Shown here: piece by piece, positions 1 through 64,000 of the stretch
Layout of the letters: the number at the start of each line of letters is the position of its first letter
Position numbering within the stretch: the stretch's first letter is position 1
DNA from: Verrucomicrobiota bacterium
GTDB lineage: Bacteria > Verrucomicrobiota > Verrucomicrobiia > Opitutales > UBA953
NCBI GenBank assembly: GCA_014193315.1
Contig: BJHS01000001.1
Span: 186,001 to 250,000 of the forward strand
Direction: 5' to 3'
Length of the DNA stretch: 64,000 bases
The notes under the pieces: model-generated
Database searches by the model: none
Told to the model about the DNA's origin: nothing
What the model saw: the letters and a program-made list of their open reading frames with translations, nothing else
Position numbers and translations under genes: made by a program

Positions 1-568
1 GGATGACGCCCGGCTTGACCTCTTCGAGGAGCTTGCGACGGCTTTCGCCGCGCTGTTCTTCGATGAGTTCGCGACGCGAGACGACGAGGTTCTTCTTCTC
101 CTTGTTGATCTTGATGATCTTGAAGTCGAAGGTCTGACCCACGAAGCCTTCAAGGTCCTTCGGCGGGTTGACGTCGATCTGCGAGGAGGGCATGAAGGCG
201 TCGACGCCGACGGAGACGATCAGGCCGCCCTTGACGACGGACTTGACGCGACCCTGGACGATGGAGCCTTCCTGGCAATTGGCCTCGATGCTTTCCCACT
301 TGCGGATCTGCTGGGCGCGGTCGAAGGAGACGGTCGGGGTGCCGTCCTTGTTTTCAAGCTTCTCGAGGTAGACCTCGAGCTGCATACCGACCTGGACTTC
401 GGCCATGTCGGGAAATTCAGCCTGAGGGATGAAGCCCTCGGACTTGCCGTTGATGTCGACGACGACGAACTTGTCGTCGCGGATCTCGGTGACGGTCGCG
501 GGGATAACGCTGTGGGCCTTGAGCGCGCCGAAATTGGATTCGGCGAGCAGTTTTTCCATGATGCTCAT
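1..568 (-). CDS. rpsA: 30S ribosomal protein S1, N-terminal part (runs off the window)
   Basis: Protein S1 binds mRNA on the 30S subunit and helps initiation on structured or weakly Shine-Dalgarno messages. My translation from ATG at 568 starts MSIMEKLLAESNFGAL and gives 189 codons before the window edge. Two S1 (OB-fold) repeats are visible, about residues 20-85 and 100-165; the second contains GSIVQGRVKSVVKGGLIV and FMPSSQID, typical of S1 domain 2. A third repeat begins at the edge (VKPGVI). A second in-frame ATG lies three codons downstream, so the exact start is uncertain. The 150 bp upstream, before the next gene's stop, presumably holds the promoter and leader; I see no clear structure there. 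Confidence 0.95.
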   Translation of the reverse strand, partial: MSIMEKLLAESNFGALKAHSVIPATVTEIRDDKFVVVDINGKSEGFIPQAEFPDMAEVQVGMQLEVYLEKLENKDGTPTVSFDRAQQIRKWESIEANCQEGSIVQGRVKSVVKGGLIVSVGVDAFMPSSQIDVNPPKDLEGFVGQTFDFKIIKINKEKKNLVVSRRELIEEQRGESRRKLLEEVKPGVI

Positions 569-719
569 TGTGTTTTGACTGGGGTCCTGGGCGTCGCGAA
601 GGACGTTTCCAGGGTTTTGGTTGTTGGTTGGGTTTTCCGGCGGAGATTCCACTGGCAGGTGCCGGTGGGCCGTCGAGAGGTCGAAAACAAACCAGCCGAA
701 GGGGACTGGCAAGCCGAGA

Positions 720-2213
720 TTATCTCCCCGGGGGCTTTTCTGGGGGGTTGGGCGGGGCTGGCGCCCATTCGGGCCGCTTTTCCAGCTCCGTTCGCAGTTT
801 CAGGGCGGTCGCAACCCCGAAGCGGGCCTCCACGAACCGGGCGGCCTCCTCGATCAAGCCCCCGTCCTCCGCGGTCAACCCTTGGGGGTCCTTCCAGGCG
901 CGGGTGATGCCGGCGGCTTGCTCGGCTTGGGCACAGGCGAGGGCCAAGGCGAGCCGCCCGGACCGATCGGCGGCCACCCGTAGCTGGCGCAAGGCCTCGG
1001 CCCCGAGCGGCTGGGGGCGGAGATTGGTTTGGCGCAGCACGGCGTAATCGGTCCAGCGATCGGCCGGGTCAACCGAGCGGGTCTGCGTTTCCAGCGGCAC
1101 GGCGAAGGGTTGGTAGAAAGGGTCGCCGAGGATGATGCCCTGCCAACTGACCGCCGGGGTCGCATACCACGCGGCCTCCCCGGCGCTCATCCCCGCCCGG
1201 AGCCCCTTGAGCAAAAGCTCAGGGCGCACGGTCAGGGAAAGGTACGGCTCGTAGACGTTGCCGAAAGTCAGGGCGGCGCCTTGTTCGACCAGCCAAGGCG
1301 TCCAACTCGCTTCCGGACTCTGCAACGAGCCGGCGGAAAAGCTATGCAGGTGCAACGCGATCGCGCCCGGGGCGAGTCGGGTCGACTTCAGGCCGAACTT
1401 GCCGGTGGGTTTCTGGCTGTACCAGCCCAGGTACCACGCCGGGGCGTCCCCGCGCGCCCGCGGTGAAAACTGTTCGCGTGTCGCTTCGATGTCGGTCGGG
1501 AAGCCTAGTTCCTTGAGGGGTGCGACGCAGGCCTGGAACCACTCGTCGCCTTCCTTATAGGGGCCGCCCACGTCCACGTAGGCGCGACCGCGCAGGCCCT
1601 TGGCTTCCGCCTCCCAGGCACCGTGCAGGGCTCGGCGCGCGGCTTCGGCGGACCCGCCGTCGAGCCGGGCGATGCGGGTGATGCCTTCCGCCCCGGCCTC
1701 CGTCCGGTTGAACCAAGGATTCGGACGGGCCCCTTCGGGGTCCAGGTTGGGCAAGGCGAGGGTCGCCAGTTCGCTGTCGAGGCTCGCGTGGTCGCCCTTG
1801 ACCGGATTCGCCGCGTTCAGCCCCTTGATGCCGGATGGGCTGATTTTCAGGGGCACGCCGTGCACCAGCACGAGCCATTGGAGGCGGGGCTCGGCGGTCG
1901 GGATGAAGCCAAGCCGACTGCGGGCGTCCGCGGCCTCGTCCTGGGCACCTTCGAGGAGGTGCGCGTCGCGGAGTTTCGCCCGGAGCGGCCCAAGCACCTT
2001 GGCGCTGTAATCTTTCCAGGCCAACGTCTCGACCCGACCGAGCGGGAGGCTGATCAAGTTTGCCGGCGGGATGCTGCGCTTGGCCATGAACTCCTCGGCG
2101 AGGGCGAGGCCCTCGGGTCGGTCGGAGTTCATCAGGACGGCGGTGCGCGCTGGGTCCGGTCGGGCCCACGCGAGCACCGTCAGCCACGGTAGCAGCAACG
2201 CGAGACGTCCCAT
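720..2213 (-). CDS. TIGR03790-like exported protein of unknown function
   Basis: A 497-residue protein with a short hydrophobic N-terminus (MGRLALLLPWLTVLAWA) compatible with a Sec signal peptide. The body resembles the TIGR03790 family, known from Verrucomicrobia, Acidobacteria and Planctomycetes and without an assigned function. Early segments read ARTAVLMNSD, ANLISLPLG and LQWLVLVHGVPLKI; conserved-looking blocks further on include SLDSELATLALP, YLGWYSQ, GAIALHLHSFSAG and ILGDPFYQPF. The C-terminal 100 residues are Ala- and Arg-rich and may be helical. It is the last gene of a minus-strand series after infC and the amidase, 51 bp from the latter. A GCCGGC-stemmed hairpin lies in that gap. 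The family call is from memory of motif style and no catalytic residue can be named. Confidence 0.7.
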   Translation of the reverse strand: MGRLALLLPWLTVLAWARPDPARTAVLMNSDRPEGLALAEEFMAKRSIPPANLISLPLGRVETLAWKDYSAKVLGPLRAKLRDAHLLEGAQDEAADARSRLGFIPTAEPRLQWLVLVHGVPLKISPSGIKGLNAANPVKGDHASLDSELATLALPNLDPEGARPNPWFNRTEAGAEGITRIARLDGGSAEAARRALHGAWEAEAKGLRGRAYVDVGGPYKEGDEWFQACVAPLKELGFPTDIEATREQFSPRARGDAPAWYLGWYSQKPTGKFGLKSTRLAPGAIALHLHSFSAGSLQSPEASWTPWLVEQGAALTFGNVYEPYLSLTVRPELLLKGLRAGMSAGEAAWYATPAVSWQGIILGDPFYQPFAVPLETQTRSVDPADRWTDYAVLRQTNLRPQPLGAEALRQLRVAADRSGRLALALACAQAEQAAGITRAWKDPQGLTAEDGGLIEEAARFVEARFGVATALKLRTELEKRPEWAPAPPNPPEKPPGR

Positions 2214-2264
2214 GCCTCCTAGGTTAGCCGGCAGTGTCGCCGGCGGAAGCGTTAAATCACTGGT

Positions 2265-3227
2265 TTATTTCGCGCGAAGCTGGCGCCCGTAATCCGCGAT
2301 CCCGTCGGCGATGGCTTGGGCGATTTTCTGGCGGTAGGTCGCGTTGGCGATCAGCGCCCCTTCCGTCCGGCTGGAGACGAAACCTCCCTCGATGAGGATG
2401 CCCGGGCAGGTGAGCGTGCGGAGCACCGCGAAGCGGGAGCGGCGGACCCCCCGGTCCTCCGCCCCCGTCTGGGTCAGGAGCTGGCGTTGGACGTTGAAGG
2501 CGAGCTGGAGGTTGAACGTGTCGAAGCGGTTGCCTGGTTCGGCGGTGAGGTCGGCCCGCCCAGCGGCCTTGTTGGTCGAGTGTTGGCCAGTCGGCGTGAG
2601 GCAGTAGGTCTCGATGCCCGCGCTGCTGTGGTCGCCCGCCGCCCCGCCGTTGTAGTGGAGGCTCACAAAGAGGTCGACCTTGGCCTTGCTGGCCATCGGC
2701 GCCCGGTCGTCGAGCTCGATGGCGACATCCCGGTCGCGGGTCAGCAGCACCTCGCAGCCTTGTTTCTCGAGGAGCAACTTGAGGCGGATCGCCGTGTCGA
2801 GCGTCGCCGCTTTTTCCGTGTAGTTGAGCGTCGGGTGGACCTTGCCGGGATCCTTGCCGCCGTGCCCGGGGTCCAGCAGGATCCGTTGTGCGGCCGGCCG
2901 CGGGGTCGGGAGTCGCCAAGCCAAGGGCACGATGACTTTGTCGTAGTCGATGCGGGTGACGGTGAGCTTGCCGCGCAGCAGGCCGATCGGGTCGTCGAGG
3001 TAGAACTTCACGCCCTCCACCAGGAGGTAATCCTTGTTGGCCTCGGCGACGAACGTGGGCAGGCCCTTGGCGCCGTGCCGTTCCAGGCCGAAGCCATCCG
3101 TTTTCTCCCGTGCGAGCGGGGCGAGCCCGAGTTGCCGCAACGAATCGCCCAGGAAGATGTCGGGCGACGCGGCGGCCTGGACCGCGACGGTCGCGAGGCA
3201 AAGGCAGATGGCGACCAGGCGCCGCAC
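2265..3227 (-). CDS. N-acetylmuramoyl-L-alanine amidase (Amidase_3 family)
   Basis: A periplasmic zinc amidase that cleaves the bond between MurNAc and the peptide stem of peptidoglycan. The 320-residue protein has a signal peptide (MRRLVAICLCLATVAVQAAA), a 90-residue N-terminal region without a recognised domain, then Amidase_3 from about residue 113. Zinc ligands are visible: H122 in LLDPGHGGKD, E138 in NYTEKA and H191 in VSLHYN. It starts 4 bp downstream of the infC stop, so the two are probably co-transcribed, an odd pairing of initiation factor and wall hydrolase. No LysM, SPOR or AMIN domain is obvious, so its recruitment to the septum or wall is unknown. Confidence 0.92.
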   Translation of the reverse strand: MRRLVAICLCLATVAVQAAASPDIFLGDSLRQLGLAPLAREKTDGFGLERHGAKGLPTFVAEANKDYLLVEGVKFYLDDPIGLLRGKLTVTRIDYDKVIVPLAWRLPTPRPAAQRILLDPGHGGKDPGKVHPTLNYTEKAATLDTAIRLKLLLEKQGCEVLLTRDRDVAIELDDRAPMASKAKVDLFVSLHYNGGAAGDHSSAGIETYCLTPTGQHSTNKAAGRADLTAEPGNRFDTFNLQLAFNVQRQLLTQTGAEDRGVRRSRFAVLRTLTCPGILIEGGFVSSRTEGALIANATYRQKIAQAIADGIADYGRQLRAK

Positions 3228-3230
3228 GGC

Positions 3231-3902
3231 TTATTCCGTGTCGTTCTCGCCGTTATCCAACGCGGAGTCGTCCTCGTCGTCGTCCTCGCCGGGGGCGGCG
3301 TTGTGCACGAGCTTGCGCTTGTTCTGCTGGACGGGGGTGAGGCCCACGACGATGGCGCGGCCCGTGCGCTTCGGCTCGTTGTCGCAGGTGCAAATATGCA
3401 TCAGCGCGGCGATGGCGCGGCCGATGGTCTCGAGACCGATCTCCGGGTGCTCGAGCTCGCGGTAGCGGTATTGCAGGAGCAGTTTCACTTTGTGGCCGTG
3501 GTAGAGGAAGTTCTCGGCCCGGCGCACCTTGATGAAGAGGTCGTGCGTGTCGATGCGGGGGCGGAGTTTGATCTCCTTCACCTTCGTCGTGGTCTTCTGG
3601 TGCTTATGTTTCTTGGCTTCCTCGTAGAGGTACTTGCCGTACTCCATGAGTTTGCACACCGGCGGGACGGCGGCGGCGGCGATCTCGATCAGGTCGACGC
3701 CTTCCTCGCGGGCCAGCTCAAGGGCGCGCGAAGTCGGCATGACGCCGAGCATCTCGCCCTTGGAGTTGATCACGCGGATCTCCGTCGCGCGGATGTTCAT
3801 GTTGCGCTTCGGCCCTTTGTCCTCCCGGCGGTAATCCCGGCGTTGCTGGTTGGACGAACTCGACGGTTTGGGTCGGTTATGGGGGCGATAGGGCGTAGCC
3901 AT
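3231..3902 (-). CDS. infC: Translation initiation factor IF-3
   Basis: IF-3 binds the 30S subunit, prevents premature 50S joining and proofreads the start codon. The 223-residue product is longer than usual (about 180). A basic, Ser/Asn-rich leader of about 33 residues precedes the N-domain (NIRATEIRVINSKGEMLGV). A Lys-rich linker (YEEAKKHKHQKTTTKVKEIKLRP) is followed by the C-domain, ending near QNKRKLVHN. The tail is acidic (EDDDEDDSALDN). The start is a plain ATG at 3902, not the rare ATT or ATC that autoregulated infC genes often use. Unlike the common infC-rpmI-rplT order, it points away from rpmI-rplT and a peroxiredoxin gene lies between them. Confidence 0.97.
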   Translation of the reverse strand: MATPYRPHNRPKPSSSSNQQRRDYRREDKGPKRNMNIRATEIRVINSKGEMLGVMPTSRALELAREEGVDLIEIAAAAVPPVCKLMEYGKYLYEEAKKHKHQKTTTKVKEIKLRPRIDTHDLFIKVRRAENFLYHGHKVKLLLQYRYRELEHPEIGLETIGRAIAALMHICTCDNEPKRTGRAIVVGLTPVQQNKRKLVHNAAPGEDDDEDDSALDNGENDTE

Positions 3903-4000
3903 TAGGTATCTTGCGGGCGGGTCTTCGGGATAAACTCCCTCTTTCGGTGCCTTGGTTCAAGCACCGATTGCGGCCCGTCACTTCAGGCCCGTCCGCGCTT

Positions 4001-4477
4001 TTACTTCAGCGCGGCGATCGCCGCGAGGAGTTGCTTGCCGTGCTCCGCCGCTTCGACCTTGGGGATGGTGGCGAGCAACTTGCCTTGGCCGTCGAAGAGG
4101 TAAGCCGCTCGGGCGGGTCCAAGGTACTTCTTTCCGTACATCGATTTCTCGACGATCGCGTCCAAGGCCTGGGAGAATTGATCCTCGGGGTCTGAGACCA
4201 GGGTGAACTTGTACCCGTGTTTGGCGGCATACTTGGTATGGGAGGCGCAAGTATCCCGGGAGACAGCAATCAATCTAAACCCTTGCCTGACAATGGCTTT
4301 CTCATTTTTATCCATCTCCGAGGCCTGTTTATCGCAGGCGGAGGTGTTGTTGCGCATGTAGACGGAAACGATGGTCGGGCCGTCCAGAAGGTCGGCAAAA
4401 GCCCCATGGACGGGTTTCCCGTCCACGAGGGCATCCACCTTGAAGGTTAATTTCGGCTTTTTTCCTATGGAAAGCAT
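4001..4477 (-). CDS. Peroxiredoxin-like protein (AhpC-TSA/Redoxin family, BCP type)
   Basis: Predicted cytoplasmic thiol peroxidase that reduces H2O2 or organic peroxides. The start ATG at 4477 gives MLSIGKKPKLTFKVDALVDG and 158 residues, the size of bacterioferritin-comigratory (BCP) enzymes. C48 in MRNNTSACDKQASEM sits where BCP proteins carry the peroxidatic Cys. The AVSRDTCASHTKYAAKHG segment matches the BCP SPDS..SH..F block and holds a second Cys, C77. The usual TPGCT context is replaced by NTSAC, so the redox mechanism may differ. The frame continues upstream to 4645 but only through repeat sequence, so the internal start is preferred. It is divergent from rpmI. Confidence 0.8.
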   Translation of the reverse strand: MLSIGKKPKLTFKVDALVDGKPVHGAFADLLDGPTIVSVYMRNNTSACDKQASEMDKNEKAIVRQGFRLIAVSRDTCASHTKYAAKHGYKFTLVSDPEDQFSQALDAIVEKSMYGKKYLGPARAAYLFDGQGKLLATIPKVEAAEHGKQLLAAIAALK

Positions 4478-4497
4478 GGTTTTTAGGTTTGGGTGCA

Positions 4498-4588
4498 GGG
4501 CAGGGGAGCGGGCTTGGCTCGGATTGTCAAATGGCCAACCCGATCTGCCGCCTGCCAGAAAGTGAGCCCAAGTCCGCTCCCCCTGCCC
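4498..4588. repeat. Inverted pair of degenerate 6-bp tandem arrays (GGGCAG/GGGCTT type)
   Basis: Left arm 4498-4521 reads as four 6-mers (GGGCAG, GGGAGC, GGGCTT, GGCTCG). Right arm 4565-4588 is its near-complement as C-rich 6-mers (AGCCCA, AGTCCG, CTCCCC, CTGCCC). The arms pair over about 23 positions with few mismatches around a 43-nt loop. It fills the divergent gap between the peroxiredoxin gene and rpmI, where the r-protein operon promoter or leader should lie. The unit length matches the GGGCTA arrays at 18995, 24726 and 30720. Confidence 0.75.
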
Positions 4589-4639
4589 TTTCCCCTTTAC
4601 AAGTCCCCTCGGACGCCCTTTGTTCCGACCCTTTCCGCC

Positions 4640-4831
4640 ATGCAAAAGACCCGTAAGTCAGTCTCCAAGCGCTTCAAGGTGACCGGTACCGGCAAAGTGA
4701 TGCGCCGTTCCCCGAACGCCCGCCACCTCTTGAGCACCAAGTCCCGCAAGCAGCGCCGTCGTGCCAACAAGTCCAAGCGCGTCGACTCCGGCTTCGAGAA
4801 GAAGATGCTGGCCTGCATGCCTTTCGCCTAA
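4640..4831 (+). CDS. rpmI: 50S ribosomal protein L35
   Basis: Small basic protein of the large subunit. The 63 residues from ATG at 4640 (MQKTRKSVSKRFKVTGTGKV) contain the L35 signature, with K/R-rich stretches and RHLLSTKSRKQRRR. The frame stays open upstream of this ATG but that part is repeat-derived, and the L35 N-terminus is conserved at this Met. rplT follows after 84 bp. infC, normally upstream in this operon, is on the other strand. Confidence 0.97.
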   Translation: MQKTRKSVSKRFKVTGTGKVMRRSPNARHLLSTKSRKQRRRANKSKRVDSGFEKKMLACMPFA

Positions 4832-4915
4832 GCCGGCGACCCCCATTTTGGCCGAACGGGTGTTCATTAAGGCGACCCCGAGGCCATCTAACCAAAACCA
4901 AAACCAGATACCAAC

Positions 4916-5272
4916 ATGCCTAGAGCAACCAATGGCCCGGCCACCAAGGCCCGTAAGAAGCGCGCAATCAAAGCCGCTAAGGGCTACTTCGGAAACAAAT
5001 CCCGTCTGTACGTCTACGCCCTCGAGGCCGTTCAGCGCGCGCAGAAGTTCGCTTATCGCGACCGCCGCAAGAACAAGTCGACGTTCCGTCAGCTGTGGAT
5101 CGTGCGTCTCAACGCCGCCTGCCGTCCCCTCGGCATTTCCTACAGCCGTCTGATCTCTGGCCTGAAGAAGGCCAACATCACGATGGACCGTAAGAACCTG
5201 AGCGAACTGGCCATCCATGACGCCCCCGCTTTCGAAGCGATCGTCAAGAAGGCCCAGGCCGCGCTCGTCTAA
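4916..5272 (+). CDS. rplT: 50S ribosomal protein L20
   Basis: Assembly-initiating protein of the large subunit; in other bacteria it also represses its own operon. The 118 residues match L20 along the full length: MPRATNGPATKARKKRAIK, GYFGNKSRLY, RDRRKNKSTFRQLWI and ISYSRLISGLKKANI. The usual N-terminal MPRVK is replaced by MPRATNGPA. A strong stem-loop with a T-rich tail follows at 5294, before pheS. Confidence 0.98.
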   Translation: MPRATNGPATKARKKRAIKAAKGYFGNKSRLYVYALEAVQRAQKFAYRDRRKNKSTFRQLWIVRLNAACRPLGISYSRLISGLKKANITMDRKNLSELAIHDAPAFEAIVKKAQAALV

Positions 5273-5293
5273 GACGATTTAACGTCCCTGCAC

Positions 5294-5326
5294 GAAGCCC
5301 CGGCCCGCCGGGGCTTCTTCGTTTTA
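5294..5326 (+). terminator. Rho-independent terminator or attenuator between rplT and pheS
   Basis: A perfect 10-bp GC-rich stem (GAAGCCCCGG, loop CCCG, CCGGGGCTTC) is followed by TTCGTTTT. It lies 21 bp after the rplT stop and 50 bp before pheS, so it probably ends or attenuates r-protein transcription before pheST. Confidence 0.85.
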
Positions 5327-5373
5327 CGGTGCTTTCGCTTGCCGACTTTCCCCTCTGCCGCACAAATCAACCC

Positions 5374-6414
5374 ATGCAGCCGCAGCTCGCCCAACTCGTC
5401 GCCGCCGCCACCCAGGAAGCCGTCGCCGTCGCCACCCGCGCCGAGCTCGAGGCCTTCAAGGCGCGGGTCGTCGGACCCAACGGCTCCCTCACCCAGGTGA
5501 TGAAGGGGATGGCCACTCTTTCCAAGGAGGAGCGCCCCGTCGTGGGTAAGCTCATCAACGAGGCCAAGAAGTCCATCGAGGAGATCCTCGCCGCCTTGCT
5601 GGTGAAGGTTGAGAACGCCGAGATTGCCGCCGCCCTCGGCGCGGCCGTCGACCCGACCCTCCCGAGCCCCGACGCTCCCGCTGGTTCGCTCCACCCGCTT
5701 TCCCGCACCCGCGAGCGGATCCTGGCCTCCTTCCGCAAGTTAGGCTTCGTCGTCGCCGATGGACCCGAGGTCGAGACCGAGTGGCATTGCTTCGACGCCC
5801 TCAACACGCCGGCCGACCACCCGGCCCGCGACATGCAGGACACGCTCTACATGCCGAAGGCGTTTCGCTCCGCTGACGCGCCCCGCAAGGCCGACGAGGC
5901 GATCCTCCTCCGCACGCACACGTCGAGCGTCCAGGTCCGCGCGATGCTCTCGCGTCAGCCGCCGTTCCGCATCGTGGCCCCGGGGCGTTGCTTCCGTCGC
6001 GACGCGGTCGACGCGACGCACTCCGCCAACTTCCACCAGGTCGAAGGGCTGTGGATCGATCGCCACGTGACGCTCGCCGACCTCCGCGGCGTGCTCGACT
6101 TCTTCGTGAAGGAGACCTTCGGCGCCGACGCCGAGATCCGCCTGCGCCCATCCTTCTTCCCGTTCACGGAACCGTCCTTCGAGATGGACCTCCGCTCGCC
6201 CAACTTGGGCCGCCTCTCCAACCGCTGGCTCGAGATCATGGGCTGCGGTCTCGTCGACCCCAAGGTGCTCGAACTCTGCGGCCTCGACCCGGACGAATGG
6301 TCGGGTCTCGCCTTCGGCCTCGGCCTCGAACGCATCGCGATGCTGATCCACGGCATCGACGACATCCGTCACTTTTACAACAACGACACGCGCTTCCTGC
6401 GCCAGTTCGCCTAA
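5374..6414 (+). CDS. pheS: Phenylalanine--tRNA ligase alpha subunit
   Basis: Catalytic subunit of the alpha2beta2 PheRS, which charges tRNA-Phe. From ATG 5374 (MQPQLAQLVAAATQEA) the 346 residues comprise an N-terminal coiled-coil tRNA-binding part (about 1-95) and the class II catalytic core. Motif 2 is seen in GRCFRRDAVDATHSANFHQVEG and motif 3 in FGLGLERIAMLIHGIDDIR. SFEMDLRSPN precedes a C-terminal GCGLVDPKVL block, slightly altered from the usual GCGMVHP. The frame extends 15 codons upstream but conservation favours this Met. pheT follows after 3 bp. Confidence 0.97.
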   Translation: MQPQLAQLVAAATQEAVAVATRAELEAFKARVVGPNGSLTQVMKGMATLSKEERPVVGKLINEAKKSIEEILAALLVKVENAEIAAALGAAVDPTLPSPDAPAGSLHPLSRTRERILASFRKLGFVVADGPEVETEWHCFDALNTPADHPARDMQDTLYMPKAFRSADAPRKADEAILLRTHTSSVQVRAMLSRQPPFRIVAPGRCFRRDAVDATHSANFHQVEGLWIDRHVTLADLRGVLDFFVKETFGADAEIRLRPSFFPFTEPSFEMDLRSPNLGRLSNRWLEIMGCGLVDPKVLELCGLDPDEWSGLAFGLGLERIAMLIHGIDDIRHFYNNDTRFLRQFA

Positions 6415-6417
6415 GCC

Positions 6418-8853
6418 ATGAAAGTCTCGTTCCAAGCCCTCGCCCGTCACCTTGACCTCGCCGGCGTCACCGCCGAGCGCGTCGCGGAAGTCCTCCCGAT
6501 GCTCGGGCTCGAGGTGGAGTCGGTCACGACCTTCGGCCTCGCCCCGCTGCCGCTGGTGGTGGTCGGTGAAATCACGTCCTTCGTCCCGCACCCCAAGGCC
6601 GACCGGCTGAGCGTCTGCGTGGTCGATGTGGGCGATGGCGCCCCGCGCCAGATCGTCTGCGGTGCCAAGAACTTCAAAGCCGGCGACCGTGTCCCGGTCG
6701 CGCTGCCGGGCACGCGGATGCCCGGCGGTTTCGAGATCAAGGTCTCGAAACTCCGCGACGTCGACTCGGCGGGCATGATGTGCTCCTCCGAAGAACTCGG
6801 TCTGGGCAAGGGCGAGGATGGCCTGCTCATCCTGACCCCGCGCCAGCCGGTCCTCGGCACGCCGCTCAATGCCCTTTACGGCGCGCCGGACACGGTCCTC
6901 GAGATCTCGGTCACGCCGAACCGTGGCGATTGCCTCGGCATCCGCGGCGTCGCGCGCGACCTTGCCGCCGCGCTGGGTCTCACGCTCAAGCCGCTCACGG
7001 TGAAGACGGCCGCCGGCCTCGCCGGCGCGCCTTCCGCCGCCGACGCGGTGAAGTTCGTCCGCGCGTCCTCCGAGTTCTGCCCCTACTACACGCTGCGCAC
7101 GCTGAAGAACGTGCAGGTCGGCCCGAGCCCGGCCTGGCTCCGCCGCGACCTCGAGGCCGCCGGCCTCCGTCCGATCAACATCGTGGTCGACATCACGAAC
7201 TGGGTGCTGCTCGAACTCGGCCAGCCGCTCCATGCGTTTGACGCGCAGAAAGTTTCCGAAGGCATCGAAGCCCGCCCGGCCCGCGAAGGCGAGCAGATCG
7301 TCCTCCTTGACGGCAAGCAGGTGAAGCTCGAGCCCGGGGTCTGCGTCATCGCCGACGCCCAGCGCCCGCTCGTCGTCGCCGGCGTGATGGGTGGCGTCGA
7401 TGCCGGCGTGACCGACGCGACAACCGAAGTTCTCCTCGAAGCCGCGTGGTTCCGCCCCGGCGAGATCCGCCGCGTCGCCCGCCGCCTCGGCGTGTCGACC
7501 GATTCTTCCCATCGTTTCGCCCGGGACGTGGATCCAGCCGGCGTCGAGCTCGCCTCGCGTCTCGCCACGGACCTTCTCGTCGAACTCGCCGGCGCCCAGG
7601 TGGTCGGCCCCGCCATCGCCGTCGGCCAGCCCCCGCGGGCCGACGTCACCATTGAGCTTCCCGCCGGCTACGTCACCGCGAAGCTCGGCACGCCGGTCGC
7701 GGATGCTGACGTCTCCGCGGCCTTCGCCCGCTTGGGTTTCACGGTAAAGCTTTCCGCCACCGGCTTCTCGGTGCTGGTGCCTTCGTTCCGCTCCGACGTG
7801 ACCCGCCCGATCGACCTGGTCGAAGAATTCATCCGCATCCACGGCACCGACAAGGTGCCCGCCGGCCGTCCGATCGCTCCGCTCCCGGGCGACGAGGACG
7901 CGCTTACGTCCGTCTTTACCCGGGAAGTCTCGGCCCGTCTCGTCGGTGCCGGTTTCACGGAGTGCTGTCACTATTCGCTCCGCGACGCCGCGGAACTCGA
8001 ACGCACCCTCGGCGCCGACCAGGCCGCCTTGGTCGCCATGGATAACCCGCTGACCGCCGAACAGACGCACCTCCGCGCGTCGCTCGTCCCCGGCCTCGCC
8101 GGCGCCCTCGCCCTCAACCTCTCGGTCCACGCCGACCCGCGCGGCCTCTTCGAGGTCGGCACGGTCTTCCGCCCCCAGGCCGATGGCACGGTCCGCGAAT
8201 TCCTCTCGGTCGCCTTCGCGATTGTCGCCGAACCGGTGACGCGCTCCTGGAAGTCCCGCGAGGCCTTCGACGCCCTCCGCGCGAAGCGACTCCTGCAGGA
8301 CGCCGCCGCGCTCGCCGGCGTCACCGCCGTTCGGCTTTCGTTCGCCGCCGCCCACGGCGGTCTCTGGCAGGCGGATCACGCCGCCGCCCTCGTCGACCGC
8401 GGCCGCGCCGCGGAAGGCGCCTGCGGCGTCCTCGATCTCCGCTGGACCCGCTCGCTCGGCCTGAAGAGCTCGGTCATCGCCGGTGAAGTCTGCTTCCCGC
8501 GCTCGGCCTTTGCCGAAGCTCGCAAGATCCCGCGCTTCGAGGCGTTCTCTTCCTTCCCGCCCGTGACGAAGGACGTCGCGGTTATCGTCCCGGTGGGCGT
8601 CGCCGCCGCCGAGGTCGAAAGCCGTGTCCGGCAAGGCGCCGCCAAGGCCGCCGGCAAGGAGTTCGCGCTGGAGTCGGTCAACTGTTTCGACGTCTTCACC
8701 GGCCCGGGCTTGCCTGACGGTCACGGCAGCCTCGCCTTCGAGATCCGCTGGCGCCACGCCGCGCGCACGCTCACCGACGAGGAGACCAACCAAGCCCTCG
8801 GCGTCGTCATCGCGACGCTCGAGAAGGGCACCGGCTGGACCGTCCGCCGCTGA
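6418..8853 (+). CDS. pheT: Phenylalanine--tRNA ligase beta subunit
   Basis: Structural and editing partner of PheS, 811 residues, full length. In order it has an N-terminal core (MKVSFQALARHLDL), an EMAP/OB-type tRNA-binding domain (about 40-150, with HPKADRLSVCVVDVG and QIVCGAKNF), a B3/B4 editing region (NWVLLELGQPLHAFDA and GVMGGVDAGVTDATTEV), B5, a catalytic-like core and a C-terminal ferredoxin-fold anticodon-binding domain (about 715-811, FSSFPPVTKDVAVIVP). It starts 3 bp after pheS and ends 5 bp before gatC, so the block is probably one transcript. Confidence 0.97.
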   Translation: MKVSFQALARHLDLAGVTAERVAEVLPMLGLEVESVTTFGLAPLPLVVVGEITSFVPHPKADRLSVCVVDVGDGAPRQIVCGAKNFKAGDRVPVALPGTRMPGGFEIKVSKLRDVDSAGMMCSSEELGLGKGEDGLLILTPRQPVLGTPLNALYGAPDTVLEISVTPNRGDCLGIRGVARDLAAALGLTLKPLTVKTAAGLAGAPSAADAVKFVRASSEFCPYYTLRTLKNVQVGPSPAWLRRDLEAAGLRPINIVVDITNWVLLELGQPLHAFDAQKVSEGIEARPAREGEQIVLLDGKQVKLEPGVCVIADAQRPLVVAGVMGGVDAGVTDATTEVLLEAAWFRPGEIRRVARRLGVSTDSSHRFARDVDPAGVELASRLATDLLVELAGAQVVGPAIAVGQPPRADVTIELPAGYVTAKLGTPVADADVSAAFARLGFTVKLSATGFSVLVPSFRSDVTRPIDLVEEFIRIHGTDKVPAGRPIAPLPGDEDALTSVFTREVSARLVGAGFTECCHYSLRDAAELERTLGADQAALVAMDNPLTAEQTHLRASLVPGLAGALALNLSVHADPRGLFEVGTVFRPQADGTVREFLSVAFAIVAEPVTRSWKSREAFDALRAKRLLQDAAALAGVTAVRLSFAAAHGGLWQADHAAALVDRGRAAEGACGVLDLRWTRSLGLKSSVIAGEVCFPRSAFAEARKIPRFEAFSSFPPVTKDVAVIVPVGVAAAEVESRVRQGAAKAAGKEFALESVNCFDVFTGPGLPDGHGSLAFEIRWRHAARTLTDEETNQALGVVIATLEKGTGWTVRR

Positions 8854-8858
8854 TTCCC

Positions 8859-9149
8859 ATGGCCGTAGGTTTCGACATCGACCACCTCGCGAAGCTAGCC
8901 CGCCTCAGCCTCACGGCCGAGGAGAAGGCGCTCTACTCGTCGCAGCTTAACCAGATCCTGGGCCACTTCCAGGCGCTCGCGGACGCTGACCTGCCCGCGA
9001 CGATTGACGACGCCAGGGTCGTCGACGAAGCCGCCCTGCGTTCCGATGAGCCGGGTCCGGTCCTCGGCGCCGAAGCCGTCACCCGCATCGCCCCCGCCTC
9101 GCGCGACGGGCAGATCTCCGTCCCGCGCGTCGTGGACGACGAAGCGTAA
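8859..9149 (+). CDS. gatC: Asp/Glu-tRNA(Asn/Gln) amidotransferase subunit C
   Basis: Small belt-like subunit that stabilises GatA-GatB. The 96 residues show the GatC pattern: DIDHLAKLARLSLTAEEK at the N-terminus, a middle QLNQILGHFQAL helix, an RSDEPGP turn and a C-terminal ISVPRVV. It is 5 bp after pheT and 3 bp before gatA. Together with gatA and gatB it implies that Gln-tRNA and/or Asn-tRNA is made by transamidation of misacylated tRNA. Confidence 0.95.
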   Translation: MAVGFDIDHLAKLARLSLTAEEKALYSSQLNQILGHFQALADADLPATIDDARVVDEAALRSDEPGPVLGAEAVTRIAPASRDGQISVPRVVDDEA

Positions 9150-9152
9150 GCC

Positions 9153-10610
9153 ATGGCCGACGCGCTCCACACGCTTGCCGCCGCCGAGCTCGGCCGTCGC
9201 CTCGCGGCCGGCGCGCTCACGTCCCGCGCCCTTTGCGGGGCCCTCCTCGCCCGCTACCAGGCGGTGAATGATAAGGTCGGCGCCTTCACGCACCTCGACC
9301 AGGCCGACGTGCTCGCGCAGGCCGACGCTTCCGACGCCCGCCGCCAGGCCGGGCAGGGCAGGGGTCCGCTCGAAGGCATCCCGGTCGCGATCAAGGACAA
9401 CATCGCGGTGAAGGGCCAGCCGCTCACGTGCTCGAGCAAGATGCTCGCGCCGCTGGTCTCCCCTTACGACTCCCATGTCGCCGAACGCCTTCGCGCCGCC
9501 GGCGCAATCCTCTACGGTCGCTTGAACATGGACGAGTTCGCGATGGGTTCCTCCACCGAGAACTCGGCGATCCGCAAGACGCTCAATCCCTGGGACCTCG
9601 CCCGGATCCCGGGCGGTTCTTCCGGCGGTAGCGCCGCGGCCCTTGCCTCCGGCCTGGTGCCGCTCGCGCTGGGTTCCGACACCGGAGGCTCGATCCGCCA
9701 GCCCGCCTCGCATTGCGGCGTGGTCGGCCTGAAGCCGACCTACGGTCTCATCTCCCGCTTCGGCCTCGTGGCCTTTGCCTCGTCGCTCGACCAGATCGGC
9801 CCGATGGCCCGCAGCGTCGAAGACTGTGAGCTCCTCCTCAACGCGCTGGCCTCGGCCGACGCGCGTGACATGACCTGCTTCGGCCCGTCTGACCGTACCC
9901 TCACTCCTGGCGGCGACGCCCAGAAGCTCCGCATCGGCATCCCGAAGGGGTTCCTCGGTAAGGGCGTCGCTCCCGAAGTCGCCGCCGCGGTCAAGGCCGC
10001 GGTCGAATTCTACCGCGCCCAGGGCTGCGCGATTTCGGAGGTCGAACTCCCCTCCGCTGACCTCGCGGTACCCACTTATTACGTCGTCGCGACCGCCGAG
10101 GCTTCCTCGAACCTCGGCCGCTACGACGGCGTGCGCTACGGCCATCGCTCCGCCACCGCCGGCACGCCGTTCGAGATGATGACGGCCAGTCGCTCCGAAG
10201 GCTTCGGCCCCGAAGTGAAGCGCCGCATCTTGCTCGGCACGTTCGTGCTCAGCGCCGGCTACGCCGACGCCTATTACGTCCGAGCCCTCCGCGCCCGCGC
10301 GAAGATCCGGGCCGAATACCTCGCCGCCCTCGCTGGCGTCGACGTGCTGCTCACCCCGACGGTCCCGACGCCTGCCTTCAAGGTCGGCGAGAAGGCTTCG
10401 GATCCCCTCCAGCTTTACCTCGAGGACATCTTCACGATTCCCGCCAACCTGGCCGGCCTCCCGGCGATCTCGGTGCCCTGCGGCAAGTCCGGCCATCTGC
10501 CGGTCGGTTTCCATCTCGTCGGGGCGCCGCTCTCCGAAGCCAAACTGCTCGCCGCGGGTCGTCTCTTCGAGACCGCCCATGGTTACGCCCACCAGCAACC
10601 CGCCCTATGA
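9153..10610 (+). CDS. gatA: Asp/Glu-tRNA(Asn/Gln) amidotransferase subunit A
   Basis: Glutaminase subunit that liberates ammonia for transamidation. The 485 residues have the amidase-signature triad: Lys in PVAIKDNIAV, the cis-Ser in the GGSSGGSAAA loop and the nucleophile Ser in GSDTGGSIRQPA. SVPCGKSGHLPVGFHLVG is the usual C-terminal block. It is translationally coupled to gatB, whose ATG overlaps its last 4 bases. A second amidase-signature protein in this window (62047) is a stand-alone relative and lacks GatB/GatC neighbours. Confidence 0.97.
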   Translation: MADALHTLAAAELGRRLAAGALTSRALCGALLARYQAVNDKVGAFTHLDQADVLAQADASDARRQAGQGRGPLEGIPVAIKDNIAVKGQPLTCSSKMLAPLVSPYDSHVAERLRAAGAILYGRLNMDEFAMGSSTENSAIRKTLNPWDLARIPGGSSGGSAAALASGLVPLALGSDTGGSIRQPASHCGVVGLKPTYGLISRFGLVAFASSLDQIGPMARSVEDCELLLNALASADARDMTCFGPSDRTLTPGGDAQKLRIGIPKGFLGKGVAPEVAAAVKAAVEFYRAQGCAISEVELPSADLAVPTYYVVATAEASSNLGRYDGVRYGHRSATAGTPFEMMTASRSEGFGPEVKRRILLGTFVLSAGYADAYYVRALRARAKIRAEYLAALAGVDVLLTPTVPTPAFKVGEKASDPLQLYLEDIFTIPANLAGLPAISVPCGKSGHLPVGFHLVGAPLSEAKLLAAGRLFETAHGYAHQQPAL

Positions 10611-12112
10611 GCAACGTGCCTTCTGATTGGGAAGTCGTCATCGGCCTCGAGGTCCACGTGCAGCTGCATACTCGCGCCAAGGTCTTCGCGTCGTCTCCCT
10701 GGGGCTTCGGTCAGGAACCCAACGAGCAAGTCGACCCGGTCGTCCTTGGCCTCCCTGGCACGCTGCCGGTCGTGAATCGCGAGGCGGTTGAGAAATCGAT
10801 CCTCTTCGGTCTGGTCGTCGGGGCGTCGGTTCCGGAGCGCTGCGCCTGGGACCGGAAGAACTATTTCTACCCGGATAACCCCAAGAACTACCAGCTCACC
10901 CAGAAGGATTTCCCGGTCGTCGTCGGCGGCCAGGTCGAGATCGAGCTCCCGGGCGCGTCGCGCAACGTGATGGGCGAGCATAAGTTCATCCGCATCCACC
11001 ACGCGCACCTCGAAGAGGACGTGGGTAAGCTCAGCCACGCGGGCAGCGGCTCCTTGGTCGACTACAACCGCGCCGGCGTGCCGCTCCTCGAGATCGTCAC
11101 CGAGCCGGACCTCCGTTCCGCCGCCGAAGCCGAGGCTTTCCTCCGCTCCCTCGTCGCGATGCTCACCCAGGCCGGCGTGGCCGATTGCGACATGGAGAAG
11201 GGCCAGCTGCGCTGCGACTGCAACGTGTCGGTCCGCCGCCGGGGCGCCGAGAAGCTCGGCACCCGCACCGAGACCAAGAACCTCAACTCGATCTCGAGCG
11301 TCCGCGACACGGTCATCTACGAGACCGCCCGCCAGATCCGCGAACTCGAAGCCGGTCGCGCGATCACGCAGGAGACCCGCGGCTGGAACGCCGAACTCGC
11401 TCGCGGCTACGTCCTCCGTGACAAGGAAGACGCCCACGACTACCGGTATTTCCCGGATCCGGACATCCCGACCCTCAGGCTCTCCCGCGAGACCGTCGCG
11501 CGCCTCGCGAAGCAGGTCCCTGAGAACCTTTACGACCGCCAGCGTCGCTACGTCGAGAAGCTCGGCCTGCCTTACACCGCCGCCTCGGTGCTCGTGAACG
11601 ACCGCGCCCTCGCCGAATGGTTCGAAGCCGCCGTGGCCGCCCATCCGGCCAACCCGTCGGGCATCGCCAACCTCGTCGCCAACGACCTCCTCCGCGACCT
11701 CGCCGCCTCGGCCGGCGCCGCGGGCGCCTTCGACGAGGCCGCTCCGGCCCCCGTCTCCCTAGCGTCCTGCCCGATCAAGCCCGCGCAGCTCGCCGGCCTG
11801 GTGAAGCTGACCGACGACGGGGTGATCTCCAAGCAGCAGGCCAAGGAAGTCTTCGCCGAGATGTTCAAGACCGGCCAGGACGCCGCCGCCATCGTCGATG
11901 CCAAGGGGCTCCGTCAGAACAGCGACACCGGCGAACTCGAGAAGATCGTCCAGGAAGTCATCGCCGACCCCGCCGTCGCCAAATCCATCGCCGAATACCG
12001 CGCGGGGAACGAGAAGGCCATCAACGCGCTCAAGGGACCGATCATGAAGCGCACGCAAGGGAAGGCCAATCCCGGGCTGATCGACCAGTTGCTCCGGAAG
12101 GCGCTCGGATGA
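10607..12112 (+). CDS. gatB: Asp/Glu-tRNA(Asn/Gln) amidotransferase subunit B
   Basis: Kinase and transamidase subunit that activates Glu- or Asp-tRNA and transfers ammonia. The 501 residues begin EVVIGLEVHVQLHTRAKVF, continue with DRKNYFYPDNPKNYQLTQ and KDFPVVVGGQVEIE in the catalytic cradle, and end in a helical and YqeY-type tRNA-binding tail (about 345-501, KRTQGKANPGLIDQLL). The TQ.D.P segment of other GatB proteins is TQKDFP here. Its last 4 bases overlap the next start. Confidence 0.97.
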   Translation: MSNVPSDWEVVIGLEVHVQLHTRAKVFASSPWGFGQEPNEQVDPVVLGLPGTLPVVNREAVEKSILFGLVVGASVPERCAWDRKNYFYPDNPKNYQLTQKDFPVVVGGQVEIELPGASRNVMGEHKFIRIHHAHLEEDVGKLSHAGSGSLVDYNRAGVPLLEIVTEPDLRSAAEAEAFLRSLVAMLTQAGVADCDMEKGQLRCDCNVSVRRRGAEKLGTRTETKNLNSISSVRDTVIYETARQIRELEAGRAITQETRGWNAELARGYVLRDKEDAHDYRYFPDPDIPTLRLSRETVARLAKQVPENLYDRQRRYVEKLGLPYTAASVLVNDRALAEWFEAAVAAHPANPSGIANLVANDLLRDLAASAGAAGAFDEAAPAPVSLASCPIKPAQLAGLVKLTDDGVISKQQAKEVFAEMFKTGQDAAAIVDAKGLRQNSDTGELEKIVQEVIADPAVAKSIAEYRAGNEKAINALKGPIMKRTQGKANPGLIDQLLRKALG

Positions 12113-12864
12113 AAGCGTCGGACCCCGACGTTTCGCCCTGGGCGGCCGGCGTCAAGGCTGCGCGCGACAACGCCATCCCTTCGCTCTTCATCCTGCTCGC
12201 CGCGACCGCCTTGGTGGTCGGCTATTACCAAGTCCCGACCCTCCGGGCTTGGCTCGACATCGTCGGCACCGTCAACCGCGAGCACCCGCTCGCCTTCGCC
12301 ATGCTCTGCACGGGGTTCACCGCTGGCGTCATCCCTTGGTGCTTCCGCATGGCCTTTCCAGGTTTGCGCCCCGCGCGCCCCGGGCTCGACCTGCTCCACA
12401 GCGTTGTCTGGTGGATGTTCATGGGGGTCGTCGTGTGTTATTTCTACGTCGCGCAAGGCCACTGGTTCGGCACCGAGCCCTCCTTCGGGGTGGTGGTTCG
12501 CAAGGTGGTCGTCGACCAGCTCGGCTTCACCGTGCTCTGCGGCGCGCCCTTCAACGGCATTTCCCACCTCTGGAAGGATTTCAATTGGGATACGGCGCGC
12601 CTGCGGGCCGCGATGGGCCCCGGTTGGTACCGCCGACTCGTCTTGCCCAACCTCTTGCCTAACTACCTGGTCTGGTTCCCCGGCAACATCATCTTCTACA
12701 GCATGCCCTCGGAATTGCAGTTGCCGGTCGCCAACTGCATCGGCTGTTTCTGGGCGCTCATGTGCGTGCGCATCGCCACGCACTCGGGCGTGAAGAGTGA
12801 GGGCGGAGGGCTCAATCAGGAGTACAGAGTACGGAGTGCATGTACGGATATAGATGACAGATAA
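12109..12864 (+). CDS. Mpv17/PMP22-like integral membrane protein, C-terminus made of repeat sequence
   Basis: A 251-residue protein with about four hydrophobic segments (about 25-42, 62-80, 98-117 and 195-235). The last third resembles the eukaryotic-type Mpv17/PMP22 family: KVVVDQLGFTVLCGAPFNG, a linker containing GPGWYRRLVLPNL, then PNYLVWFPGNIIFY and a helix with FWALMCVRIA. Mpv17 relatives have W-P..Q..NF..VP, N and W in these places. The start ATG overlaps the gatB stop by 4 bp, so it is a translationally coupled end of the gat operon. The last 15 or so residues (NQEYRVRS to DIDDR) are encoded inside the left arm of the 7-bp repeat array at 12819, so the original C-terminus has probably been overwritten. 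Family assignment is moderate; function is unknown. Confidence 0.7.
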   Translation: MKASDPDVSPWAAGVKAARDNAIPSLFILLAATALVVGYYQVPTLRAWLDIVGTVNREHPLAFAMLCTGFTAGVIPWCFRMAFPGLRPARPGLDLLHSVVWWMFMGVVVCYFYVAQGHWFGTEPSFGVVVRKVVVDQLGFTVLCGAPFNGISHLWKDFNWDTARLRAAMGPGWYRRLVLPNLLPNYLVWFPGNIIFYSMPSELQLPVANCIGCFWALMCVRIATHSGVKSEGGGLNQEYRVRSACTDIDDR

Positions 12865-12986
12865 AGATGTGGAAATCGTGATGTCGGATGGAGTAACCAG
12901 CCTCCCTGCGCTTCTTCATGCCGCACTCGGCACTCTGTACTCCGTACTCTCTAATCTGTACTCCTTACTCTGTACTCCGTAATCCC
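12819..12986. repeat. Inverted pair of degenerate 7-bp tandem arrays (TACTCCG type)
   Basis: The left arm 12819-12839 is three 7-mers (GGAGTAC, AGAGTAC, GGAGTGC). The right arm 12924-12986 is nine consecutive 7-mers of the complementary kind (CACTCGG, CACTCTG, TACTCCG, TACTCTC, TAATCTG and so on). They face each other across 84 bp. The left arm encodes the C-terminus of the Mpv17-like gene; the right arm lies just upstream of the acetylesterase gene. The same unit recurs at 16523, 25304 and 46814. Confidence 0.85.
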
Positions 12987-13023
12987 GCTCCGTACGCTTG
13001 CCTCTAACCCTCTCCTCTCCGCC

Positions 13024-14190
13024 ATGCTCCGTCTCTTCCCCCTCTTGGCCGTTTGCGCGGCTTTCGCGGCCGATCCCGTCGCTGAGTTTCGTGGGAGTCC
13101 GGAGCGTTCCGCCGCCGTCCTGAGCCAGCCCGCCCCGGAAGGTATCCACCTCGTCACGATTGCCTTCGGTGCCGATGACGTAGACTCGGTCACGACCGTG
13201 AAGGCCGAGGCTCGTCGGTTGATCGCGTTGAACGTCGCCGTGCCCAAGGGACGTACCGACGTCCGCCGCTTCCTCGTCGACGTTCGTCGCCCTGAATACG
13301 CGGGTGGGCGCGTCGCTCTCAAGCCGCGCGAAAGCGGCGCCCCGGACTGGGACGACCAGCTCTCGCTCGAATTCATCGGCCCGACGGCCCGGGCCCGCGT
13401 CGTTTCCATCGAGCCGGCACCGGCGGCGACGATCCGGATCTTCCTGGCCGGGGATTCGACCGTCACGGACCAGTCGCTGGAGCCTTACGTCGGCTGGGGG
13501 CAGGTGCTGCCGCTCTTCATTGGCGAGCGCGCCGCCGTCGCCAACCACGCCGAGTCGGGCCGCGCCCTGCGATCCTTTCAGGCCGAGCATCGCTTGGACA
13601 AGATTCTCGCCCAGCTGCGCGCCGGCGACTTCGTGCTCATCCAGTTCGGGCATAACGACCAGAAGGAGAAAGGGGAGGGCGTGGGCGCTTTCACAACCTA
13701 CGCGACCCGCCTGCGGGCCTACGTCGACGCCATTCAGGCGAAGGGTGGCAAGCCCGTGTTCGTGACCGCCGTCGCCCGGCGTCGCTTCGACCCCCAGGGG
13801 CAGGTCAGCGAATCCCTCGGGGACTTCCCCGAGGCGGTGCGTCGAGTCGCCAAGGAGCGGGGCCTGCCGCTGCTCGACCTCAACACCGCCGCCAAGCAGG
13901 TCTACCAAGCGCTCGGGGTCGAACGCAGTAAACTCGCATTCCTGCATTTCCCTGCGAACTCCTTCCCTGGCCAGACTGAGCCGCTGCGCGACGACACCCA
14001 CTTCAGCGCTTACGGTGCTTACGAGATGGCGCGCTGCGCGGTGGAAGGGATCCGGACAGGTGTCCCGGAACTCGCGGTCTGCCTCGCCCCCACGGTGAAG
14101 CCTTTTGACCCGACCCATCCCGACGACCCGGCCCAGGTGGTGATTCCCGCCAGTTCCCTGGCCCGAGGCGACCAGCCTGAAGGCAAATAA
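13024..14190 (+). CDS. Exported SGNH esterase, rhamnogalacturonan acetylesterase type
   Basis: Predicted extracytoplasmic deacetylase acting on acetylated pectin-type polysaccharide. The 388 residues start with a signal peptide (MLRLFPLLAVCAAFA) followed by an about 110-residue beta-rich accessory region. The SGNH hydrolase domain begins near residue 135: block I GDST with S145, block III GHND with N211, and block V DDTHFS with D323/D324 and H326 near the C-terminus. This arrangement fits rhamnogalacturonan acetylesterases. No other polysaccharide gene is adjacent; a 7-bp array fills the upstream gap. The precise substrate is inferred from the family only. Confidence 0.85.
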   Translation: MLRLFPLLAVCAAFAADPVAEFRGSPERSAAVLSQPAPEGIHLVTIAFGADDVDSVTTVKAEARRLIALNVAVPKGRTDVRRFLVDVRRPEYAGGRVALKPRESGAPDWDDQLSLEFIGPTARARVVSIEPAPAATIRIFLAGDSTVTDQSLEPYVGWGQVLPLFIGERAAVANHAESGRALRSFQAEHRLDKILAQLRAGDFVLIQFGHNDQKEKGEGVGAFTTYATRLRAYVDAIQAKGGKPVFVTAVARRRFDPQGQVSESLGDFPEAVRRVAKERGLPLLDLNTAAKQVYQALGVERSKLAFLHFPANSFPGQTEPLRDDTHFSAYGAYEMARCAVEGIRTGVPELAVCLAPTVKPFDPTHPDDPAQVVIPASSLARGDQPEGK

Positions 14191-14249
14191 GCCCTCGCAG
14201 GGCATCCCTCGCTTGAATCCCCCTCGGGGATAGTCGAGGCTCGACCTCG
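14191..14249 (+). other. Three consecutive small hairpins ahead of priA
   Basis: Between the acetylesterase stop and the priA GTG lie GCCCT-CGC-AGGGC (14191-14203), ATCCCC-CTC-GGGGAT (14217-14231) and CGAGG-CTCGA-CCTCG (14235-14249). The last overlaps the first base of the GTG start and could mask it. No T-tract follows, so a classical terminator is unlikely. Confidence 0.6.
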
Positions 14250-16507
14250 TGCCCGATCTCTTCGGTGAAATCGAACCCGGCGTCGCCGAGGTGGTCCCGT
14301 TTGACGGCGGGGCCCGGGCCTACTCGTACTCCGTCCCCGCGGCCTTGAAGGACACCTTGCAGGTCGGCCAGCTCGTCCGCGTGCCGCTCGGGGGCCGCGT
14401 CAGCCTCGGCGTCGTCTGGCGCTACCCCGCTGAGCCGCCCCCCGCCGCAAAACTTCGGAGCATCATCGTGCTCGAGCACGAGCAGCCCGTCATGACCCCG
14501 GACTGCTGTAAACTCGCCGAATGGATGGCTGGCTACTACGGCTGTGGACTCAACTCCGTGCTGGAGACCGTCCTCCCCGCCGCCGTCCGCAAAGGCGTCC
14601 GCCCCGTCCTCCGCCGGCTCTTGACCTTAGTCGCGCTGCCCGAGCCCGAGGCCTTGGAGAAACTCCGCCGTAAAGCCCCGCGGCAGGCCCAGGTCTTGGA
14701 TTACCTCGCCGGCCAAAAGGAACCGGCCGATCGGGCTAAGATGGTCGAAGGCCTCGGCGTGGCGCAGCCTGCTGTCGATGCCTTGATCAAGTCCGGGGTG
14801 GTCAAGGAGGACGCCAGCGTGCTTTGGCGAGTGGCCTATGACGACCCTTACGCCGAGGGTGAGACCGTCGCCGCCCGGGGGCACGACCTCAACCCCGAGC
14901 AGCTCGCCGCGGTGGCCTCCGTGGCCGAGACCCTGGATAGCAAGGTCTTTCGGGCGCACCTGTTGCACGGGGTCACCGGCTCCGGCAAGACCGAGGTCTA
15001 CGTGGCCCTGATCCGCAAGGTCGTGGCCGAAGGCGGCTCCGCGATCTTTCTCGTCCCCGAAGTCGCCCTCACGCCGCAGACCGTCGGCCGGCTTCGCTCC
15101 CGCTTGGCCGACCTCGGCGCCAAAGTCGTCGTGTGGCACAGCCACCTTTCCGCCGGTGAACGTTTCGATGCGTGGATGGCGATGTCGCTGGGGCAGGCGA
15201 GGGTGGTGGTCGGCGCCCGGTCCGCGGTCTTCGCGCCCTTACCGAACCTCCGGCTCATCGTCGTCGACGAGGAGCACGAGCCTTCCTTCAAGCAGGGCGA
15301 GACGCCCATGTACCACGGCCGCGATGTCGCGGTGATGCGGGCCTCGCTCCTCGGTATCCCTTGCGTGCTCGGCTCCGCCACCCCGTCGCTCGAGTCGTGG
15401 AAGAACGCGCAGGCCGGGCGCTACACCCTCAACTCGATGCCCAAGCGCGTCGACGATCGGCCGATGCCCGCCTTCCGGATCGTGGACATGCGCCGCGAGG
15501 TGCTGCACCTTAAGGGCCAGCACCTCCTCTCGCGGGAGCTGACGGACGGCATCCGGGAGCGCCTCCAGCGCCGCGAGCAGTTGATTCTCTTCCTCAATCG
15601 CCGCGGGCATTCCCGTTCGCTCGTGTGCCCCGATTGCGGCGAAGCCGTCCAGTGCGGTCGCTGCAGCGTCTCGCTGACCTTGCACCGCACCGACGACACC
15701 GCCCGTTGCCACCTTTGCAACCACCAGGAGCGCGCCCCGGTCGTCTGCCCCAAGTGCCGCTCGACCAAGGTCCGGTGGAAGGGCTACGGCACCCAGAAAG
15801 TCGAGGAGACCATCGCCCACCTTTTCCCGCGGGCCAAGGTCGCCCGGATCGACGCCGACACCATGTCCAAGAAGGACCGCTTCCGCCAAGTGCTCTCGGA
15901 CTTCCGCGCGGGCAAGTACGACATACTCCTCGGGACGCAGATGATCGCCAAGGGGCTGGACTTCCCGCGCGTCACGCTCGTCGGCATCATCGACGCCGAC
16001 CTTTCCCTGCAGCTCCCCGATTTTCGCGCGGCCGAACGGACTTTCCAGCTGCTCACGCAGGTCGCCGGCCGCGCCGGCCGCGGCGACCTCGAGGGCGTGG
16101 TGGTTGTGCAGAGTTTCCAGCCGGCCACGGACCCGATTCAGTTCGCCAAGCGCCTCGACTTCGAAGGCTTTGCCGCCGCCGAGATGGAGCGTCGCGCCGA
16201 ATTTGGCTACCCGCCGGACCGGCACCTGATCCGGCACGTGTTCCGGGGACGCAACGCGGAGAAGGTCAATTTCGTCGCCGACGCCTGGGTCAAGGAACTC
16301 GAACGCCTGCATCCCGGTATCGCGGAGGTCCGCGGCCCCGCCCCGTGCCCATTTGAGAAGGTCCAGGACCAGCATCGCGTCCATGTCTGGTACCTCGTGA
16401 CCGGCGTGCGGTCTTTCCTCGCCGCCCTTTTGCCGCTCCGGACCAAGGTGCTCCGGGACGAGGACGTCATCGACGTCATCGACGTCGACGCCCAGGATTG
16501 CGCCTAG
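14249..16507 (+). CDS. priA: Primosomal protein N', replication restart helicase
   Basis: PriA recognises stalled forks and reloads the replicative helicase. The 752 residues include the N-terminal DNA-binding region (AYSYSVPAALKD, VPLGGRVSLGVVW), a Walker A (GVTGSGKTEVY, about 244), the DEEH box (VDEEHEPSFKQ) and GSATPSLES. A zinc-binding insert has eight Cys (CPDCGEAVQC, CSVSL, CHLCN, CPKC). Helicase motifs V and VI follow (GTQMIAKGLDFP, LTQVAGRAGRG). The start is GTG at 14249, with the conserved N-terminus immediately after it. It converges on corA across a 7-bp repeat array. Confidence 0.96.
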   Translation: MPDLFGEIEPGVAEVVPFDGGARAYSYSVPAALKDTLQVGQLVRVPLGGRVSLGVVWRYPAEPPPAAKLRSIIVLEHEQPVMTPDCCKLAEWMAGYYGCGLNSVLETVLPAAVRKGVRPVLRRLLTLVALPEPEALEKLRRKAPRQAQVLDYLAGQKEPADRAKMVEGLGVAQPAVDALIKSGVVKEDASVLWRVAYDDPYAEGETVAARGHDLNPEQLAAVASVAETLDSKVFRAHLLHGVTGSGKTEVYVALIRKVVAEGGSAIFLVPEVALTPQTVGRLRSRLADLGAKVVVWHSHLSAGERFDAWMAMSLGQARVVVGARSAVFAPLPNLRLIVVDEEHEPSFKQGETPMYHGRDVAVMRASLLGIPCVLGSATPSLESWKNAQAGRYTLNSMPKRVDDRPMPAFRIVDMRREVLHLKGQHLLSRELTDGIRERLQRREQLILFLNRRGHSRSLVCPDCGEAVQCGRCSVSLTLHRTDDTARCHLCNHQERAPVVCPKCRSTKVRWKGYGTQKVEETIAHLFPRAKVARIDADTMSKKDRFRQVLSDFRAGKYDILLGTQMIAKGLDFPRVTLVGIIDADLSLQLPDFRAAERTFQLLTQVAGRAGRGDLEGVVVVQSFQPATDPIQFAKRLDFEGFAAAEMERRAEFGYPPDRHLIRHVFRGRNAEKVNFVADAWVKELERLHPGIAEVRGPAPCPFEKVQDQHRVHVWYLVTGVRSFLAALLPLRTKVLRDEDVIDVIDVDAQDCA

Positions 16508-16522
16508 GGAGCGGAAGAGCCG

Positions 16523-16656
16523 CTGTGTACTGAGTCCGGAGTGCGGATTACAGAGGGGCGTGACGCGCCTGGCACCGGGTCTCCTTAGCCTCCAGTTCCG
16601 TACTCATCACTCAGAACTCAGTACTCAGTACTCCATACTCTGAACGCAGTACTCCA
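16523..16656. repeat. Inverted pair of degenerate 7-bp tandem arrays (TACTCAG/TACTCCA type)
   Basis: The left arm 16523-16557 is five loose 7-mers (CTGTGTA, CTGAGTC, CGGAGTG, CGGATTA, CAGAGGG). The right arm 16601-16656 is eight 7-mers (TACTCAT, CACTCAG, AACTCAG, TACTCAG, TACTCCA, TACTCTG, AACGCAG, TACTCCA). It occupies nearly all of the gap between the converging priA and corA genes. The right arm is tidier than the left. Confidence 0.82.
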
Positions 16657-16676
16657 TCTCCCGCCTCTTTACTGCC

Positions 16677-17870
16677 TCACCACCACCGCATGCGCTTCAT
16701 CCAGAGGATGATGAGGGCCGCGATGACAGCCATCGAGCCGATGGCGAAGAAGTAACCATATTTCTCGCCCCACTCGGTGTGGATCTCGGGCATGAAGTGA
16801 AAATTCATGCCCCAGAGGCCGACCAGGAAGGTCAGCGGGATGAAGACCGAGGACATCACCGTCAGTACGCGGATCACCTCGCTGGTCTTCCGCTCCTGCT
16901 GCGTGTGGTGGTATTCCTGCAGGTCTTGGAGGATGGTCCGGGCATGTTCGATGCGGTCGGCGGCCCGGATCGAATGGTCGTAGAGGTCGCGCAGGAAGAT
17001 ATCGAGCGAGGTGGGCAGCAGGGCATGCTCGTAGTGCTCCAAGACGCTGACCATGTCCTTGAGCGGCTGGGCGAGCCGGCTGAGGCGCACCACGATGCGC
17101 TTGAGCCGATAGACCTCGTTGAGATCCCAGTCATCGGTGCCCTTCAGGATGGAGTCTTCGAGCTCCGTGATGGCATCCTCGATCTCCTCGGTCTGGACCA
17201 GCAGTCGGTCGACCAAAGTATCCAAGAGCGAGTAAACGAGGTAGCCGGAGCCCCACCGGCGGATATGGCCTTTGTTCTCCGTCAGGCGCTTTTCGATGGC
17301 AGCGAAGACGGGTTCATCATTTTCATGGAAGGAGATGACCCAGTTCTGGTCGGCAATGATGGAAATCTGTTGGCCCTTGGGGGTGTGTTCCTCGACCCCG
17401 AGGCGGACGGACCGGGCGATGGCCAGGATCTTGTCCCCGTGCTCTTCAAACTTGGGCCGGGAGGTGTTAGTCAGGACGTCTTCCTGCGCCAGCATCGGGA
17501 TGTCGAAGAAGGCGCCGACGATGTGGACAATCTGCGGGTCGGTGATGCCGAGGACTTGGATCCAGACCATGCCACCCCGACCAGCGTAGCGCCCGACGGC
17601 GTCCAACTCGGCGAACTCCTCCACCTTGCAACCGGCCTCGTCGTAGGAATAGACCCGGAACTTGGTCGGGACATTGGACTCGAAGGGGGAGGCGGCCGGC
17701 AATTGGCCTGGGGCGCGGCCGATCTCCGTATCCTCAAAGGCCGCCTCACCCGGCAGGGGGACGGCGTCGGCCTTCAGCCCGAGCCGGCGGCGCAGGTCCT
17801 CCAGGCGACGCTGGATGAAGGCCCGGGCTCGGGCCTTGTCCGATTCGCGCTTTTCCTGATGCCGGCTCAT
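16677..17870 (-). CDS. corA: CorA-type magnesium/cobalt transporter
   Basis: Pentameric inner-membrane divalent cation channel. The 397 residues from ATG 17870 (MSRHQEKRESDKARARAF) comprise an Arg/Lys-rich N-terminal helix, a large cytoplasmic alpha/beta domain with YDEAGCKVEEFAEL and ITDPQIVHIVGAFFDIP, long helices (about 230-330), and two C-terminal membrane segments with the diagnostic GMN pore motif at about 354-356 (LVGLWGMNFHFMPE). The very C-terminus is basic and aromatic (KRMRWW). The frame is open further upstream but lacks conservation there. Likely transcribed alone. Confidence 0.95.
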   Translation of the reverse strand: MSRHQEKRESDKARARAFIQRRLEDLRRRLGLKADAVPLPGEAAFEDTEIGRAPGQLPAASPFESNVPTKFRVYSYDEAGCKVEEFAELDAVGRYAGRGGMVWIQVLGITDPQIVHIVGAFFDIPMLAQEDVLTNTSRPKFEEHGDKILAIARSVRLGVEEHTPKGQQISIIADQNWVISFHENDEPVFAAIEKRLTENKGHIRRWGSGYLVYSLLDTLVDRLLVQTEEIEDAITELEDSILKGTDDWDLNEVYRLKRIVVRLSRLAQPLKDMVSVLEHYEHALLPTSLDIFLRDLYDHSIRAADRIEHARTILQDLQEYHHTQQERKTSEVIRVLTVMSSVFIPLTFLVGLWGMNFHFMPEIHTEWGEKYGYFFAIGSMAVIAALIILWMKRMRWW

Positions 17871-17925
17871 GCCCCTCAGTTTTAGGAAGAGCCGGCCGTT
17901 GTCAACGGAGACGCTGATCCTCGGC

Positions 17926-18291
17926 CTAGGCCGCGGTCTTGCGCCGGCTCTTGCTGTTGCGCCGCCCACTACGACCAATCCCGAGGGTCTCCATCTTGCC
18001 CTGATGCACTTTCTGAAATAGGTTGTTCGAATTGGTCACCCCGAGGCAGTAAAGCGCGGCCGCCACTTGTTCGACGTCGTCCGGCTTGACCAAGCCGGCG
18101 TTGCCCAGCCATTCCGCGAGGGCGAGGTGGAAATTGGCGGGGCTGATGTCCATCTTGTCGCCGCCGTGGGTCAGCCAGACCTGGGCCCGCACTTCCATGG
18201 TGCAGTTCCCTTTCTTGAGACAGATATCCAGGACTTTCTGCAGGGTCTGCTTGCAGGGGGCGACGGGCTTGATCGACGGAATCTCGGACAT
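17926..18291 (-). CDS. Small hypothetical protein with basic tail
   Basis: 121 residues starting MSEIPSIKPVAPCKQTLQKVL. I do not recognise a family. It has a helical N-terminal part (QKVLDICLKKGNCTMEV), a middle that looks like a small winged or helical fold (SPANFHLALAEWLGNAGLVKPDD) and a strongly basic Ser/Arg/Lys tail (GRSGRRNSKSRRKTAA) that could bind nucleic acid. Three Cys are present (positions 13, 24 and one near 86), not in a zinc pattern. It lies downstream of tRNA-Val on the same strand, behind an AT-rich 128-bp leader. No frame disruption is seen. Confidence 0.65.
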   Translation of the reverse strand: MSEIPSIKPVAPCKQTLQKVLDICLKKGNCTMEVRAQVWLTHGGDKMDISPANFHLALAEWLGNAGLVKPDDVEQVAAALYCLGVTNSNNLFQKVHQGKMETLGIGRSGRRNSKSRRKTAA

Positions 18292-18419
18292 GACGGAGGC
18301 GAGGGAGAGGGGGCGGGATGGTCGCGGGGAAGTTAGTAATTCGACAGTATACCGTGAACAACCAGCTACGTACTGTCAGTAAGTATTATAATACTATAGG
18401 AGGTGGCTGCCGACCCCGG
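18292..18419 (-). promoter_or_regulatory. AT-rich control region between tRNA-Val and the small hypothetical gene
   Basis: This is one of few AT-rich patches here. It contains a perfect 14-bp palindrome AGTATTATAATACT (18382-18395), which presents a TATAAT -10 box in both orientations. Inverted half-sites ACAGTA (18344-18349) and TACTGT (18371-18376) could be an operator. No convincing -35 box was found at the right distance, so the promoter call is tentative. Confidence 0.4.
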
Positions 18420-18496
18420 TGGTGGTCGCGACAGGACTTGAACCTGTGACTTCAGCAATGTGAATGCTGCGCTCTAACCAACTGAGCTACGCGACC
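18420..18496 (-). tRNA. tRNA-Val (anticodon CAC), CCA encoded
   Basis: Reading the minus strand gives a full cloverleaf: acceptor GGTCGCG pairing with CGCGACC, D-arm GCTC/GAGC, anticodon stem CAGCA/TGCTG with loop TTCACAT (anticodon CAC, reading GTG), T-arm ACAGG/CCTGT with loop TTCAAGT, discriminator A and an encoded CCA. It is 77 nt including CCA. No other tRNA is adjacent. Confidence 0.96.
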
Positions 18497-18608
18497 GCTA
18501 CCGGGCCTTCCTAGATGGCTGGGCGGGGCGGGGCGGGCAAGACTGAATTGGCCCGCGCCGACCCACCCGACGGCTTGCAACGGCCCGGCGAGCCTCAATC
18601 TTAAGAGG

Positions 18609-18977
18609 ATGGATACCGCCGCAAGCCCTGCCACCCCCCGGGTGGCCGATGAGCGCCTCCTCCGGTTGACCCCGGCGGCCGGCGGCAAGGTCCTCGCCTT
18701 GGCCGCCCGCGAAGCCCAGGGCGGTTTCCTCCGGGTGGCGATCACGGGGGGCGGGTGCAACGGCCTTGCCTATAAAATGCGTTTTGTCGGTGCACCCAAG
18801 GCCGGGGATATCTTGGTCCGCACCGCGGGCGTCGAGGCCCTCGTCGATTCGAAATCCGCGCTCTACCTTCGCGGCACCCACTTGGATTATTCCGACAAGA
18901 TGATCGGCGGCGGCTTCAAATTCTCCAATCCCAACGCCAAGGCCAGCTGTTCGTGTGGGGAGAGCTTTTCGCTCTAG
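18609..18977 (+). CDS. A-type iron-sulfur carrier protein (IscA/ErpA/SufA family)
   Basis: Delivers Fe-S clusters from the assembly scaffold to apo-proteins in the cytoplasm. The 122 residues carry the three conserved cysteines: C50 in GGGCNGLAY and the C114-x-C116 pair in ASCSCGESF. Blocks VDSKSALYLRGTHLDY and GFKFSNPNA are standard for the family. The first 18 residues (MDTAASPATPRVADERLL) are extra, and the true start could be a little downstream. It is divergent from tRNA-Val. No isc or suf neighbour is present, so which system it serves is open. Its stop codon is inside a 12-bp hairpin. Confidence 0.92.
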   Translation: MDTAASPATPRVADERLLRLTPAAGGKVLALAAREAQGGFLRVAITGGGCNGLAYKMRFVGAPKAGDILVRTAGVEALVDSKSALYLRGTHLDYSDKMIGGGFKFSNPNAKASCSCGESFSL

Positions 18978-18994
18978 TCTGCGACTAGAGCGAA
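18968..18994 (+). terminator. 12-bp hairpin spanning the stop codon of the A-type carrier gene
   Basis: TTCGCTCTAGTC, loop TGC, GACTAGAGCGAA form a perfect 12-bp stem. The TAG stop (18975-18977) is within the 5' strand of the stem. No T-run follows; instead the GGGCTA array starts at the next base. It may be a processing or protective hairpin rather than a classical terminator. Confidence 0.6.
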
Positions 18995-19060
18995 GGGCTA
19001 GGGCTCGGGACAGGGCCAGGTGATTTGTCCGAGTTAGGGGCGGTACCTCGTGCTGCCCTC
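18995..19060. repeat. Single 6-bp array (GGGCTA type) plus a degenerate TAGGGRCAGCAC hairpin
   Basis: 18995-19018 reads GGGCTA, GGGCTC, GGGACA, GGGCCA, the same unit as at 24726 and 30720. No facing C-rich arm is visible before tgt. At 19034-19060 a weaker hairpin (TAGGGGCGGTAC, CTC, GTGCTGCCCTC) resembles the compact hairpins at 31613 and 43911 with two mismatches. Confidence 0.6.
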
Positions 19061-19101
19061 GTTGGCTGTTTCGGCCGCCATGCGGCGAACGCGGACCGCC
19101 T

Positions 19102-20244
19102 TCAGTCCACCGGAATCTCGTCCTTGGCGCCGGCTTCGTAACGTTCGCACCAGGCCTTGGACCAGGAGGCGAAGTCGCCCGCGGCGATGTGCGCGTGGGC
19201 CTGGGCCATGAGGTCCTGCAGGAAGTGGATGTTATGCAAAGCGAGCAACGTGCCGCCGAGCTGCTCTCCGGCGTGGTGCAGGTGGCGCAGGTAGGCGCGG
19301 GAGAAGTGGCGGCAGGTGTAGTTGTCCATGCCGTCGACCAACGGACGATGGTCCTCGCGGTAGCGCAGGTGCTTCACGCTGATCGGGCCGTCGGGCGTGA
19401 ACGCGCCGCCGTGGCGACCGATGCGGGTCGGCATCGTGCAGTCGAACATATCAGCACCGAGCGCGACCATGCGGAGTAACTGGGGCGGCGTGCCGACGCC
19501 CATGACATAGCGGGGCTTGTTCTTCGGCAGCAACGGCGCGACGAGGCCGACCTGATGGAGCATGTGTTCCTCGGGCTCGCCGACGCTCACGCCGCCGATG
19601 GCGTGGCCGGGAAAATCGAGTCCGCCGAGTTCTTCGGCGCAGCGGATACGCAGGTCGTCATAGACCGACCCCTGGTTGATGCAGAAGAGGTGACGTCCCG
19701 AGGCGAGGAAGCCGCGGTCCTTCGCCAGCTGGAGCATCTCCTTGGCCCAGCGGATGGAGCGGTTCACGGCGACTTCGCACGCAGCGCGCTCGCAAGGGTA
19801 GGGCGGGCATTCGTCGAGCACCATCGCGATGTCGGACCCGAGCGCGTCTTGGATGTCGAAGCAGTCCTTCACGTCGAGGAACAGCTTGTTGCCGTCGAGA
19901 TGGGAGCTGAAATGAATACCCTCGTCGGTGATCGTCCGGAGCTTTGCCAGCGAGAAGACCTGGAAGCCGCCGCTATCGGTCAGGATTGGCTTGTCCCAGT
20001 GCATGAACTGATGGAGACCGCCGGCGGCGCGGACGATTTCGCGGCCCGGGCGGAGGTTCAGGTGGTAGGTGTTGCTGAGCAGGATCTGGGCGCCCGTCTC
20101 GGCGACCTGCTGGGGAGAGAGGCCCTTGACCGTGGCCTGGGTGCCGACCGGCATGAAGACCGGCGTGCGGACCTCCCCGTGGGGGGTCTTCAGGACGCCG
20201 AGACGCGCGGCCGTCGTCGTATCGGTCTTAAGCAGGGTGAACAC
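19102..20244 (-). CDS. tgt: Queuine/preQ1 tRNA-ribosyltransferase with incomplete zinc site
   Basis: Exchanges guanine 34 of GUN-anticodon tRNAs for preQ1 in queuosine synthesis. The 380 residues are full length, with the general acid Asp in ILTDSGGFQVFSLAK (D90), the nucleophile Asp in ADMFDCTMPTRIGRHG (D268) and a bacterial GGVSVGEP block. The structural zinc site is usually C-x-C-x2-C with His 26 residues on. Here the three Cys positions read M306, N308 and C311 (GMDNYTC), with H337 kept at the exact spacing, so two of four ligands are missing. Activity without zinc is uncertain. QueF of the same pathway is at 53364. Confidence 0.93.
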   Translation of the reverse strand: MFTLLKTDTTTAARLGVLKTPHGEVRTPVFMPVGTQATVKGLSPQQVAETGAQILLSNTYHLNLRPGREIVRAAGGLHQFMHWDKPILTDSGGFQVFSLAKLRTITDEGIHFSSHLDGNKLFLDVKDCFDIQDALGSDIAMVLDECPPYPCERAACEVAVNRSIRWAKEMLQLAKDRGFLASGRHLFCINQGSVYDDLRIRCAEELGGLDFPGHAIGGVSVGEPEEHMLHQVGLVAPLLPKNKPRYVMGVGTPPQLLRMVALGADMFDCTMPTRIGRHGGAFTPDGPISVKHLRYREDHRPLVDGMDNYTCRHFSRAYLRHLHHAGEQLGGTLLALHNIHFLQDLMAQAHAHIAAGDFASWSKAWCERYEAGAKDEIPVD

Positions 20245-20299
20245 ACCGGAAAACTAGGGGGTAGGTCGGTAATGTGACAACAAGAGAAGACGGCTGCGT

Positions 20300-20399
20300 G
20301 GAGGACTGAATGGAGGACTGCGTTGAGGTCTGAATTGAGAGCATGACAGTCAGGATTGGCCCAGTGCTTTCATCCATTCAGCCCTCCATCCAGTCCTCT
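20300..20399. repeat. Inverted pair of degenerate 12-bp tandem arrays (GGAGGACTGAAT type)
   Basis: Left arm 20300-20335: three 12-mers (GGAGGACTGAAT, GGAGGACTGCGT, TGAGGTCTGAAT). Right arm 20376-20399: two complementary 12-mers (ATTCAGCCCTCC, ATCCAGTCCTCT). It is in the gap between the pyrC stop and the tgt start, both minus strand. This is the only 12-bp unit in the window. Confidence 0.8.
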
Positions 20400-20411
20400 T
20401 TTCATCCGTAC

Positions 20412-21758
20412 CTACCTAGCGTTCCCGTTGAAACTCAGTCTCATCCCCTTCGGGGCATCGGCGCGAATCGCGCCGTCCGCGAAGACGCAGACGCCGTTGA
20501 CGAACGTGCGCTCGATGGTGCTGCCAAAGGTGTGCCCTTCGAGGGGCGACCAGCCGCACTGGTAAAGGGTATTGCCGGGCTGGACCGTGTAAGGCTTGCG
20601 GGGGTCGACGACCACGAGGTCGGCCGCGTAGCCTTCGCGGAGGAAGCCGCGGCGTTCCACCCCGAAGAGGACCGCGGGCGCATGGCAGGCCCGTTCCACG
20701 GCGGTTTCGATCGAGAACGCACCCTGGGCGACGAGGTCGAGCAGCACCTGCAACGAGTGTTGCACGAGCGGCAGGCCCGACGGGGCCTTGAAGTAAGTCT
20801 GGCCCTTCTCCTCGCGGGTGTGGGGGGCGTGGTCGGTCGCGATGACGTCGATGACACCGGCGGCTACGGCGGCGCGGACGGCGGCGCGGTCGGCGGCCTT
20901 CTTAATCGCGGGGTTGCATTTGATCTGGTGTCCGAGGCGGGCGTAATCCTCCTCCGCGAACCAGAGGTGGTGCACGCAGGCCTCGGCGGTGAGGCGCTTG
21001 CCTTTGAGCGGGGCGGCGCTGAAGAGGGCGAGCTCCTTGGCGGTCGTGATGTGCAGGATGTGCAGACGCGCATCGTGTCGCTGGGCGAGTTCGGCGGCCA
21101 TCGAGGACGAGGCGTAGCAGGCCTCGGCATTCCGGATGCGCGGGTGTTCGCCGGCCGGCACGTTCTCGCCCCACTGCGCCTTGGCGGCGGCTTCAGCGGC
21201 CTTGATCATGGGCGTGTCCTCGCAGTGGGTGGCGATGAGGGCGGGGGCGTGGCGGAAGATACCTTCGAGCGTCGCGGTCTGGTCGACGAGCATGTCGCCG
21301 GTCGAGGAGCCCATGAAGACCTTGACCCCGCAGATCCGGCGGGGGTCCATGGCTTTCACGACCTCGAGGTTGGTGTTGGTCGCGCCGAGGAAGAAGGAGT
21401 AGTTGGCGACCGAAGTGGCCGCGCCGATGGCGTATTTCTTCTCGAGTTCCGCGAGCGTGACCGCCGGCGGGTTCGTATTCGGCATCTCCATGAACGACGT
21501 CACGCCACCCGCCACGGCCGCCCGCGCCTCGCTGGCGATGCAGGCCTTATGGGTGAGGCCGGGCTCGCGGAAGTGGACCTGGTCGTCGATCAAGCCCGGC
21601 AGCAGTAACTTGCCGGTCAGGTCATGCTCCTGGTCGAACTTGCGGTCGGAGGGCAGGGTGCCGATACGTTCGATCAAACCATCGCGCAGCAGCACATCCG
21701 CGACGAAACGGCGGCCTTCGTTGACGAGCTCGGCTTGGCGGAGGGCGACGGTGGCCAT
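20412..21758 (-). CDS. pyrC: Dihydroorotase
   Basis: Cyclises N-carbamoyl-aspartate to dihydroorotate in pyrimidine synthesis. The 448-residue protein is an amidohydrolase-superfamily TIM barrel: FREPGLTHK after the first strand, the metal-bridging Lys in GVKVFMGSS, His in IATHCED, His in LHILHITT, and the catalytic Asp in IATDHAPHT. The first metal motif is DDQVHF instead of the usual D.H.HF, so the first His of H-x-H is Gln. From memory, this variant is common in Bacteroidetes-type dihydroorotases, so it need not mean inactivity. The next plus-strand genes are unrelated. The start at 21758 fits the usual short N-terminus. Confidence 0.92.
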   Translation of the reverse strand: MATVALRQAELVNEGRRFVADVLLRDGLIERIGTLPSDRKFDQEHDLTGKLLLPGLIDDQVHFREPGLTHKACIASEARAAVAGGVTSFMEMPNTNPPAVTLAELEKKYAIGAATSVANYSFFLGATNTNLEVVKAMDPRRICGVKVFMGSSTGDMLVDQTATLEGIFRHAPALIATHCEDTPMIKAAEAAAKAQWGENVPAGEHPRIRNAEACYASSSMAAELAQRHDARLHILHITTAKELALFSAAPLKGKRLTAEACVHHLWFAEEDYARLGHQIKCNPAIKKAADRAAVRAAVAAGVIDVIATDHAPHTREEKGQTYFKAPSGLPLVQHSLQVLLDLVAQGAFSIETAVERACHAPAVLFGVERRGFLREGYAADLVVVDPRKPYTVQPGNTLYQCGWSPLEGHTFGSTIERTFVNGVCVFADGAIRADAPKGMRLSFNGNAR

Positions 21759-21813
21759 GCCGCCAGTCTCGCCCCTTGGGCCAGCGACCGCAAACGGGAA
21801 AAGCGCGTCCGGC

Positions 21814-22308
21814 TCAGACGCCGACCTTGACGATGTCCGAGAGGTCGGCCTTCTGCACGCCTTCCGGATTGATGTTCACGGCGGTGACGCGGAACTGGGC
21901 ACCCTTGCGATGGCTGAACTTCAGGACGAAATTGGTCACGCTGAGCTTCTCCTCAGGGAAGAGCTCGGCCTTACGCGCCACCATGGTCGTCACCAGTTCC
22001 TCGACCTGGGTCACGGTCGCGCCCGGGAGGGTGGCCAAGGTCTTCTTGGCGGCGGCGATCTTCTCTTCGCCTTCGATGGCGGCGTTCCAGATCAGGATGG
22101 CCACATTCATCGCACCCTTGGCGGCGGTGTGGTTGTTCCCGGCCTGCTCAAGAATCGGCTGGGAGTACTGGATCAGTTTGTCCGCGAAGGTCGGGCCCTT
22201 CGGCTTTTCGTCGATGGTCTGGGGCTTCGGGGCGGGGTCGAAGACTCGGCCGATGGGGCGGGGCTTGTTGGTGCCGAAGGCGCCGTGACGATTACGGGAG
22301 AAGGACAT
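21814..22308 (-). CDS. Hypothetical cytoplasmic protein
   Basis: 164 residues from ATG 22308 (MSFSRNRHGAFGTNKPRPIG). No family recognised. The N-terminal 45 residues are Pro-rich and probably disordered; the rest alternates helices (KLIQYSQPILEQAGN, AMNVAILIWNAAIEGEEK) with a C-terminal beta-rich end (VTNFVLKFSHRKGAQFRV). No Cys and no signal peptide. It lies 55 bp upstream of pyrC on the same strand, with no shared function apparent. The open frame continues much further upstream but overlaps the next plus-strand gene there. Confidence 0.7.
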   Translation of the reverse strand: MSFSRNRHGAFGTNKPRPIGRVFDPAPKPQTIDEKPKGPTFADKLIQYSQPILEQAGNNHTAAKGAMNVAILIWNAAIEGEEKIAAAKKTLATLPGATVTQVEELVTTMVARKAELFPEEKLSVTNFVLKFSHRKGAQFRVTAVNINPEGVQKADLSDIVKVGV

Positions 22309-22422
22309 GGCCGGGTGGGGTCTCCAAGGGAAGCCTGCTTCAGGCGGTCGGCAAGCCCTTTCACCTGCCGTCCCTTGACACCCCCTGCCAGCCCGCCAGC
22401 CTATCGCTGTCCCCCAATCACC

Positions 22423-22944
22423 GTGGCCGATTACAGCGAAGTCATCCGCAAGCACCGCCGAGACCACCTCTCGACCCCGAATTCCCTCCCGCTCGGCGTC
22501 CATCGGTACTTCGAAAGCACCCTCTTGGCGCTGCCGATCGAGCAAGTCTTCGCGTTCTTCTCGAAGGCCGAGAACCTTGAAGCGATCACCCCGGCCGAGC
22601 TGGCATTCCGGATCGAGACCCCGCTGCCCATCGTCATGGGACAAGGGACCCTGATCGACTACCGGCTTAAACTCAACGGCGTGAGCTTCGCCTGGCGGAC
22701 GCGCATCACCGCTTGGGACCCGCCCTACGCGTTCGTCGACGAACAACTCAAGGGGCCTTACGCGGCATGGATCCACACGCACACCTTTTCGGACGAAGGC
22801 GGCAAGACCCGCATGGACGACGAAGTCCTCTATAAGCTTCCGCTCTGGCCGCTCGGCGAGGTCGCTTACCCGTTTGTAAAGTCCAAGGTCGAGGGCATCT
22901 TCCGCCACCGCCGCGCGAAGATGCGCGAGATCTTGGGAGCTTAA
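22423..22944 (+). CDS. SRPBCC-fold ligand-binding protein (polyketide cyclase/CoxG-like)
   Basis: 173 residues from a GTG at 22423 (VADYSEVIRKHRRDHLS). The fold signature of START/SRPBCC proteins is seen in FESTLLALPIEQVFAFFSKAENLEAITP, LRIETPLPI-like and FAWRTRITAWDPPYAFVDEQLKGPYAAWIHTH segments. A C-terminal long helix (KSKVEGIFRHRRAKMREIL) closes the cavity. Such proteins bind lipophilic ligands; the ligand cannot be read from sequence. The GTG was chosen as the first plausible start; the frame is open upstream only as antisense of the neighbouring gene. It converges on the ThuA-like gene. Confidence 0.78.
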   Translation: MADYSEVIRKHRRDHLSTPNSLPLGVHRYFESTLLALPIEQVFAFFSKAENLEAITPAELAFRIETPLPIVMGQGTLIDYRLKLNGVSFAWRTRITAWDPPYAFVDEQLKGPYAAWIHTHTFSDEGGKTRMDDEVLYKLPLWPLGEVAYPFVKSKVEGIFRHRRAKMREILGA

Positions 22945-22963
22945 GTGATTGGGTAAGGCCAAA

Positions 22964-23139
22964 GTTGATTGGTTGATCCGTTGACCAGTTGGCCAGTGGT
23001 GCACCCGTTGCCTCTTTAACCGCGCCGTGTGCGGGTAGGCACGGGCGTGCCTGCGCGAGGTAAAGCGGGCGAGGAATGCATCTTCCCCACGCATCCCTTT
23101 CTCCCTCCGGCCAACTGGCCAACCGATCAACGGGTCAAC
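22964..23139. repeat. Inverted pair of degenerate 8-bp tandem arrays (GTTGACCA type)
   Basis: Left arm 22964-22995: four 8-mers (GTTGATTG, GTTGATCC, GTTGACCA, GTTGGCCA). Right arm 23108-23139: four complementary 8-mers (CGGCCAAC, TGGCCAAC, CGATCAAC, GGGTCAAC). Between them is a small GGCACG/CGTGCC hairpin (about 23038-23051). It sits between convergent genes. The same unit is used at 37591. Confidence 0.85.
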
Positions 23140-23155
23140 CCTGACTCTCCCTCGG

Positions 23156-23950
23156 TCACTTCTTTTCCAACGTCTCCACCGGCTTGCGGCCGGCCCAGGC
23201 GATGCCGCGGAGCAGCAGGGTCTGGACGTCGGGGCGCGAGAAATTCACGTAGGTGTGGCCGGGGATGAAGACGAACGCGCGTTGGGCGCCTTCTTTCTCG
23301 TAGGTCCAGACCTGGGTCTGCGACTCGAAGCCGTCGCCCTTCTTCTTGGGCGTCGGCGCGGTCGCGAGCGCATGGATGCCCGGGAGCATATCGAGGTCGT
23401 AGTAGATTTCGTCCTTCATGCCGAAGTCGGCCACGCCCTTGGTGATCGCGTGGTCATGGTCGACGAAGTTGAGTTGCATCGGGCCTTCGCGCCACCGGGT
23501 GACCTTCTGGCGCCAGGAGCCGCCGAGGAGGTCGCGGTAATAGTCGTCGGAGGCGCCGCCACCGGCGACCGCGCCCGCGTGGATCACCACAAAGCCGCCG
23601 CCGCGCTTCGCGTAGGCGTCGATGATCTCGCGTTCCTCGGGCTTGAAATTGCCGCCGACCTGGCGGTGGATGATGACCACGTCGGTCTGCGCCAACTGGG
23701 CCGCGGTCGGGAAGACGTCGCCACCTTCGACTTGGGCCCCGCGTTCCTTGAGGAGCGGTAGCCAGTCGCGGAGGAAGGCCGGGTGGTCATGATCGCCGGG
23801 GCCGTGGGACTTCGGGCCGGAGCGGAGAAAGATGCGGAGCGGCCTCGAACCCGGTCCCGTGGCGGGAATCGGGTCGGGACCACCGGTCTCGGGGGCGACG
23901 TCGGCGGCGAAAACAGTGCAGAGGGCCAGGAGGGGTAGCAGGCAGCGCAT
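23156..23950 (-). CDS. Exported ThuA-like (trehalose-utilisation type) protein
   Basis: 264 residues with a signal peptide (MRCLLPLLALCTVFAADV). The ThuA fold, a class I glutamine-amidotransferase-like domain, is seen in FLRDWLPLLKERGAQVEGGDVFPT, TDVVIIHRQVGGNFKPEEREIIDAYAKRGGGFVVIHAGAV and DHDHAITKGVADFGMKDEIYY. The final block ENKEGAQRAFVF-like leads to PGHTYVNFSRPDVQTLLLRGIAWAGR, common in ThuA-like proteins next to sugar-oxidising enzymes. The biochemical role is not established for the family. It probably works on extracytoplasmic carbohydrate. Convergent with the SRPBCC gene. Confidence 0.85.
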   Translation of the reverse strand: MRCLLPLLALCTVFAADVAPETGGPDPIPATGPGSRPLRIFLRSGPKSHGPGDHDHPAFLRDWLPLLKERGAQVEGGDVFPTAAQLAQTDVVIIHRQVGGNFKPEEREIIDAYAKRGGGFVVIHAGAVAGGGASDDYYRDLLGGSWRQKVTRWREGPMQLNFVDHDHAITKGVADFGMKDEIYYDLDMLPGIHALATAPTPKKKGDGFESQTQVWTYEKEGAQRAFVFIPGHTYVNFSRPDVQTLLLRGIAWAGRKPVETLEKK

Positions 23951-23987
23951 GGGGATGATTTAGGGGGCCGGTTGAGGGAGGGCAAGG

Positions 23988-24037
23988 AATAGGGAGTAGG
24001 GGGTAGGTGACCCAACACCCAACACCCAACACCTAAA
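23988..24037. repeat. Abutting inverted 7-bp arrays (AGTAGGG / ACCCAAC)
   Basis: 23988-24008 reads AATAGGG, AGTAGGG, GGTAGGT; directly next, 24010-24037 reads ACCCAAC three times then ACCTAAA. The stop codon of the phosphatase gene (24033-24035) is inside the last unit, so this array has replaced the original 3' end or was always part of it. The left unit matches the array at 50084. Confidence 0.75.
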
Positions 24038-24671
24038 CCACTCCGACCAACTCGGCGAGGGAGTGGATGAACTTGTCGGCGCCGGCGACGACCTTAGGGC
24101 GTTGCACGTAGCGGCCAAAGCCGACGACCAGGTCGGCGTCGCCCTTGACCTCGAGGTCGCTGGCGCCATCGCCGACCATGACGACGTGCCCGGCCTCGTA
24201 TTCATCGCGGAGTCGGCGAGCGACGACGTTCTTGCCCTTGGTCCGGCAGGTCGGGCAAGAGTCGTCAAACCCAGCGTAGGCACCGTCGGCGTGGAATTTG
24301 AGCACCACGGCTTCGACGCGCTCGATGCCGAGGAAGTCGGCGAGGGGGCGGATGGCCTGGGTGAAGCCGCCACTGACGATGGCGATCTTCCAGCCGGCGG
24401 CGCGAAGTTGGGCGAGGCTGGCCACGGCGGTCGGTTCGACGGTCGCGATGTACTTGGCCCCGATCGCGGCTAACTCGGCGGCCGTCGGCTTGATGATGTC
24501 GAGGCGCTTGGCGAAAATCGCTTCCATCGGCGTCCCGCCGTTCATCGCGGCGTTCGTCATGTCCTCGACCGCCTTGAAGGTCTCGGGCCCGCGGAGACGG
24601 CCTAACTCATCGATGCCCTCGATGGACGAGAGGGTCGAATCGCAGTCGAGGAGCAGGAGCTTCGTGGCCAC
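24033..24671 (-). CDS. serB: SerB-like HAD phosphatase (probable phosphoserine phosphatase)
   Basis: Likely removes phosphate from O-phosphoserine, the last step of serine synthesis. The 212 residues show HAD motif I (LLLDCDSTLSSIEGIDELGR, nucleophile D9 and D11), a cap region, motif II in AIVSGGFTQAIRPLADFLG and motif IV in VMVGDGASDLEVKGDADLVV. The C-terminal GADKFIHSLAEL is typical of SerB-like enzymes, where the QRP..V.GA pattern is frequent. A CPTCRTK insertion in the cap is unusual. No other serine gene is nearby, and homologues with other substrates exist, so the specificity is inferred. Confidence 0.85.
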   Translation of the reverse strand: MATKLLLLDCDSTLSSIEGIDELGRLRGPETFKAVEDMTNAAMNGGTPMEAIFAKRLDIIKPTAAELAAIGAKYIATVEPTAVASLAQLRAAGWKIAIVSGGFTQAIRPLADFLGIERVEAVVLKFHADGAYAGFDDSCPTCRTKGKNVVARRLRDEYEAGHVVMVGDGASDLEVKGDADLVVGFGRYVQRPKVVAGADKFIHSLAELVGVV

Positions 24672-24683
24672 GCCGGACTAGAA

Positions 24684-24846
24684 AGGGAAAGGGCGGGGGA
24701 GGGCAAGGGTAAGGGAAGGAGCCGAGGGCTGGGGCTAGGGCTGGGGTCCGTAAGATAACACGTGGCCCGAGGCCGATGATTGCTCCGCCTGCTTTCTGCG
24801 CGGAGTTTTTCTCCCAGCCCTAGCCCTGCCCCCAGCTCTGGCCCAA
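24684..24846. repeat. Inverted pair of degenerate 6-bp tandem arrays (GGGCTA type)
   Basis: The left side has a loose GGG-rich stretch (24684-24720) and then four clean 6-mers at 24726-24749 (GGGCTG, GGGCTA, GGGCTG, GGGTCC). The right arm 24811-24846 is six complementary 6-mers (CTCCCA, GCCCTA, GCCCTG, CCCCCA, GCTCTG, GCCCAA). It fills the divergent gap between the serB-like gene and the small membrane protein, so any promoters must coexist with it. Confidence 0.82.
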
Positions 24847-24895
24847 TTCTTAGGGTCTTGCCTTGATCCTTCGATTCTCAATCGTACTCCCCACC

Positions 24896-25297
24896 ATGGC
24901 CTGCACCCCTCCTACCTCTGCTTCCGAAGTTTTTTGCCGTTCTGCCAAGTGCTCTCGCTGGGCCGCGCGGATCGCCCTGGCGGCCTCGGTCGTGATGCTC
25001 ATCGTCATCTCCAAGGCGGGGAATGAGTTCGTCCGCACCGCCGCCGCAGGTAATGGCGGTGGCGCCGAGCGCATCGTCGGTTTCCTCTCCGTCTTTATCG
25101 CCCAGGGCCTCGCCCTGCTTACCCTCCTTTGCCTTGCGCGTCGCCGTTTCTCGGCCTCGCACCACGCCGCGGTGAAGTCGGCCAATCTCAAGGCCCTCGA
25201 GTTACTCGCCGCTTCCACCGCCGACGAAGCCACGAAGAAGGATATCCTCGGCCGTGCCGCCGACCTCGTCGCCGGCAAGCCGGGCTGCTGTAAGTAA
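24896..25297 (+). CDS. Small membrane protein with two predicted helices
   Basis: 133 residues from ATG 24896 (MACTPPTSASEVFCRSAKCS); an upstream in-frame ATG at 24863 would add 11 residues. Two hydrophobic segments are seen: IALAASVVMLIVIS and IVGFLSVFIAQGLALLTLLCLA, with a Gly/Ala loop between. The C-terminal 50 residues are soluble and helical and end in a GCCK tail. Cys residues cluster at both ends, which could bind metal or form disulfides. No family recognised. It is followed by the 7-bp array at 25304. Confidence 0.65.
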   Translation: MACTPPTSASEVFCRSAKCSRWAARIALAASVVMLIVISKAGNEFVRTAAAGNGGGAERIVGFLSVFIAQGLALLTLLCLARRRFSASHHAAVKSANLKALELLAASTADEATKKDILGRAADLVAGKPGCCK

Positions 25298-25303
25298 GGG
25301 CGG

Positions 25304-25400
25304 GAGTCGCAGAGTACAGAGTACGGGTTGTTGAGTGCAGAGGTGCGGTGGGCCTAACGCTTCACGATTCTGTGATCAGTACTCCGTACTCTGTACTCCA
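25304..25400. repeat. Inverted pair of degenerate 7-bp tandem arrays (AGAGTAC / TACTCCG type)
   Basis: The left arm 25304-25345 is six 7-mers (GAGTCGC, AGAGTAC, AGAGTAC, GGGTTGT, TGAGTGC, AGAGGTG). The right arm 25380-25400 is three (TACTCCG, TACTCTG, TACTCCA). It separates converging genes. Same unit family as 12819, 16523 and 46814. Confidence 0.85.
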
Positions 25401-25415
25401 ACCCTTTTTGCCTCT

Positions 25416-25448
25416 TAGGTAGGGATCATCGTCGCTGCTGACCCTACC
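25416..25448 (-). terminator. Hairpin GGTAGGG/CCCTACC over the hydrolase stop codon
   Basis: AGGTAGGG(A)TCA and TGACCCTACCT pair around a 10-nt loop with one bulged A. The TAG stop of the hydrolase gene (complement of 25444-25446) is in the stem. The GGTAGGG/CCCTACC ends recall the outer stem of the cloverleaf at 32876. It could act as a bidirectional 3' end between convergent genes. Confidence 0.55.
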
Positions 25449-27432
25449 TCCCGTCCCGATCCTTCTTCTCCTGCTCGAGGGAGGCTTTGATGGCTTCGTT
25501 GAAGGCCTTGGTGCGTTCGTTGTCGGAGAGTTCCAGCGCGCTCGGCGCGTCGCCTTCGTAACGGCCGCCGACCCAGCTAAGTTGGCGCACGCGGATGTCG
25601 GCGGCGTTCTTCCACGCGACGCTGGGCAGGGCGGTTTTAGCGCCGTCCTTCACCACGGAGGCATGCCCGTTGAAGCTGAGGTCGGTCAGGGTCGACCAGT
25701 CCTTCAGCGGTTGGGCGCCCTTCGGGTCGACCGGCTGGAAGTCCTCGACGCCCAGATTCACCGCGACCCAGTCTCCGTTGGCCTTGAGCGGGACGCTCGC
25801 GACGTATTCGCCGGCACCTCCCCCGAAGGCGCCCCAAGCATTGCGGGTGACCGAGACGTAGAGCACGGTGTCGTTGCGTGGGTTGATCTCGAAAGCCAGC
25901 CGGGCGCCCAGCGGGCCGCGCCAGAGCGGGTCCTTGATCTTGCGCGTCGCCGCCGTCCAGAGGGTCGGGTTGCCCCAGTTCAGGCGGAACCAATCCTGCC
26001 AACCTTTTGCGCCATCGTCGATCATCCGGTCGCGGCGGGCGGAAGGTTGCACCCCGGTTTCGGCCAGCTGGCCGCCGGTCAACGCCAGCACCGGTGAACT
26101 CAGGCTGAAGACCTCGCTCTGCCCGACCCCCGGATTCGTCGGGATTTTCCGGTAGGCCGCAGGCGTCTCATAGGACACATCCGCGTAGACGAAGAGCGGG
26201 TCTTGGGCCGCCAGCACCGGCACCGTCGCCTGCCAGGCTTGGCCTGCCGGCGTCGTCGGCACCGTCCGCCAGAAGGCCGTCAGCGCATGCGCATCCGCGG
26301 TCGCGTAGACCCGCACCGCCTTGACGGGTCGGCCGGGCTCGGGCGTCACGGAGAACACCGCCTGGCCGTCGACCGCGTGGGCTTCCAGGCGAAGCCCCGG
26401 CGTCGCGGGCAGCTGGTACGCGCCCTTCAGGTATTGTTCAAACCATAGCGTCGCCGTCAGGCTATGGTCGTCGGAGTGACGGTGGTTGAAGTGCGGCGAG
26501 ATGCTGAAGCCCAGTTGTCCGGCCCGGATCGCGCGCCACGTGTAGGCGAAGTCGTAGAGATCCGCGTGGAAATCATTCGTCGGGGAGAACCACAACGTCG
26601 GCACCTTCAGCTTCTCAACGTAAGGGTTCTCGGAGCGCGTCGCGAGGTCCCTGGCCGAACGCTTGCTCGGTTTCCCGCCGGGGAACATCGTCGGATCGCC
26701 CGTGAAGTCGCCGGAACCCCCGCAGGACGGCACCGCTGCTTTCACCCGGTCATCGATACCGGTCAGTTGGACCGTCAAGCGACCGCCCATCGAGTGGCCC
26801 GTCACGCCCAGTTTCGCCGGGTCCACCTCGGGCTGCTGCTCCAGGAACGTCAAGGCGCGGCGGGCGGACAGCGTCACCAGGAACCAGTTATCGTTCCGGG
26901 GCGAGTCCACCGCGTCGAGCGTGTAGGCGTCGGGTGTCGTCGGTCCGGCGAAATGGTTCGCGTTGTTCCGTTGCGGCGGGTGGGTCGCGTCGAGCGCGCC
27001 CCAATCCGTATTCGGTCCATCGTAAACCTTGCCATCCGCGAAGGTCATCTTGTTGCCGCCCCAGTTGAGCGAGAGGCTTGCGTACCCCAGTTTGGCGTTG
27101 GTCACGACCGACGAGAGGCTGGCCGATTGCCCGCCGCCGTGGATCTGCAGGATCGCCGGCAAGGCCTTCGCCCCCTGCGGGAACGCGTAGAAGGCCGCCA
27201 TCGTCGCCGGCTTGCCCTTGAAGGTGCCGATCCGGTAGCGCACGACCCGGCACACGACGCCGTCCTGTTCCCATTCTTTCGCGACCTCGTCCCCGATTGG
27301 TTCGTGTCGAGGGTCATAGTCGCCCCAGAGAGCGTCGAGGTTCTGCGGGACCTGGCCATCCTTGAGCGGCGGCAAGGTCTCCGCACCGAGGTGGGTCAGC
27401 AGGGCCAGTAGGCAGGGCAGCAGGGTGCGCAT
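25444..27432 (-). CDS. Exported alpha/beta hydrolase, acetylxylan esterase/dienelactone hydrolase-like
   Basis: 662 residues with a signal peptide (MRTLLPCLLALLTHLGAETL). An alpha/beta-hydrolase domain spans about 50-340: oxyanion region in ILQIHGGGQSASL, the nucleophile elbow GHSMGG with S214, a PSCGGSGDFTG segment, and FSPTNDFHADLYDFAYTWRA leading to HFNHRHSDDH, where the catalytic Asp and His are expected. The remaining 300 residues are beta-rich (two domains, one starting VKAVRVYATADAHA) and resemble a carbohydrate-binding or lectin-like module ending in a charged helix. Probably deacylates polysaccharide outside the cytoplasm. It is downstream of an ankyrin gene on the same strand. Confidence 0.82.
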   Translation of the reverse strand: MRTLLPCLLALLTHLGAETLPPLKDGQVPQNLDALWGDYDPRHEPIGDEVAKEWEQDGVVCRVVRYRIGTFKGKPATMAAFYAFPQGAKALPAILQIHGGGQSASLSSVVTNAKLGYASLSLNWGGNKMTFADGKVYDGPNTDWGALDATHPPQRNNANHFAGPTTPDAYTLDAVDSPRNDNWFLVTLSARRALTFLEQQPEVDPAKLGVTGHSMGGRLTVQLTGIDDRVKAAVPSCGGSGDFTGDPTMFPGGKPSKRSARDLATRSENPYVEKLKVPTLWFSPTNDFHADLYDFAYTWRAIRAGQLGFSISPHFNHRHSDDHSLTATLWFEQYLKGAYQLPATPGLRLEAHAVDGQAVFSVTPEPGRPVKAVRVYATADAHALTAFWRTVPTTPAGQAWQATVPVLAAQDPLFVYADVSYETPAAYRKIPTNPGVGQSEVFSLSSPVLALTGGQLAETGVQPSARRDRMIDDGAKGWQDWFRLNWGNPTLWTAATRKIKDPLWRGPLGARLAFEINPRNDTVLYVSVTRNAWGAFGGGAGEYVASVPLKANGDWVAVNLGVEDFQPVDPKGAQPLKDWSTLTDLSFNGHASVVKDGAKTALPSVAWKNAADIRVRQLSWVGGRYEGDAPSALELSDNERTKAFNEAIKASLEQEKKDRDGR

Positions 27433-27449
27433 GGGGATGCGTGGGTTAT

Positions 27450-27604
27450 AGGGGCAAGGGGAGAAGGGGCAAGAGGGCGGTGATAGCGGTTAGCGGATTG
27501 CGGTTAGCGGTTGGGCGAGATGCCTCCGTGATGCTGTCCCTGCTTCGCTGTCATTTGTGCTCCTACCCGCCACCCGCCACCTGGAGCTGCCACCCGCCAC
27601 CCGA
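27450..27604. repeat. Three short 7-bp arrays in one gap (GGGGCAA, TAGCGGT, CACCCGC)
   Basis: 27450-27480 contains loose GGGGCAA/GGGGAGAA units. 27484-27518 is five 7-mers (TAGCGGT, TAGCGGA, TTGCGGT, TAGCGGT, TGGGCGA). 27564-27604 is TACCCGC, CACCCGC, CACCTGG, AGCTGC, CACCCGC, CACCCGA. The last two may be a strongly diverged inverted pair (GCGG-rich against CCGC-rich). The CACCCGC unit equals the GGTGGCG arrays at 31703 and 45910. Confidence 0.7.
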
Positions 27605-27609
27605 AATGA

Positions 27610-28056
27610 TTAGTTCCTCCGGAACCACCCGATCAGCTTACTGAACCAGCGGGTGGGTTTGGCGGCGTTCTCGCGGCGGGACTGCAGGAGGGCGAGGATC
27701 TCGGTCTTGCCGGCGAGCGTGGCGAAGTCGGCCGGGGTGGACCCGCCTTGGTCGCCCAGAGGATCGGCGCCGGCGGCCAGCAGCATCCGCGCGATGTCCA
27801 CATGCCCCTTGAAGGCCACGCCACCGAGCGGTGTCTGGCCCTTCTCGTTGCGGAGGTCCACCTGCGCGCCGGCCTTCAGCAGCATCGCCACTGTTTCGGC
27901 CCGGCCCTGGTAGGCCGCGATCATCAGGAGCGTGTTGCCCTTGGCGTCACGCAGGTTCACGTCGAGTCCTTGCCCGATGGCCTCGGCGAGCTTGGCGGTC
28001 CCGCCGGATCGGGCGAGTTCGGCCATGGGCTCGGGGAGTTGTAGCGGTGCGCTCAT
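27610..28056 (-). CDS. Ankyrin-repeat protein
   Basis: 148 residues made of about four ankyrin repeats: MAELARSGGTAKLAEAIGQGLDVN, DAKGNTLLMIAAYQGRAETVAMLLKAGAQVD, NEKGQTPLGGVAFKGHVDIARMLLAAGADP and GGSTPADFATLAGKTEILALLQ. The consensus G.TPL..A...GH..I...LL..GA is clear in the third. No signal peptide; the C-terminus is basic and aromatic (RWFSKLIGWFRRN) and could touch a membrane or partner. In bacteria such proteins often pair with catalase or toxins; neither is adjacent. The protein partner is unknown. Confidence 0.88.
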   Translation of the reverse strand: MSAPLQLPEPMAELARSGGTAKLAEAIGQGLDVNLRDAKGNTLLMIAAYQGRAETVAMLLKAGAQVDLRNEKGQTPLGGVAFKGHVDIARMLLAAGADPLGDQGGSTPADFATLAGKTEILALLQSRRENAAKPTRWFSKLIGWFRRN

Positions 28057-28106
28057 CAGGGGGCCTAGGAACGGGGGAATGGGTTAAGCGCCAGCCGAAC
28101 GGGGCC

Positions 28107-28595
28107 TCAACCTTCCTTCGCCTGTCTGGTCTCGGGCTCGGCCTTCCATAGGCGGTAGCGGACCTCGAGGCCCTCCGGGACGTAGACGACCAAGGGAAGA
28201 CGGCTGTTGTAGCGCACCGGGCCCGTGCCCGCCATCGTCACGAAACGGGTCACCTTGGGGGCACCGGGTGGCACGCCGATGCGGGTGGAGAACGTCCCGC
28301 CCTGGGCCTTCGCTTCGAAATAGTTAAAGCCCCAGCCCTCGACGGTCTTCTCCTCGATCTTGGCGCCGCCACCCATGCGGTTCACCCCATCCGTCTCCAT
28401 CTCCTTGCCGACGGACAGTTCGACTTTCCAGGCGAATTCATCCGTCTGGGCGTCGAGGTGGATGACGATCCGCTTCATCCCTGCCGCGGCGGCCGGGTAG
28501 GCCTTCTGCCAGTGGCTATCGTCATCGGGTCGCTTCACTGGCTCGGCGGCGAAGGATGCGGTCGCAAGGCAGGCGAGAAGCAGGAAGGGGCGCAT
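28107..28595 (-). CDS. eco: Ecotin, periplasmic serine protease inhibitor (cysteine-free, Arg at P1)
   Basis: Ecotin is a dimeric inhibitor of chymotrypsin-fold serine proteases in the periplasm. From ATG 28595 there is a signal peptide (MRPFLLLACLATASFA) and 146 mature residues that align with E. coli ecotin throughout: YPAAAAGMKRIVIHL, DEFAWKVELSVGK, KIEEKTVEGWGFNYF, KVTRFVT, RYNSRLPLVVYVPEGLEVRYRLWKAE. The reactive loop reads FSTRIGV where E. coli has VSTMMAC, so P1 is Arg in place of Met84. The C50-C87 disulfide is absent; the mature protein has no Cys. The open frame upstream of this Met is the antisense of ligA and is not used. It sits 43 bp downstream of ligA. Confidence 0.93.
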   Translation of the reverse strand: MRPFLLLACLATASFAAEPVKRPDDDSHWQKAYPAAAAGMKRIVIHLDAQTDEFAWKVELSVGKEMETDGVNRMGGGAKIEEKTVEGWGFNYFEAKAQGGTFSTRIGVPPGAPKVTRFVTMAGTGPVRYNSRLPLVVYVPEGLEVRYRLWKAEPETRQAKEG

Positions 28596-28638
28596 GAGGT
28601 TGAGCGTAGCCCTCTTCGATGCGTTGTCACCTTTCCTC

Positions 28639-30918
<2,280 letters not shown>

Positions 30919-30932
30919 TTAGGCATCTGGAC

Positions 30933-31604
30933 ATGCCCCTACCCCCTCTGCCGGCGAATCTCCGTGCCCGCCGTGATTTTCTCCGTCAGGTGGCCTTGGG
31001 CGCCGCGCTGTTCGCGGTGCCTGGCGCCTTCGCCGAGGCGCTGACGCGCACGCCGAAACAGACCGAGGGTCCGTTCTATCCCGACCAGCTGCCGCTCGAT
31101 ACCGACAACGACCTGATCATCCTGAACAACGGCGTCACGCCGGCGGTCGGTGAGATTACCTGGCTGTCTGGCCGGATCCTCGACGAACATGGCGATCCGG
31201 TGCGCAACGCGCTGGTCGAGATCTGGCAGGCCGATAACAATGGCGCCTATATTCACACCAAGACTGGCAACGCTGCTAAGCGGGATGGCAACTTCCAGGG
31301 CTTCGGCCGATTTCTCACCGGGTCCAACGGCGAGTATGTCTTCCGGACGATCAAGCCGGTGGCCTATAAGCCGCGCGCGCCGCACATCCATCTCGCCGTC
31401 CGGATCAAGGGCAAGAAAGAGCTCATCACCCAGTGCTATATCAAAGGACAGGAGCTCAACGCGAACGACATGGTTTTCAAAGGCATCAAGGATGCCAAGC
31501 AACGCGAGAGCGTCACGCTGGCGTTCGATCCGCTCAAGGGCTCCAAGGCCGGCGAACTGTCCGCCCGCTGGGACGTCGTGCTCGGCTTCACGCCCGAAGG
31601 GTGA
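30933..31604 (+). CDS. Tat-exported intradiol ring-cleavage dioxygenase-like protein
   Basis: Related to protocatechuate 3,4-dioxygenase beta-type subunits, which open catechol rings with non-haem Fe(III). From ATG 30933 (MPLPPLPANLRARRDFLRQV), the 223 residues start with a twin-arginine signal (ARRDFLRQVALGAALFAV). The TEGPFYPDQLPLDTDNDL, GRILDEHGDPVRNALVEIWQA and APHIHLAVRIKGKKEL blocks are family hallmarks. The four Fe ligands expected (two Tyr, two His) are plausible as Y in NGAYIHT, Y in PVAYKPRAPHIH, and the two His of PHIH. In Verrucomicrobia many such exported homologues have unknown substrates. The next gene is an exported isomerase-like protein. Confidence 0.86.
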   Translation: MPLPPLPANLRARRDFLRQVALGAALFAVPGAFAEALTRTPKQTEGPFYPDQLPLDTDNDLIILNNGVTPAVGEITWLSGRILDEHGDPVRNALVEIWQADNNGAYIHTKTGNAAKRDGNFQGFGRFLTGSNGEYVFRTIKPVAYKPRAPHIHLAVRIKGKKELITQCYIKGQELNANDMVFKGIKDAKQRESVTLAFDPLKGSKAGELSARWDVVLGFTPEG

Positions 31605-31612
31605 GGCTGAGG

Positions 31613-31638
31613 TAGGGACAGCACCAGGTGCTGTCCTA
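31613..31638. repeat. Compact hairpin, TAGGGRCAGCAC family, copy 1
   Basis: TAGGGACAGCACC, loop A, GGTGCTGTCCTA form a 12-bp stem with a single bulged G. It starts 8 bp after the dioxygenase stop. The same stem with the same bulge is at 43911; a weaker copy is at 19034. Confidence 0.8.
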
Positions 31639-31639
31639 G

Positions 31640-31814
31640 GTGCAAAAGTGCAAATCGGCCTGCGGCCTGTGCAAAGGTGCAAAAGTGAGAGGCCGTCGTT
31701 TCGGGTGGCGGGTGGCGGCCCCAGGTGGCGGCATTCCGCCCTCTGTCCTCTGTCGTCGATTCAGCCATCCATGTTACCCCTGTCTCCACTTTTTCCCTTT
31801 TGCCCTTTCGCACA
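31640..31814. repeat. 8-bp GTGCAAAA array (44-bp unit, copy 1) plus GGTGGCG units and partial facing arm
   Basis: 31640-31683 is a 44-bp block: GTGCAAAA, GTGCAAAT, a CGGCCTGCGGCCT hairpin core, GTGCAAAG, then GTGCAAA; a further unit follows at 31677-31684. The identical 44 bp recurs at 32817-32860, on the other side of the isomerase-like gene. 31703-31740 has GGTGGCG units. 31786-31814 (CCACTTTTTCCC to TTTCGCAC) is a weak facing complement of the GTGCAAAA arm. Confidence 0.8.
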
Positions 31815-31832
31815 TATGTACACTGTGTCCCC

Positions 31833-32798
31833 ATGTCCTCCGCTACCCCGCGTCGTGATTTCCTGAAACAGTCCGCCTGGCTTTCGCTCGCCGCGTTCGG
31901 TCTGTCCGCCCGCGCCGCGGAGTCCGCGCCAGCTGGCAAGGTCTCGCGTCTGCGCACCTCGCTCAACGCCTACTCTTTCTACGTCGAGCTGAACCTCGGA
32001 CTCAAGGAGCCGAACAACCCGAAGGGCATGAACCTGCACCAGCTGCTGAACTTCGCGGCCGAGGCGGGCTTCGACGCCATCGACCTCACCGGCTATTTCT
32101 TCGCCAGTTATCCCAAGGCGCCGACCGACGCGGAGATCTTCGCGATCAAGCACGAGGCCTTCCGGCTCGGGCTTGAGATCAGCGGCAGCGGCGTGAAGAA
32201 CGAGGTCACCACGGCCGACAAGGCCCTGCGCGCCGAAGGTAAGCAGCGCATCAAGGACTGGGTCGACGTCTGCGTGAAGCTGGGCGCTCCTGTGCTGCGC
32301 GTCTTCGCCGACACCAATATCCCGCCGCAGAAGTGGCAGGCCGTCTCCGGCGGTGCAGCGCGTGACGTCGTCGAAGGCTGGATCGCGGATGATTTCCGCG
32401 AGTGCGCCGAGTATGCCGCCGCCCGCGGCATCTTCATCGGTGTGCAGAACCACGGCGATTTCCTGACGACCGGCGCCGAGCACGTCAGCCTGCTCAAGCG
32501 CGTGAACCATCCGAACTGCCGCGCCATCGTGGACACCGGCAAGTACCTGACCGAGGATCCGTACGTCGACATCGCCCTGGCCGCGCCGTACGCGGTGAAC
32601 TGGCAGGTCAAGGAGACACCGTTCGGCAAGCCGAACAAGCCGCTGACGGACATGCGCAAGATCGTGAAGATCGCCCGCGAGGCCGGTTACAACGGCTACC
32701 TGCCGATCGAATCGCTGCCCATGGGTCGCAAGAATTACGACACCCCCGGCGAACTGAAGCGCATGCTCAAGGAACTGAAGGCCGCGATCGCGGAGTGA
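31833..32798 (+). CDS. Tat-exported TIM-barrel sugar isomerase/epimerase-like protein
   Basis: From ATG 31833 (MSSATPRRDFLKQSAWLSLA), 321 residues with a twin-arginine signal (PRRDFLKQSAWLSLAAFGLSARA). The AP-endonuclease-2/xylose-isomerase-like barrel is seen in NFAAEAGFDAIDLTGYFF, KLGAPVLRVFADTN, GIFIGVQNHGDFLTT, RAIVDTGKYL, NWQVKE and YNGYLPIESLP. The acidic and His residues at strand ends (N-H-D in QNHGDF, D in VDTGKY, E in PIESLP) would bind a divalent metal. The substrate is unknown; such exported barrels are abundant in Verrucomicrobia and Planctomycetes. It is bracketed by identical 44-bp direct repeats, which is unusual for a single gene. Confidence 0.85.
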   Translation: MSSATPRRDFLKQSAWLSLAAFGLSARAAESAPAGKVSRLRTSLNAYSFYVELNLGLKEPNNPKGMNLHQLLNFAAEAGFDAIDLTGYFFASYPKAPTDAEIFAIKHEAFRLGLEISGSGVKNEVTTADKALRAEGKQRIKDWVDVCVKLGAPVLRVFADTNIPPQKWQAVSGGAARDVVEGWIADDFRECAEYAAARGIFIGVQNHGDFLTTGAEHVSLLKRVNHPNCRAIVDTGKYLTEDPYVDIALAAPYAVNWQVKETPFGKPNKPLTDMRKIVKIAREAGYNGYLPIESLPMGRKNYDTPGELKRMLKELKAAIAE

Positions 32799-32816
32799 GC
32801 GGGCGATTTCCGGTAA

Positions 32817-32860
32817 GTGCAAAAGTGCAAATCGGCCTGCGGCCTGTGCAAAGGTGCAAA
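32817..32860. repeat. 44-bp GTGCAAAA block, copy 2
   Basis: Identical over 44 bp to 31640-31683, in the same orientation, 18 bp after the isomerase-like stop. With copy 1 it brackets the gene as a direct repeat. The inner GGCC-TGC-GGCC hairpin is conserved. Confidence 0.88.
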
Positions 32861-32875
32861 TGTGGAGCCAATCCA

Positions 32876-32931
32876 GGTAGGGCCGACCATCCTTGGTCGG
32901 CCGCGGCCAAGCAGGGATGCTTGGCCCTACC
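32876..32931. repeat. Cloverleaf-like element with two 9-bp hairpins
   Basis: The outer stem is GGTAG/CTACC. Inside are two hairpins, each with a perfect 9-bp stem and a 4-nt loop: GGCCGACCA-TCCT-TGGTCGGCC (32881-32902) and GGCCAAGCA-GGGA-TGCTTGGCC (32905-32926), separated by GC. The shape recalls a REP/BIME-type unit. The GGTAGGG/CCCTACC ends are also in the hairpin at 25416. Confidence 0.78.
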
Positions 32932-32943
32932 CGATGCAGGCAT

Positions 32944-32970
32944 AAAAAAGCCCCCGTTGACGGGGGCTTG
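32944..32970 (-). terminator. Rho-independent terminator of the minus-strand isomerase-like gene
   Basis: AAGCCCCCG-TTGA-CGGGGGCTT with AAAAAA on the plus-strand left side, which is a T-run on the minus strand. It is 25 bp after the stop codon of the minus-strand gene at 32995. Confidence 0.88.
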
Positions 32971-32994
32971 GTGGCGACCGCCTCGGCGCGCCGC

Positions 32995-33828
32995 TTACTT
33001 CGCGTGGGCCTTGACGAACTCGATGTTGGCCTTCACCTGCGGGACGCTGTCGTTCCAGTCGGCTTCGTGCTCGATCGAGATGTGGCCGTCGAACTTCTGC
33101 TTCTTCAATTCCTCGAGGCAGGCGGCGACGTCGACCACGCCCTTGCCGGCGACGACGACGGGCGAGTTACCGAACTTTTCCTTGTCCTTCAGGTGCACGC
33201 TGATGATGCGGCCGCTGAGGATGCGGAGGCACTCGACGGACTTGAGGTTCGAGGTGGCCCAGTGGCCGATGTCGGCGCAGGCGCCGACGCGCTTGTCGCG
33301 GCTCTCGACGACGCCGAGGATGTAGAGGGGGTTCCAGACCTTGTACTTCGGCTTATCCATCGAGCCGCCGTGTTCGTGGAAGGCGACCTTGATGTCGGTC
33401 TCAATGGCGGCCTTTTCCCAGGCGGCGATCTGCTCGGTGGACTCGGTGCAGACGGCGTAGAGGCCCATCTTCTTGGCGAAGGCCATGATCTTGTTCACTT
33501 CCTCGGGGTTGCCGGCGCCGACGACACCGTAGTTCACCGCCTTGACGCCCTGGCGCTTCAGCTCGGCCTGCAGTTCGGCCATGGCCTCCGGGGACATGGT
33601 GTGGCTAACCTTGTCCTTGGAGCCAGGCTTGAGGACTTGGCCCGGGTAGAACTCGATCATGTTGCCGCCGGCTTCCTTGGTCTTGGCGATCGCCTCGAAC
33701 GCCGAAAAGCGGTTGAAGGTGTAGGCCTGGCAGCCGACGAACCAGCCGTTCTGGCGCAGTTCTTCGGGCAGGGGGTCGGCCTTGAGGGTCGCGACGAGCG
33801 CGAGGGCGAGGAGGGGGAGGAGGCGCAT
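32995..33828 (-). CDS. Sec-exported TIM-barrel isomerase-like protein
   Basis: 277 residues with a signal peptide (MRLLPLLALALVATLKADP). The xylose-isomerase-like barrel shows GGNMIEFYPGQVL, GVKAVNYGVVGAGNPEEV, KVAFHEHGGSMDKP, GACADIGHWATSN, ISVHLKDKEKFG and GHISIEHEADWND. Candidate metal ligands are the E/H pair of FHEHGG, D-x-x-H of CADIGHW, H of SVHLKD and E of IEHE. These are better conserved than in the plus-strand homologue at 31833, and the two are not close copies. Substrate unknown, probably a sugar or inositol derivative. It has its own terminator. Confidence 0.85.
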   Translation of the reverse strand: MRLLPLLALALVATLKADPLPEELRQNGWFVGCQAYTFNRFSAFEAIAKTKEAGGNMIEFYPGQVLKPGSKDKVSHTMSPEAMAELQAELKRQGVKAVNYGVVGAGNPEEVNKIMAFAKKMGLYAVCTESTEQIAAWEKAAIETDIKVAFHEHGGSMDKPKYKVWNPLYILGVVESRDKRVGACADIGHWATSNLKSVECLRILSGRIISVHLKDKEKFGNSPVVVAGKGVVDVAACLEELKKQKFDGHISIEHEADWNDSVPQVKANIEFVKAHAK

Positions 33829-33933
33829 GAGGGTAGGGGGTCTATGACAGAGATAGACCCGGGGTGTTCCCTAGGTCAAGAACCCCTCCCTTTGCGGCTA
33901 GCGCCGACCACGCCCCGCCGACTTGGTTTGGGC

Positions 33934-34347
33934 ATGATTTTCCAGGCTTTCTGGCAGCATTGGCTTCGTTGGTGGCAAAGGCGTGGTGCCTTGGGCGCCC
34001 AAGGCGAACGCTGGGCTGGACGGTACTACCAGCGGGCCGGAGCCTACGTCTTGGCCTCGAATTGGCGGTTCGGCGCCGATGAACTCGACCTAGTGGTGCT
34101 GGATGGCAAGGTCCTCGTGTTCGTGGAGGTCAAGACCCGGACGGCCGATCACGGGGGCGCTGGGCACGCGGCGGTGGATGCCCGCAAAAAGACGGCTTTA
34201 AGACGCGCGGCGAAGGCTTGGCTGCGCGAAATCGGCGGCGCTCCTCACCTCCGCTTTGATATCGTCGAAGTTCTGGTTTGCAAGCATGGCCCCGTCCGCA
34301 TCCTGCAACACCGCGGCGAGCCCCTTCTCGGGCCTCGCCGTTTTTGA
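33934..34347 (+). CDS. yraN: YraN-family (UPF0102) nuclease-like protein
   Basis: 137 residues with the Holliday-junction-resolvase-like fold of UPF0102: GAQGERWAGRYYQRAGAYVLASNWR, DELDLVVLDGKVLVFVEVKTRT (acidic D-E-L-D and E-V-K catalytic-type residues) and DARKKTALRRAAKAWL. The family's cellular role is unresolved. The N-terminus (MIFQAFWQHWLRWWQRRGAL) is unusually Trp-rich and amphipathic, and another start further in is possible. zwf follows after 6 bp, so the two are probably co-transcribed. Confidence 0.9.
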   Translation: MIFQAFWQHWLRWWQRRGALGAQGERWAGRYYQRAGAYVLASNWRFGADELDLVVLDGKVLVFVEVKTRTADHGGAGHAAVDARKKTALRRAAKAWLREIGGAPHLRFDIVEVLVCKHGPVRILQHRGEPLLGPRRF

Positions 34348-34353
34348 ATACCG

Positions 34354-35898
34354 ATGTCCGAAACCGACCGTCATCCGTTCCTCTCCGGCCTCAGCAAGCA
34401 CCGCGGCGCCCAGCCCACTTGCGTGGTCATCTTCGGCGCCTCGGGCGACTTGGCGGCCCGGAAGCTGCTCCCCGCGCTCTACAACCTGGCCGTGGACAGC
34501 CTGCTCCCCGCCGACTTCCACCTGATCGGGTTCGGGCGCAAGCCGATCCCGGAGGCCGATTTCCGCGCCCAAGCCGGGGCCGATATCCAGAAGTTCTCCC
34601 GCCGGGAGTTCCGGGCCGACATCTGGAAGCGCGTCGAGGACAACACTTCCTACCAGGTCGGTGGCTATGACGAGCCGGCCGCCTACGCCGCCTTGAAGGA
34701 GCAGATCGCCGCCGCCGAGAAGCGCGCCGGTCGCCCCCTCCAGCTGGTGTTTTACGTCTCGACCCCGCCGACCGTGTTCGAGGCCATCCTCGAGAACCTC
34801 GGCCAGTCCGGCCTCGCCGCCCGCGGGCTGGGCACCGACCTCGAGAGCAAGGTCATCATCGAGAAGCCCTTTGGCAAGGACCTCGACTCCGCCGTCCACC
34901 TCAACGCCGTCGCTGCCCGCAACTTCCGCGAGTCCCAGATCTTCCGCATCGACCATTATCTCGGCAAGGAGACGGTCCAGGACCTCCTCGTCCTGCGTTT
35001 CGCTAACCCGATCTTCGAACCGCTCTGGAATCGTCGGCACGTCGACCACGTGCAGATCACCGTCGCCGAGGAGCTCGGCGTGGGGACCCGCGGTGGCTAC
35101 TACGACGGCAGTGGCGCCACGCGCGACATGCTGCAGAACCACACCATGCAGCTCCTCGCGCTCGTCGCGATGGATCAGCCTCGCTCCCTTTCCGCCGAGC
35201 ATATCCGCGACGAGAAGGTCAAACTGCTCGAGTCGATCAGCCCGCTGCGCCTCGGGGCCAACGGCGACGCCGTCCGTGCGCAGTACGCCGAAGGCCTTTC
35301 GGGCGGCGAGAAGGTCCCCGGTTACCTGGCCGAGAAGGACATCCCGGAGACCTCCCCGACCGAGACGTTCTGCGCCTTGCGCCTCTCCATCGAGAACAGC
35401 CGCTGGTCCGGCGTGCCGTTCTACATGCGCTCGGGTAAGCGCCTCGCCCGCCGCGTCTCGGAGATCGCGATCCAGTTCAAGCAGCCGGAGTCCGGCCTCT
35501 TCGCCGGCGACGCGCGCTACGACCTCGCCCCGAACCGCCTCGTCATCCAGATTCAGCCCGACGAAGGCACGACGCTGGTGCTCAACTCCAAGGTTCCCGG
35601 CCTCGAGCCGCGCACCCAGCCGGTCCGCCTGAGCTTCCGCTACGCGACTACCTATGGGTCCAACACGCCCGAGGCCTATGAGCGCCTGATCCTCGACGGG
35701 ATCGTCGGCGACCGCACGCTCTTCATCCGCGGCGACGAGACCGAGGCCTCTTGGCGTCTCTTCACGCCGCTGCTGCAGTCCTGGCAGCAGCAGGGCCGCG
35801 AAGGGGTCGAGACCTACGCGTCCGGCTCCTGGGGGCCCGCGGGCGGCAACGCCCTCCTGGCCGCCCACGGCCACGCCTGGCGCAACGTCGGCCGCTAA
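34354..35898 (+). CDS. zwf: Glucose-6-phosphate 1-dehydrogenase
   Basis: Oxidises glucose-6-phosphate to 6-phosphogluconolactone with NADP+, entry to the oxidative pentose phosphate path. The 514 residues carry the dinucleotide-binding loop (VIFGASGDLAARKLLPALYNL), the catalytic block RIDHYLGKETVQDLLVLRFAN and a substrate-binding MRSGKRLARRV. The N-terminal SGLSKHRGAQPT before the Rossmann fold is a short extension. The next gene, opcA, starts 2 bp after the stop codon and likely codes the assembly or redox-control partner. Confidence 0.96.
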   Translation: MSETDRHPFLSGLSKHRGAQPTCVVIFGASGDLAARKLLPALYNLAVDSLLPADFHLIGFGRKPIPEADFRAQAGADIQKFSRREFRADIWKRVEDNTSYQVGGYDEPAAYAALKEQIAAAEKRAGRPLQLVFYVSTPPTVFEAILENLGQSGLAARGLGTDLESKVIIEKPFGKDLDSAVHLNAVAARNFRESQIFRIDHYLGKETVQDLLVLRFANPIFEPLWNRRHVDHVQITVAEELGVGTRGGYYDGSGATRDMLQNHTMQLLALVAMDQPRSLSAEHIRDEKVKLLESISPLRLGANGDAVRAQYAEGLSGGEKVPGYLAEKDIPETSPTETFCALRLSIENSRWSGVPFYMRSGKRLARRVSEIAIQFKQPESGLFAGDARYDLAPNRLVIQIQPDEGTTLVLNSKVPGLEPRTQPVRLSFRYATTYGSNTPEAYERLILDGIVGDRTLFIRGDETEASWRLFTPLLQSWQQQGREGVETYASGSWGPAGGNALLAAHGHAWRNVGR

Positions 35899-35900
35899 TC

Positions 35901-36869
35901 ATGGCCCACCCGTTGATCGACGCGCTCCCGGGTAACCCGGTCAAGATTTCCGCCGTACTCCCCTCCCTCGACAAGGCTTGGGCGGAGGAAGGGGAAGAAG
36001 CCTCGCGCGCTTCGCAGATGAACGTCGTCCTGATGTTCGGCGCTGGCGTCTCCTCGGAGGACGCGCAGGCCCGCTTCGACGAAGCCATCCGCTTCGCCCA
36101 GCGCTACCCGTGCCGCCTCGTGATCCTTGCCGCGCGTCCGGTCGCCGAGGCCGCCGCCGTGCTCGAGGCCAAGGTCAACGTCCTCTGCTTCTTCGATCCC
36201 TCGCGCCGCGGCAAGCGCTGCTGTGAGGCGCTGATGCTCGCCCACGGTGCGCCGACCGCCGAACTCGAATCGCTCGTCTCCACCTGGCTCGAAGGCGACT
36301 TGCCCGTCAACCTCTGGGCGCACGGCGTCACCGTCGCGGAGTTCCAGCCTTGGCTGGCTTGGACGTCGCGCTGCCGGCGCGTCGTCGCCGACCGCTCCCT
36401 GGTGGGCGATGATTTCTTCAAGCTGGCGTTCCCCAACCCGAAGTCGGTCCGCGACCTCGCCGTGGCGCGCTGCCTGCCGGTCCGGCAGGCGCTCGGCCAA
36501 TTCCTCGCCGCGCATGCGCCCGCCGAACTCGTCCGCGGGCTCCGCTCGGTGACGATCAACCACGGTCCGGCGCTGCAGGGCGAGGCCGCCGGGCTGCTCG
36601 AATGGATGCGGGTTTGCCTCACGCATTGCGCCGGCCTCTCCCGCTCGCACCTCGACGCCACTTTCGCGCTTTCGCCCAAGGCCCCGCCCGGCGACAGCCT
36701 CGATGCGGAGTGGGTTTTTGCCGATGGGGCCCGTTTTTCGTGGGAGCACGCCGACCAAGGGACCCGCGCGATCATCACCTTCGCGCGGAGCCGTCAGTCC
36801 GCACCGGTCACGCAGCGCGTCGCCTTGATGGGTGCGCCCGCGGCCTTGTCGGAAGCGGTTTTCTTTTAA
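35901..36869 (+). CDS. opcA: OpcA-like glucose-6-phosphate dehydrogenase assembly/redox-control protein
   Basis: 322 residues from ATG 35901. The arrangement MNVVLMFGAG, EAIRFAQRYPCRLVILAA, then VNLWAHGVTVAEFQPWLAWTSRCRRVVADRS fits OpcA, which in cyanobacteria and actinobacteria makes Zwf active and subject to redox control. Cys residues are scattered (about 75, 100, 114, 115, 154 and more), including a CC pair, but the cyanobacterial redox Cys cannot be identified by eye. It follows zwf by 2 bp, as in other OpcA systems. Identification rests on synteny plus the overall pattern. Confidence 0.82.
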   Translation: MAHPLIDALPGNPVKISAVLPSLDKAWAEEGEEASRASQMNVVLMFGAGVSSEDAQARFDEAIRFAQRYPCRLVILAARPVAEAAAVLEAKVNVLCFFDPSRRGKRCCEALMLAHGAPTAELESLVSTWLEGDLPVNLWAHGVTVAEFQPWLAWTSRCRRVVADRSLVGDDFFKLAFPNPKSVRDLAVARCLPVRQALGQFLAAHAPAELVRGLRSVTINHGPALQGEAAGLLEWMRVCLTHCAGLSRSHLDATFALSPKAPPGDSLDAEWVFADGARFSWEHADQGTRAIITFARSRQSAPVTQRVALMGAPAALSEAVFF

Positions 36870-36930
36870 GCCTTACCGGCGGCCGGCTTCATCCGCCGTC
36901 CTCCCTCGCCGATGGTTGTCCAGCCCTTGC

Positions 36931-37539
36931 TCAGGCGACGCCGTTCTCGCGCATCCAAGCGGCCATGAGCTGGAACGCCTTGGCGCGGTGGCTGATCTTG
37001 TCCTTCTCCTTGGGGGAGAGTTGCCCGAAGGTCTGCTCGTGGTTGGCCGGCACGAAGAGCGAATCGTAGCCGAAGCCTTCGGCGCCGATTTCGGCCTCGA
37101 GGATCTTGCCCCAGCACTGGCCCACGAATTTACCGACTTCTTGGTTGGGTCCGAGGAGGATGAGGTGGCACTCGAAGCGCGCGCCGCGCTTATGGGCCGG
37201 CGCCTTCTTCATGGTCTCGAGCAGCTTGGCCCGGTTCTGGGCGTCGGTCGCGCCGACGCCGGCATAGATGGCGGAGTCGACGCCCGGGCCGCCTTGCAAG
37301 GCATCGCAACAAAGGCCGCTGTCGTCCGCGAGGACCCAGGCTTTCTGGGGGGTGATCTCGCGGAGAGCGTTGGCCTTCAGGCGGCAGTTGCCGTTAAAGG
37401 TGCCGGTGATTTCTTCGACATACGGCATGCCTCCGAGGTCCTTCGCGGAGCGGACTTTAACCGCGAGTCGCGCTTGCGCGAACATGCGCCCGAATTCCTC
37501 GGCCTTATGTACATTGCCCGTCGCCAGGTAGATATCCAT
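36931..37539 (-). CDS. rdgB: dITP/XTP pyrophosphatase (RdgB/HAM1 family)
   Basis: Hydrolyses deaminated purine nucleoside triphosphates (ITP, dITP, XTP) to monophosphates, keeping them out of nucleic acids. The 202 residues from ATG 37539 (MDIYLATGNVHKAEEFGRMF) have the family N-terminus (ATGN..K), the catalytic-acid segment VLADDSGLCCDALQGGPGVDSAIYAG, and a C-terminal GYDSLFVPANHEQTFGQLSPKEKDKISHRAKAF. All key blocks are present. The frame extends upstream, but that part is the 8-bp array at 37591. It is convergent with opcA. Confidence 0.94.
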   Translation of the reverse strand: MDIYLATGNVHKAEEFGRMFAQARLAVKVRSAKDLGGMPYVEEITGTFNGNCRLKANALREITPQKAWVLADDSGLCCDALQGGPGVDSAIYAGVGATDAQNRAKLLETMKKAPAHKRGARFECHLILLGPNQEVGKFVGQCWGKILEAEIGAEGFGYDSLFVPANHEQTFGQLSPKEKDKISHRAKAFQLMAAWMRENGVA

Positions 37540-37590
37540 GCCCGCAATGTGAGTGCCCGTCAGGGAGAAGGCAAGGAGGGGAGGCTCTCT

Positions 37591-37713
37591 GTTGGTCCGT
37601 TGAACAGTTGGCAGGTTGGCCAGGGAAGGCCTTGGGTGCGGGGGCTGGTTCTCCCTTTTTAAAATGGCAAGTGGTGCGCCCTGGCCAACTGGCCAACGAA
37701 TCAACCGATCAAC
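37591..37713. repeat. Inverted pair of degenerate 8-bp tandem arrays (GTTGACCA type), second locus
   Basis: Left arm 37591-37622: GTTGGTCC, GTTGAACA, GTTGGCAG, GTTGGCCA. Right arm 37682-37713: TGGCCAAC, TGGCCAAC, GAATCAAC, CGATCAAC. Exactly four 8-mers on each side, as at 22964, with a spacer of 59 bp. It lies between divergent rdgB and coaB; the rest of that gap (37714-37832) shows no feature. Confidence 0.87.
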
Positions 37714-37832
37714 ACTTCTGCACAAGCTTCAGTCCTTCAGGATTGTTTCCGCCCCCTTCCTCGGCCAAGGTAGCCCCAGGGTTGGGCCTCACCGCCAACC
37801 GCTACCCGCCGTCACCCATTCGCTTCCGCCCC

Positions 37833-38486
37833 TTGTCCCTCCGCTGCCTCATCACCGCCGGCCCGACCCGCGAGTTCCTCGACCCGGTCCGCTTCGTCAG
37901 CAACCCGTCGACGGGCAAGATGGGCTATGCCCTGGCCGCCGCCGCCCGGGCCGCAGGTTGGACGGTCGACCTCGTTTCCGGTCCGGTCTCCCTGCCTGAG
38001 CCCGCCGGGGTCATGGTCTACCCAGTCGTCTCCGCGGCCGAGATGCTCCGGCAGACGGATGCCTTGTTCGGCCCTTGCGATATTTTGATTATGACCGCCG
38101 CGGTCAGCGACTGGCGCCCGCAGGTCAGCCACCCGCAGAAACTCAAGAAGACCGGCGAAGCCCTGACCGTCGAGTTCGAGCCGACCGAGGACATCCTCGC
38201 CGCGCTCGCCCGCCGCCGCCGACCCGACCAGCTCCTCGTCGGCTTCGCCGCCGAGACCGAGGACGTGGAGGCCCACGCCTTGGCCAAGCTCGCCCGCAAA
38301 GACGTCGACCTGATCGCCGCCAATTCGGTGGCGGGTCCCCAAGGCGCGTTTGGCTCCGACCAGAACCGGCTCGTGCTCCTCGGGCGCGACGGCTTCCGTG
38401 CCGTCCTCGGGCCCGCCGCCAAGACCGCCGTCGCAACCGCCTTGATCGCCCAGCTCGCGCCCTTCCTCGCGGCGCGTTCCCGCTAA
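37833..38486 (+). CDS. coaB: Phosphopantothenate--cysteine ligase domain (CoaB-only)
   Basis: Joins 4'-phosphopantothenate to cysteine in coenzyme A synthesis. From a TTG at 37833 ([20 protein letters not shown]) the 217 residues have the CoaB signature [17 protein letters not shown], the substrate-binding [13 protein letters not shown], the [21 protein letters not shown] block and [25 protein letters not shown]. No CoaC (flavin decarboxylase) half is fused to it, unlike the usual CoaBC; that activity must be encoded elsewhere. TTG was picked because conservation begins right after it and no in-frame ATG lies close. The kinase gene follows after 1 bp. Confidence 0.88.
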
Positions 38487-38487
38487 G

Positions 38488-39657
38488 ATGTCCCGCCGCC
38501 GCTCCAGTTCGCTGGACCGTATCCTCGGTCGACTCGAAGGCCTCGACGCCCAGAACCTCGCCATCCTTGCCCGCCGAATCGAGCGCGAGCGCGACCTCAT
38601 GGAGACGGTGCTCGACACGCTCCGCGAGGGCGTGCTGGTGCTCGCCCAAGACGGTGCCGTGGAATACGCCAACGCCGCGGCCGTCGTCCTGCTCGGGGCC
38701 GACCCGACCGAGGTCAACGGCGCGGACCTCCGGCGTTTCTCGCCCGACATCGCCGCGGCGCTCGACCTGCCCGGCGAAGTCGAGGGGATGACGCGCGAAC
38801 TCGAAGTCCGCTACCCGGAGCCGCGCGTGCTGCGACTGCACCTGGCCCGCGTGGCCGACGCCCATTCCGCCGACCGGACCCGCCGCGTGGTCGTCCTGAG
38901 CGACGTCACCGCCGAGCGCACGCAGACCGAGGACCGGGTTGAGAGCGAGCGCATCGACTCCATCATGGCACTCGCCGCGGGCGTCGCCCACGAGGTCGGC
39001 AACCCGCTCAACGCGATTGGCATCCATTTGCAATTGCTCCAGCGCGAGGCCGAGAAGCTCGGCGACTCGCCGGCCGCCCAGAAGGTGCGTCAGGCCGCCG
39101 AGGTTTGCCGTGGGGAGATCTCCCGCCTCGATGGGATCGTGCGCGACTTCCTCGGGGCGATCCGGCCGACCCCGCCCAACTTCGCCGACACCGACCTCGT
39201 GGCCGTGGTGGCCGAGGCGATGACGCTCCTGCGCGACCAGATGGAGCAGCTGGGGGTGCGGGTGCAGGTCGACCTCCCGGGCTCGATGCCCGCGATTTTG
39301 GCGGACCGCAACCAGGTTAAGCAGGCGCTTTTCAATGCCACGAAGAACGCCCTCGAGGCGATGGATCGCGGCGGGGAACTGTTCGTGACCTTGTCGTCCG
39401 ACGACGAGTGGGCGGTGCTTTCGATCCGCGACACCGGCGTCGGGATCCCGGCTGACCGGCTGACGCGGGTCTTCGATGCCTATTACACGACCAAGGAATC
39501 GGGCGGCGGCCTCGGCATGCTCATCATCCTGAAGATCATGCGGGCGCATGGCGGCTCGGTGGATATCCGTAGTACCCCTGACGTCGGCACGACCGTGACC
39601 CTGCGTTTCCCCCTCAAGCAACGTAGGGTCCGTACCCTAGACGCTCCGCGGGCTTGA
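38488..39657 (+). CDS. Cytoplasmic PAS-type sensor histidine kinase (NtrB-like)
   Basis: 389 residues without membrane segments. It has an N-terminal helical part (LEGLDAQNLAILARRIERERD), a PAS-like domain (about 38-142, VLDTLREGVLVLAQDGAVEYANAAA), a dimerisation/H-box with H168 in AAGVAHEVGNPLNAIGIHLQ, and the HATPase domain with the N box NQVKQALFNATKNALEAM, the G1 box DTGVGIP and G2 GGGLGML. It most resembles NtrB-type kinases that feed sigma-54 activators; rpoN is in this window, but no response regulator is adjacent. Its last codons cross a small TAGGGT/ACCCTA hairpin (39625-39641). Confidence 0.88.
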   Translation: MSRRRSSSLDRILGRLEGLDAQNLAILARRIERERDLMETVLDTLREGVLVLAQDGAVEYANAAAVVLLGADPTEVNGADLRRFSPDIAAALDLPGEVEGMTRELEVRYPEPRVLRLHLARVADAHSADRTRRVVVLSDVTAERTQTEDRVESERIDSIMALAAGVAHEVGNPLNAIGIHLQLLQREAEKLGDSPAAQKVRQAAEVCRGEISRLDGIVRDFLGAIRPTPPNFADTDLVAVVAEAMTLLRDQMEQLGVRVQVDLPGSMPAILADRNQVKQALFNATKNALEAMDRGGELFVTLSSDDEWAVLSIRDTGVGIPADRLTRVFDAYYTTKESGGGLGMLIILKIMRAHGGSVDIRSTPDVGTTVTLRFPLKQRRVRTLDAPRA

Positions 39658-39695
39658 AACTTTCTCGGCTTCCCGCAGTCTTACCTTTCCTCCCC

Positions 39696-40340
39696 ATGCG
39701 TCTCGCCCTCTGCCTTCTCGCCTTGCCCCTCGCCGTCCTCGCCGAGGATAAGCCTTTGCCGCTCGTGCTGCCGAAGTCCGTCGCGCTGGGTACTCCGAAG
39801 CCCATGAAGATCGACAACCTCGAGCCGCCGGCCAAGGGGCCGCGCGTGTTGCCAAAGGTCCCCGCCGAGGCGAAGAATCTCGCCCTCGGTTGCACGGTCA
39901 CCTCCAGCGCCAAAGAGGCGGCCGCCGGCGATTTCTCCTACCTGACCGACGGTGATAAAGGCGGGGAGGAAGGCTTCGAGGTCGAGCTTCCGCGCGGCCA
40001 CCAGTGGCTGCAGGTCGAGCTCCCGAAGACCTCCGAAATCCACGCCATCGCCCTTTGGCACTTCCACCGTGAGCGGCGCGTCTACTTCTGCGTGGTGGTG
40101 CAGATCTCCGACGACCCTGATTTCAAGACCGGGGTGACGACGGTCTACAATAGCGATGCCGAGGGCGAACTGGGCTTCGGGAAGGGCAGGGACTACGTTT
40201 ACTACGAATCCAACGAGGGGCGCGTCATCCCGGTCGCCGCCGTCAAGGGTCGCTACGTCCGCTTCCACTCCAAGGGCAACTCCGCCGCGCCTTCCAACGA
40301 CTACATCGAGGGCGAGGTCTGGGGCGTGCCCGCCAAGTAA
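39696..40340 (+). CDS. Exported discoidin-like (F5/8 type C) protein
   Basis: 214 residues with a signal peptide (MRLALCLLALPLAVLAED). A Pro-rich spacer (about 20-55) leads to a jelly-roll domain like coagulation F5/8 type C: NLALGCTVTSSAKEAAAGDFSYLTDGDKGG, GFEVELPRGHQWLQVELPKTSEIHAIALWHFH, VVVQISDDPDFKTGVTTVYN and GRYVRFHSKGNSAAPSNDYIEGEVWG. Such domains bind glycans or surfaces; no catalytic residues are apparent. Probable cell-surface or periplasmic binding protein. It ends shortly before ispH, with no repeat array. Confidence 0.75.
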   Translation: MRLALCLLALPLAVLAEDKPLPLVLPKSVALGTPKPMKIDNLEPPAKGPRVLPKVPAEAKNLALGCTVTSSAKEAAAGDFSYLTDGDKGGEEGFEVELPRGHQWLQVELPKTSEIHAIALWHFHRERRVYFCVVVQISDDPDFKTGVTTVYNSDAEGELGFGKGRDYVYYESNEGRVIPVAAVKGRYVRFHSKGNSAAPSNDYIEGEVWGVPAK

Positions 40341-40386
40341 GCCCGACTTTGCTTGAATCGCCCGGGCTTCCGCCCAACTTGGGGTT

Positions 40387-41259
40387 GTGAAGGTCCTCCG
40401 TGCCAAGTCCGCCGGGTTCTGCTGGGGTGTCGAGCGCGCCATCGATATCGCCCGGGAGTATGCCCAGAAAGGCCGTCACCCCGTCTACACCGATGGGCCG
40501 TTGATCCATAACCGCCAGATGATGGAGGTCCTCACCGGCGAGGGCATCCGCGAGGTCGGCGATTACCGCAGCCAGGACAAACTCACCGTGACGCCGGCGA
40601 CCGCTGCCGCCGCCGTGATGGTCGTGCGTGCCCATGGCATCTCGCCTGACCGCCGCCAGTACCTCAAGTCGCTCGGCATGGAGTTCCGCGACGCCACCTG
40701 CCCCGACGTCGGCATCATCGCCGGCAAGGTCCGCATGCACGCGAAGAAGGGCTTCCGCACCGTCATCTTCGGCGACCCCCAGCACCCCGAGGTCATCGGC
40801 TTGCTTGGGTACGCGGAAGGGCAGGGCCACGTCATCTCCGGCCCCGCCGACATCGACGCCTTACCCGACCTCGGGGACAAGGTCTGCATGGTCTCCCAGT
40901 CGACGATGTTCACCGACGAGTTTGAGCGTTTGGCCGCCCACCTCCGGACGCGTTTCCCTTCGGCGCTCATTTTCGACACCATCTGCGGCGCCACCAAGGA
41001 CCGGCAGTCCGATGTCGTCGAACTGCGTCGCCAGGGGTGCGAGGCGATCGTGGTCATCGGCGGCCGGCATTCGGCCAACACGGTGAAACTCGCCAAACTG
41101 GTCGAATTACAAGGGCTGCCCTGCTTCCACGTGGAGACCGCCGCCGAACTCGACTTCGGCGCGTTAGGGCGTTTCGCCGTCGTCGGGGTCACCGCGGGGG
41201 CCTCGACCCCGGCTTTTCTGATCGACGAGGTCTGTCGCCAGCTCGAGGCCTTGTCCTGA
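40387..41259 (+). CDS. ispH: 4-hydroxy-3-methylbut-2-enyl diphosphate reductase
   Basis: Last step of the MEP isoprenoid route, giving IPP and DMAPP. From a GTG at 40387 (MKVLRAKSAGFCWGVERAI) the 290 residues carry the three Fe-S cluster Cys: C12 in GFCWGV, C105 in DATCPD and C200 in TICGATKDRQ. HGISPDRR and GVTAGASTPAFLIDEV are the other standard blocks. Oxygen-sensitive [4Fe-4S] enzyme, cytoplasmic. A hairpin (41280-41310) follows. Three more MEP genes lie between 46.9 and 55.7 kb. Confidence 0.96.
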   Translation: MKVLRAKSAGFCWGVERAIDIAREYAQKGRHPVYTDGPLIHNRQMMEVLTGEGIREVGDYRSQDKLTVTPATAAAAVMVVRAHGISPDRRQYLKSLGMEFRDATCPDVGIIAGKVRMHAKKGFRTVIFGDPQHPEVIGLLGYAEGQGHVISGPADIDALPDLGDKVCMVSQSTMFTDEFERLAAHLRTRFPSALIFDTICGATKDRQSDVVELRRQGCEAIVVIGGRHSANTVKLAKLVELQGLPCFHVETAAELDFGALGRFAVVGVTAGASTPAFLIDEVCRQLEALS

Positions 41260-41279
41260 AGCCCTTTCTGGGGCGGTTT

Positions 41280-41310
41280 CCGTGGTAAATCAGCCGCGGA
41301 TTTATCACGG
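41280..41310 (+). terminator. 12-bp hairpin downstream of ispH
   Basis: CCGTGGTAAATC, loop AGCCGCG, GATTTATCACGG pair over 12 bp with one G-T. It is 20 bp after the ispH stop and 44 bp before lemA. No T-run follows, so it may be a stabilising 3' hairpin rather than a true terminator. Confidence 0.55.
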
Positions 41311-41354
41311 GTGAGACCCCGTCCCTCCTTGCACCCCGGCGGGTGGCCTTCTTA

Positions 41355-41963
41355 ATGAATGCCATTATGCCCATCGTCGCTACCATTCTCGGTATCCTGC
41401 TCGTCGTCCTCCTCGTCCTCGCGGTCTACGCCGTGGGCATCTACAACGGGCTGGTCACGCTGCGGAACGTCTTCCGCAACGCTTTCGCCCAGGTCGACGT
41501 GCAGCTCAAGCGTCGCCACGACCTGATCCCGAACCTCGTCGAAACCGCCAAGGGTTACATGGCCCACGAGAGCGACACCCTGACCGCCGTCATCGAAGCC
41601 CGCGCCAAGGCCACCCAGGCCAACGTCCGTTTTGCCGGTAACCCGAACGACCCCGCCGCCATGCGCGACCTCAGCCAGGCCGAAGCCGGCCTGAGCGGGG
41701 CCCTCGGTAAACTGATGGTCGTCTCCGAACAGTACCCTCAGCTCAAGGCCGACACCACGATGCGCGCCCTGATGGAGGAACTGACCTCGACCGAGAACCG
41801 CATCGCGTTCTCGCGCCAAGCCTACAACGACGCCGTCTTATCCTATAACAACGGCCGCGAGGTCTTCCCGCAGGTCTTCGTCGCGAACACCTTCGGTTTC
41901 GTCGCCGCCGAGTTCTTCAAGGCCGAAGAAGCCGATAAGGTTGCCCCGACGGTGAAGTTCTAA
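41355..41963 (+). CDS. lemA: LemA family membrane protein
   Basis: 202 residues from ATG 41355. One N-terminal transmembrane segment (IMPIVATILGILLVVLLVLAVYAVGI) is followed by the LemA four-helix domain: YNGLVTLRNVFRNAFAQVDVQLKRRHDLIPNLVETAKGYMAHE, EAGLSGALGKLMVVSEQYPQLKA, and ELTSTENRIAFSRQAYNDAVLSYNN. LemA often pairs with M48 peptidases; here htpX follows after 20 bp. Role unclear, possibly an envelope stress or peptidase partner. Alternative starts exist at 41343 (GTG) and 41367. Confidence 0.93.
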   Translation: MNAIMPIVATILGILLVVLLVLAVYAVGIYNGLVTLRNVFRNAFAQVDVQLKRRHDLIPNLVETAKGYMAHESDTLTAVIEARAKATQANVRFAGNPNDPAAMRDLSQAEAGLSGALGKLMVVSEQYPQLKADTTMRALMEELTSTENRIAFSRQAYNDAVLSYNNGREVFPQVFVANTFGFVAAEFFKAEEADKVAPTVKF

Positions 41964-41983
41964 GCGCTCGCCGCTAACGGCCG

Positions 41984-43897
41984 ATGGCCGCCACGATGAA
42001 CTTTTTCCGGGCGCAGGATGACGCCCGCGGACGCACGACCAAGTTGGTCGTGCTGCTCGTGTTGGCCATCATCGTCCTGATCGGCGGGCTCTACGCGCTG
42101 GCGGTGGTGGGCTCCTCCAAGGTGAGCCGCGGGGGCACGCTGGATTGGTGGCAGCCCGGACTATTCCTAGGCACCTCGGGCGTCGCCTTGCTGGTGATCG
42201 TGGCCGGCAGCCTCATCCGCATGAGCGCCTTGTCCGCCGGCGGCGCGTCCATCGCGATCGGTCTCGGCGGTCGCCGGATCCCTGGCCGCGGCGCCTCGCC
42301 CGGCGAGCGCCGCCTGCTCAACGTCGTCGAGGAGATGGCCATCGCCTCGGGGATGCCCGTGCCTGCCTGCTTCGTCCTCGAGGACCCTGGTATCAACGCC
42401 TTCGCCGCTGGCAACAACCCCAAGGACGCCGTCATCGGCGTGACCCGCGGGGCGCTCGACCTCCTGACGCGCGACGAGCTGCAGGGCGTCGTGGCCCACG
42501 AGTTCAGCCACATCGGCAACGGTGACATGCGCATGAACCTGCGCCTCATCGGCGCGGTCGCCGGACTCCTGGCGCTGACGCAGCTGGGCTACCTGCTCAT
42601 CCGCATCGCTCCCCGCGGCCGCGACGGGGCCAAGGTCGGTATCCCGATGATGGCCGCCGGCGCCGTGGTCATCGTCTTCGGCCTCGGCGGCGTCTTCTTC
42701 TCCCGCGTCATCCAGGCCTCCATCTCGCGCCAGCGCGAGTACCTCGCCGACGCCTCCGCCGTCCAGTTCACGCGCAATCCGCTGGGGCTCTCCGGCGCCC
42801 TCCAGAAAGTGGCGCGGGGCTCCACCGTTCCGGTGGCGGCTCGTGCGCCTCGCGACCGGTTCGAGAAGGAAGACGAGGAGGACGGCTCCCCCAATCTCGG
42901 CTTCGCCCAGTCCGAGGCCCAGCACATGTTCTTCAGCTCGACGCCCGGCTTCTGGGACACCCTCTTCTCGACGCACCCGCCCTTGGCGGATCGTATCCGC
43001 CGCATCGATCCGGCTTTCGACGGTAAGCTGCCCACCGGCCCCTTGGCGCGCGTGAGCGACGAGGCCGAGGCACCTGTGTCGCGACTCGGTGGTGCGGCCC
43101 CGGCTGCCGCCACGCCCGTGCCGGCGCCCACCCGCGCCCCGACCAACCTCGAGATCCAGGAAGCCGTCCAGTTCAACGGCCGCTTCCCCGAGACCTTGCG
43201 CGACGCCTTGGCGGAGCCGATCGGCGCCATGGGCCTGGTCTTCGCCTGCGTCCTCTCCTTGGACCCCGCGACCCGGGCCCGCCAACTCGCGTCGCTTGAC
43301 GAACTCGCCGGCGGGGAGGTCACCCGGGAGACCCAGCGCCTGCAGCCGATCTTGCGCGCCCTGCCACCGGGCTTCCGGGTGCCGGCGCTCGACCTCGCGA
43401 TGCCCGCCCTGCGCGTCCTCTCGCCCGTGCAGCGCGCGACCTTCCGCGACGCCTTGGCGCGCTTCAGTGCCTCGACCGAGGATGGGCTCGTCGGCCTGCT
43501 CGTCCAAGGGGCTGTCCGTCGCTACCTCGAGCTCCCTTCGCCTATCGCCGGTCGCGACCTGCTGACCCTCGCCCAACATCACAGGCTGGTCCTTTCGGCC
43601 GTCGTGTACGCCTCCGGCGAATCGGATGAAGGGCATCAGGCCGCCTACGCCAAGGCCTGCCAGTCCCTCGGGCTCACGCTTGACCTGCTCCTGCCCGCCG
43701 CCGCCATCGACCTCGCGAAGGTCGACGACTCCCTGGCCTGCCTCGCGAAGCTCCCGGTGCCCGCGCGCCGCGATTTCGTGCGCGCCTGCGGCGTCGCCGT
43801 GCTCAGCGACGGTCAGGCCGAGCCCCGCGAGGTCGAGATCCTCCGCGCCGTGGCCGACTCGCTCGGCATCAGCTTCGCCACCGGGCTCAAGGCCTGA
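41984..43897 (+). CDS. HtpX-like M48 zinc metallopeptidase with long C-terminal extension
   Basis: Membrane peptidase that degrades damaged membrane proteins. The 637 residues have two N-terminal membrane segments (about 20-42 and 60-78), the zinc motif HEFSH at about 172-176, further membrane stretches (about 187-204 and 220-240) and a third zinc ligand Glu in REYLADASAVQFTRNPLGL. After residue 330 comes an about 300-residue extension, helical and without membrane segments, ending near LSDGQAEPREVEILRAVADSLG, which looks like a TerB-like helix. Plain HtpX is about 290 residues, so this is the long LemA-linked form. Confidence 0.92.
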   Translation: MAATMNFFRAQDDARGRTTKLVVLLVLAIIVLIGGLYALAVVGSSKVSRGGTLDWWQPGLFLGTSGVALLVIVAGSLIRMSALSAGGASIAIGLGGRRIPGRGASPGERRLLNVVEEMAIASGMPVPACFVLEDPGINAFAAGNNPKDAVIGVTRGALDLLTRDELQGVVAHEFSHIGNGDMRMNLRLIGAVAGLLALTQLGYLLIRIAPRGRDGAKVGIPMMAAGAVVIVFGLGGVFFSRVIQASISRQREYLADASAVQFTRNPLGLSGALQKVARGSTVPVAARAPRDRFEKEDEEDGSPNLGFAQSEAQHMFFSSTPGFWDTLFSTHPPLADRIRRIDPAFDGKLPTGPLARVSDEAEAPVSRLGGAAPAAATPVPAPTRAPTNLEIQEAVQFNGRFPETLRDALAEPIGAMGLVFACVLSLDPATRARQLASLDELAGGEVTRETQRLQPILRALPPGFRVPALDLAMPALRVLSPVQRATFRDALARFSASTEDGLVGLLVQGAVRRYLELPSPIAGRDLLTLAQHHRLVLSAVVYASGESDEGHQAAYAKACQSLGLTLDLLLPAAAIDLAKVDDSLACLAKLPVPARRDFVRACGVAVLSDGQAEPREVEILRAVADSLGISFATGLKA

Positions 43898-43910
43898 TGC
43901 CCTCGGAGGA

Positions 43911-43936
43911 TAGGGGCAGCACCGCGTGCTGCCCTA
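43911..43936. repeat. Compact hairpin, TAGGGRCAGCAC family, copy 2
   Basis: TAGGGGCAGCAC, loop CGC, GTGCTGCCCTA; 11-bp stem with one bulged G, as in copy 1 at 31613. It is 13 bp after the htpX stop. Confidence 0.8.
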
Positions 43937-44261
43937 GCCAGCGAAGGCAGCCTTAACGGATCACGGGAACGCCCTCATCAAGCGCCTCCGGACTTCACCT
44001 CAGCCAAAGGGGTCAGGCCGTTAGTGCCTGCCCCTGTTAGTTAAAACGCCCGAAACAGGCCTCCAAACTAACACCCCTGTTCACTAACGGCCTGACCCCT
44101 TTGAGGGATTACGACCCACCCGAAGCTCGACCAGTGCATCGCCCAGCTCGAGCGGATGGCATGACCAGCGGGAGGTGAGGCGGGTCAGGGGCGACCCTTT
44201 TGGGCCGTCACGGTACGCCGATAGGCGGCGCTAATCTCCGCACGTTCCGGCCGACCTCGGC
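43937..44261. other. Gene-free stretch with a 98-nt palindrome and a possible gene remnant
   Basis: The stretch between htpX and gpmI holds an extended palindrome at 44006-44103. Its ends AAAGGGGTCAGGCCGTTAG and the complement pair perfectly over 21 bp; inside, TGTTAGTT pairs with AACTAACA. The outer sequence resembles ends seen near IS200-like or RAYT-type elements in other bacteria. Just to the right, 44115-44164 reads in one frame as HPKLDQCIAQLERMA and a stop, perhaps the last codons of a lost gene. Nothing else is recognised in the stretch. Confidence 0.6.
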
Positions 44262-45815
44262 TCAACCCGCGATCAGCGACTCGCCGGTCATCTCCGCCGG
44301 CTTCGGCAGGCCCATGAGGGCGAGCAGGGTCGGGGCGACGTCGGCCAGGCGGCCGGTGGGCCGCGTCTTGAGGGTCTGGCAGCCGGCGCCGTAGAGGACG
44401 ACCTCGACGGGGCTGAGCGTGTGGCGAGTGTGGGCGCAGTTCTCTTCCGGCTCCCACATCTGGTCGGCGTTGCCGTGGTCGGCCGTGACGAGGGCCTTGC
44501 CCCCGACCTGGTCGATGGCGGCGAGCAGGCCGCCGAGGCCGCTGTCGACGGCTTCGCAGGCCTTGCAGACGGCGGCGAGGTCGCCGGTGTGGCCGACCAT
44601 GTCCGGGTTGGCGTAGTTGACGACGATGAGGCCGTACTTGCCGGAAAGGATCGCGGCCTTGGCCATCTCGGTGACGTGTGCAGCCGACATCTCGGGCTTC
44701 TGGTTGTAGGTCGAGACTTCCTTCGGGCTCTGCGCCATGCCGCGCTCTTCACCGCTGAAGGGTTCCTCGCGGTAGTCGTTGAAGAAGAAGGTCACGTGCG
44801 GGAACTTCTCGGTCTCAGCCGTTCGGAACTGCGCGACACCTTGCTTAGCGACCCACTCGCCGAGGATGTTCACCATCTTGGCAGGCTTGTCGAAGACGAC
44901 GTTGGGGCAGAGGCCCTTCTCGTAGTTGGTCAGGGTGGCGTAGAAGGTCTTGAGCAGCTTGGCGCGCGGGAAACGCTTGAACTCGGGGTCGATGAAGGCA
45001 CGGGTGATCTCGCGCGGGCGGTCGCCGCGGAAGTTGAAGAACAGCACGGAGTCGCCGTCCTGGATGAAGGCCGTGCCCTTGATGCGGGTGGCGGGGACGA
45101 ACTCGTCACCGGTCGTGTTGGCGTCGGTCGGGTGGTCGTAATAGGCCTGCACGGCGGCGGCGGCCGAGGCGGCTTCGGGGGCCGGGGCGCCGGTGAGGGC
45201 GTCGTAGGCGGTCTTCACGCGTTCCCAGCGGTTATCGCGGTCCATGGCCCAGAAACGGCCGGCCACGCTGGCGACCTGGCCGAGGCCGATCTTCACGAGT
45301 TCGGCTTCGAGCTGCTTGAGGTAGCCGAGGCCGGAGGTGGGCGGGCTGTCGCGGCCGTCCATGAAGGCGTGCACGTAGACCTTGGTGAGGCCTTCTTCCT
45401 TCAGAAGGCGGAGGAGGGCGTAGAGGTGGGGCAGGGTGGAGTGGACGCCGGCTTCGGAGCAGAGGCCCATCAGGTGGACCGCGCCGCCGGTAGCCTTGAC
45501 GTTCTCGACGAGGCCGCGGAAGGCCTTGATCTGGCGCATGGCGGCCGAGTCGGTGAGCCCCTTGTCGATGCGGACGATTTCCTGGTCGACGATGCGGCCG
45601 GCGCCGATGTTCTGGTGGCCGACTTCGGAATTACCCATGATGCCGACCGGCAGGCCGACATCGAGGCCGTGCGCCATGATCTCGGTGCGGGGCCAGTCCT
45701 TGGTCAGGCCGCGCGAGACCGGGAGGTTCGCCAGTTTGACGGCGTTGAACTTGTCGTGCTTGGGGTTGTGGTTTTCGCCCCAACCGTCGCGGATCACCAG
45801 AAGTACGGGTTTCAT
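44262..45815 (-). CDS. gpmI: 2,3-bisphosphoglycerate-independent phosphoglycerate mutase
   Basis: Interconverts 3- and 2-phosphoglycerate, using Mn. The 517 residues from ATG 45815 ([19 protein letters not shown]) contain the phosphatase-domain metal site (D-G-W-G), the nucleophile Ser in [17 protein letters not shown], the transferase-domain [19 protein letters not shown], and the metal residues [19 protein letters not shown] and [14 protein letters not shown]. Full length. The frame upstream of this Met is from the array at 45820. It stands alone and is divergent from the exported esterase. Confidence 0.96.
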
Positions 45816-45819
45816 AAAT

Positions 45820-45999
45820 AGATAGGGAGAAGAGATAGGGCGGACTTGCCCCCGCTGGCAAGAAGCAGGTGGGGAAGCCAATCGTTTCAGGTGTCAGGTG
45901 GCGGCCGCAGGTGGCGGGTGGCAGGGCCTTTTGCCGAAACCTGCCACCCGCCACCATCGGATGAAACGGATGTCTTTGCACTCCCTCACCTATTCATCT
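45820..45999. repeat. Large quasi-palindrome with a perfect 16-bp GGTGGCG stem
   Basis: The core GGTGGCGGGTGGCAGG (45910-45925) pairs perfectly with CCTGCCACCCGCCACC (45940-45955). The flanks continue as imperfect pairs: CGTTTCA...GGTGG on the left with CCACC...TGAAACG on the right. Outermost, AGATAGGGAG-like units (45820-45840) face CTCCCTCACCTATTCATCT (45981-45999). The whole gpmI/esterase divergent gap therefore folds on itself. 7-bp unit GGTGGCG. Confidence 0.85.
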
Positions 46000-46011
46000 A
46001 TGCCTTCCGTC

Positions 46012-46785
46012 ATGCCCCGCATCCTCCTCGCTCTGCTCGGAATGGCGCTTTGCGCCGTCGCATCGGCCGCCACGGTCGAAAAACTGACCATCGACGGCAA
46101 GGCCGTGACCGTGAAGGTCCCGACCCAGGCCGCCCCTGGTAAGCCTTGGCTGTGGGTCGGCGAGTTCGGTGGCCACCTGAAGTCGCTCGAGGACGGGCTG
46201 GTCGCGAAAGGCTGGCACGTGGTCTACGTGGGGGTGAGCAACCAGTTCGGCTCCGCTCGCTCGATGGCGACCTGGGATAAGGTGTACGCCGACCTGCGTG
46301 AAAAGCGCGGGCTCTCTGCCAAGCCGGCGCTGCTCGGGATCTCGCGCGGCGGTCTCTACGTGAATGCCTGGACGCGCCTGCACCCGGACCGGGTCAGCGT
46401 GCTCTACCTCGACAACGGCGTGTGCGACATCCGCTCCTGGCCGGGCGGGTTCGCCCTGACGCACCAGAGCAAAGGCAGCGCCGGCGACTGGAAACTTTAT
46501 AAGACCGAGTTTGGTTTTGCGAACGACGAGGACGCCAAGGCGAAGTCCCTGCAAGCCGCCGAAGGGCTCCTGCCGGCGATCAAGGCCGGGGTCGTTCTCA
46601 TCTCGTGCCACGGCACGGCGGACAAGACCGTGCCCTTCGAGGACAACGCCGCGCTCGTCATCAAACTTTGGCAGGACAATGGCGGCCGCGTGAAGCTCTT
46701 CCCCAAGGAAGGCGGCGATCACCATCCCCACGGACTGCCGGATCCCAAGCCGTTGATCGAGGTGCTGACGGCGGAGGCGAAGTAA
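46012..46785 (+). CDS. Exported alpha/beta-hydrolase, probable esterase
   Basis: 257 residues from ATG 46012 (MPRILLALLGMALCAVASA), a clear signal peptide; ATG 46000 would add four residues. The hydrolase signature: GISRGG with the nucleophile Ser, oxyanion strand WLWVGEFGG, C-terminal HGTADKTVPFEDNAA (acidic residue) and GGDHHPHGLPDP (catalytic His). It resembles small secreted serine esterases near carbohydrate genes. The substrate is not known. Downstream it meets ispG over a 7-bp array. Confidence 0.8.
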   Translation: MPRILLALLGMALCAVASAATVEKLTIDGKAVTVKVPTQAAPGKPWLWVGEFGGHLKSLEDGLVAKGWHVVYVGVSNQFGSARSMATWDKVYADLREKRGLSAKPALLGISRGGLYVNAWTRLHPDRVSVLYLDNGVCDIRSWPGGFALTHQSKGSAGDWKLYKTEFGFANDEDAKAKSLQAAEGLLPAIKAGVVLISCHGTADKTVPFEDNAALVIKLWQDNGGRVKLFPKEGGDHHPHGLPDPKPLIEVLTAEAK

Positions 46786-46813
46786 TCGGCCCTCCGCGGG
46801 GCAGGGGGAAGGC

Positions 46814-46940
46814 ACGGAGTGCTGAACCGATTACGGAGTACGGAGTACGGAGTGTAGAGTACGGAGGGTAGCGGGGAGGGTGGGCCTAGCCTATAATCCT
46901 TCTCCTGCTTACTGACCCTGACCCTTGATATAAGACCACC
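46814..46940. repeat. 7-bp array (ACGGAGT, i.e. TACTCCG type) with a weak facing arm
   Basis: 46814-46874 reads ACGGAGT, GCTGAAC, CGATT, ACGGAGT three times, GTAGAGT, ACGGAGG, GTAGCGG. To the right (about 46894-46935) is a C/T-rich, poorly conserved stretch (ATAATCC, TTCTCCT, GCTTACT) that may be a decayed facing arm. It lies between the convergent esterase and ispG. Confidence 0.75.
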
Positions 46941-46941
46941 C

Positions 46942-48954
<2,013 letters not shown>

Positions 48955-48995
48955 GGGGTCATTCTCAACCCCTTTGACCGCGCCCGTCAACGAAC

Positions 48996-50024
48996 TCAGA
49001 CGTCCCATCGCCAGCTTTCGGCCGACCAGAGATAACTATCCTTGCCCTTTGGCACGAGCACGCCGAGGCCCGGCCAGGGAAGGTGGAAGCCGTAGGCGCG
49101 CTCACGCGTCGCCCCGATCTCGGCGAAGACCTTGCGGCGCGTGTCGATGGCCTGCTCCGGGTTGTGGTCGAAGTCGATGAACCAGGAAGGGTCGTGCAAC
49201 ATCAGCACGTGGTTGTGAGCGAGGTCGGACAGGTGCAGGAGCGAGTCCTTGCCGTCCTTGATCCGGTAGATCGCGTGGCCGTCGGTGTGGCCGGGGGCGG
49301 CGATGATGGTGATGGCGCCGTCGAGGAGCTGGTCGCCGTCCTGGTGGATGACCAGGTTGGCCTGCAGCACGTCGAAGCCGCTGCGCACCATCTTGATGAG
49401 GCCCGGGACGTCGTCGGTGCGGTGGGACTTGCTGAAGTCGGGCTTCGGCGCCCGCCAGAAATCCAGTTCGCTCTTGAGCACGTGGATGGCCGCGTTCGGG
49501 AAGAGGATCTTATTGCCCTGGAAGAAGCCGCCGATGTGGTCCACGTGCGAATGGCTCAGCAGGCCATGGGTGACGTCGGCCGGCTTGATACCGATCGTCT
49601 CGAGGGCGTCGGCCAGCCAGCCCCAGTTGACGTTTTTGCTGTAGGCGCCGAAGCCGGCGTCGACGATGACGACTTCCTTGCCCTTGCGAAGGACGAGTAC
49701 GTTGATGTACAGCGTCACGTCGTCCGGGCGTTCGCCCAAGTCGGTGAGCGCCTTGGTCATCGCCGGACGCTGTTCCGGCGGCCACATCTTCTTGGAGACG
49801 CACTTGCTGAACGTGCCCCAGCCATCGCTGATGGACCAGGCCTCGATGTTGCCGATGTGGAAGGCGTAGATGTAGGCCTTCTTGATATTGTTCTTGCCGT
49901 TGCCGGACGCCTTGGCGGCGGCGGCGTTCTCGGCGGCGAGGGCACTCGGTAGGCCGAGGGCGGCGAAAGCGGTAGCGGCGGCGCCGAGGAAGGAGCGACG
50001 GGAGGAGGGAGGTGGCAGGTCCAT
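48996..50024 (-). CDS. Tat-exported metallo-beta-lactamase-fold hydrolase
   Basis: 342 residues from ATG 50024, with a twin-arginine signal (SSRRSFLGAAATAFAALGLPSALA). The MBL motif H-x-H-x-D-H is at about 158-163 (LLSHSHVDHIGGFFQG); the further metal residues are in APGHTDGHAIYRI and LHLSDLAHNHVL, ending with FHLPWPGLGVL. The family includes lactonases and similar secreted hydrolases (for example quorum-quenching lactonases), and the substrate cannot be predicted. Separate from ispG by 41 bp and possibly co-transcribed with it. Upstream lies a 7-bp array. Confidence 0.87.
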   Translation of the reverse strand: MDLPPPSSRRSFLGAAATAFAALGLPSALAAENAAAAKASGNGKNNIKKAYIYAFHIGNIEAWSISDGWGTFSKCVSKKMWPPEQRPAMTKALTDLGERPDDVTLYINVLVLRKGKEVVIVDAGFGAYSKNVNWGWLADALETIGIKPADVTHGLLSHSHVDHIGGFFQGNKILFPNAAIHVLKSELDFWRAPKPDFSKSHRTDDVPGLIKMVRSGFDVLQANLVIHQDGDQLLDGAITIIAAPGHTDGHAIYRIKDGKDSLLHLSDLAHNHVLMLHDPSWFIDFDHNPEQAIDTRRKVFAEIGATRERAYGFHLPWPGLGVLVPKGKDSYLWSAESWRWDV

Positions 50025-50083
50025 GGGAGGAAGACAGGAAGTTGGCCCAAACTGTTCCCGGGGACGAGAAGAATGGAGGCGAG

Positions 50084-50201
50084 GGTGGGTGGTAGGGAGT
50101 AGGGAGTGGGGATGTGAGTGGAATAGGGCCGGGCACATTTAGCACCACGTCCCATCGACTCGCTTTATCTTTTCCCTAACCCCTACTCCCTAATCCCCAA
50201 C
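50084..50201. repeat. Inverted pair of 7-bp arrays (AGTAGGG / CCCTACT)
   Basis: Left arm 50084-50111: GGTGGGT, GGTAGGG, AGTAGGG, AGTGGGG. Right arm 50174-50201: CCCTAAC, CCCTACT, CCCTAAT, CCCCAAC. Four units each, facing, in the tandem gap between rseP and the MBL gene. The unit equals the left side of the array at 23988. The left arm has G-runs that could form a quadruplex. Confidence 0.83.
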
Positions 50202-50217
50202 ATCTCCGTGCTCGCCC

Positions 50218-52050
50218 TTACTTCTTATATTCCGCCGGCTTGTAGACGTGGCGTTCGAGGATCTGTTGCCGCAACTGCATCTCGTTATCGCCCGAGCAGC
50301 GCCGGACGTCGTTGAAGATGATGTAGGCCATCAAGCTGAACAGTAGCGCCATGAAGGTGTACTGGAGGATGATCACGGCCGATGCCTTGATGGCGTTGTT
50401 GGTGTAACGCTGGATGGTCGCGATGAGCATGTGCCCCCCGTCGAGAACGGGGATCGGCATCAGGTTGAGGATCGCCAGGTTGAGGTTGATCAGGACGGTG
50501 AACCACAGCACCCGGGTGATGTCTTCCGAGATGTTGTAGTAGGTCTTCGTGATGGAGATGACCGAGGCCAGCTGGTTGACTTTGATGTCGGAGTCGCGGT
50601 CGAACAGGCGGCGCAGCGTGGTGAAGGTCGAACGCACGATACCTAGGCAGGTGTCGAGGGGGTTGCGCTTCTCGATGTCGGGGCGAGCCACCAGCACGGC
50701 GCCGATCTGGGCCACTTCCACGGGCTTACCGCGGCGGATGGCGGCGTGGGTCAAGGTGAGGTTGCCGCTGTCGCCGTTGGGGCGCTTCCAGTAGAGGGTC
50801 AGCTCGCGCGGGCCACCGGCCCCGGCCTTGTCGAGGTCCTCGAGCGAACGGATCGCCGTGAGTTCCTTACCGTCCACCTTGTCGATGATCGTCCCGATGC
50901 GGAGGGCCTCGGTGAGCGTCGGGTCCTCGGGCGAGACGCCCAGCACCATCAACTGGTCGCGCTTGGCCTCGGGGTCGCGGGAAAGCAGGTCCTTGGTGAC
51001 GGGGACGACGATGAGGGAATGGCGGTGGGCTTCTTCGCCGTACGCGATGACGCTGACCGGGTTCACGGTCGTGTTGATCCGCGGCGTGACCGGCAGGGTC
51101 AGGGCCTGCTCATCGCCCCGCACCACCTTCAACTGGTGCTCGATCGCGCCCCCCTTGCGGAGTAGCTCCCGGAATTCCGCGGCGTTATTCACCGCTTGGC
51201 CGTCGACGGCGATGACGCGGTCGCCTTTCTTCAGGCCGGCCTTCGCGGCGGGCGAGCCGGGCATCGGTTCATCCATCACGACGCGGGAGCGGGCTTGCAT
51301 GCCGGCGACCCGAATGCGGTCGCCGCTGCGGGCGTTGAGCTCCAGCCGCGCCGGGAACACGATGAGTTCCATGGTCTGCCCCGCGCGCTCGATGGTGAAG
51401 GTGGAGGTCGGGCGTTCCTGCGAATCGCGGCGATTGCCCAGCATGATGGTCTCCATCACTTGGGCGAAGCTCGTCACGGGTTGCCCGTCGATGGCGAGGA
51501 TTTTGTCCCCGCTGCGGACGCCCGCCGTGTAGGCCGGCCCTGGGATGGTCTGGCCGAGGCCGAGCTCGGCGAGGTGGGCGGAGCCCGTCACGATCTGCTC
51601 GGGCACGTAGCCGATCACGGTGCTACCGTTGCCTTCCGGCACGGGCATCCCGGTGAACCAGAGGATGGTCGCCAGCACGAAGGCGAAGATGATGTTGAAG
51701 ACCGCGCCCATGACCGAGACGATCATCTTGTCGGTATAAGAGATCTTCGGCAGGGCCTCGGCGTCGTCGGTGGTCTCGCCTTCGATGCCTTGCATGTCGG
51801 CCAACTGCGGCAAGGCGACGTACCCGCCGAGCGGGATGAGGGAGACCCGGTAGTCGACGCCGTCCTTGCCGGTCCAACCGAAGAGGCGCGGCCCGAAGCC
51901 GATGGAGAAGCGCTCGACCTTGAGGCCGCGGCGTCGGGCGGCGAGGAAGTGGCCGAGCTCGTGTACGAAGATCGAGCCACCGAAGAAGATTGCGACCAGC
52001 AAGATCCCGCGGAGGCTGCCTAGGAGGTCGGAGACGGAAAAGTTTTCCAT
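50218..52050 (-). CDS. rseP: Site-2 intramembrane metalloprotease RseP with three PDZ-like domains
   Basis: Cleaves membrane-anchored regulators such as anti-sigma factors. The 610 residues have the zinc site HELGH (about 30-34) in the first membrane segment, another membrane helix (about 110-132), then three PDZ-like segments: about 170-235 (AYTAGVRSGDKILAIDGQPV), 260-320 (AAKAGLKKGDRVIAVDGQAV) and 365-430 (EALRIGTIIDKVDGKELTAI). The second zinc-ligand Asp region is in the LDGG of MPIPVLDGGHML, in the last third. Typical RseP has two PDZ domains and about 450 residues. dxr is next upstream, 21 bp away, a common pairing. Confidence 0.93.
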   Translation of the reverse strand: MENFSVSDLLGSLRGILLVAIFFGGSIFVHELGHFLAARRRGLKVERFSIGFGPRLFGWTGKDGVDYRVSLIPLGGYVALPQLADMQGIEGETTDDAEALPKISYTDKMIVSVMGAVFNIIFAFVLATILWFTGMPVPEGNGSTVIGYVPEQIVTGSAHLAELGLGQTIPGPAYTAGVRSGDKILAIDGQPVTSFAQVMETIMLGNRRDSQERPTSTFTIERAGQTMELIVFPARLELNARSGDRIRVAGMQARSRVVMDEPMPGSPAAKAGLKKGDRVIAVDGQAVNNAAEFRELLRKGGAIEHQLKVVRGDEQALTLPVTPRINTTVNPVSVIAYGEEAHRHSLIVVPVTKDLLSRDPEAKRDQLMVLGVSPEDPTLTEALRIGTIIDKVDGKELTAIRSLEDLDKAGAGGPRELTLYWKRPNGDSGNLTLTHAAIRRGKPVEVAQIGAVLVARPDIEKRNPLDTCLGIVRSTFTTLRRLFDRDSDIKVNQLASVISITKTYYNISEDITRVLWFTVLINLNLAILNLMPIPVLDGGHMLIATIQRYTNNAIKASAVIILQYTFMALLFSLMAYIIFNDVRRCSGDNEMQLRQQILERHVYKPAEYKK

Positions 52051-52071
52051 GAAAGGGGAGGGTGATTTATT

Positions 52072-53241
52072 TCAGCGGGCCAGCCCGGGGGCGAGCCTGG
52101 AAGCGGCTTGGCGGGCGGCGGTATCGGCCGCCAGCACCTCGGCCAGGGAGGCCGGTTCGGCGGACGGGCAGGCGGCGAGGGTCGCGGCCACGAGCTCGGC
52201 GATCCCGGTGAAGCCCAGCCGACCTTCGACGAAGGCGGCGACCGCGACCTCGTTGGCGGCGTTGAAGATGGCCGGGGCGGTCCCGCCCGTCCGGGCGGCG
52301 GAGCGGGCCAGGCCCAGGCAGGGGTAGCGCGCCGGGTCGGGCGGGCTCATCGAGAGCGTCAGCGCGACCGAGAGGTCCAGCCGCGGGGCGGGGCAGGGCA
52401 ACCGGTGCGGGTAGAGCAGGCAGTCCTGGATCGGGTACGCCATGGACGGCGGCGACAGCAGCGCCTGCAGGCTGCCATCCTTCAGCGTGACCATCGAATG
52501 GATGATGCTCTGCGGGTGCACGACCACGTCGATCCGGTCGACGGGCAGGTCGAACAGCCAGCGGGCTTCGATGATCTCCAATCCCTTGTTGGCCATCGTG
52601 GCCGAATCGATCGTCACCTTCGGGCCCATGTCCCAGTTCGGGTGCTTGAGCGCCTGCGCGAGCGTGACCGCGCCGAGCCGGTCTGGGGGCGTGTCGCGGA
52701 AGGCCCCGCCCGAGGCCGTCAGCACCAGCCGATCGATATCGGCGGCGGGCTTGTCGCGCAACAGCTGGAAGATGGCGTTGTGCTCGCTGTCGACCGGCAG
52801 CAGCCGGGCCCCGGTTCGCCGGGCGGTGGCCGTGATGAACTTGCCGGCGAGCACGAGGAGTTCCTTGCTGGCGAGGGCCACGTCCTTGCGGGCTTCGAGC
52901 GCCGCCAGGGTCGGGGCTAAGCCCGCGGTGCCGACGACGGCCGAGACGACCATCGCGACTTCGGGCAGGCAGGCGATTTCGGTCAAGCCGGCCTGGCCTT
53001 CGAGGATCCGGGTGCCGGGAGGGAATTCGCCCGAGCTCCGGGCTTCGGCCGCGGCTTGCGGGTCGGCCAAGGCGATGGTGCGCACGCCGAACTCCCGGAC
53101 CGGGGCGAGGAGTTCACGCCAACGCGAAAACGCGGCCAGACCGGCGACCCGGAGGAGGCTCGGGTGGGCCCGGACGACCTGGAGGGTTGTCGTGCCGATG
53201 GAGCCGGTGGCCCCGAGGATGGCGATGGCCCTGGGTTCCAT
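52072..53241 (-). CDS. dxr: 1-deoxy-D-xylulose 5-phosphate reductoisomerase
   Basis: Second enzyme of the MEP pathway, making MEP from DXP with NADPH. The 389 residues have the NADPH loop (IAILGATGSIGTTTLQVV), the metal and substrate block VDSEHNAIFQLL, LTASGGAFRDTP, MGPKVTIDSATMANKGLEIIEA, and HPQSIIHSMVTLKDGSLQALLS. All diagnostic segments are complete. It forms a minus-strand pair with rseP. The adjacent plus-strand queF start is 122 bp away, so promoters for both lie in that gap. Confidence 0.96.
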   Translation of the reverse strand: MEPRAIAILGATGSIGTTTLQVVRAHPSLLRVAGLAAFSRWRELLAPVREFGVRTIALADPQAAAEARSSGEFPPGTRILEGQAGLTEIACLPEVAMVVSAVVGTAGLAPTLAALEARKDVALASKELLVLAGKFITATARRTGARLLPVDSEHNAIFQLLRDKPAADIDRLVLTASGGAFRDTPPDRLGAVTLAQALKHPNWDMGPKVTIDSATMANKGLEIIEARWLFDLPVDRIDVVVHPQSIIHSMVTLKDGSLQALLSPPSMAYPIQDCLLYPHRLPCPAPRLDLSVALTLSMSPPDPARYPCLGLARSAARTGGTAPAIFNAANEVAVAAFVEGRLGFTGIAELVAATLAACPSAEPASLAEVLAADTAARQAASRLAPGLAR

Positions 53242-53363
53242 GCACGCGTGGGTGTAGGGAAGGCAACCGCCCGCTCGCCCTGACGCAAGCCGGTTTCGGG
53301 CTTCCTTCCGCCGAAAGGGTGTTCTCCGCTTGTCTCTTTCGGCGCGCCTGCTTGCTTCAACGC

Positions 53364-53777
53364 ATGGCCACTCAGCCTCAAGACCTCAGCGGGCTCTCCC
53401 ACCTCGGGAATACCCAGAACAAGCCCCAGCAGACGCTGGAGACCTTTCCGAACCGCAACGTCGGCCGGAACTACACCGTGGAATTGACCACGGACGAGTT
53501 CACCTGCCTCTGCCCGGCGACCGGCCAGCCGGATTTTGCGAAGATCACCATCCGCTACATCCCGGGACCGCGCATCGTCGAGTCCAAGTCCCTTAAACTC
53601 TACTTCTGGAGCTTCCGTCAGCAGGGGATGTTCCATGAGCACCTTTCGAACAAGATCCTCGATGACCTGGTCGTTGCCTTGGATCCGGTTTGGTGCGAGG
53701 TCATCGGCGCCTTCGGGGTGCGGGGTGGCATCGGCATTACCGTTCGCGCCGAGCACGGCAAGCAGCCGCAGGTGTGA
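53364..53777 (+). CDS. queF: NADPH-dependent 7-cyano-7-deazaguanine reductase, short type
   Basis: Reduces preQ0 to preQ1, the base that Tgt inserts into tRNA. The 137 residues from ATG 53364 (MATQPQDLSGLSHLGNTQ) contain the nucleophile C50 in FTCLCPATGQPDFA, the ESKSLKLYFWSFR motif shared with GTP cyclohydrolase-like folds, and HEHLSNKILDDLVVAL. It is the unimodular (YkvM-type) form. The preceding C48 is an extra Cys next to the catalytic one. The xer gene starts with a 4-bp overlap, so transcription is shared. Confidence 0.95.
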   Translation: MATQPQDLSGLSHLGNTQNKPQQTLETFPNRNVGRNYTVELTTDEFTCLCPATGQPDFAKITIRYIPGPRIVESKSLKLYFWSFRQQGMFHEHLSNKILDDLVVALDPVWCEVIGAFGVRGGIGITVRAEHGKQPQV

Positions 53778-54721
53778 AGCGTCGCCCTGTCCAGTCCGCG
53801 GACGACGGGAATCCTTCGGGTTGGCCGGGCTCGGCCGCGGTCTCCGCTTTCTTGCAGCGTCAACTGGCGGGTAAGCGCTTGGCCCCGCGTTCGGTCCTCA
53901 CCTACGGCCGCTCGCTGAAGGGCTTCGCCTTGTGGATGCAGGCCAATGGCGGCTGGACCGGTGACTGGTCCCGGCTCACCGCGCGTGACCTCCGCGACTT
54001 CGTCATCGAGCGCCAGAACACGCATAGCCGCCGCAGCGTTCACAATCAGCTCTCGGCCGTCCGGGCTTTCCTGTCGGATCTCCGGGAGCGGGGTGGCATC
54101 GCGACGACCCCGGCGGCGGGACTGGTCTTGCCGAAGCTGCCGAAGTCGTTGCCGAAGTTCCTTACCGAGGGGCAGGCGGACACGCTGCTCGACGCCGACG
54201 CCACCGAGGCGACCGGTGAGACGCCCGAGCGGCGCGCCCGCGATCAGGCGATTTTGGAGATTCTTTATGGCGCCGGTCTGCGCGTCTCCGAACTCTGTGG
54301 CCTCACCGGCGGCGATCTCGACCTCGGCACGGGCTTGGTGCGCGTGCTGGGCAAGGGTTCCAAGGAGCGCGTCGTTCCCGTGGGAGATACGGCCGTCGCC
54401 GCGGTGAAGGTCTACCTCGGGTTGCGGGGCCCGCCCGCGCGCGGCGCCCCGCTCCTGCTCGCCGCACGCGGCGGTCCGTTGCACCCCCGCGCGGTCCAAT
54501 TGATGTTGAAGCAGAAGCTGGCCTTGGCCGGTTTGCCGGCGGACCTCACCCCGCACAAACTCCGCCATGCCTGCGCGACGCACCTGCTGGCCAATGGCGC
54601 CGACCTGCGGCTGGTGCAGGAGCAGCTGGGCCACGCCTCGCTTTCGACCACGCAGATTTACACCCACCTCTCGGTCGCGCGGCTGCGTGAGGTGCATCGC
54701 AAGGCGCACCCCCGGTCCTGA
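53774..54721 (+). CDS. xer: Tyrosine recombinase, XerC/XerD family
   Basis: Resolves chromosome dimers at dif, or a related site-specific recombination. From a GTG at 53774 that overlaps the queF stop, the 315 residues contain an N-terminal SAM-like core-binding domain (AVSAFLQRQLAGKRLAPRSVLTYGRSLKGFAL) and the catalytic domain with Arg in YGAGLRVSELCGL, Lys in GKGSKERVVPVG, H-x-x-R in TPHKLRHACATHLL, His in LGHASLSTTQIYTHL and the Tyr nucleophile in QIYTHL. Length is normal for a Xer. XerC against XerD cannot be decided here; no integron or phage context is seen. Confidence 0.93.
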   Translation: MKRRPVQSADDGNPSGWPGSAAVSAFLQRQLAGKRLAPRSVLTYGRSLKGFALWMQANGGWTGDWSRLTARDLRDFVIERQNTHSRRSVHNQLSAVRAFLSDLRERGGIATTPAAGLVLPKLPKSLPKFLTEGQADTLLDADATEATGETPERRARDQAILEILYGAGLRVSELCGLTGGDLDLGTGLVRVLGKGSKERVVPVGDTAVAAVKVYLGLRGPPARGAPLLLAARGGPLHPRAVQLMLKQKLALAGLPADLTPHKLRHACATHLLANGADLRLVQEQLGHASLSTTQIYTHLSVARLREVHRKAHPRS

Positions 54722-54774
54722 CCGCTGGCGCCAAATCGCCTCGCCTCCGCGAAGCCCCCGCCCATCTTCCCTTC

Positions 54775-55644
54775 GTGTTCGTCACCGCCGCGCATGCGAA
54801 GCTCAACCTCTCGTTGGCCATCACGGGACGGCGGGCGGATGGCTTCCATGAGTTGGTGAGCTTGGTCGCGGGCTTGGAACTGGCGGATGAACTGACCTTC
54901 ACGCCGGGGCCGGCCTTCGCCTTGACGTGCGATGACCCGACGCTGCCGGTCGATGGCACGAACCTGGTGCTCCGAGCGGCGGAGGCCTACGCTCGTCGTC
55001 GCCCCGCTTGCGTCCGGGGGGCCTTCCGCTTGGCCAAGCGGATCCCGCATGGCGCTGGCTTGGGCGGGGGAAGTTCCGACGCCGCGGCGGCGTTGCGATT
55101 ACTCGATCAGGCGGTGCCCGACCCCTTGGGACTGGCCGAGCTTGAGGTGCTGGCCGCGGAGATTGGTTCCGATTGCCCTTATTTCGTTCGAGGCGGCCTG
55201 CAGGTCATGCGGGGCAGGGGGGAGCGGCTGTCCCCGGTCTCCGCCTCGGTCCGGCAGGCTTTGGCTGGTCAGCGCGTGCTGGTGATCAAGCCACCCTTTA
55301 GCATCGCCACCCCCGAGGCCTACGCGGGCCTCGCCCGTTTGGGCCGATACCAGGACCCCGTGATCGCGGAGGCCCGTTTGGCGGCTTGGTGTGCGGCCCC
55401 GGCGGGCGATCCGGGGGAAATGGGCAACGATCTGGCCGCCGTGATCTTCGCCAAGCACCTCGCCCTGCCGACCGCCTTGGACTGGCTGCAGTCCCGCCAT
55501 GGCCTCTGCTTCCGGCTCACCGGAAGTGGCAGCGCTTGTTTCGCCTTGGGTGCTGGCGACGGCGATGTCGCCCCGATTATGGGTACTTTACGCTCGGCTT
55601 GGGGCTCCGCCGCATGGCTGGCGGATACCCGCATTTCGGTCTAG
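54775..55644 (+). CDS. ispE: 4-diphosphocytidyl-2-C-methyl-D-erythritol kinase
   Basis: GHMP kinase of the MEP pathway that phosphorylates CDP-ME. From a GTG at 54775 (MFVTAAHAKLNLSLAITGRRADG) the 289 residues have the N-terminal AKLNLSL, the ATP-binding IPHGAGLGGGSSDAAAAL and the C-terminal RLTGSGSACFALG motif, all characteristic. The start follows a 53-bp gap after xer; no ATG lies in frame near it. It ends 54 bp before the tiny bS22-like gene, so they may be transcribed together. Confidence 0.95.
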   Translation: MFVTAAHAKLNLSLAITGRRADGFHELVSLVAGLELADELTFTPGPAFALTCDDPTLPVDGTNLVLRAAEAYARRRPACVRGAFRLAKRIPHGAGLGGGSSDAAAALRLLDQAVPDPLGLAELEVLAAEIGSDCPYFVRGGLQVMRGRGERLSPVSASVRQALAGQRVLVIKPPFSIATPEAYAGLARLGRYQDPVIAEARLAAWCAAPAGDPGEMGNDLAAVIFAKHLALPTALDWLQSRHGLCFRLTGSGSACFALGAGDGDVAPIMGTLRSAWGSAAWLADTRISV

Positions 55645-55698
55645 TTTCGGCTTTACTGTCCGGCGGAGGCTCTCCTAGATGCGACCCATCACCACACC

Positions 55699-55797
55699 AT
55701 GGGAAGCCTCAAGAAGAAGCGTCGTCTGAAGATGAACAAGCACAAGCGCCGTAAGCGCTCGAAGAACAACCGCCATAAGAAGCGGTTGTGGGGCTGA
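55699..55797 (+). CDS. bS22-like ribosomal protein (AURKAIP1/COX24 domain), 32 residues
   Basis: A tiny, extremely basic protein. The start [19 protein letters not shown], then [13 protein letters not shown], matches the AURKAIP1/COX24 domain. In mycobacteria this is the 30S protein bS22, and mS38 in mitochondria. Residues K/R make up more than half the length. It is probably a 30S subunit protein near the decoding or mRNA-exit region, but this role is known only from homologues. It is followed 18 bp later by a strong terminator and then by rpmG, so it is likely a real, expressed gene. Easily missed because of its size. Confidence 0.85.
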
Positions 55798-55815
55798 TTC
55801 CGGCTCTTTTTTCTC

Positions 55816-55849
55816 AAACCGGGCGGCCATCGGCCGCCCGGTTTGTTTT
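55816..55849 (+). terminator. Strong rho-independent terminator after the bS22-like gene
   Basis: A perfect 13-bp stem AAACCGGGCGGCC, loop ATC, GGCCGCCCGGTTT, followed by GTTTTT. It ends the ispE/bS22-like transcript. Confidence 0.92.
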
Positions 55850-55909
55850 TCGGGCTTGCCCACCCCCTCACCCCCTCCCAATCCTCACCCTCTAAACCCA
55901 ATCTGAACC

Positions 55910-56080
55910 ATGGCCCGCGAAATCGTTATCATTGAGTGCACTGAAGCCCGCAAGGAAGGTAAGAATCCTTCCCGCTACATGACCACCCGCAACAAGAAGC
56001 TCTCCCAGGAGAAGGTCGAAAAGAAGAAGTACAACCCCTCCCTGCGCCGCCACACGCTGCACAAGGAGATCAAGGGCTGA
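55910..56080 (+). CDS. rpmG: 50S ribosomal protein L33 (zinc-free C-minus form)
   Basis: 56 residues from ATG 55910 ([19 protein letters not shown], then [21 protein letters not shown]). L33 is an E-site-adjacent large-subunit protein. Only one Cys is present, so this is the C-minus form without the two CxxC zinc-binding pairs. A hairpin terminator at 56101 follows. rpmB, often next to rpmG, is not here. Confidence 0.95.
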
Positions 56081-56100
56081 GCGTCGCTTCCTTTGCACGA

Positions 56101-56127
56101 AAAAGGCCGCCCACGGGGCGGCCTTTT
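56101..56127 (+). terminator. Rho-independent terminator after rpmG
   Basis: AAAAGGCCGCCC, loop ACG, GGGCGGCCTTTT: a 12-bp stem whose 3' side ends in TTTT. It also reads with an A/T-run in reverse and could serve the minus-strand gene that ends at 56151. Confidence 0.9.
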
Positions 56128-56150
56128 AAATTACCCCTTGCTCCGCGGCC

Positions 56151-56366
56151 TCAGGCCTTGGTGCGGCGTTGGGCGCGCCAGCGGGCCCGGTGATGCCGGG
56201 TCCAGTCGATCAAGGCCCGCTCGAACCCGATGTCGCGGCCGGCCTTCTCGGACTCGATCCACTTGTGCTTCAGGATTTCGTCGCGCTCGGCCCGGAATTC
56301 CGCGTAGAGCGAGGAGCGAACCGCCAAGGCGTCGTCTTGCGGGGCTTCCTGGTCGATTTCTCTCAT
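56151..56366 (-). CDS. Small conserved-looking hypothetical protein with KWIESEKAG motif
   Basis: 71 residues from ATG 56366 (MREIDQEAPQDDALAVRSS). The central part reads RDEILKHKWIESEKAGRDIG, then FERALIDWTRHHRARWR, a helical pattern I have seen in short hypothetical proteins of many bacteria, without a known role. The C-terminus is basic (RAQRRTKA). The frame continues upstream for 25 codons but its content is not protein-like. It lies 59 bp downstream of mrp on the same strand. Confidence 0.72.
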   Translation of the reverse strand: MREIDQEAPQDDALAVRSSLYAEFRAERDEILKHKWIESEKAGRDIGFERALIDWTRHHRARWRAQRRTKA

Positions 56367-56424
56367 CCTTGGCCAATACCTTGACCGATTCTTATCAATC
56401 TTGCAAGTCCAGGTGACGGAACGG

Positions 56425-57510
56425 TCACGCCGGGGTCTCAAGTTTTCGCAACACGGTCAGCGCCACCGACTTGAAGACCCGGGCGGCGTTGCTGTGCGGA
56501 TGGCTGATGACGACCGGGATACCGTGGTCGCCGCCTTGGCGAACCGCTTGATCCAGCGGGACTTCCCCGAGGAGCTCGGTGTGCAGGGCGGTGGCGACCT
56601 TCAAACCACCGCCCTGACCGAAGAGGTATTGGCGGCGCCCGTCGGCATCCTCCAGGAAACTCATGTTCTCGGCCACACCGAGGATGGGGACGCTGACTTT
56701 CTCGAACATCGCGGCGCCGCGGAGGGCCACCGCCACCGCCGCGGTCTGCGGGGTGGTCACGATCACCGCGCCACTGAGGGCCATCGACTGGGCGATCGAC
56801 AACTGGGCATCGCCGGTCCCCGGGGGGAGGTCGATGAGCAGGACGTCCAGTTCGCCCCAGCGGACGTTGGTCGCGAACTGCGAGATGGTCTTCATGATCA
56901 TCGGGCCGCGCCAGACGACCGGGGCGTTCTCGTCGATCAGCAGACCCATGGACATGATCTTGACCCCAAAGTTCTCCAGAGGAAGGAGGACGTCCCCGTC
57001 GATCTGGGGCCGGCCGGCTACCCCAATCATCAGCGGGACCGAGGGGCCGTAGATATCGCAATCCATCAGGCCGACCCGGTCGGGGCGGCCTTGCTCGGTC
57101 AGCGAGCGGGCCAAGGCGCAGGCCAGATTGACGGCGAAAGTGGACTTGCCGACGCCGCCCTTGCCGCTGGCGACGGCGATGATGTGTTTCACCTGACCCA
57201 CGCCGGCATTAGCGGGCGGCTGCCCGGCGACCGCGGAGGCGCCCGCCGGCGGGGTGCCTTTCGGTACGGTGACGGTGATGGCAATTTCGGGCGCTTGGGC
57301 GCCGAGCGCCTGGAGTACCGCCTCGATGTCGGCGTAGAGCTTCTTGGGAATCGCGGGGTCGGCGGTGGTCACGGCTAGGCCGACCGCCACCTTGCCCTCC
57401 GGGGTGACCTCGATGCCCTTGAGCAGGCCGAAGGAGACGATGTCCCGGCTGAAGCCTGGGTAGCGGACCTGCGCGAGCGCCTTCTGGACGGAATCCTTGT
57501 CGAGTGCCAT
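56425..57510 (-). CDS. mrp: Mrp/ApbC-family iron-sulfur carrier ATPase
   Basis: P-loop NTPase of the Mrp/NBP35 group that carries [4Fe-4S] clusters to target proteins. The 361 residues have an N-terminal MIP18-type domain (about 1-90, DSVQKALAQVRYPGFSRDIVSFG), the deviant Walker A VASGKGGVGKSTFAVNLA, DCDIYGPSVPLMIG, DVLLIDLPPGTGDAQLSI and a C-terminal GEVPLDQAVRQGGDHGIPVV. A Pro/Ala-rich linker joins the two domains. The CxxC that binds the shared cluster in many Mrp proteins is not evident, so the cluster-carrier role is by family. Confidence 0.92.
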   Translation of the reverse strand: MALDKDSVQKALAQVRYPGFSRDIVSFGLLKGIEVTPEGKVAVGLAVTTADPAIPKKLYADIEAVLQALGAQAPEIAITVTVPKGTPPAGASAVAGQPPANAGVGQVKHIIAVASGKGGVGKSTFAVNLACALARSLTEQGRPDRVGLMDCDIYGPSVPLMIGVAGRPQIDGDVLLPLENFGVKIMSMGLLIDENAPVVWRGPMIMKTISQFATNVRWGELDVLLIDLPPGTGDAQLSIAQSMALSGAVIVTTPQTAAVAVALRGAAMFEKVSVPILGVAENMSFLEDADGRRQYLFGQGGGLKVATALHTELLGEVPLDQAVRQGGDHGIPVVISHPHSNAARVFKSVALTVLRKLETPA

Positions 57511-57578
57511 AAGCAGGATTGAAGTCCCGCCCCCACCTAGGTCAAACTACGAACGCTCTTAATCGCCCCTACCGTTCC

Positions 57579-58763
57579 ATGCGTCTGTTCGCCTTGCTCT
57601 CCGCCCTCGGTCTTTCCCTCATCGCGCCTGCCCAGGAGCGCGTCATCGTCGATGGCAGTATCGATGGCGTGGTGCCACGCGATGGGGTGCCGATCAACGT
57701 CGTCGCGGATGACCGGGCCTTCGGCGATCAGGTCCGGGCCGCCCTCGGCGTGCACGGCGCCCTCAACCTGCGCCCCGATGCGTCCGCGCGCGTGACCATC
57801 AGCCGATCCGCGCTTACCGCGACCGCCGCCTGCGATCACCCGCGGTTCGCCTTTCAGACCTCGGTCGAGGGGCGCGATGAGCACGACCTCATCCTGCAAG
57901 TCGCCGATGCCATCGTCGTGGGACTCGGGAAGCGCTGGCAGCTCAAGCCGCTTTTCGCCGGCACCAAGGTCGCGTTCGTCTCGCGCTACAGCGGCAAGCA
58001 GGAAATCTACGTCACGAACCTGGCGCGCTCCCGCTTCCTTCGCCTGACCAACTACCAGAGCACCACGAACAGCCCGCGCTGGTCGGCCGATGGCGCCCGC
58101 GTCTATTTCGTGACTTCCTACCGTTCCGGTTTCCCGGAAATTCTTTCCTCCAATGGTATCGGCGAGGCGGCCAAGGTCATCACCAACGTGCGTGGCGCGC
58201 TGGGTGGCGCCAGCAGCGGTCCCGATGGACGCATCGCCTTCGCTTCCTCGAACAAGGGCACCATGGACATCTTCGTCGCTGGCCCGCATGGCGAGTCGCC
58301 GCGCCTCGCGGTCGGCACCGAGGGGGTCGATTCGGATCCCTGCTGGTCCCCCGATGGCACGCGCTTCGCCCTGACCAGCGGACCGCTTGGCCATCCCGGC
58401 ATCTACTTGGCCAACACCGCCGGCGGCGTTCTGACCCGCGTGGCGACGGGATATAACTACAGCACCGAACCGCGCTGGAATCCCGTTTTCCCGAACCAGA
58501 TCGCCTTCACCTACCAATCCGGCGGTCTCGGTCTCGGCTTGATCGACCTCGGTGCGGGTGCCGTGACCAAGATCCCGGCGGTCAGCGCCCTTAACCTTTC
58601 GCACGCGAGCTGGTGCGCCGATGGCCGTCACTTGCTGGCGACGCAGGAGAGCGCCAGAACCGGCTGGATTGTCGTGGTCGACACGGTCTCCGGCAAAGTG
58701 ACTCGCCTGAGTCCGGCGGCGATGGGCGACTGCTCCGAACCGGATTGCTGGGTCCGCCGCTGA
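57579..58763 (+). CDS. TolB-like WD40/PD40 beta-propeller protein
   Basis: 394 residues from ATG 57579 with a signal peptide (MRLFALLSALGLSLIAPAQ). Residues about 20-140 resemble the TolB N-terminal domain; afterwards PD40 repeats form a six-bladed propeller: KVAFVSRYSGKQEIYVTNLA, NSPRWSADGARVYFVTSYR, DSDPCWSPDGTRFALTS, STEPRWNPVFPNQIAFTYQ and NLSHASWCADGRHLLATQE. TolB is the periplasmic part of the Tol-Pal system. No tolA, tolQ, tolR or pal gene is adjacent, so this may be a relative rather than TolB itself. Confidence 0.8.
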   Translation: MRLFALLSALGLSLIAPAQERVIVDGSIDGVVPRDGVPINVVADDRAFGDQVRAALGVHGALNLRPDASARVTISRSALTATAACDHPRFAFQTSVEGRDEHDLILQVADAIVVGLGKRWQLKPLFAGTKVAFVSRYSGKQEIYVTNLARSRFLRLTNYQSTTNSPRWSADGARVYFVTSYRSGFPEILSSNGIGEAAKVITNVRGALGGASSGPDGRIAFASSNKGTMDIFVAGPHGESPRLAVGTEGVDSDPCWSPDGTRFALTSGPLGHPGIYLANTAGGVLTRVATGYNYSTEPRWNPVFPNQIAFTYQSGGLGLGLIDLGAGAVTKIPAVSALNLSHASWCADGRHLLATQESARTGWIVVVDTVSGKVTRLSPAAMGDCSEPDCWVRR

Positions 58764-58775
58764 GGCGCGGCCCGC

Positions 58776-60470
58776 TCACTCGGCGGCGCTAAGCGGGGCG
58801 GGGATCGGTGATTCGACCGGACGGCTGTAGACCTGCAGGTCGGCCAACACCTCGAACGGGACGACCTGGGCGACGGCGAACTTGTCGTACGTCGCGGCAT
58901 CGACGGCCAAAACCAGGCTGTCGGAGTCCTTTTCCCGGGCCACGGTGAGAAAGTGCCACTGCGGCGAGGTGCGTTCCGCGGCCAGGTCGCGACCGCCAAC
59001 GCGAGCCTTGGCGACACAGCGGCGTCCGCCGGTCACGGTCTTGGCGACGACCTTGTACTCCTCGAGGGCGAGGAACTGCTCCTTGGGGATCTCGGTGCTG
59101 ACGAGGTCGCGGCAGGCGAGGAACTTGGAGCCCCAGGCGAGGTAGACCGTGTCGTTGTTGATTTGCGCCGTCACCAGCACGCGGGTCGCGGCGGTGGCGG
59201 GCTCCAGTTTACCGGTTTCCGCGACGGCGAAGGACCCTTTCTCATCGACTTTGACTTCCTTGGCGTTGGCGCCGAGCACCCAGGCGGCGAGTTCGGCCCC
59301 AGGCCCCGCGTTGAACTCGCTCCAGAGTTTGCCGCGGGCGGCCGGGTTGACGTTGATCTGCAGGCGGTTCTGTAGCTCGCGGAGCTGGCCGGCAAAGGCG
59401 CGGAGTTTCGGTGCCCAATCGCGGTAACTACCGGAAAGCTGGGCCCGGGTGCCGACGACGTTGGCGCTAGCTTCCGTCTCGGAGGCGCGGGCGCGGAACT
59501 CGACGCGCTCGATCATCATCTTGAGCTCGGCCAATTTCATGTTCTCCACTTCGGACTTCAATCGGGCGGATTCCGGCAGGGCAGGTTGGTCGGGGAAACC
59601 GCGGACGGTCTCCTGGCGCAGGGATTCGAAACCGGCATCGTCCATCAAGGGCGACAGGATTGCGTCCAGCACAAGGGATTGATCCTCGACTTGGTGGAGC
59701 GCCTTGGGCGGCATCGGTTCGGGCAGGATGAAGAGGCGAATTGCGGGATCGAGTTTCACGTTCCACTTGCCGACCAAGGCCGCCAACGGGGTGGTATCCA
59801 CCTCGCCCTTCACGCTGAAGAGGGACGCTTCATTGACGCGCAGGCGGGCAAGGAGCATCGCGCGTGCGGGGGAACCGGCGGCCGGCTTGGCGAAGACCGC
59901 GGCTTCGGCTTCCTTGCGGAGTTTCTCGAAGTTGCGTTGCTCGGTCTCGAGCCGCTTGGCTTGTTCCGCGACCTTGGGGTCTTCCTTGACCCAGGTGCCG
60001 GCGGCCTTGCCGAGCAAGCCGGAGACGGGCGTGTCGCCGAGGCCAAGGTAGGCTCCCAGCGCCAGCGCGACGAGGAAGGCGCCGAGGCCGGCGAAGCGAT
60101 GCACGTTCAGCTGCGCCTTGATCCGCGCGATGTGCGCCGTCAGGGCCGTCTCCGCCTGCGCCGGCGAGATCTGGTCGACCGTCGCGGCGTCGGCCAGACC
60201 GTACATCAGCAACTGGCGGCGGACATCCGGGTCGAGGCGATTGGCCTGGGCGGCGATTTCCTCGTCGGTCTTCGCCACGGCTGGGGTCCAGGTGAGCTTC
60301 AGGCTGCTGCCGAAGGTGAAATGATTGGCGAGCGGCTCCCATTCGGTCGAGCCGACCGGGGCGCACAAAGTCTCGGCCGTCGCCGTACCGGCGGCGATCA
60401 AGTCCTGGATTTCGTATTCCGAGAGAGGTCCGCGGACCACGTTGTCGATGAAAAGGGCGAAGTGACGCAT
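58776..60470 (-). CDS. GYF-domain membrane protein with large exported part
   Basis: 564 residues. The N-terminal 50 residues are a GYF_2 (DUF4339-type) domain: ALFIDNVVRGPLSEYEIQDLIAAGTATAETLCAPVG and WEPLANHF. After a helical region (SPAQAETALTAHIARIKAQL) there is one transmembrane segment (about 126-144, GLGAFLVALALGAYLGLG), then a long, charged helical stretch (about 165-195, EQAKRLETEQRNFEKLRKEAEA) and a large domain of about 350 residues without a recognised family. The GYF domain would lie in the cytoplasm and the large domain outside, if the helix is oriented by the positive-inside rule. Role unknown. Confidence 0.78.
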   Translation of the reverse strand: MRHFALFIDNVVRGPLSEYEIQDLIAAGTATAETLCAPVGSTEWEPLANHFTFGSSLKLTWTPAVAKTDEEIAAQANRLDPDVRRQLLMYGLADAATVDQISPAQAETALTAHIARIKAQLNVHRFAGLGAFLVALALGAYLGLGDTPVSGLLGKAAGTWVKEDPKVAEQAKRLETEQRNFEKLRKEAEAAVFAKPAAGSPARAMLLARLRVNEASLFSVKGEVDTTPLAALVGKWNVKLDPAIRLFILPEPMPPKALHQVEDQSLVLDAILSPLMDDAGFESLRQETVRGFPDQPALPESARLKSEVENMKLAELKMMIERVEFRARASETEASANVVGTRAQLSGSYRDWAPKLRAFAGQLRELQNRLQINVNPAARGKLWSEFNAGPGAELAAWVLGANAKEVKVDEKGSFAVAETGKLEPATAATRVLVTAQINNDTVYLAWGSKFLACRDLVSTEIPKEQFLALEEYKVVAKTVTGGRRCVAKARVGGRDLAAERTSPQWHFLTVAREKDSDSLVLAVDAATYDKFAVAQVVPFEVLADLQVYSRPVESPIPAPLSAAE

Positions 60471-60594
60471 GCAGTCGGGATAACCTAGGGAGAGGCGTTA
60501 GGAGCCTGTCGACCCGACCCCCATAGGCAAGCCGATTGGGGTGCGGTTACCCTTTGCCAAACCAGTCGGACTTTGCTCCAATCTTGTTGCGTCC

Positions 60595-62043
60595 ATGGCC
60601 CATCAAGGCATCAACCAATCTCAGAAGCAGGTGCAGGGCCTCGTGCTCACCCCCCAGCTTCGCCAGTCCCTGCGGATCCTGCAGGTGCCGGCCGCCGAGT
60701 TGCTGCGCGAAATCGGCGAGGAGATGGCGGCCAACCCTTTGCTGGAGGAGGTCGAACCGACTTCGCCGGAGCGGCTGGACTCGGCCCCTGCGGCCGACGA
60801 CCCGGAGGAAGATGGCCCGCGGGAACTCGCCTTAGGCGACGACGATTTCGACGCCTTGAAGCGCATGAAGGAGGACTGGGATGAAAGTTATTATGAGGAG
60901 ATCCGCTCCCAGGGTTACACGCAGGAGGATGAGGAACGCCGCCGCCACCTGATGGAGTCGGCCACGGGCGAGGCCTCCCTGGCCGAGCATCTCGCCGAGC
61001 AGGCGCGGACGGCCGCGGAGGATCCGGCCGTGCTGGAAGCGCTCCGCCTGCTGATCGACGCGCTCGATGAGCGCGGTTTCCTTGAGGAGGACCTTTCGTC
61101 CCTCGCGCTCCGTTCCGGGCAGCCGTACGAGGCGGTGGTCATGGCGCACACGTTGTTGCTCGCTTTTGATCCGGCGGGAATCGGGTCCCGCGACCTGCGC
61201 GAGTGCTTTCTGGCGCAACTCCGGCAACGCGGTCGGGGTCTTTCCACCGCCGCCCGTCTGGTGGCCGATTGCTGGGAGCCGATGATGGCTCGGCGGCTGG
61301 AGGATTGCGCCCGGCAGCTCGACCTGGAGATGGACGATATCCGGGAGGGGCTGGCGGAACTGGCCAAGCTTGAGACGGTCCCCGCCCGCCGGTTTGCCCG
61401 CGACGATAACCGCGTGGTCACGCCCGACGCGACGGTCGAGCTCGACGACGAGGGCCGGTGGAGGGTCGGGATGGACGATCGCCATGTGCCGAAGCTTCGG
61501 CTCGTGCCAGCTTACAAGGACATGCTCGCCGGCAATACCCTGGGCGACCAGGAACGCGCTTACATCCTCGAGCGGATGCGCCAGGGCAAGTTCCTGATCG
61601 GGGCGATCGAGGAACGCCAGCGCACCATCGAGCGGCTCGCCCACATCATCGTCGACCGCCAAGGCGATTTCTTCGAACACGGTCCCGCCCGCCTCAAGCC
61701 CCTCACCATGACGGACGTCGCGAAGGAGATGGGCGTCCATGAGACCACGGTCGGCCGCGCCGCCGCGAACAAGTGGATGCTGACGCCGCACGGGCTGCGG
61801 GAGTTTCGCTGGTTCTTCACCTCCGGGGTCTCGACGACCGATGGTGGCACCGTCGCGCAAGAAGGGGTTCAGGAGATGATTGCGGATATTTTGGCCCGCG
61901 AGAACCCGGCCGCGCCGTTGGCGGACGAGGCCATCACGGCCGAGCTGCGTAAGCGCGGCGTGCAGATCGCGCGCCGCACGGTCGCCAAGTACCGCGAGGG
62001 GCTGGGTCAGCCCTCCGCGCACATGCGGCGCCAGCGGCTTTGA
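60595..62043 (+). CDS. rpoN: RNA polymerase sigma-54 factor
   Basis: Directs RNA polymerase to -24/-12 promoters that need AAA+ activators. From ATG 60595 (MAHQGINQSQKQVQGLVLTP) the 482 residues have region I (LRQSLRILQVPAAELLREIGEEMAANPLLEE), an acidic linker (about 50-130), the core-binding region and the C-terminal HTH and RpoN box: TMTDVAKEMGVHETTVGRAAANKWM and ARRTVAKYREGLGQP. All domains are intact. No ptsN or hpf follows, which is unusual. The amidase gene comes next on the other strand, 3 bp from its end. Confidence 0.95.
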   Translation: MAHQGINQSQKQVQGLVLTPQLRQSLRILQVPAAELLREIGEEMAANPLLEEVEPTSPERLDSAPAADDPEEDGPRELALGDDDFDALKRMKEDWDESYYEEIRSQGYTQEDEERRRHLMESATGEASLAEHLAEQARTAAEDPAVLEALRLLIDALDERGFLEEDLSSLALRSGQPYEAVVMAHTLLLAFDPAGIGSRDLRECFLAQLRQRGRGLSTAARLVADCWEPMMARRLEDCARQLDLEMDDIREGLAELAKLETVPARRFARDDNRVVTPDATVELDDEGRWRVGMDDRHVPKLRLVPAYKDMLAGNTLGDQERAYILERMRQGKFLIGAIEERQRTIERLAHIIVDRQGDFFEHGPARLKPLTMTDVAKEMGVHETTVGRAAANKWMLTPHGLREFRWFFTSGVSTTDGGTVAQEGVQEMIADILARENPAAPLADEAITAELRKRGVQIARRTVAKYREGLGQPSAHMRRQRL

Positions 62044-62046
62044 AGT

Positions 62047-63324
62047 TCAGGCCAGGCGCTTGAGCACCGCGGACCAGCCGAAGTTCGCCATGTCGGCGAA
62101 GAGGAATTGCACCCCAACCGTCCGACCGTCGGGGCGCTTGGCGGGGGCCGCAATCGCGGGTAGTCCAGCCAGCGAGCCCGGGGCGTTGAGCGCCAACAGG
62201 CGGGCGCGGTGCACCTCGTCGCAGGCGGCCTTACCGACGGCCGGGCCGGCGGTGGCGGGCAGGGCGATGAAGTGATGCCGGGTGAAGAGCACGCGAAACG
62301 CTTCGCTCACCCGTTGTCGGACGGACTCGGCCGCCTTCAGCTCCGCGGGCGTCCGGCGACGGCCGGCGTCGAGCCGGGCCCACACCGCTGGGTCGTAGTC
62401 CGCGCGACGTTGGTCCAGCCAGGCGGCGTGAACCCGTGCGGCGGCGTAACCGCCCAGCACCGGGTAAGCGGCCGCCGCGCCTTGGCATGCCAGCCGCAGG
62501 AGTTCGGTCGAGGCGAGGTTCTCTTGGGCCCCCGCGCGTAAGGCGAGTTCGCGCATGGGTGCGAGGTCCGCCGGCACGAGTCCCAGCCCGAGGTCGCCCG
62601 CCCACAGGCCAGCGCCCGCCGGAGGGGCTTCGCCCAGCACCGCGGCCGAGACCTGCGCGAGGTCTTGGGCGCTCCCTGCGATCCAGCCGGGGGTGTCGTA
62701 GCCCGGGGAAAGCGGGAAAAGATCGCCGACCGGCAGGATGTCGGGCGAGAGGCGCAGGCCCCAGACGCCGCAATACCCGCAAGGGACGCGAATCGAGCCG
62801 GCGGTGTCGGTCGCCAAAGCGAACGGGACCAACCCACGCGCGACCGCGAAGGCGGCGCCGGAGGAAGAGCCGCCGGCGAGTATGGCGCCGTCGATCGGGT
62901 GCGGGCAGTCGCCGTAGTGCGGGTTCTCTCCGGTCAGCCCGAAGGCGAATTCGTTCAGCTGGGTCCGGCCGCATTCGATGGCTCCCGCATCCTGTTCGAA
63001 GGCCGCGGGCAGGGTGGAGGTACGCCGGGCCGGCCCGAGCACTTCCGGCAGGAACGTCGACCCCGCGAACGTCGGGTGGCCGGTCCGGAAATACAGGTCC
63101 TTGGTCAGGAAGGGCACGCCGCCCAGCGCCGCGTCGCGTCGCGGCCAGGCGTTCTCAAAGCGACGGGTCAGGCTGACGGCATCGGGCAGGCCGCAGAGCG
63201 CCGCCCGCTGTTCGGCGGGGGCGAGCGCCCCGAGCTTGAGGAGGAAAGCCTCCGCCGCCATGCGCGGACCCCGGGTCAGGGTGAACTCGCGCCAATCTTC
63301 GATCGAGCGCGGTCCGTCGTTCAC
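62047..63324 (-). CDS. Stand-alone amidase-signature protein
   Basis: 425 residues from a GTG at 63324 (VNDGPRSIEDWREFTLTRG). The catalytic triad is present: Lys in VPFLTKDLYF, cis-Ser in ILAGGSSSGAAFAVA and the nucleophile Ser in ATDTAGSIRVPCGYCG. It lacks the N- and C-terminal features of GatA and is shorter, so it is probably a hydrolase of small amides (or allophanate-like), not a tRNA amidotransferase. The GTGA overlap with the stop of the nuclease gene shows translational coupling. No substrate can be inferred. Confidence 0.87.
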   Translation of the reverse strand: MNDGPRSIEDWREFTLTRGPRMAAEAFLLKLGALAPAEQRAALCGLPDAVSLTRRFENAWPRRDAALGGVPFLTKDLYFRTGHPTFAGSTFLPEVLGPARRTSTLPAAFEQDAGAIECGRTQLNEFAFGLTGENPHYGDCPHPIDGAILAGGSSSGAAFAVARGLVPFALATDTAGSIRVPCGYCGVWGLRLSPDILPVGDLFPLSPGYDTPGWIAGSAQDLAQVSAAVLGEAPPAGAGLWAGDLGLGLVPADLAPMRELALRAGAQENLASTELLRLACQGAAAAYPVLGGYAAARVHAAWLDQRRADYDPAVWARLDAGRRRTPAELKAAESVRQRVSEAFRVLFTRHHFIALPATAGPAVGKAACDEVHRARLLALNAPGSLAGLPAIAAPAKRPDGRTVGVQFLFADMANFGWSAVLKRLA

Positions 63325-64000
63325 AGTTCGAGCGGGGTGCCCGGTTCCGGGTCGTGGACGCGCGTGCCCGGCATCCGCTGGGCCAGCGTCTCCTTCATCC
63401 AGGCGCGGGCGGGCGGGTCGCCATGCGTGAGCACGATGTCCTTCGGCGCGAGGTCGCGGGCGAAGTCCAGCAGCTCCTCGCGGTCGGCGTGGCCGCTCAG
63501 GTGGAAGCGCTCGACCTCGGCCCGCAGGATGGAGGTGTGGTCGAGGCTCTTGAACTTGAATTCGCCGCCGGGCGCCATGCCGATCAATTCGCCACCGGGA
63601 GTTTCCGGGTCGCAATAGCCCACGAAGAACACCGCGTTCTCGGCGTCGTCAAGGATGTTGGCCGCGATGCGCCAAGCCGGGGTTTTCTCCACTAGCATGC
63701 CGCTCGAAAGCACGTAGATACCCTGCGCCGGCAGGTTCTTGCCCGGTTGCACGTAGCGACGGGAAAGCGGCTGGACGCCGAGGTCGCGCAGGATCTGCCG
63801 ACTGAACTTCACCTGCTTGGTCTTCTTGCTCGCCGCATCCATGTAGTCGCAGAGGTCCATCCCGAGGCCCGAGCAGAAGATGGGGACGTCGACCAGTTCG
63901 CCCTCGTCGGCCGCGTCCTGCAGGAGCATCAGGATCTCCTGCATACGGCCGAAGGCGAAGGCCGGGAGGAGCACGTCACCGCCCCGGTCCGCGACGCGGT
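63321..64000 (-). CDS. Beta-CASP metallo-beta-lactamase-fold RNase, C-terminal part (runs off the window)
   Basis: The coding frame enters from beyond position 64000; there is no start here. The visible 226 codons show ADRGGDVLLPAFAFGRMQEILMLL, the conserved beta-CASP motif, then VFFVGYCDPETPGG, FKSLDHTSILRAEVERFHLSGHAD and DIVLTHGDPPARAWMKETLAQR, the last being the RMMBL end with conserved His. Such proteins are CPSF-73/Ysh1-like RNA-processing nucleases or relatives. The metal-binding HxHxDH motif would be upstream of the window edge. It precedes the amidase gene in a coupled pair. Confidence 0.88.
   Translation of the reverse strand, partial: RVADRGGDVLLPAFAFGRMQEILMLLQDAADEGELVDVPIFCSGLGMDLCDYMDAASKKTKQVKFSRQILRDLGVQPLSRRYVQPGKNLPAQGIYVLSSGMLVEKTPAWRIAANILDDAENAVFFVGYCDPETPGGELIGMAPGGEFKFKSLDHTSILRAEVERFHLSGHADREELLDFARDLAPKDIVLTHGDPPARAWMKETLAQRMPGTRVHDPEPGTPLEL

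Follow-up and report, generated by a model that had tools for sequence, protein, structure and literature searches.

The window, by which we mean the whole 64,000-nt stretch of DNA analysed here, carries two identical 44-bp repeats in direct orientation, one on each side of a single isomerase-like gene. We refer to the hairpin-containing repeat element as EL, and to its two positions as slot A (after the dioxygenase gene) and slot B (after the isomerase gene). The features of the locus are as follows.

30930–31604, + strand: left neighbour, an intradiol dioxygenase-like gene (PF00775)
31611–31639, + strand: GTAG-tagged REP hairpin GGTAGGGACAGCACCAGGTGCTGTCCTAG, immediately 5′ of EL copy 1
31640–31683, + strand: EL copy 1, which fills slot A and lies 35 nt past the stop codon of the dioxygenase gene; layout (GTGCAAAN)2, GGCC/TGC/GGCC hairpin, (GTGCAAAN)2
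31787–31813, − strand: degenerate octamer arm in reverse orientation, GTGCGAAAGGGCAAAAGGG, ahead of the isomerase start
31833–32798, + strand: bracketed gene, a xylose-isomerase-like TIM barrel (PF01261) related to sugar isomerases/epimerases
32817–32860, + strand: EL copy 2, with the same sequence as copy 1; it fills slot B and lies 18 nt past the stop codon of the isomerase gene
32862–32875, + strand: linker GTGGAGCCAATCCA, to the right of EL copy 2
32876–32931: inverted pair of GTAG-type REP hairpins, GGTAGGGCCGACC...GGCCCTACC
32944–32969: A/T-tract hairpin aaaaaagcccccgttgacgggggctt, between the convergent genes
32995–33828, − strand: right neighbour, a second, convergent PF01261 TIM-barrel gene

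The bracketed isomerase-like protein has a Tat-like N-terminus (MSSATPRRDFLK), and a glucose-6-phosphate dehydrogenase gene lies beyond the convergent TIM-barrel gene. The dioxygenase gene is conserved both in related loci that contain the isomerase gene (filled) and in those that lack it (empty). The A/T-tract hairpin, which is a candidate for an ordinary intrinsic terminator, recurs in the filled and empty loci that could be read that far. The degenerate arm at 31787–31813 is best read as the remnant of an inward-facing partner of EL copy 1, and intact TTTGCAC arrays occupy the same place in three related genomes (G016, G034, and G027). Two further intergenic stretches of the window (12913–12985 and 16600–16654) carry arrays of a GTACTCY-type heptamer.

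The two copies of the 44-mer (GTGCAAAAGTGCAAATCGGCCTGCGGCCTGTGCAAAGGTGCAAA; 31640–31683 and 32817–32860, both on the + strand) show 0 mismatches and have different, unrelated flanks, as the sequence-only reading had described. The pair is the longest exact direct repeat of the window and the sole one of at least 22 nt, which bears out the remark that its identity exceeds that of the other arrays here; the chance expectation for such an exact pair is about 10^-15. With mismatches allowed, the match extends to 51 nt at 96%. The gap of 1133 bp between the copies holds one gene of 966 nt, the PF01261 match that had been noted as a single isomerase-like gene. A genome-wide search for the 44-mer, which had been proposed as a check against a high-copy repeat, gave a divided answer: the exact sequence occurs only twice in the whole window genome (2.36 Mb, 44 contigs, 97% complete; G000 below), but up to 24 copies are found in relatives. 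One further EL relative with another hairpin core lies at C2:201154, bringing this genome to three ELs in total.

Comparison with related genomes identified the 44-mers as copies of a structured interspersed repeat family restricted to one genus. The earlier reading had left out that the same 44-mer is the consensus of this family, which occurs within 3 mismatches in 36 of the 55 species of the genus. The number of EL copies per genome is 0–25 (25 in G012). A search that fixed only the octamers recovered EL from 23 of the 32 congeners sampled and gave no hit in 290 genomes representing 94 further genera of the order. The named records that carry the family are freshwater Opitutae metagenome assemblies (among them UBA953, UBA957, UBA7397, and BS6 and BS8 from Lake Biwa, the latter two described in PMC6329791), and its hosts are largely uncultured lake bacteria. 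Rfam covariance models gave no match over either EL and only a chance-level rsmX score at 32886–32971 (E 0.89), and a literature text search for the exact repeat sequence returned no match. The EL family of this genus of freshwater Opitutae bacteria is previously undescribed.

Among 208 distinct copies, the GTGCAAAN octamers are nearly invariant except at N, and the 3-nt loop is variable. In a search made without fixing the core, 143 of 149 copies had a core hairpin of 4–6 bp, with stems such as GGCC/GGCC, GGAGC/GCTCC, GCGGC/GCCGC, GGGGCC/GGCCCC, GCGAC/GTCGC, GGCGC/GCGCC, GCGC/GCGC, and GGGGC/GCCCC, and a few stems containing G-T pairs (e.g., GGAGT/GCTCC). Because at least eight unrelated stem sequences all still pair, it is the pairing, not the sequence, that is conserved. 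When the 3′ halves were dealt anew among the distinct hairpin cores, 50 of the 56 observed combinations paired, against a mean of 40 and a maximum of 48 in 300 dealings, although this is a weak control because few stem classes dominate. Each octamer contains the self-complementary TGCA, so the whole EL can fold on itself (predicted −14.9 kcal/mol), and EL regions fold beyond their shuffles with a mean z of −5.3, compared with −3.1 for other intergenic regions. A hairpin that is variable in sequence and constant in pairing is a testable sign of function as RNA or as extruded DNA.

The placement of EL was scored against gene calls from a simple codon-usage gene caller made for this analysis. For 54 of the 70 copies with an upstream gene on the same strand, EL starts 1–47 bp past the stop codon; beside a divergent gene, it lies 61–129 bp upstream of the start in 33 of 44 copies. 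A GTAG REP of the type next to copy 1 stands directly 5′ of EL in 77 of 208 copies. EL is often the outermost element, with GTAG-type REP hairpins occupying the inside of the intergenic regions. For ten short array types, all 142 co-occurring pairs of the same type converge, facing inward, and eight of the ten types are significantly paired with their own type; an earlier test, in which the best local alignment of intergenic halves was set against that of mismatched halves, gave a weak and mixed signal. Intergenic DNA of the genus (e.g., L034, L036, L038, and L046) was seen to be made up of short tandem arrays arranged as concentric inverted arms, the words of these arrays including GGTGGC, GGTGAC, GGTCTC, GGGGTA, ACCGGARACCGG, and GTGCAAAN. 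In their make-up these intergenic regions are palindromic, and our literature search found no description of such concentric inverted arrays.

The locus was recognisable in about 30 species, and one genome per species was compared. The isomerase gene is present at 15 and absent at 14 orthologous loci of the genus, and in the species without it, no close homolog turned up in the rest of the assembly. One bin (G042) holds two versions of the locus, one with and one without the gene, and two sister species differ, the gene being present in G016 and absent in G054. On a tree built from ligase and glucose-6-phosphate dehydrogenase, the isomerase state changed at least six times, and at least four of these changes are forced by well-supported branches. 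In G005 (L278), a frame resembling FAD-dependent oxidoreductases, read by eye, directly follows the dioxygenase gene at the place of the isomerase.

In one of the empty loci (G030:C13), the order is the dioxygenase gene, a REP, one EL, and then GTGGAGCCAGTCCA and the REP pair, so that an allele with exactly one repeat is joined to the outer flanks of both window copies. Its right flank matches that of window copy 2 at 68 of 71 nt, and this flank was found at only two places in 55 genomes, the window and G030; likewise, the only other site of the linker followed by the start of the REP is the empty junction of G030. This junction corresponds to the exact product predicted for recombination between slot A and slot B. 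The earlier suggestion that recombination between the repeats could delete the gene precisely is therefore supported at the level of species, by this hybrid junction together with the presence and absence of the gene. The clearest EL junction comes from one species. A single EL without isomerase is also found in G019 and G054, and the remaining empty loci have no EL but other joints, some of them inside longer repeated REP composites. Because most empty loci lack a junction of the G030 type, several of the changes either bypassed EL or have decayed. About a dozen genes are bracketed by direct ELs, and only the isomerase gene was found to vary among them, the others having been sampled in few genomes.

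Taken together, we consider it probable (roughly 0.6) that EL is a structured intergenic repeat, restricted to this genus, that is both a boundary element and a recombination substrate between slot A and slot B. EL would lie on the outer side of an element that marks the boundary between transcription units and would act either as extruded DNA or, at the ends of transcripts, as folded RNA, with selection maintaining it; placement, conservation, and structure are what suggest this transcript-end or boundary function. Direct ELs flanking a gene would offer a site for homologous recombination or for RecA-independent recombination between short repeats. A crossover between the two slots would then separate the EL-isomerase-EL arrangement of the window from the single EL without a gene in G030. 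EL is not essential, as the window genome has only three copies and some congeners have none. More tentatively, and with much less confidence, we suggest that EL is a new structured noncoding class under selection, which marks the ends of transcription units and also supplies joints for the precise loss or gain of single genes. In any case, the locus ties a repeat family to gene presence and absence base by base in a comparison of some 30 species.

The sequence-only reading had taken the perfect match between the copies as a sign either of the recent origin of one copy or of conversion within the pair. However, slot A is occupied by EL in G000, G001, G012, G019, G027, G030, G034, G042, and G054, and slot B in G000, G001, G016, G029, G034, G040, and G042, so both copies have orthologs in other species and are old. 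Between species, EL differs by 2.1% in slot A and 1.4% in slot B. For comparison, the adjoining gene differs by 32% at its third codon positions, and the 18-nt slot B spacer by 18%. The 44-mer is moreover the commonest version of the family (35 of 189 copies), and two random family copies are identical with a probability of 0.05. The identity of the window copies thus needs no special cause, because both are the commonest version. Three other genomes have EL in both slots, and in each of them the two copies differ. Since the flanks are unrelated, there is also no duplicated segment. A segmental duplication or gene conversion in the recent past is therefore a very improbable origin of the matching 44-mers, and we rejected it on account of the orthologous copies in other species and the match to the family consensus. 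The possibility that EL and the arrays are functionless, selfish or mutational repeats, spread by transposition with the GTAG REPs and a RAYT, by slippage, or by palindrome-templated copying, deserves more weight, even if we think it unlikely. The 77 ELs adjoined by GTAG REPs would fit it, as would the variation in EL copy number (from 0 to 24 or more) and the RAYT genes found in 36 of the 55 congeners. In five of these (G001, G016, G024, G029, and G034), a RAYT lies at this very locus, between the isomerase and the convergent TIM-barrel gene, and together with its flanking GTAG REPs it forms a complete REP-RAYT element (L256:7691-8158, L285:200-661, and the same place in G001, G029, and G034). 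The RAYT was identified by NCBIfam (E 1e-19, below its curated cut-off) and by PDB TnpA-REP (E 7e-4), and Pfam did not recognise the gene; no RAYT was detected in the EL-carrying genomes G012 and G030. Against a selfish repeat, EL itself has no GTAG tag, G012 has 25 ELs without a detected RAYT, decayed copies are rare, orthologous copies have stayed near-identical over a long time, and the range of distances past stop codons is narrow.

The direction of change at the locus bears on a further alternative, that of gain, in which the single-EL state is ancestral, EL is a landing site for incoming genes, and the isomerase-EL unit was inserted by homologous recombination at EL. The patchy presence and absence of the isomerase gene would agree with this, and so would the history of the convergent TIM-barrel gene near slot B. 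The DNA of that gene is 89–93% identical to the versions in G014, G009, G033, G032, and G023 and only 76–83% identical to those of the species to which every other gene here is closest, and for this gene only, the window genome groups with G014/G033/G032/G023. It thus appears to have been exchanged between subclades, which would make horizontal exchange near slot B real. In contrast, the third-position identity of the isomerase gene between species (64–78%) matches that of the adjoining dioxygenase gene in the same species (60–76%), as expected under joint descent. Because of this match, loss of the isomerase gene is more likely than gain, and we regard gain as doubtful. A system of cassettes resembling those of integrons, with EL as an attC-like recombination site, is highly unlikely. 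The direct orientation of EL and the occurrence of one gene per interval in some EL-rich polysaccharide clusters would suit such a system, but the R′/R″ boxes of integrons (RYYYAAC/GTTRRRY) are absent from the EL consensus, which is therefore not an attC site. In surface-polysaccharide clusters (L034, L036, L038, and L046), EL was seen behind many genes, one by one, including those for nucleotide-sugar epimerases, a cytidylyltransferase, a SIS-domain isomerase, and a UDP-sugar dehydrogenase. Despite their many direct ELs, the EL-rich clusters of G034, G024, G042, and G035 have a gene order that is conserved between species and not shuffled, which speaks against cassettes and indicates that EL alone does not destabilise its neighbours.

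DNA uptake sequences, such as the DUS of Neisseria and the USS of Haemophilus, occur in inverted pairs at gene ends. EL shares with them short conserved words and inverted pairs between genes, but its copy number is far too low, and a hairpin core lies between its words. A composite transposon or IS-flanked unit also does not fit, with one non-transposase gene between the repeats and unrelated flanks, and repeats of only 44 bp cannot hold a transposase. GTAG REPs and BIMEs with their RAYTs are another known system to compare, reported to be highly enriched in Opitutus terrae (PMC3733652). Like them, EL is short, interspersed, extragenic, and often just downstream of genes, and as an imperfect palindrome it is able to form a hairpin. 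It differs in that its hairpin has only 4–6 bp, and in its four nearly invariant GTGCAAAN octamers, set in direct orientation, and the GTAG tetranucleotide, present in the separate REPs beside EL, is absent from the EL consensus (189 copies). EL is not a GTAG REP, an attC site, an IS-flanked unit, or a known Rfam RNA, and it resembles REP-type extragenic elements in place and fold. Marine Beggiatoaceae contain abundant intergenic direct repeats of the heptamer TAACTGA, for which a regulatory role has been proposed (PMC4679880); these are likewise repeats of 7–8 nt between genes in a narrow lineage, whereas EL has a covarying hairpin with precisely two octamers on each side and follows stop codons. 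In E. coli, perfect 46-bp direct repeats 886 bp apart delete the intervening DNA without RecA (PMC5426353), so that passive homology suffices. Repeat length (44 versus 46) and spacing (1133 versus 886 bp) are similar at the present locus, although here the event is deduced from the comparison of species, whereas in E. coli it was observed in cells. The outcome is also alike, with the intervening DNA lost and one repeat left, and in one documented case EL thus appears to behave like a substrate for short-repeat deletion.
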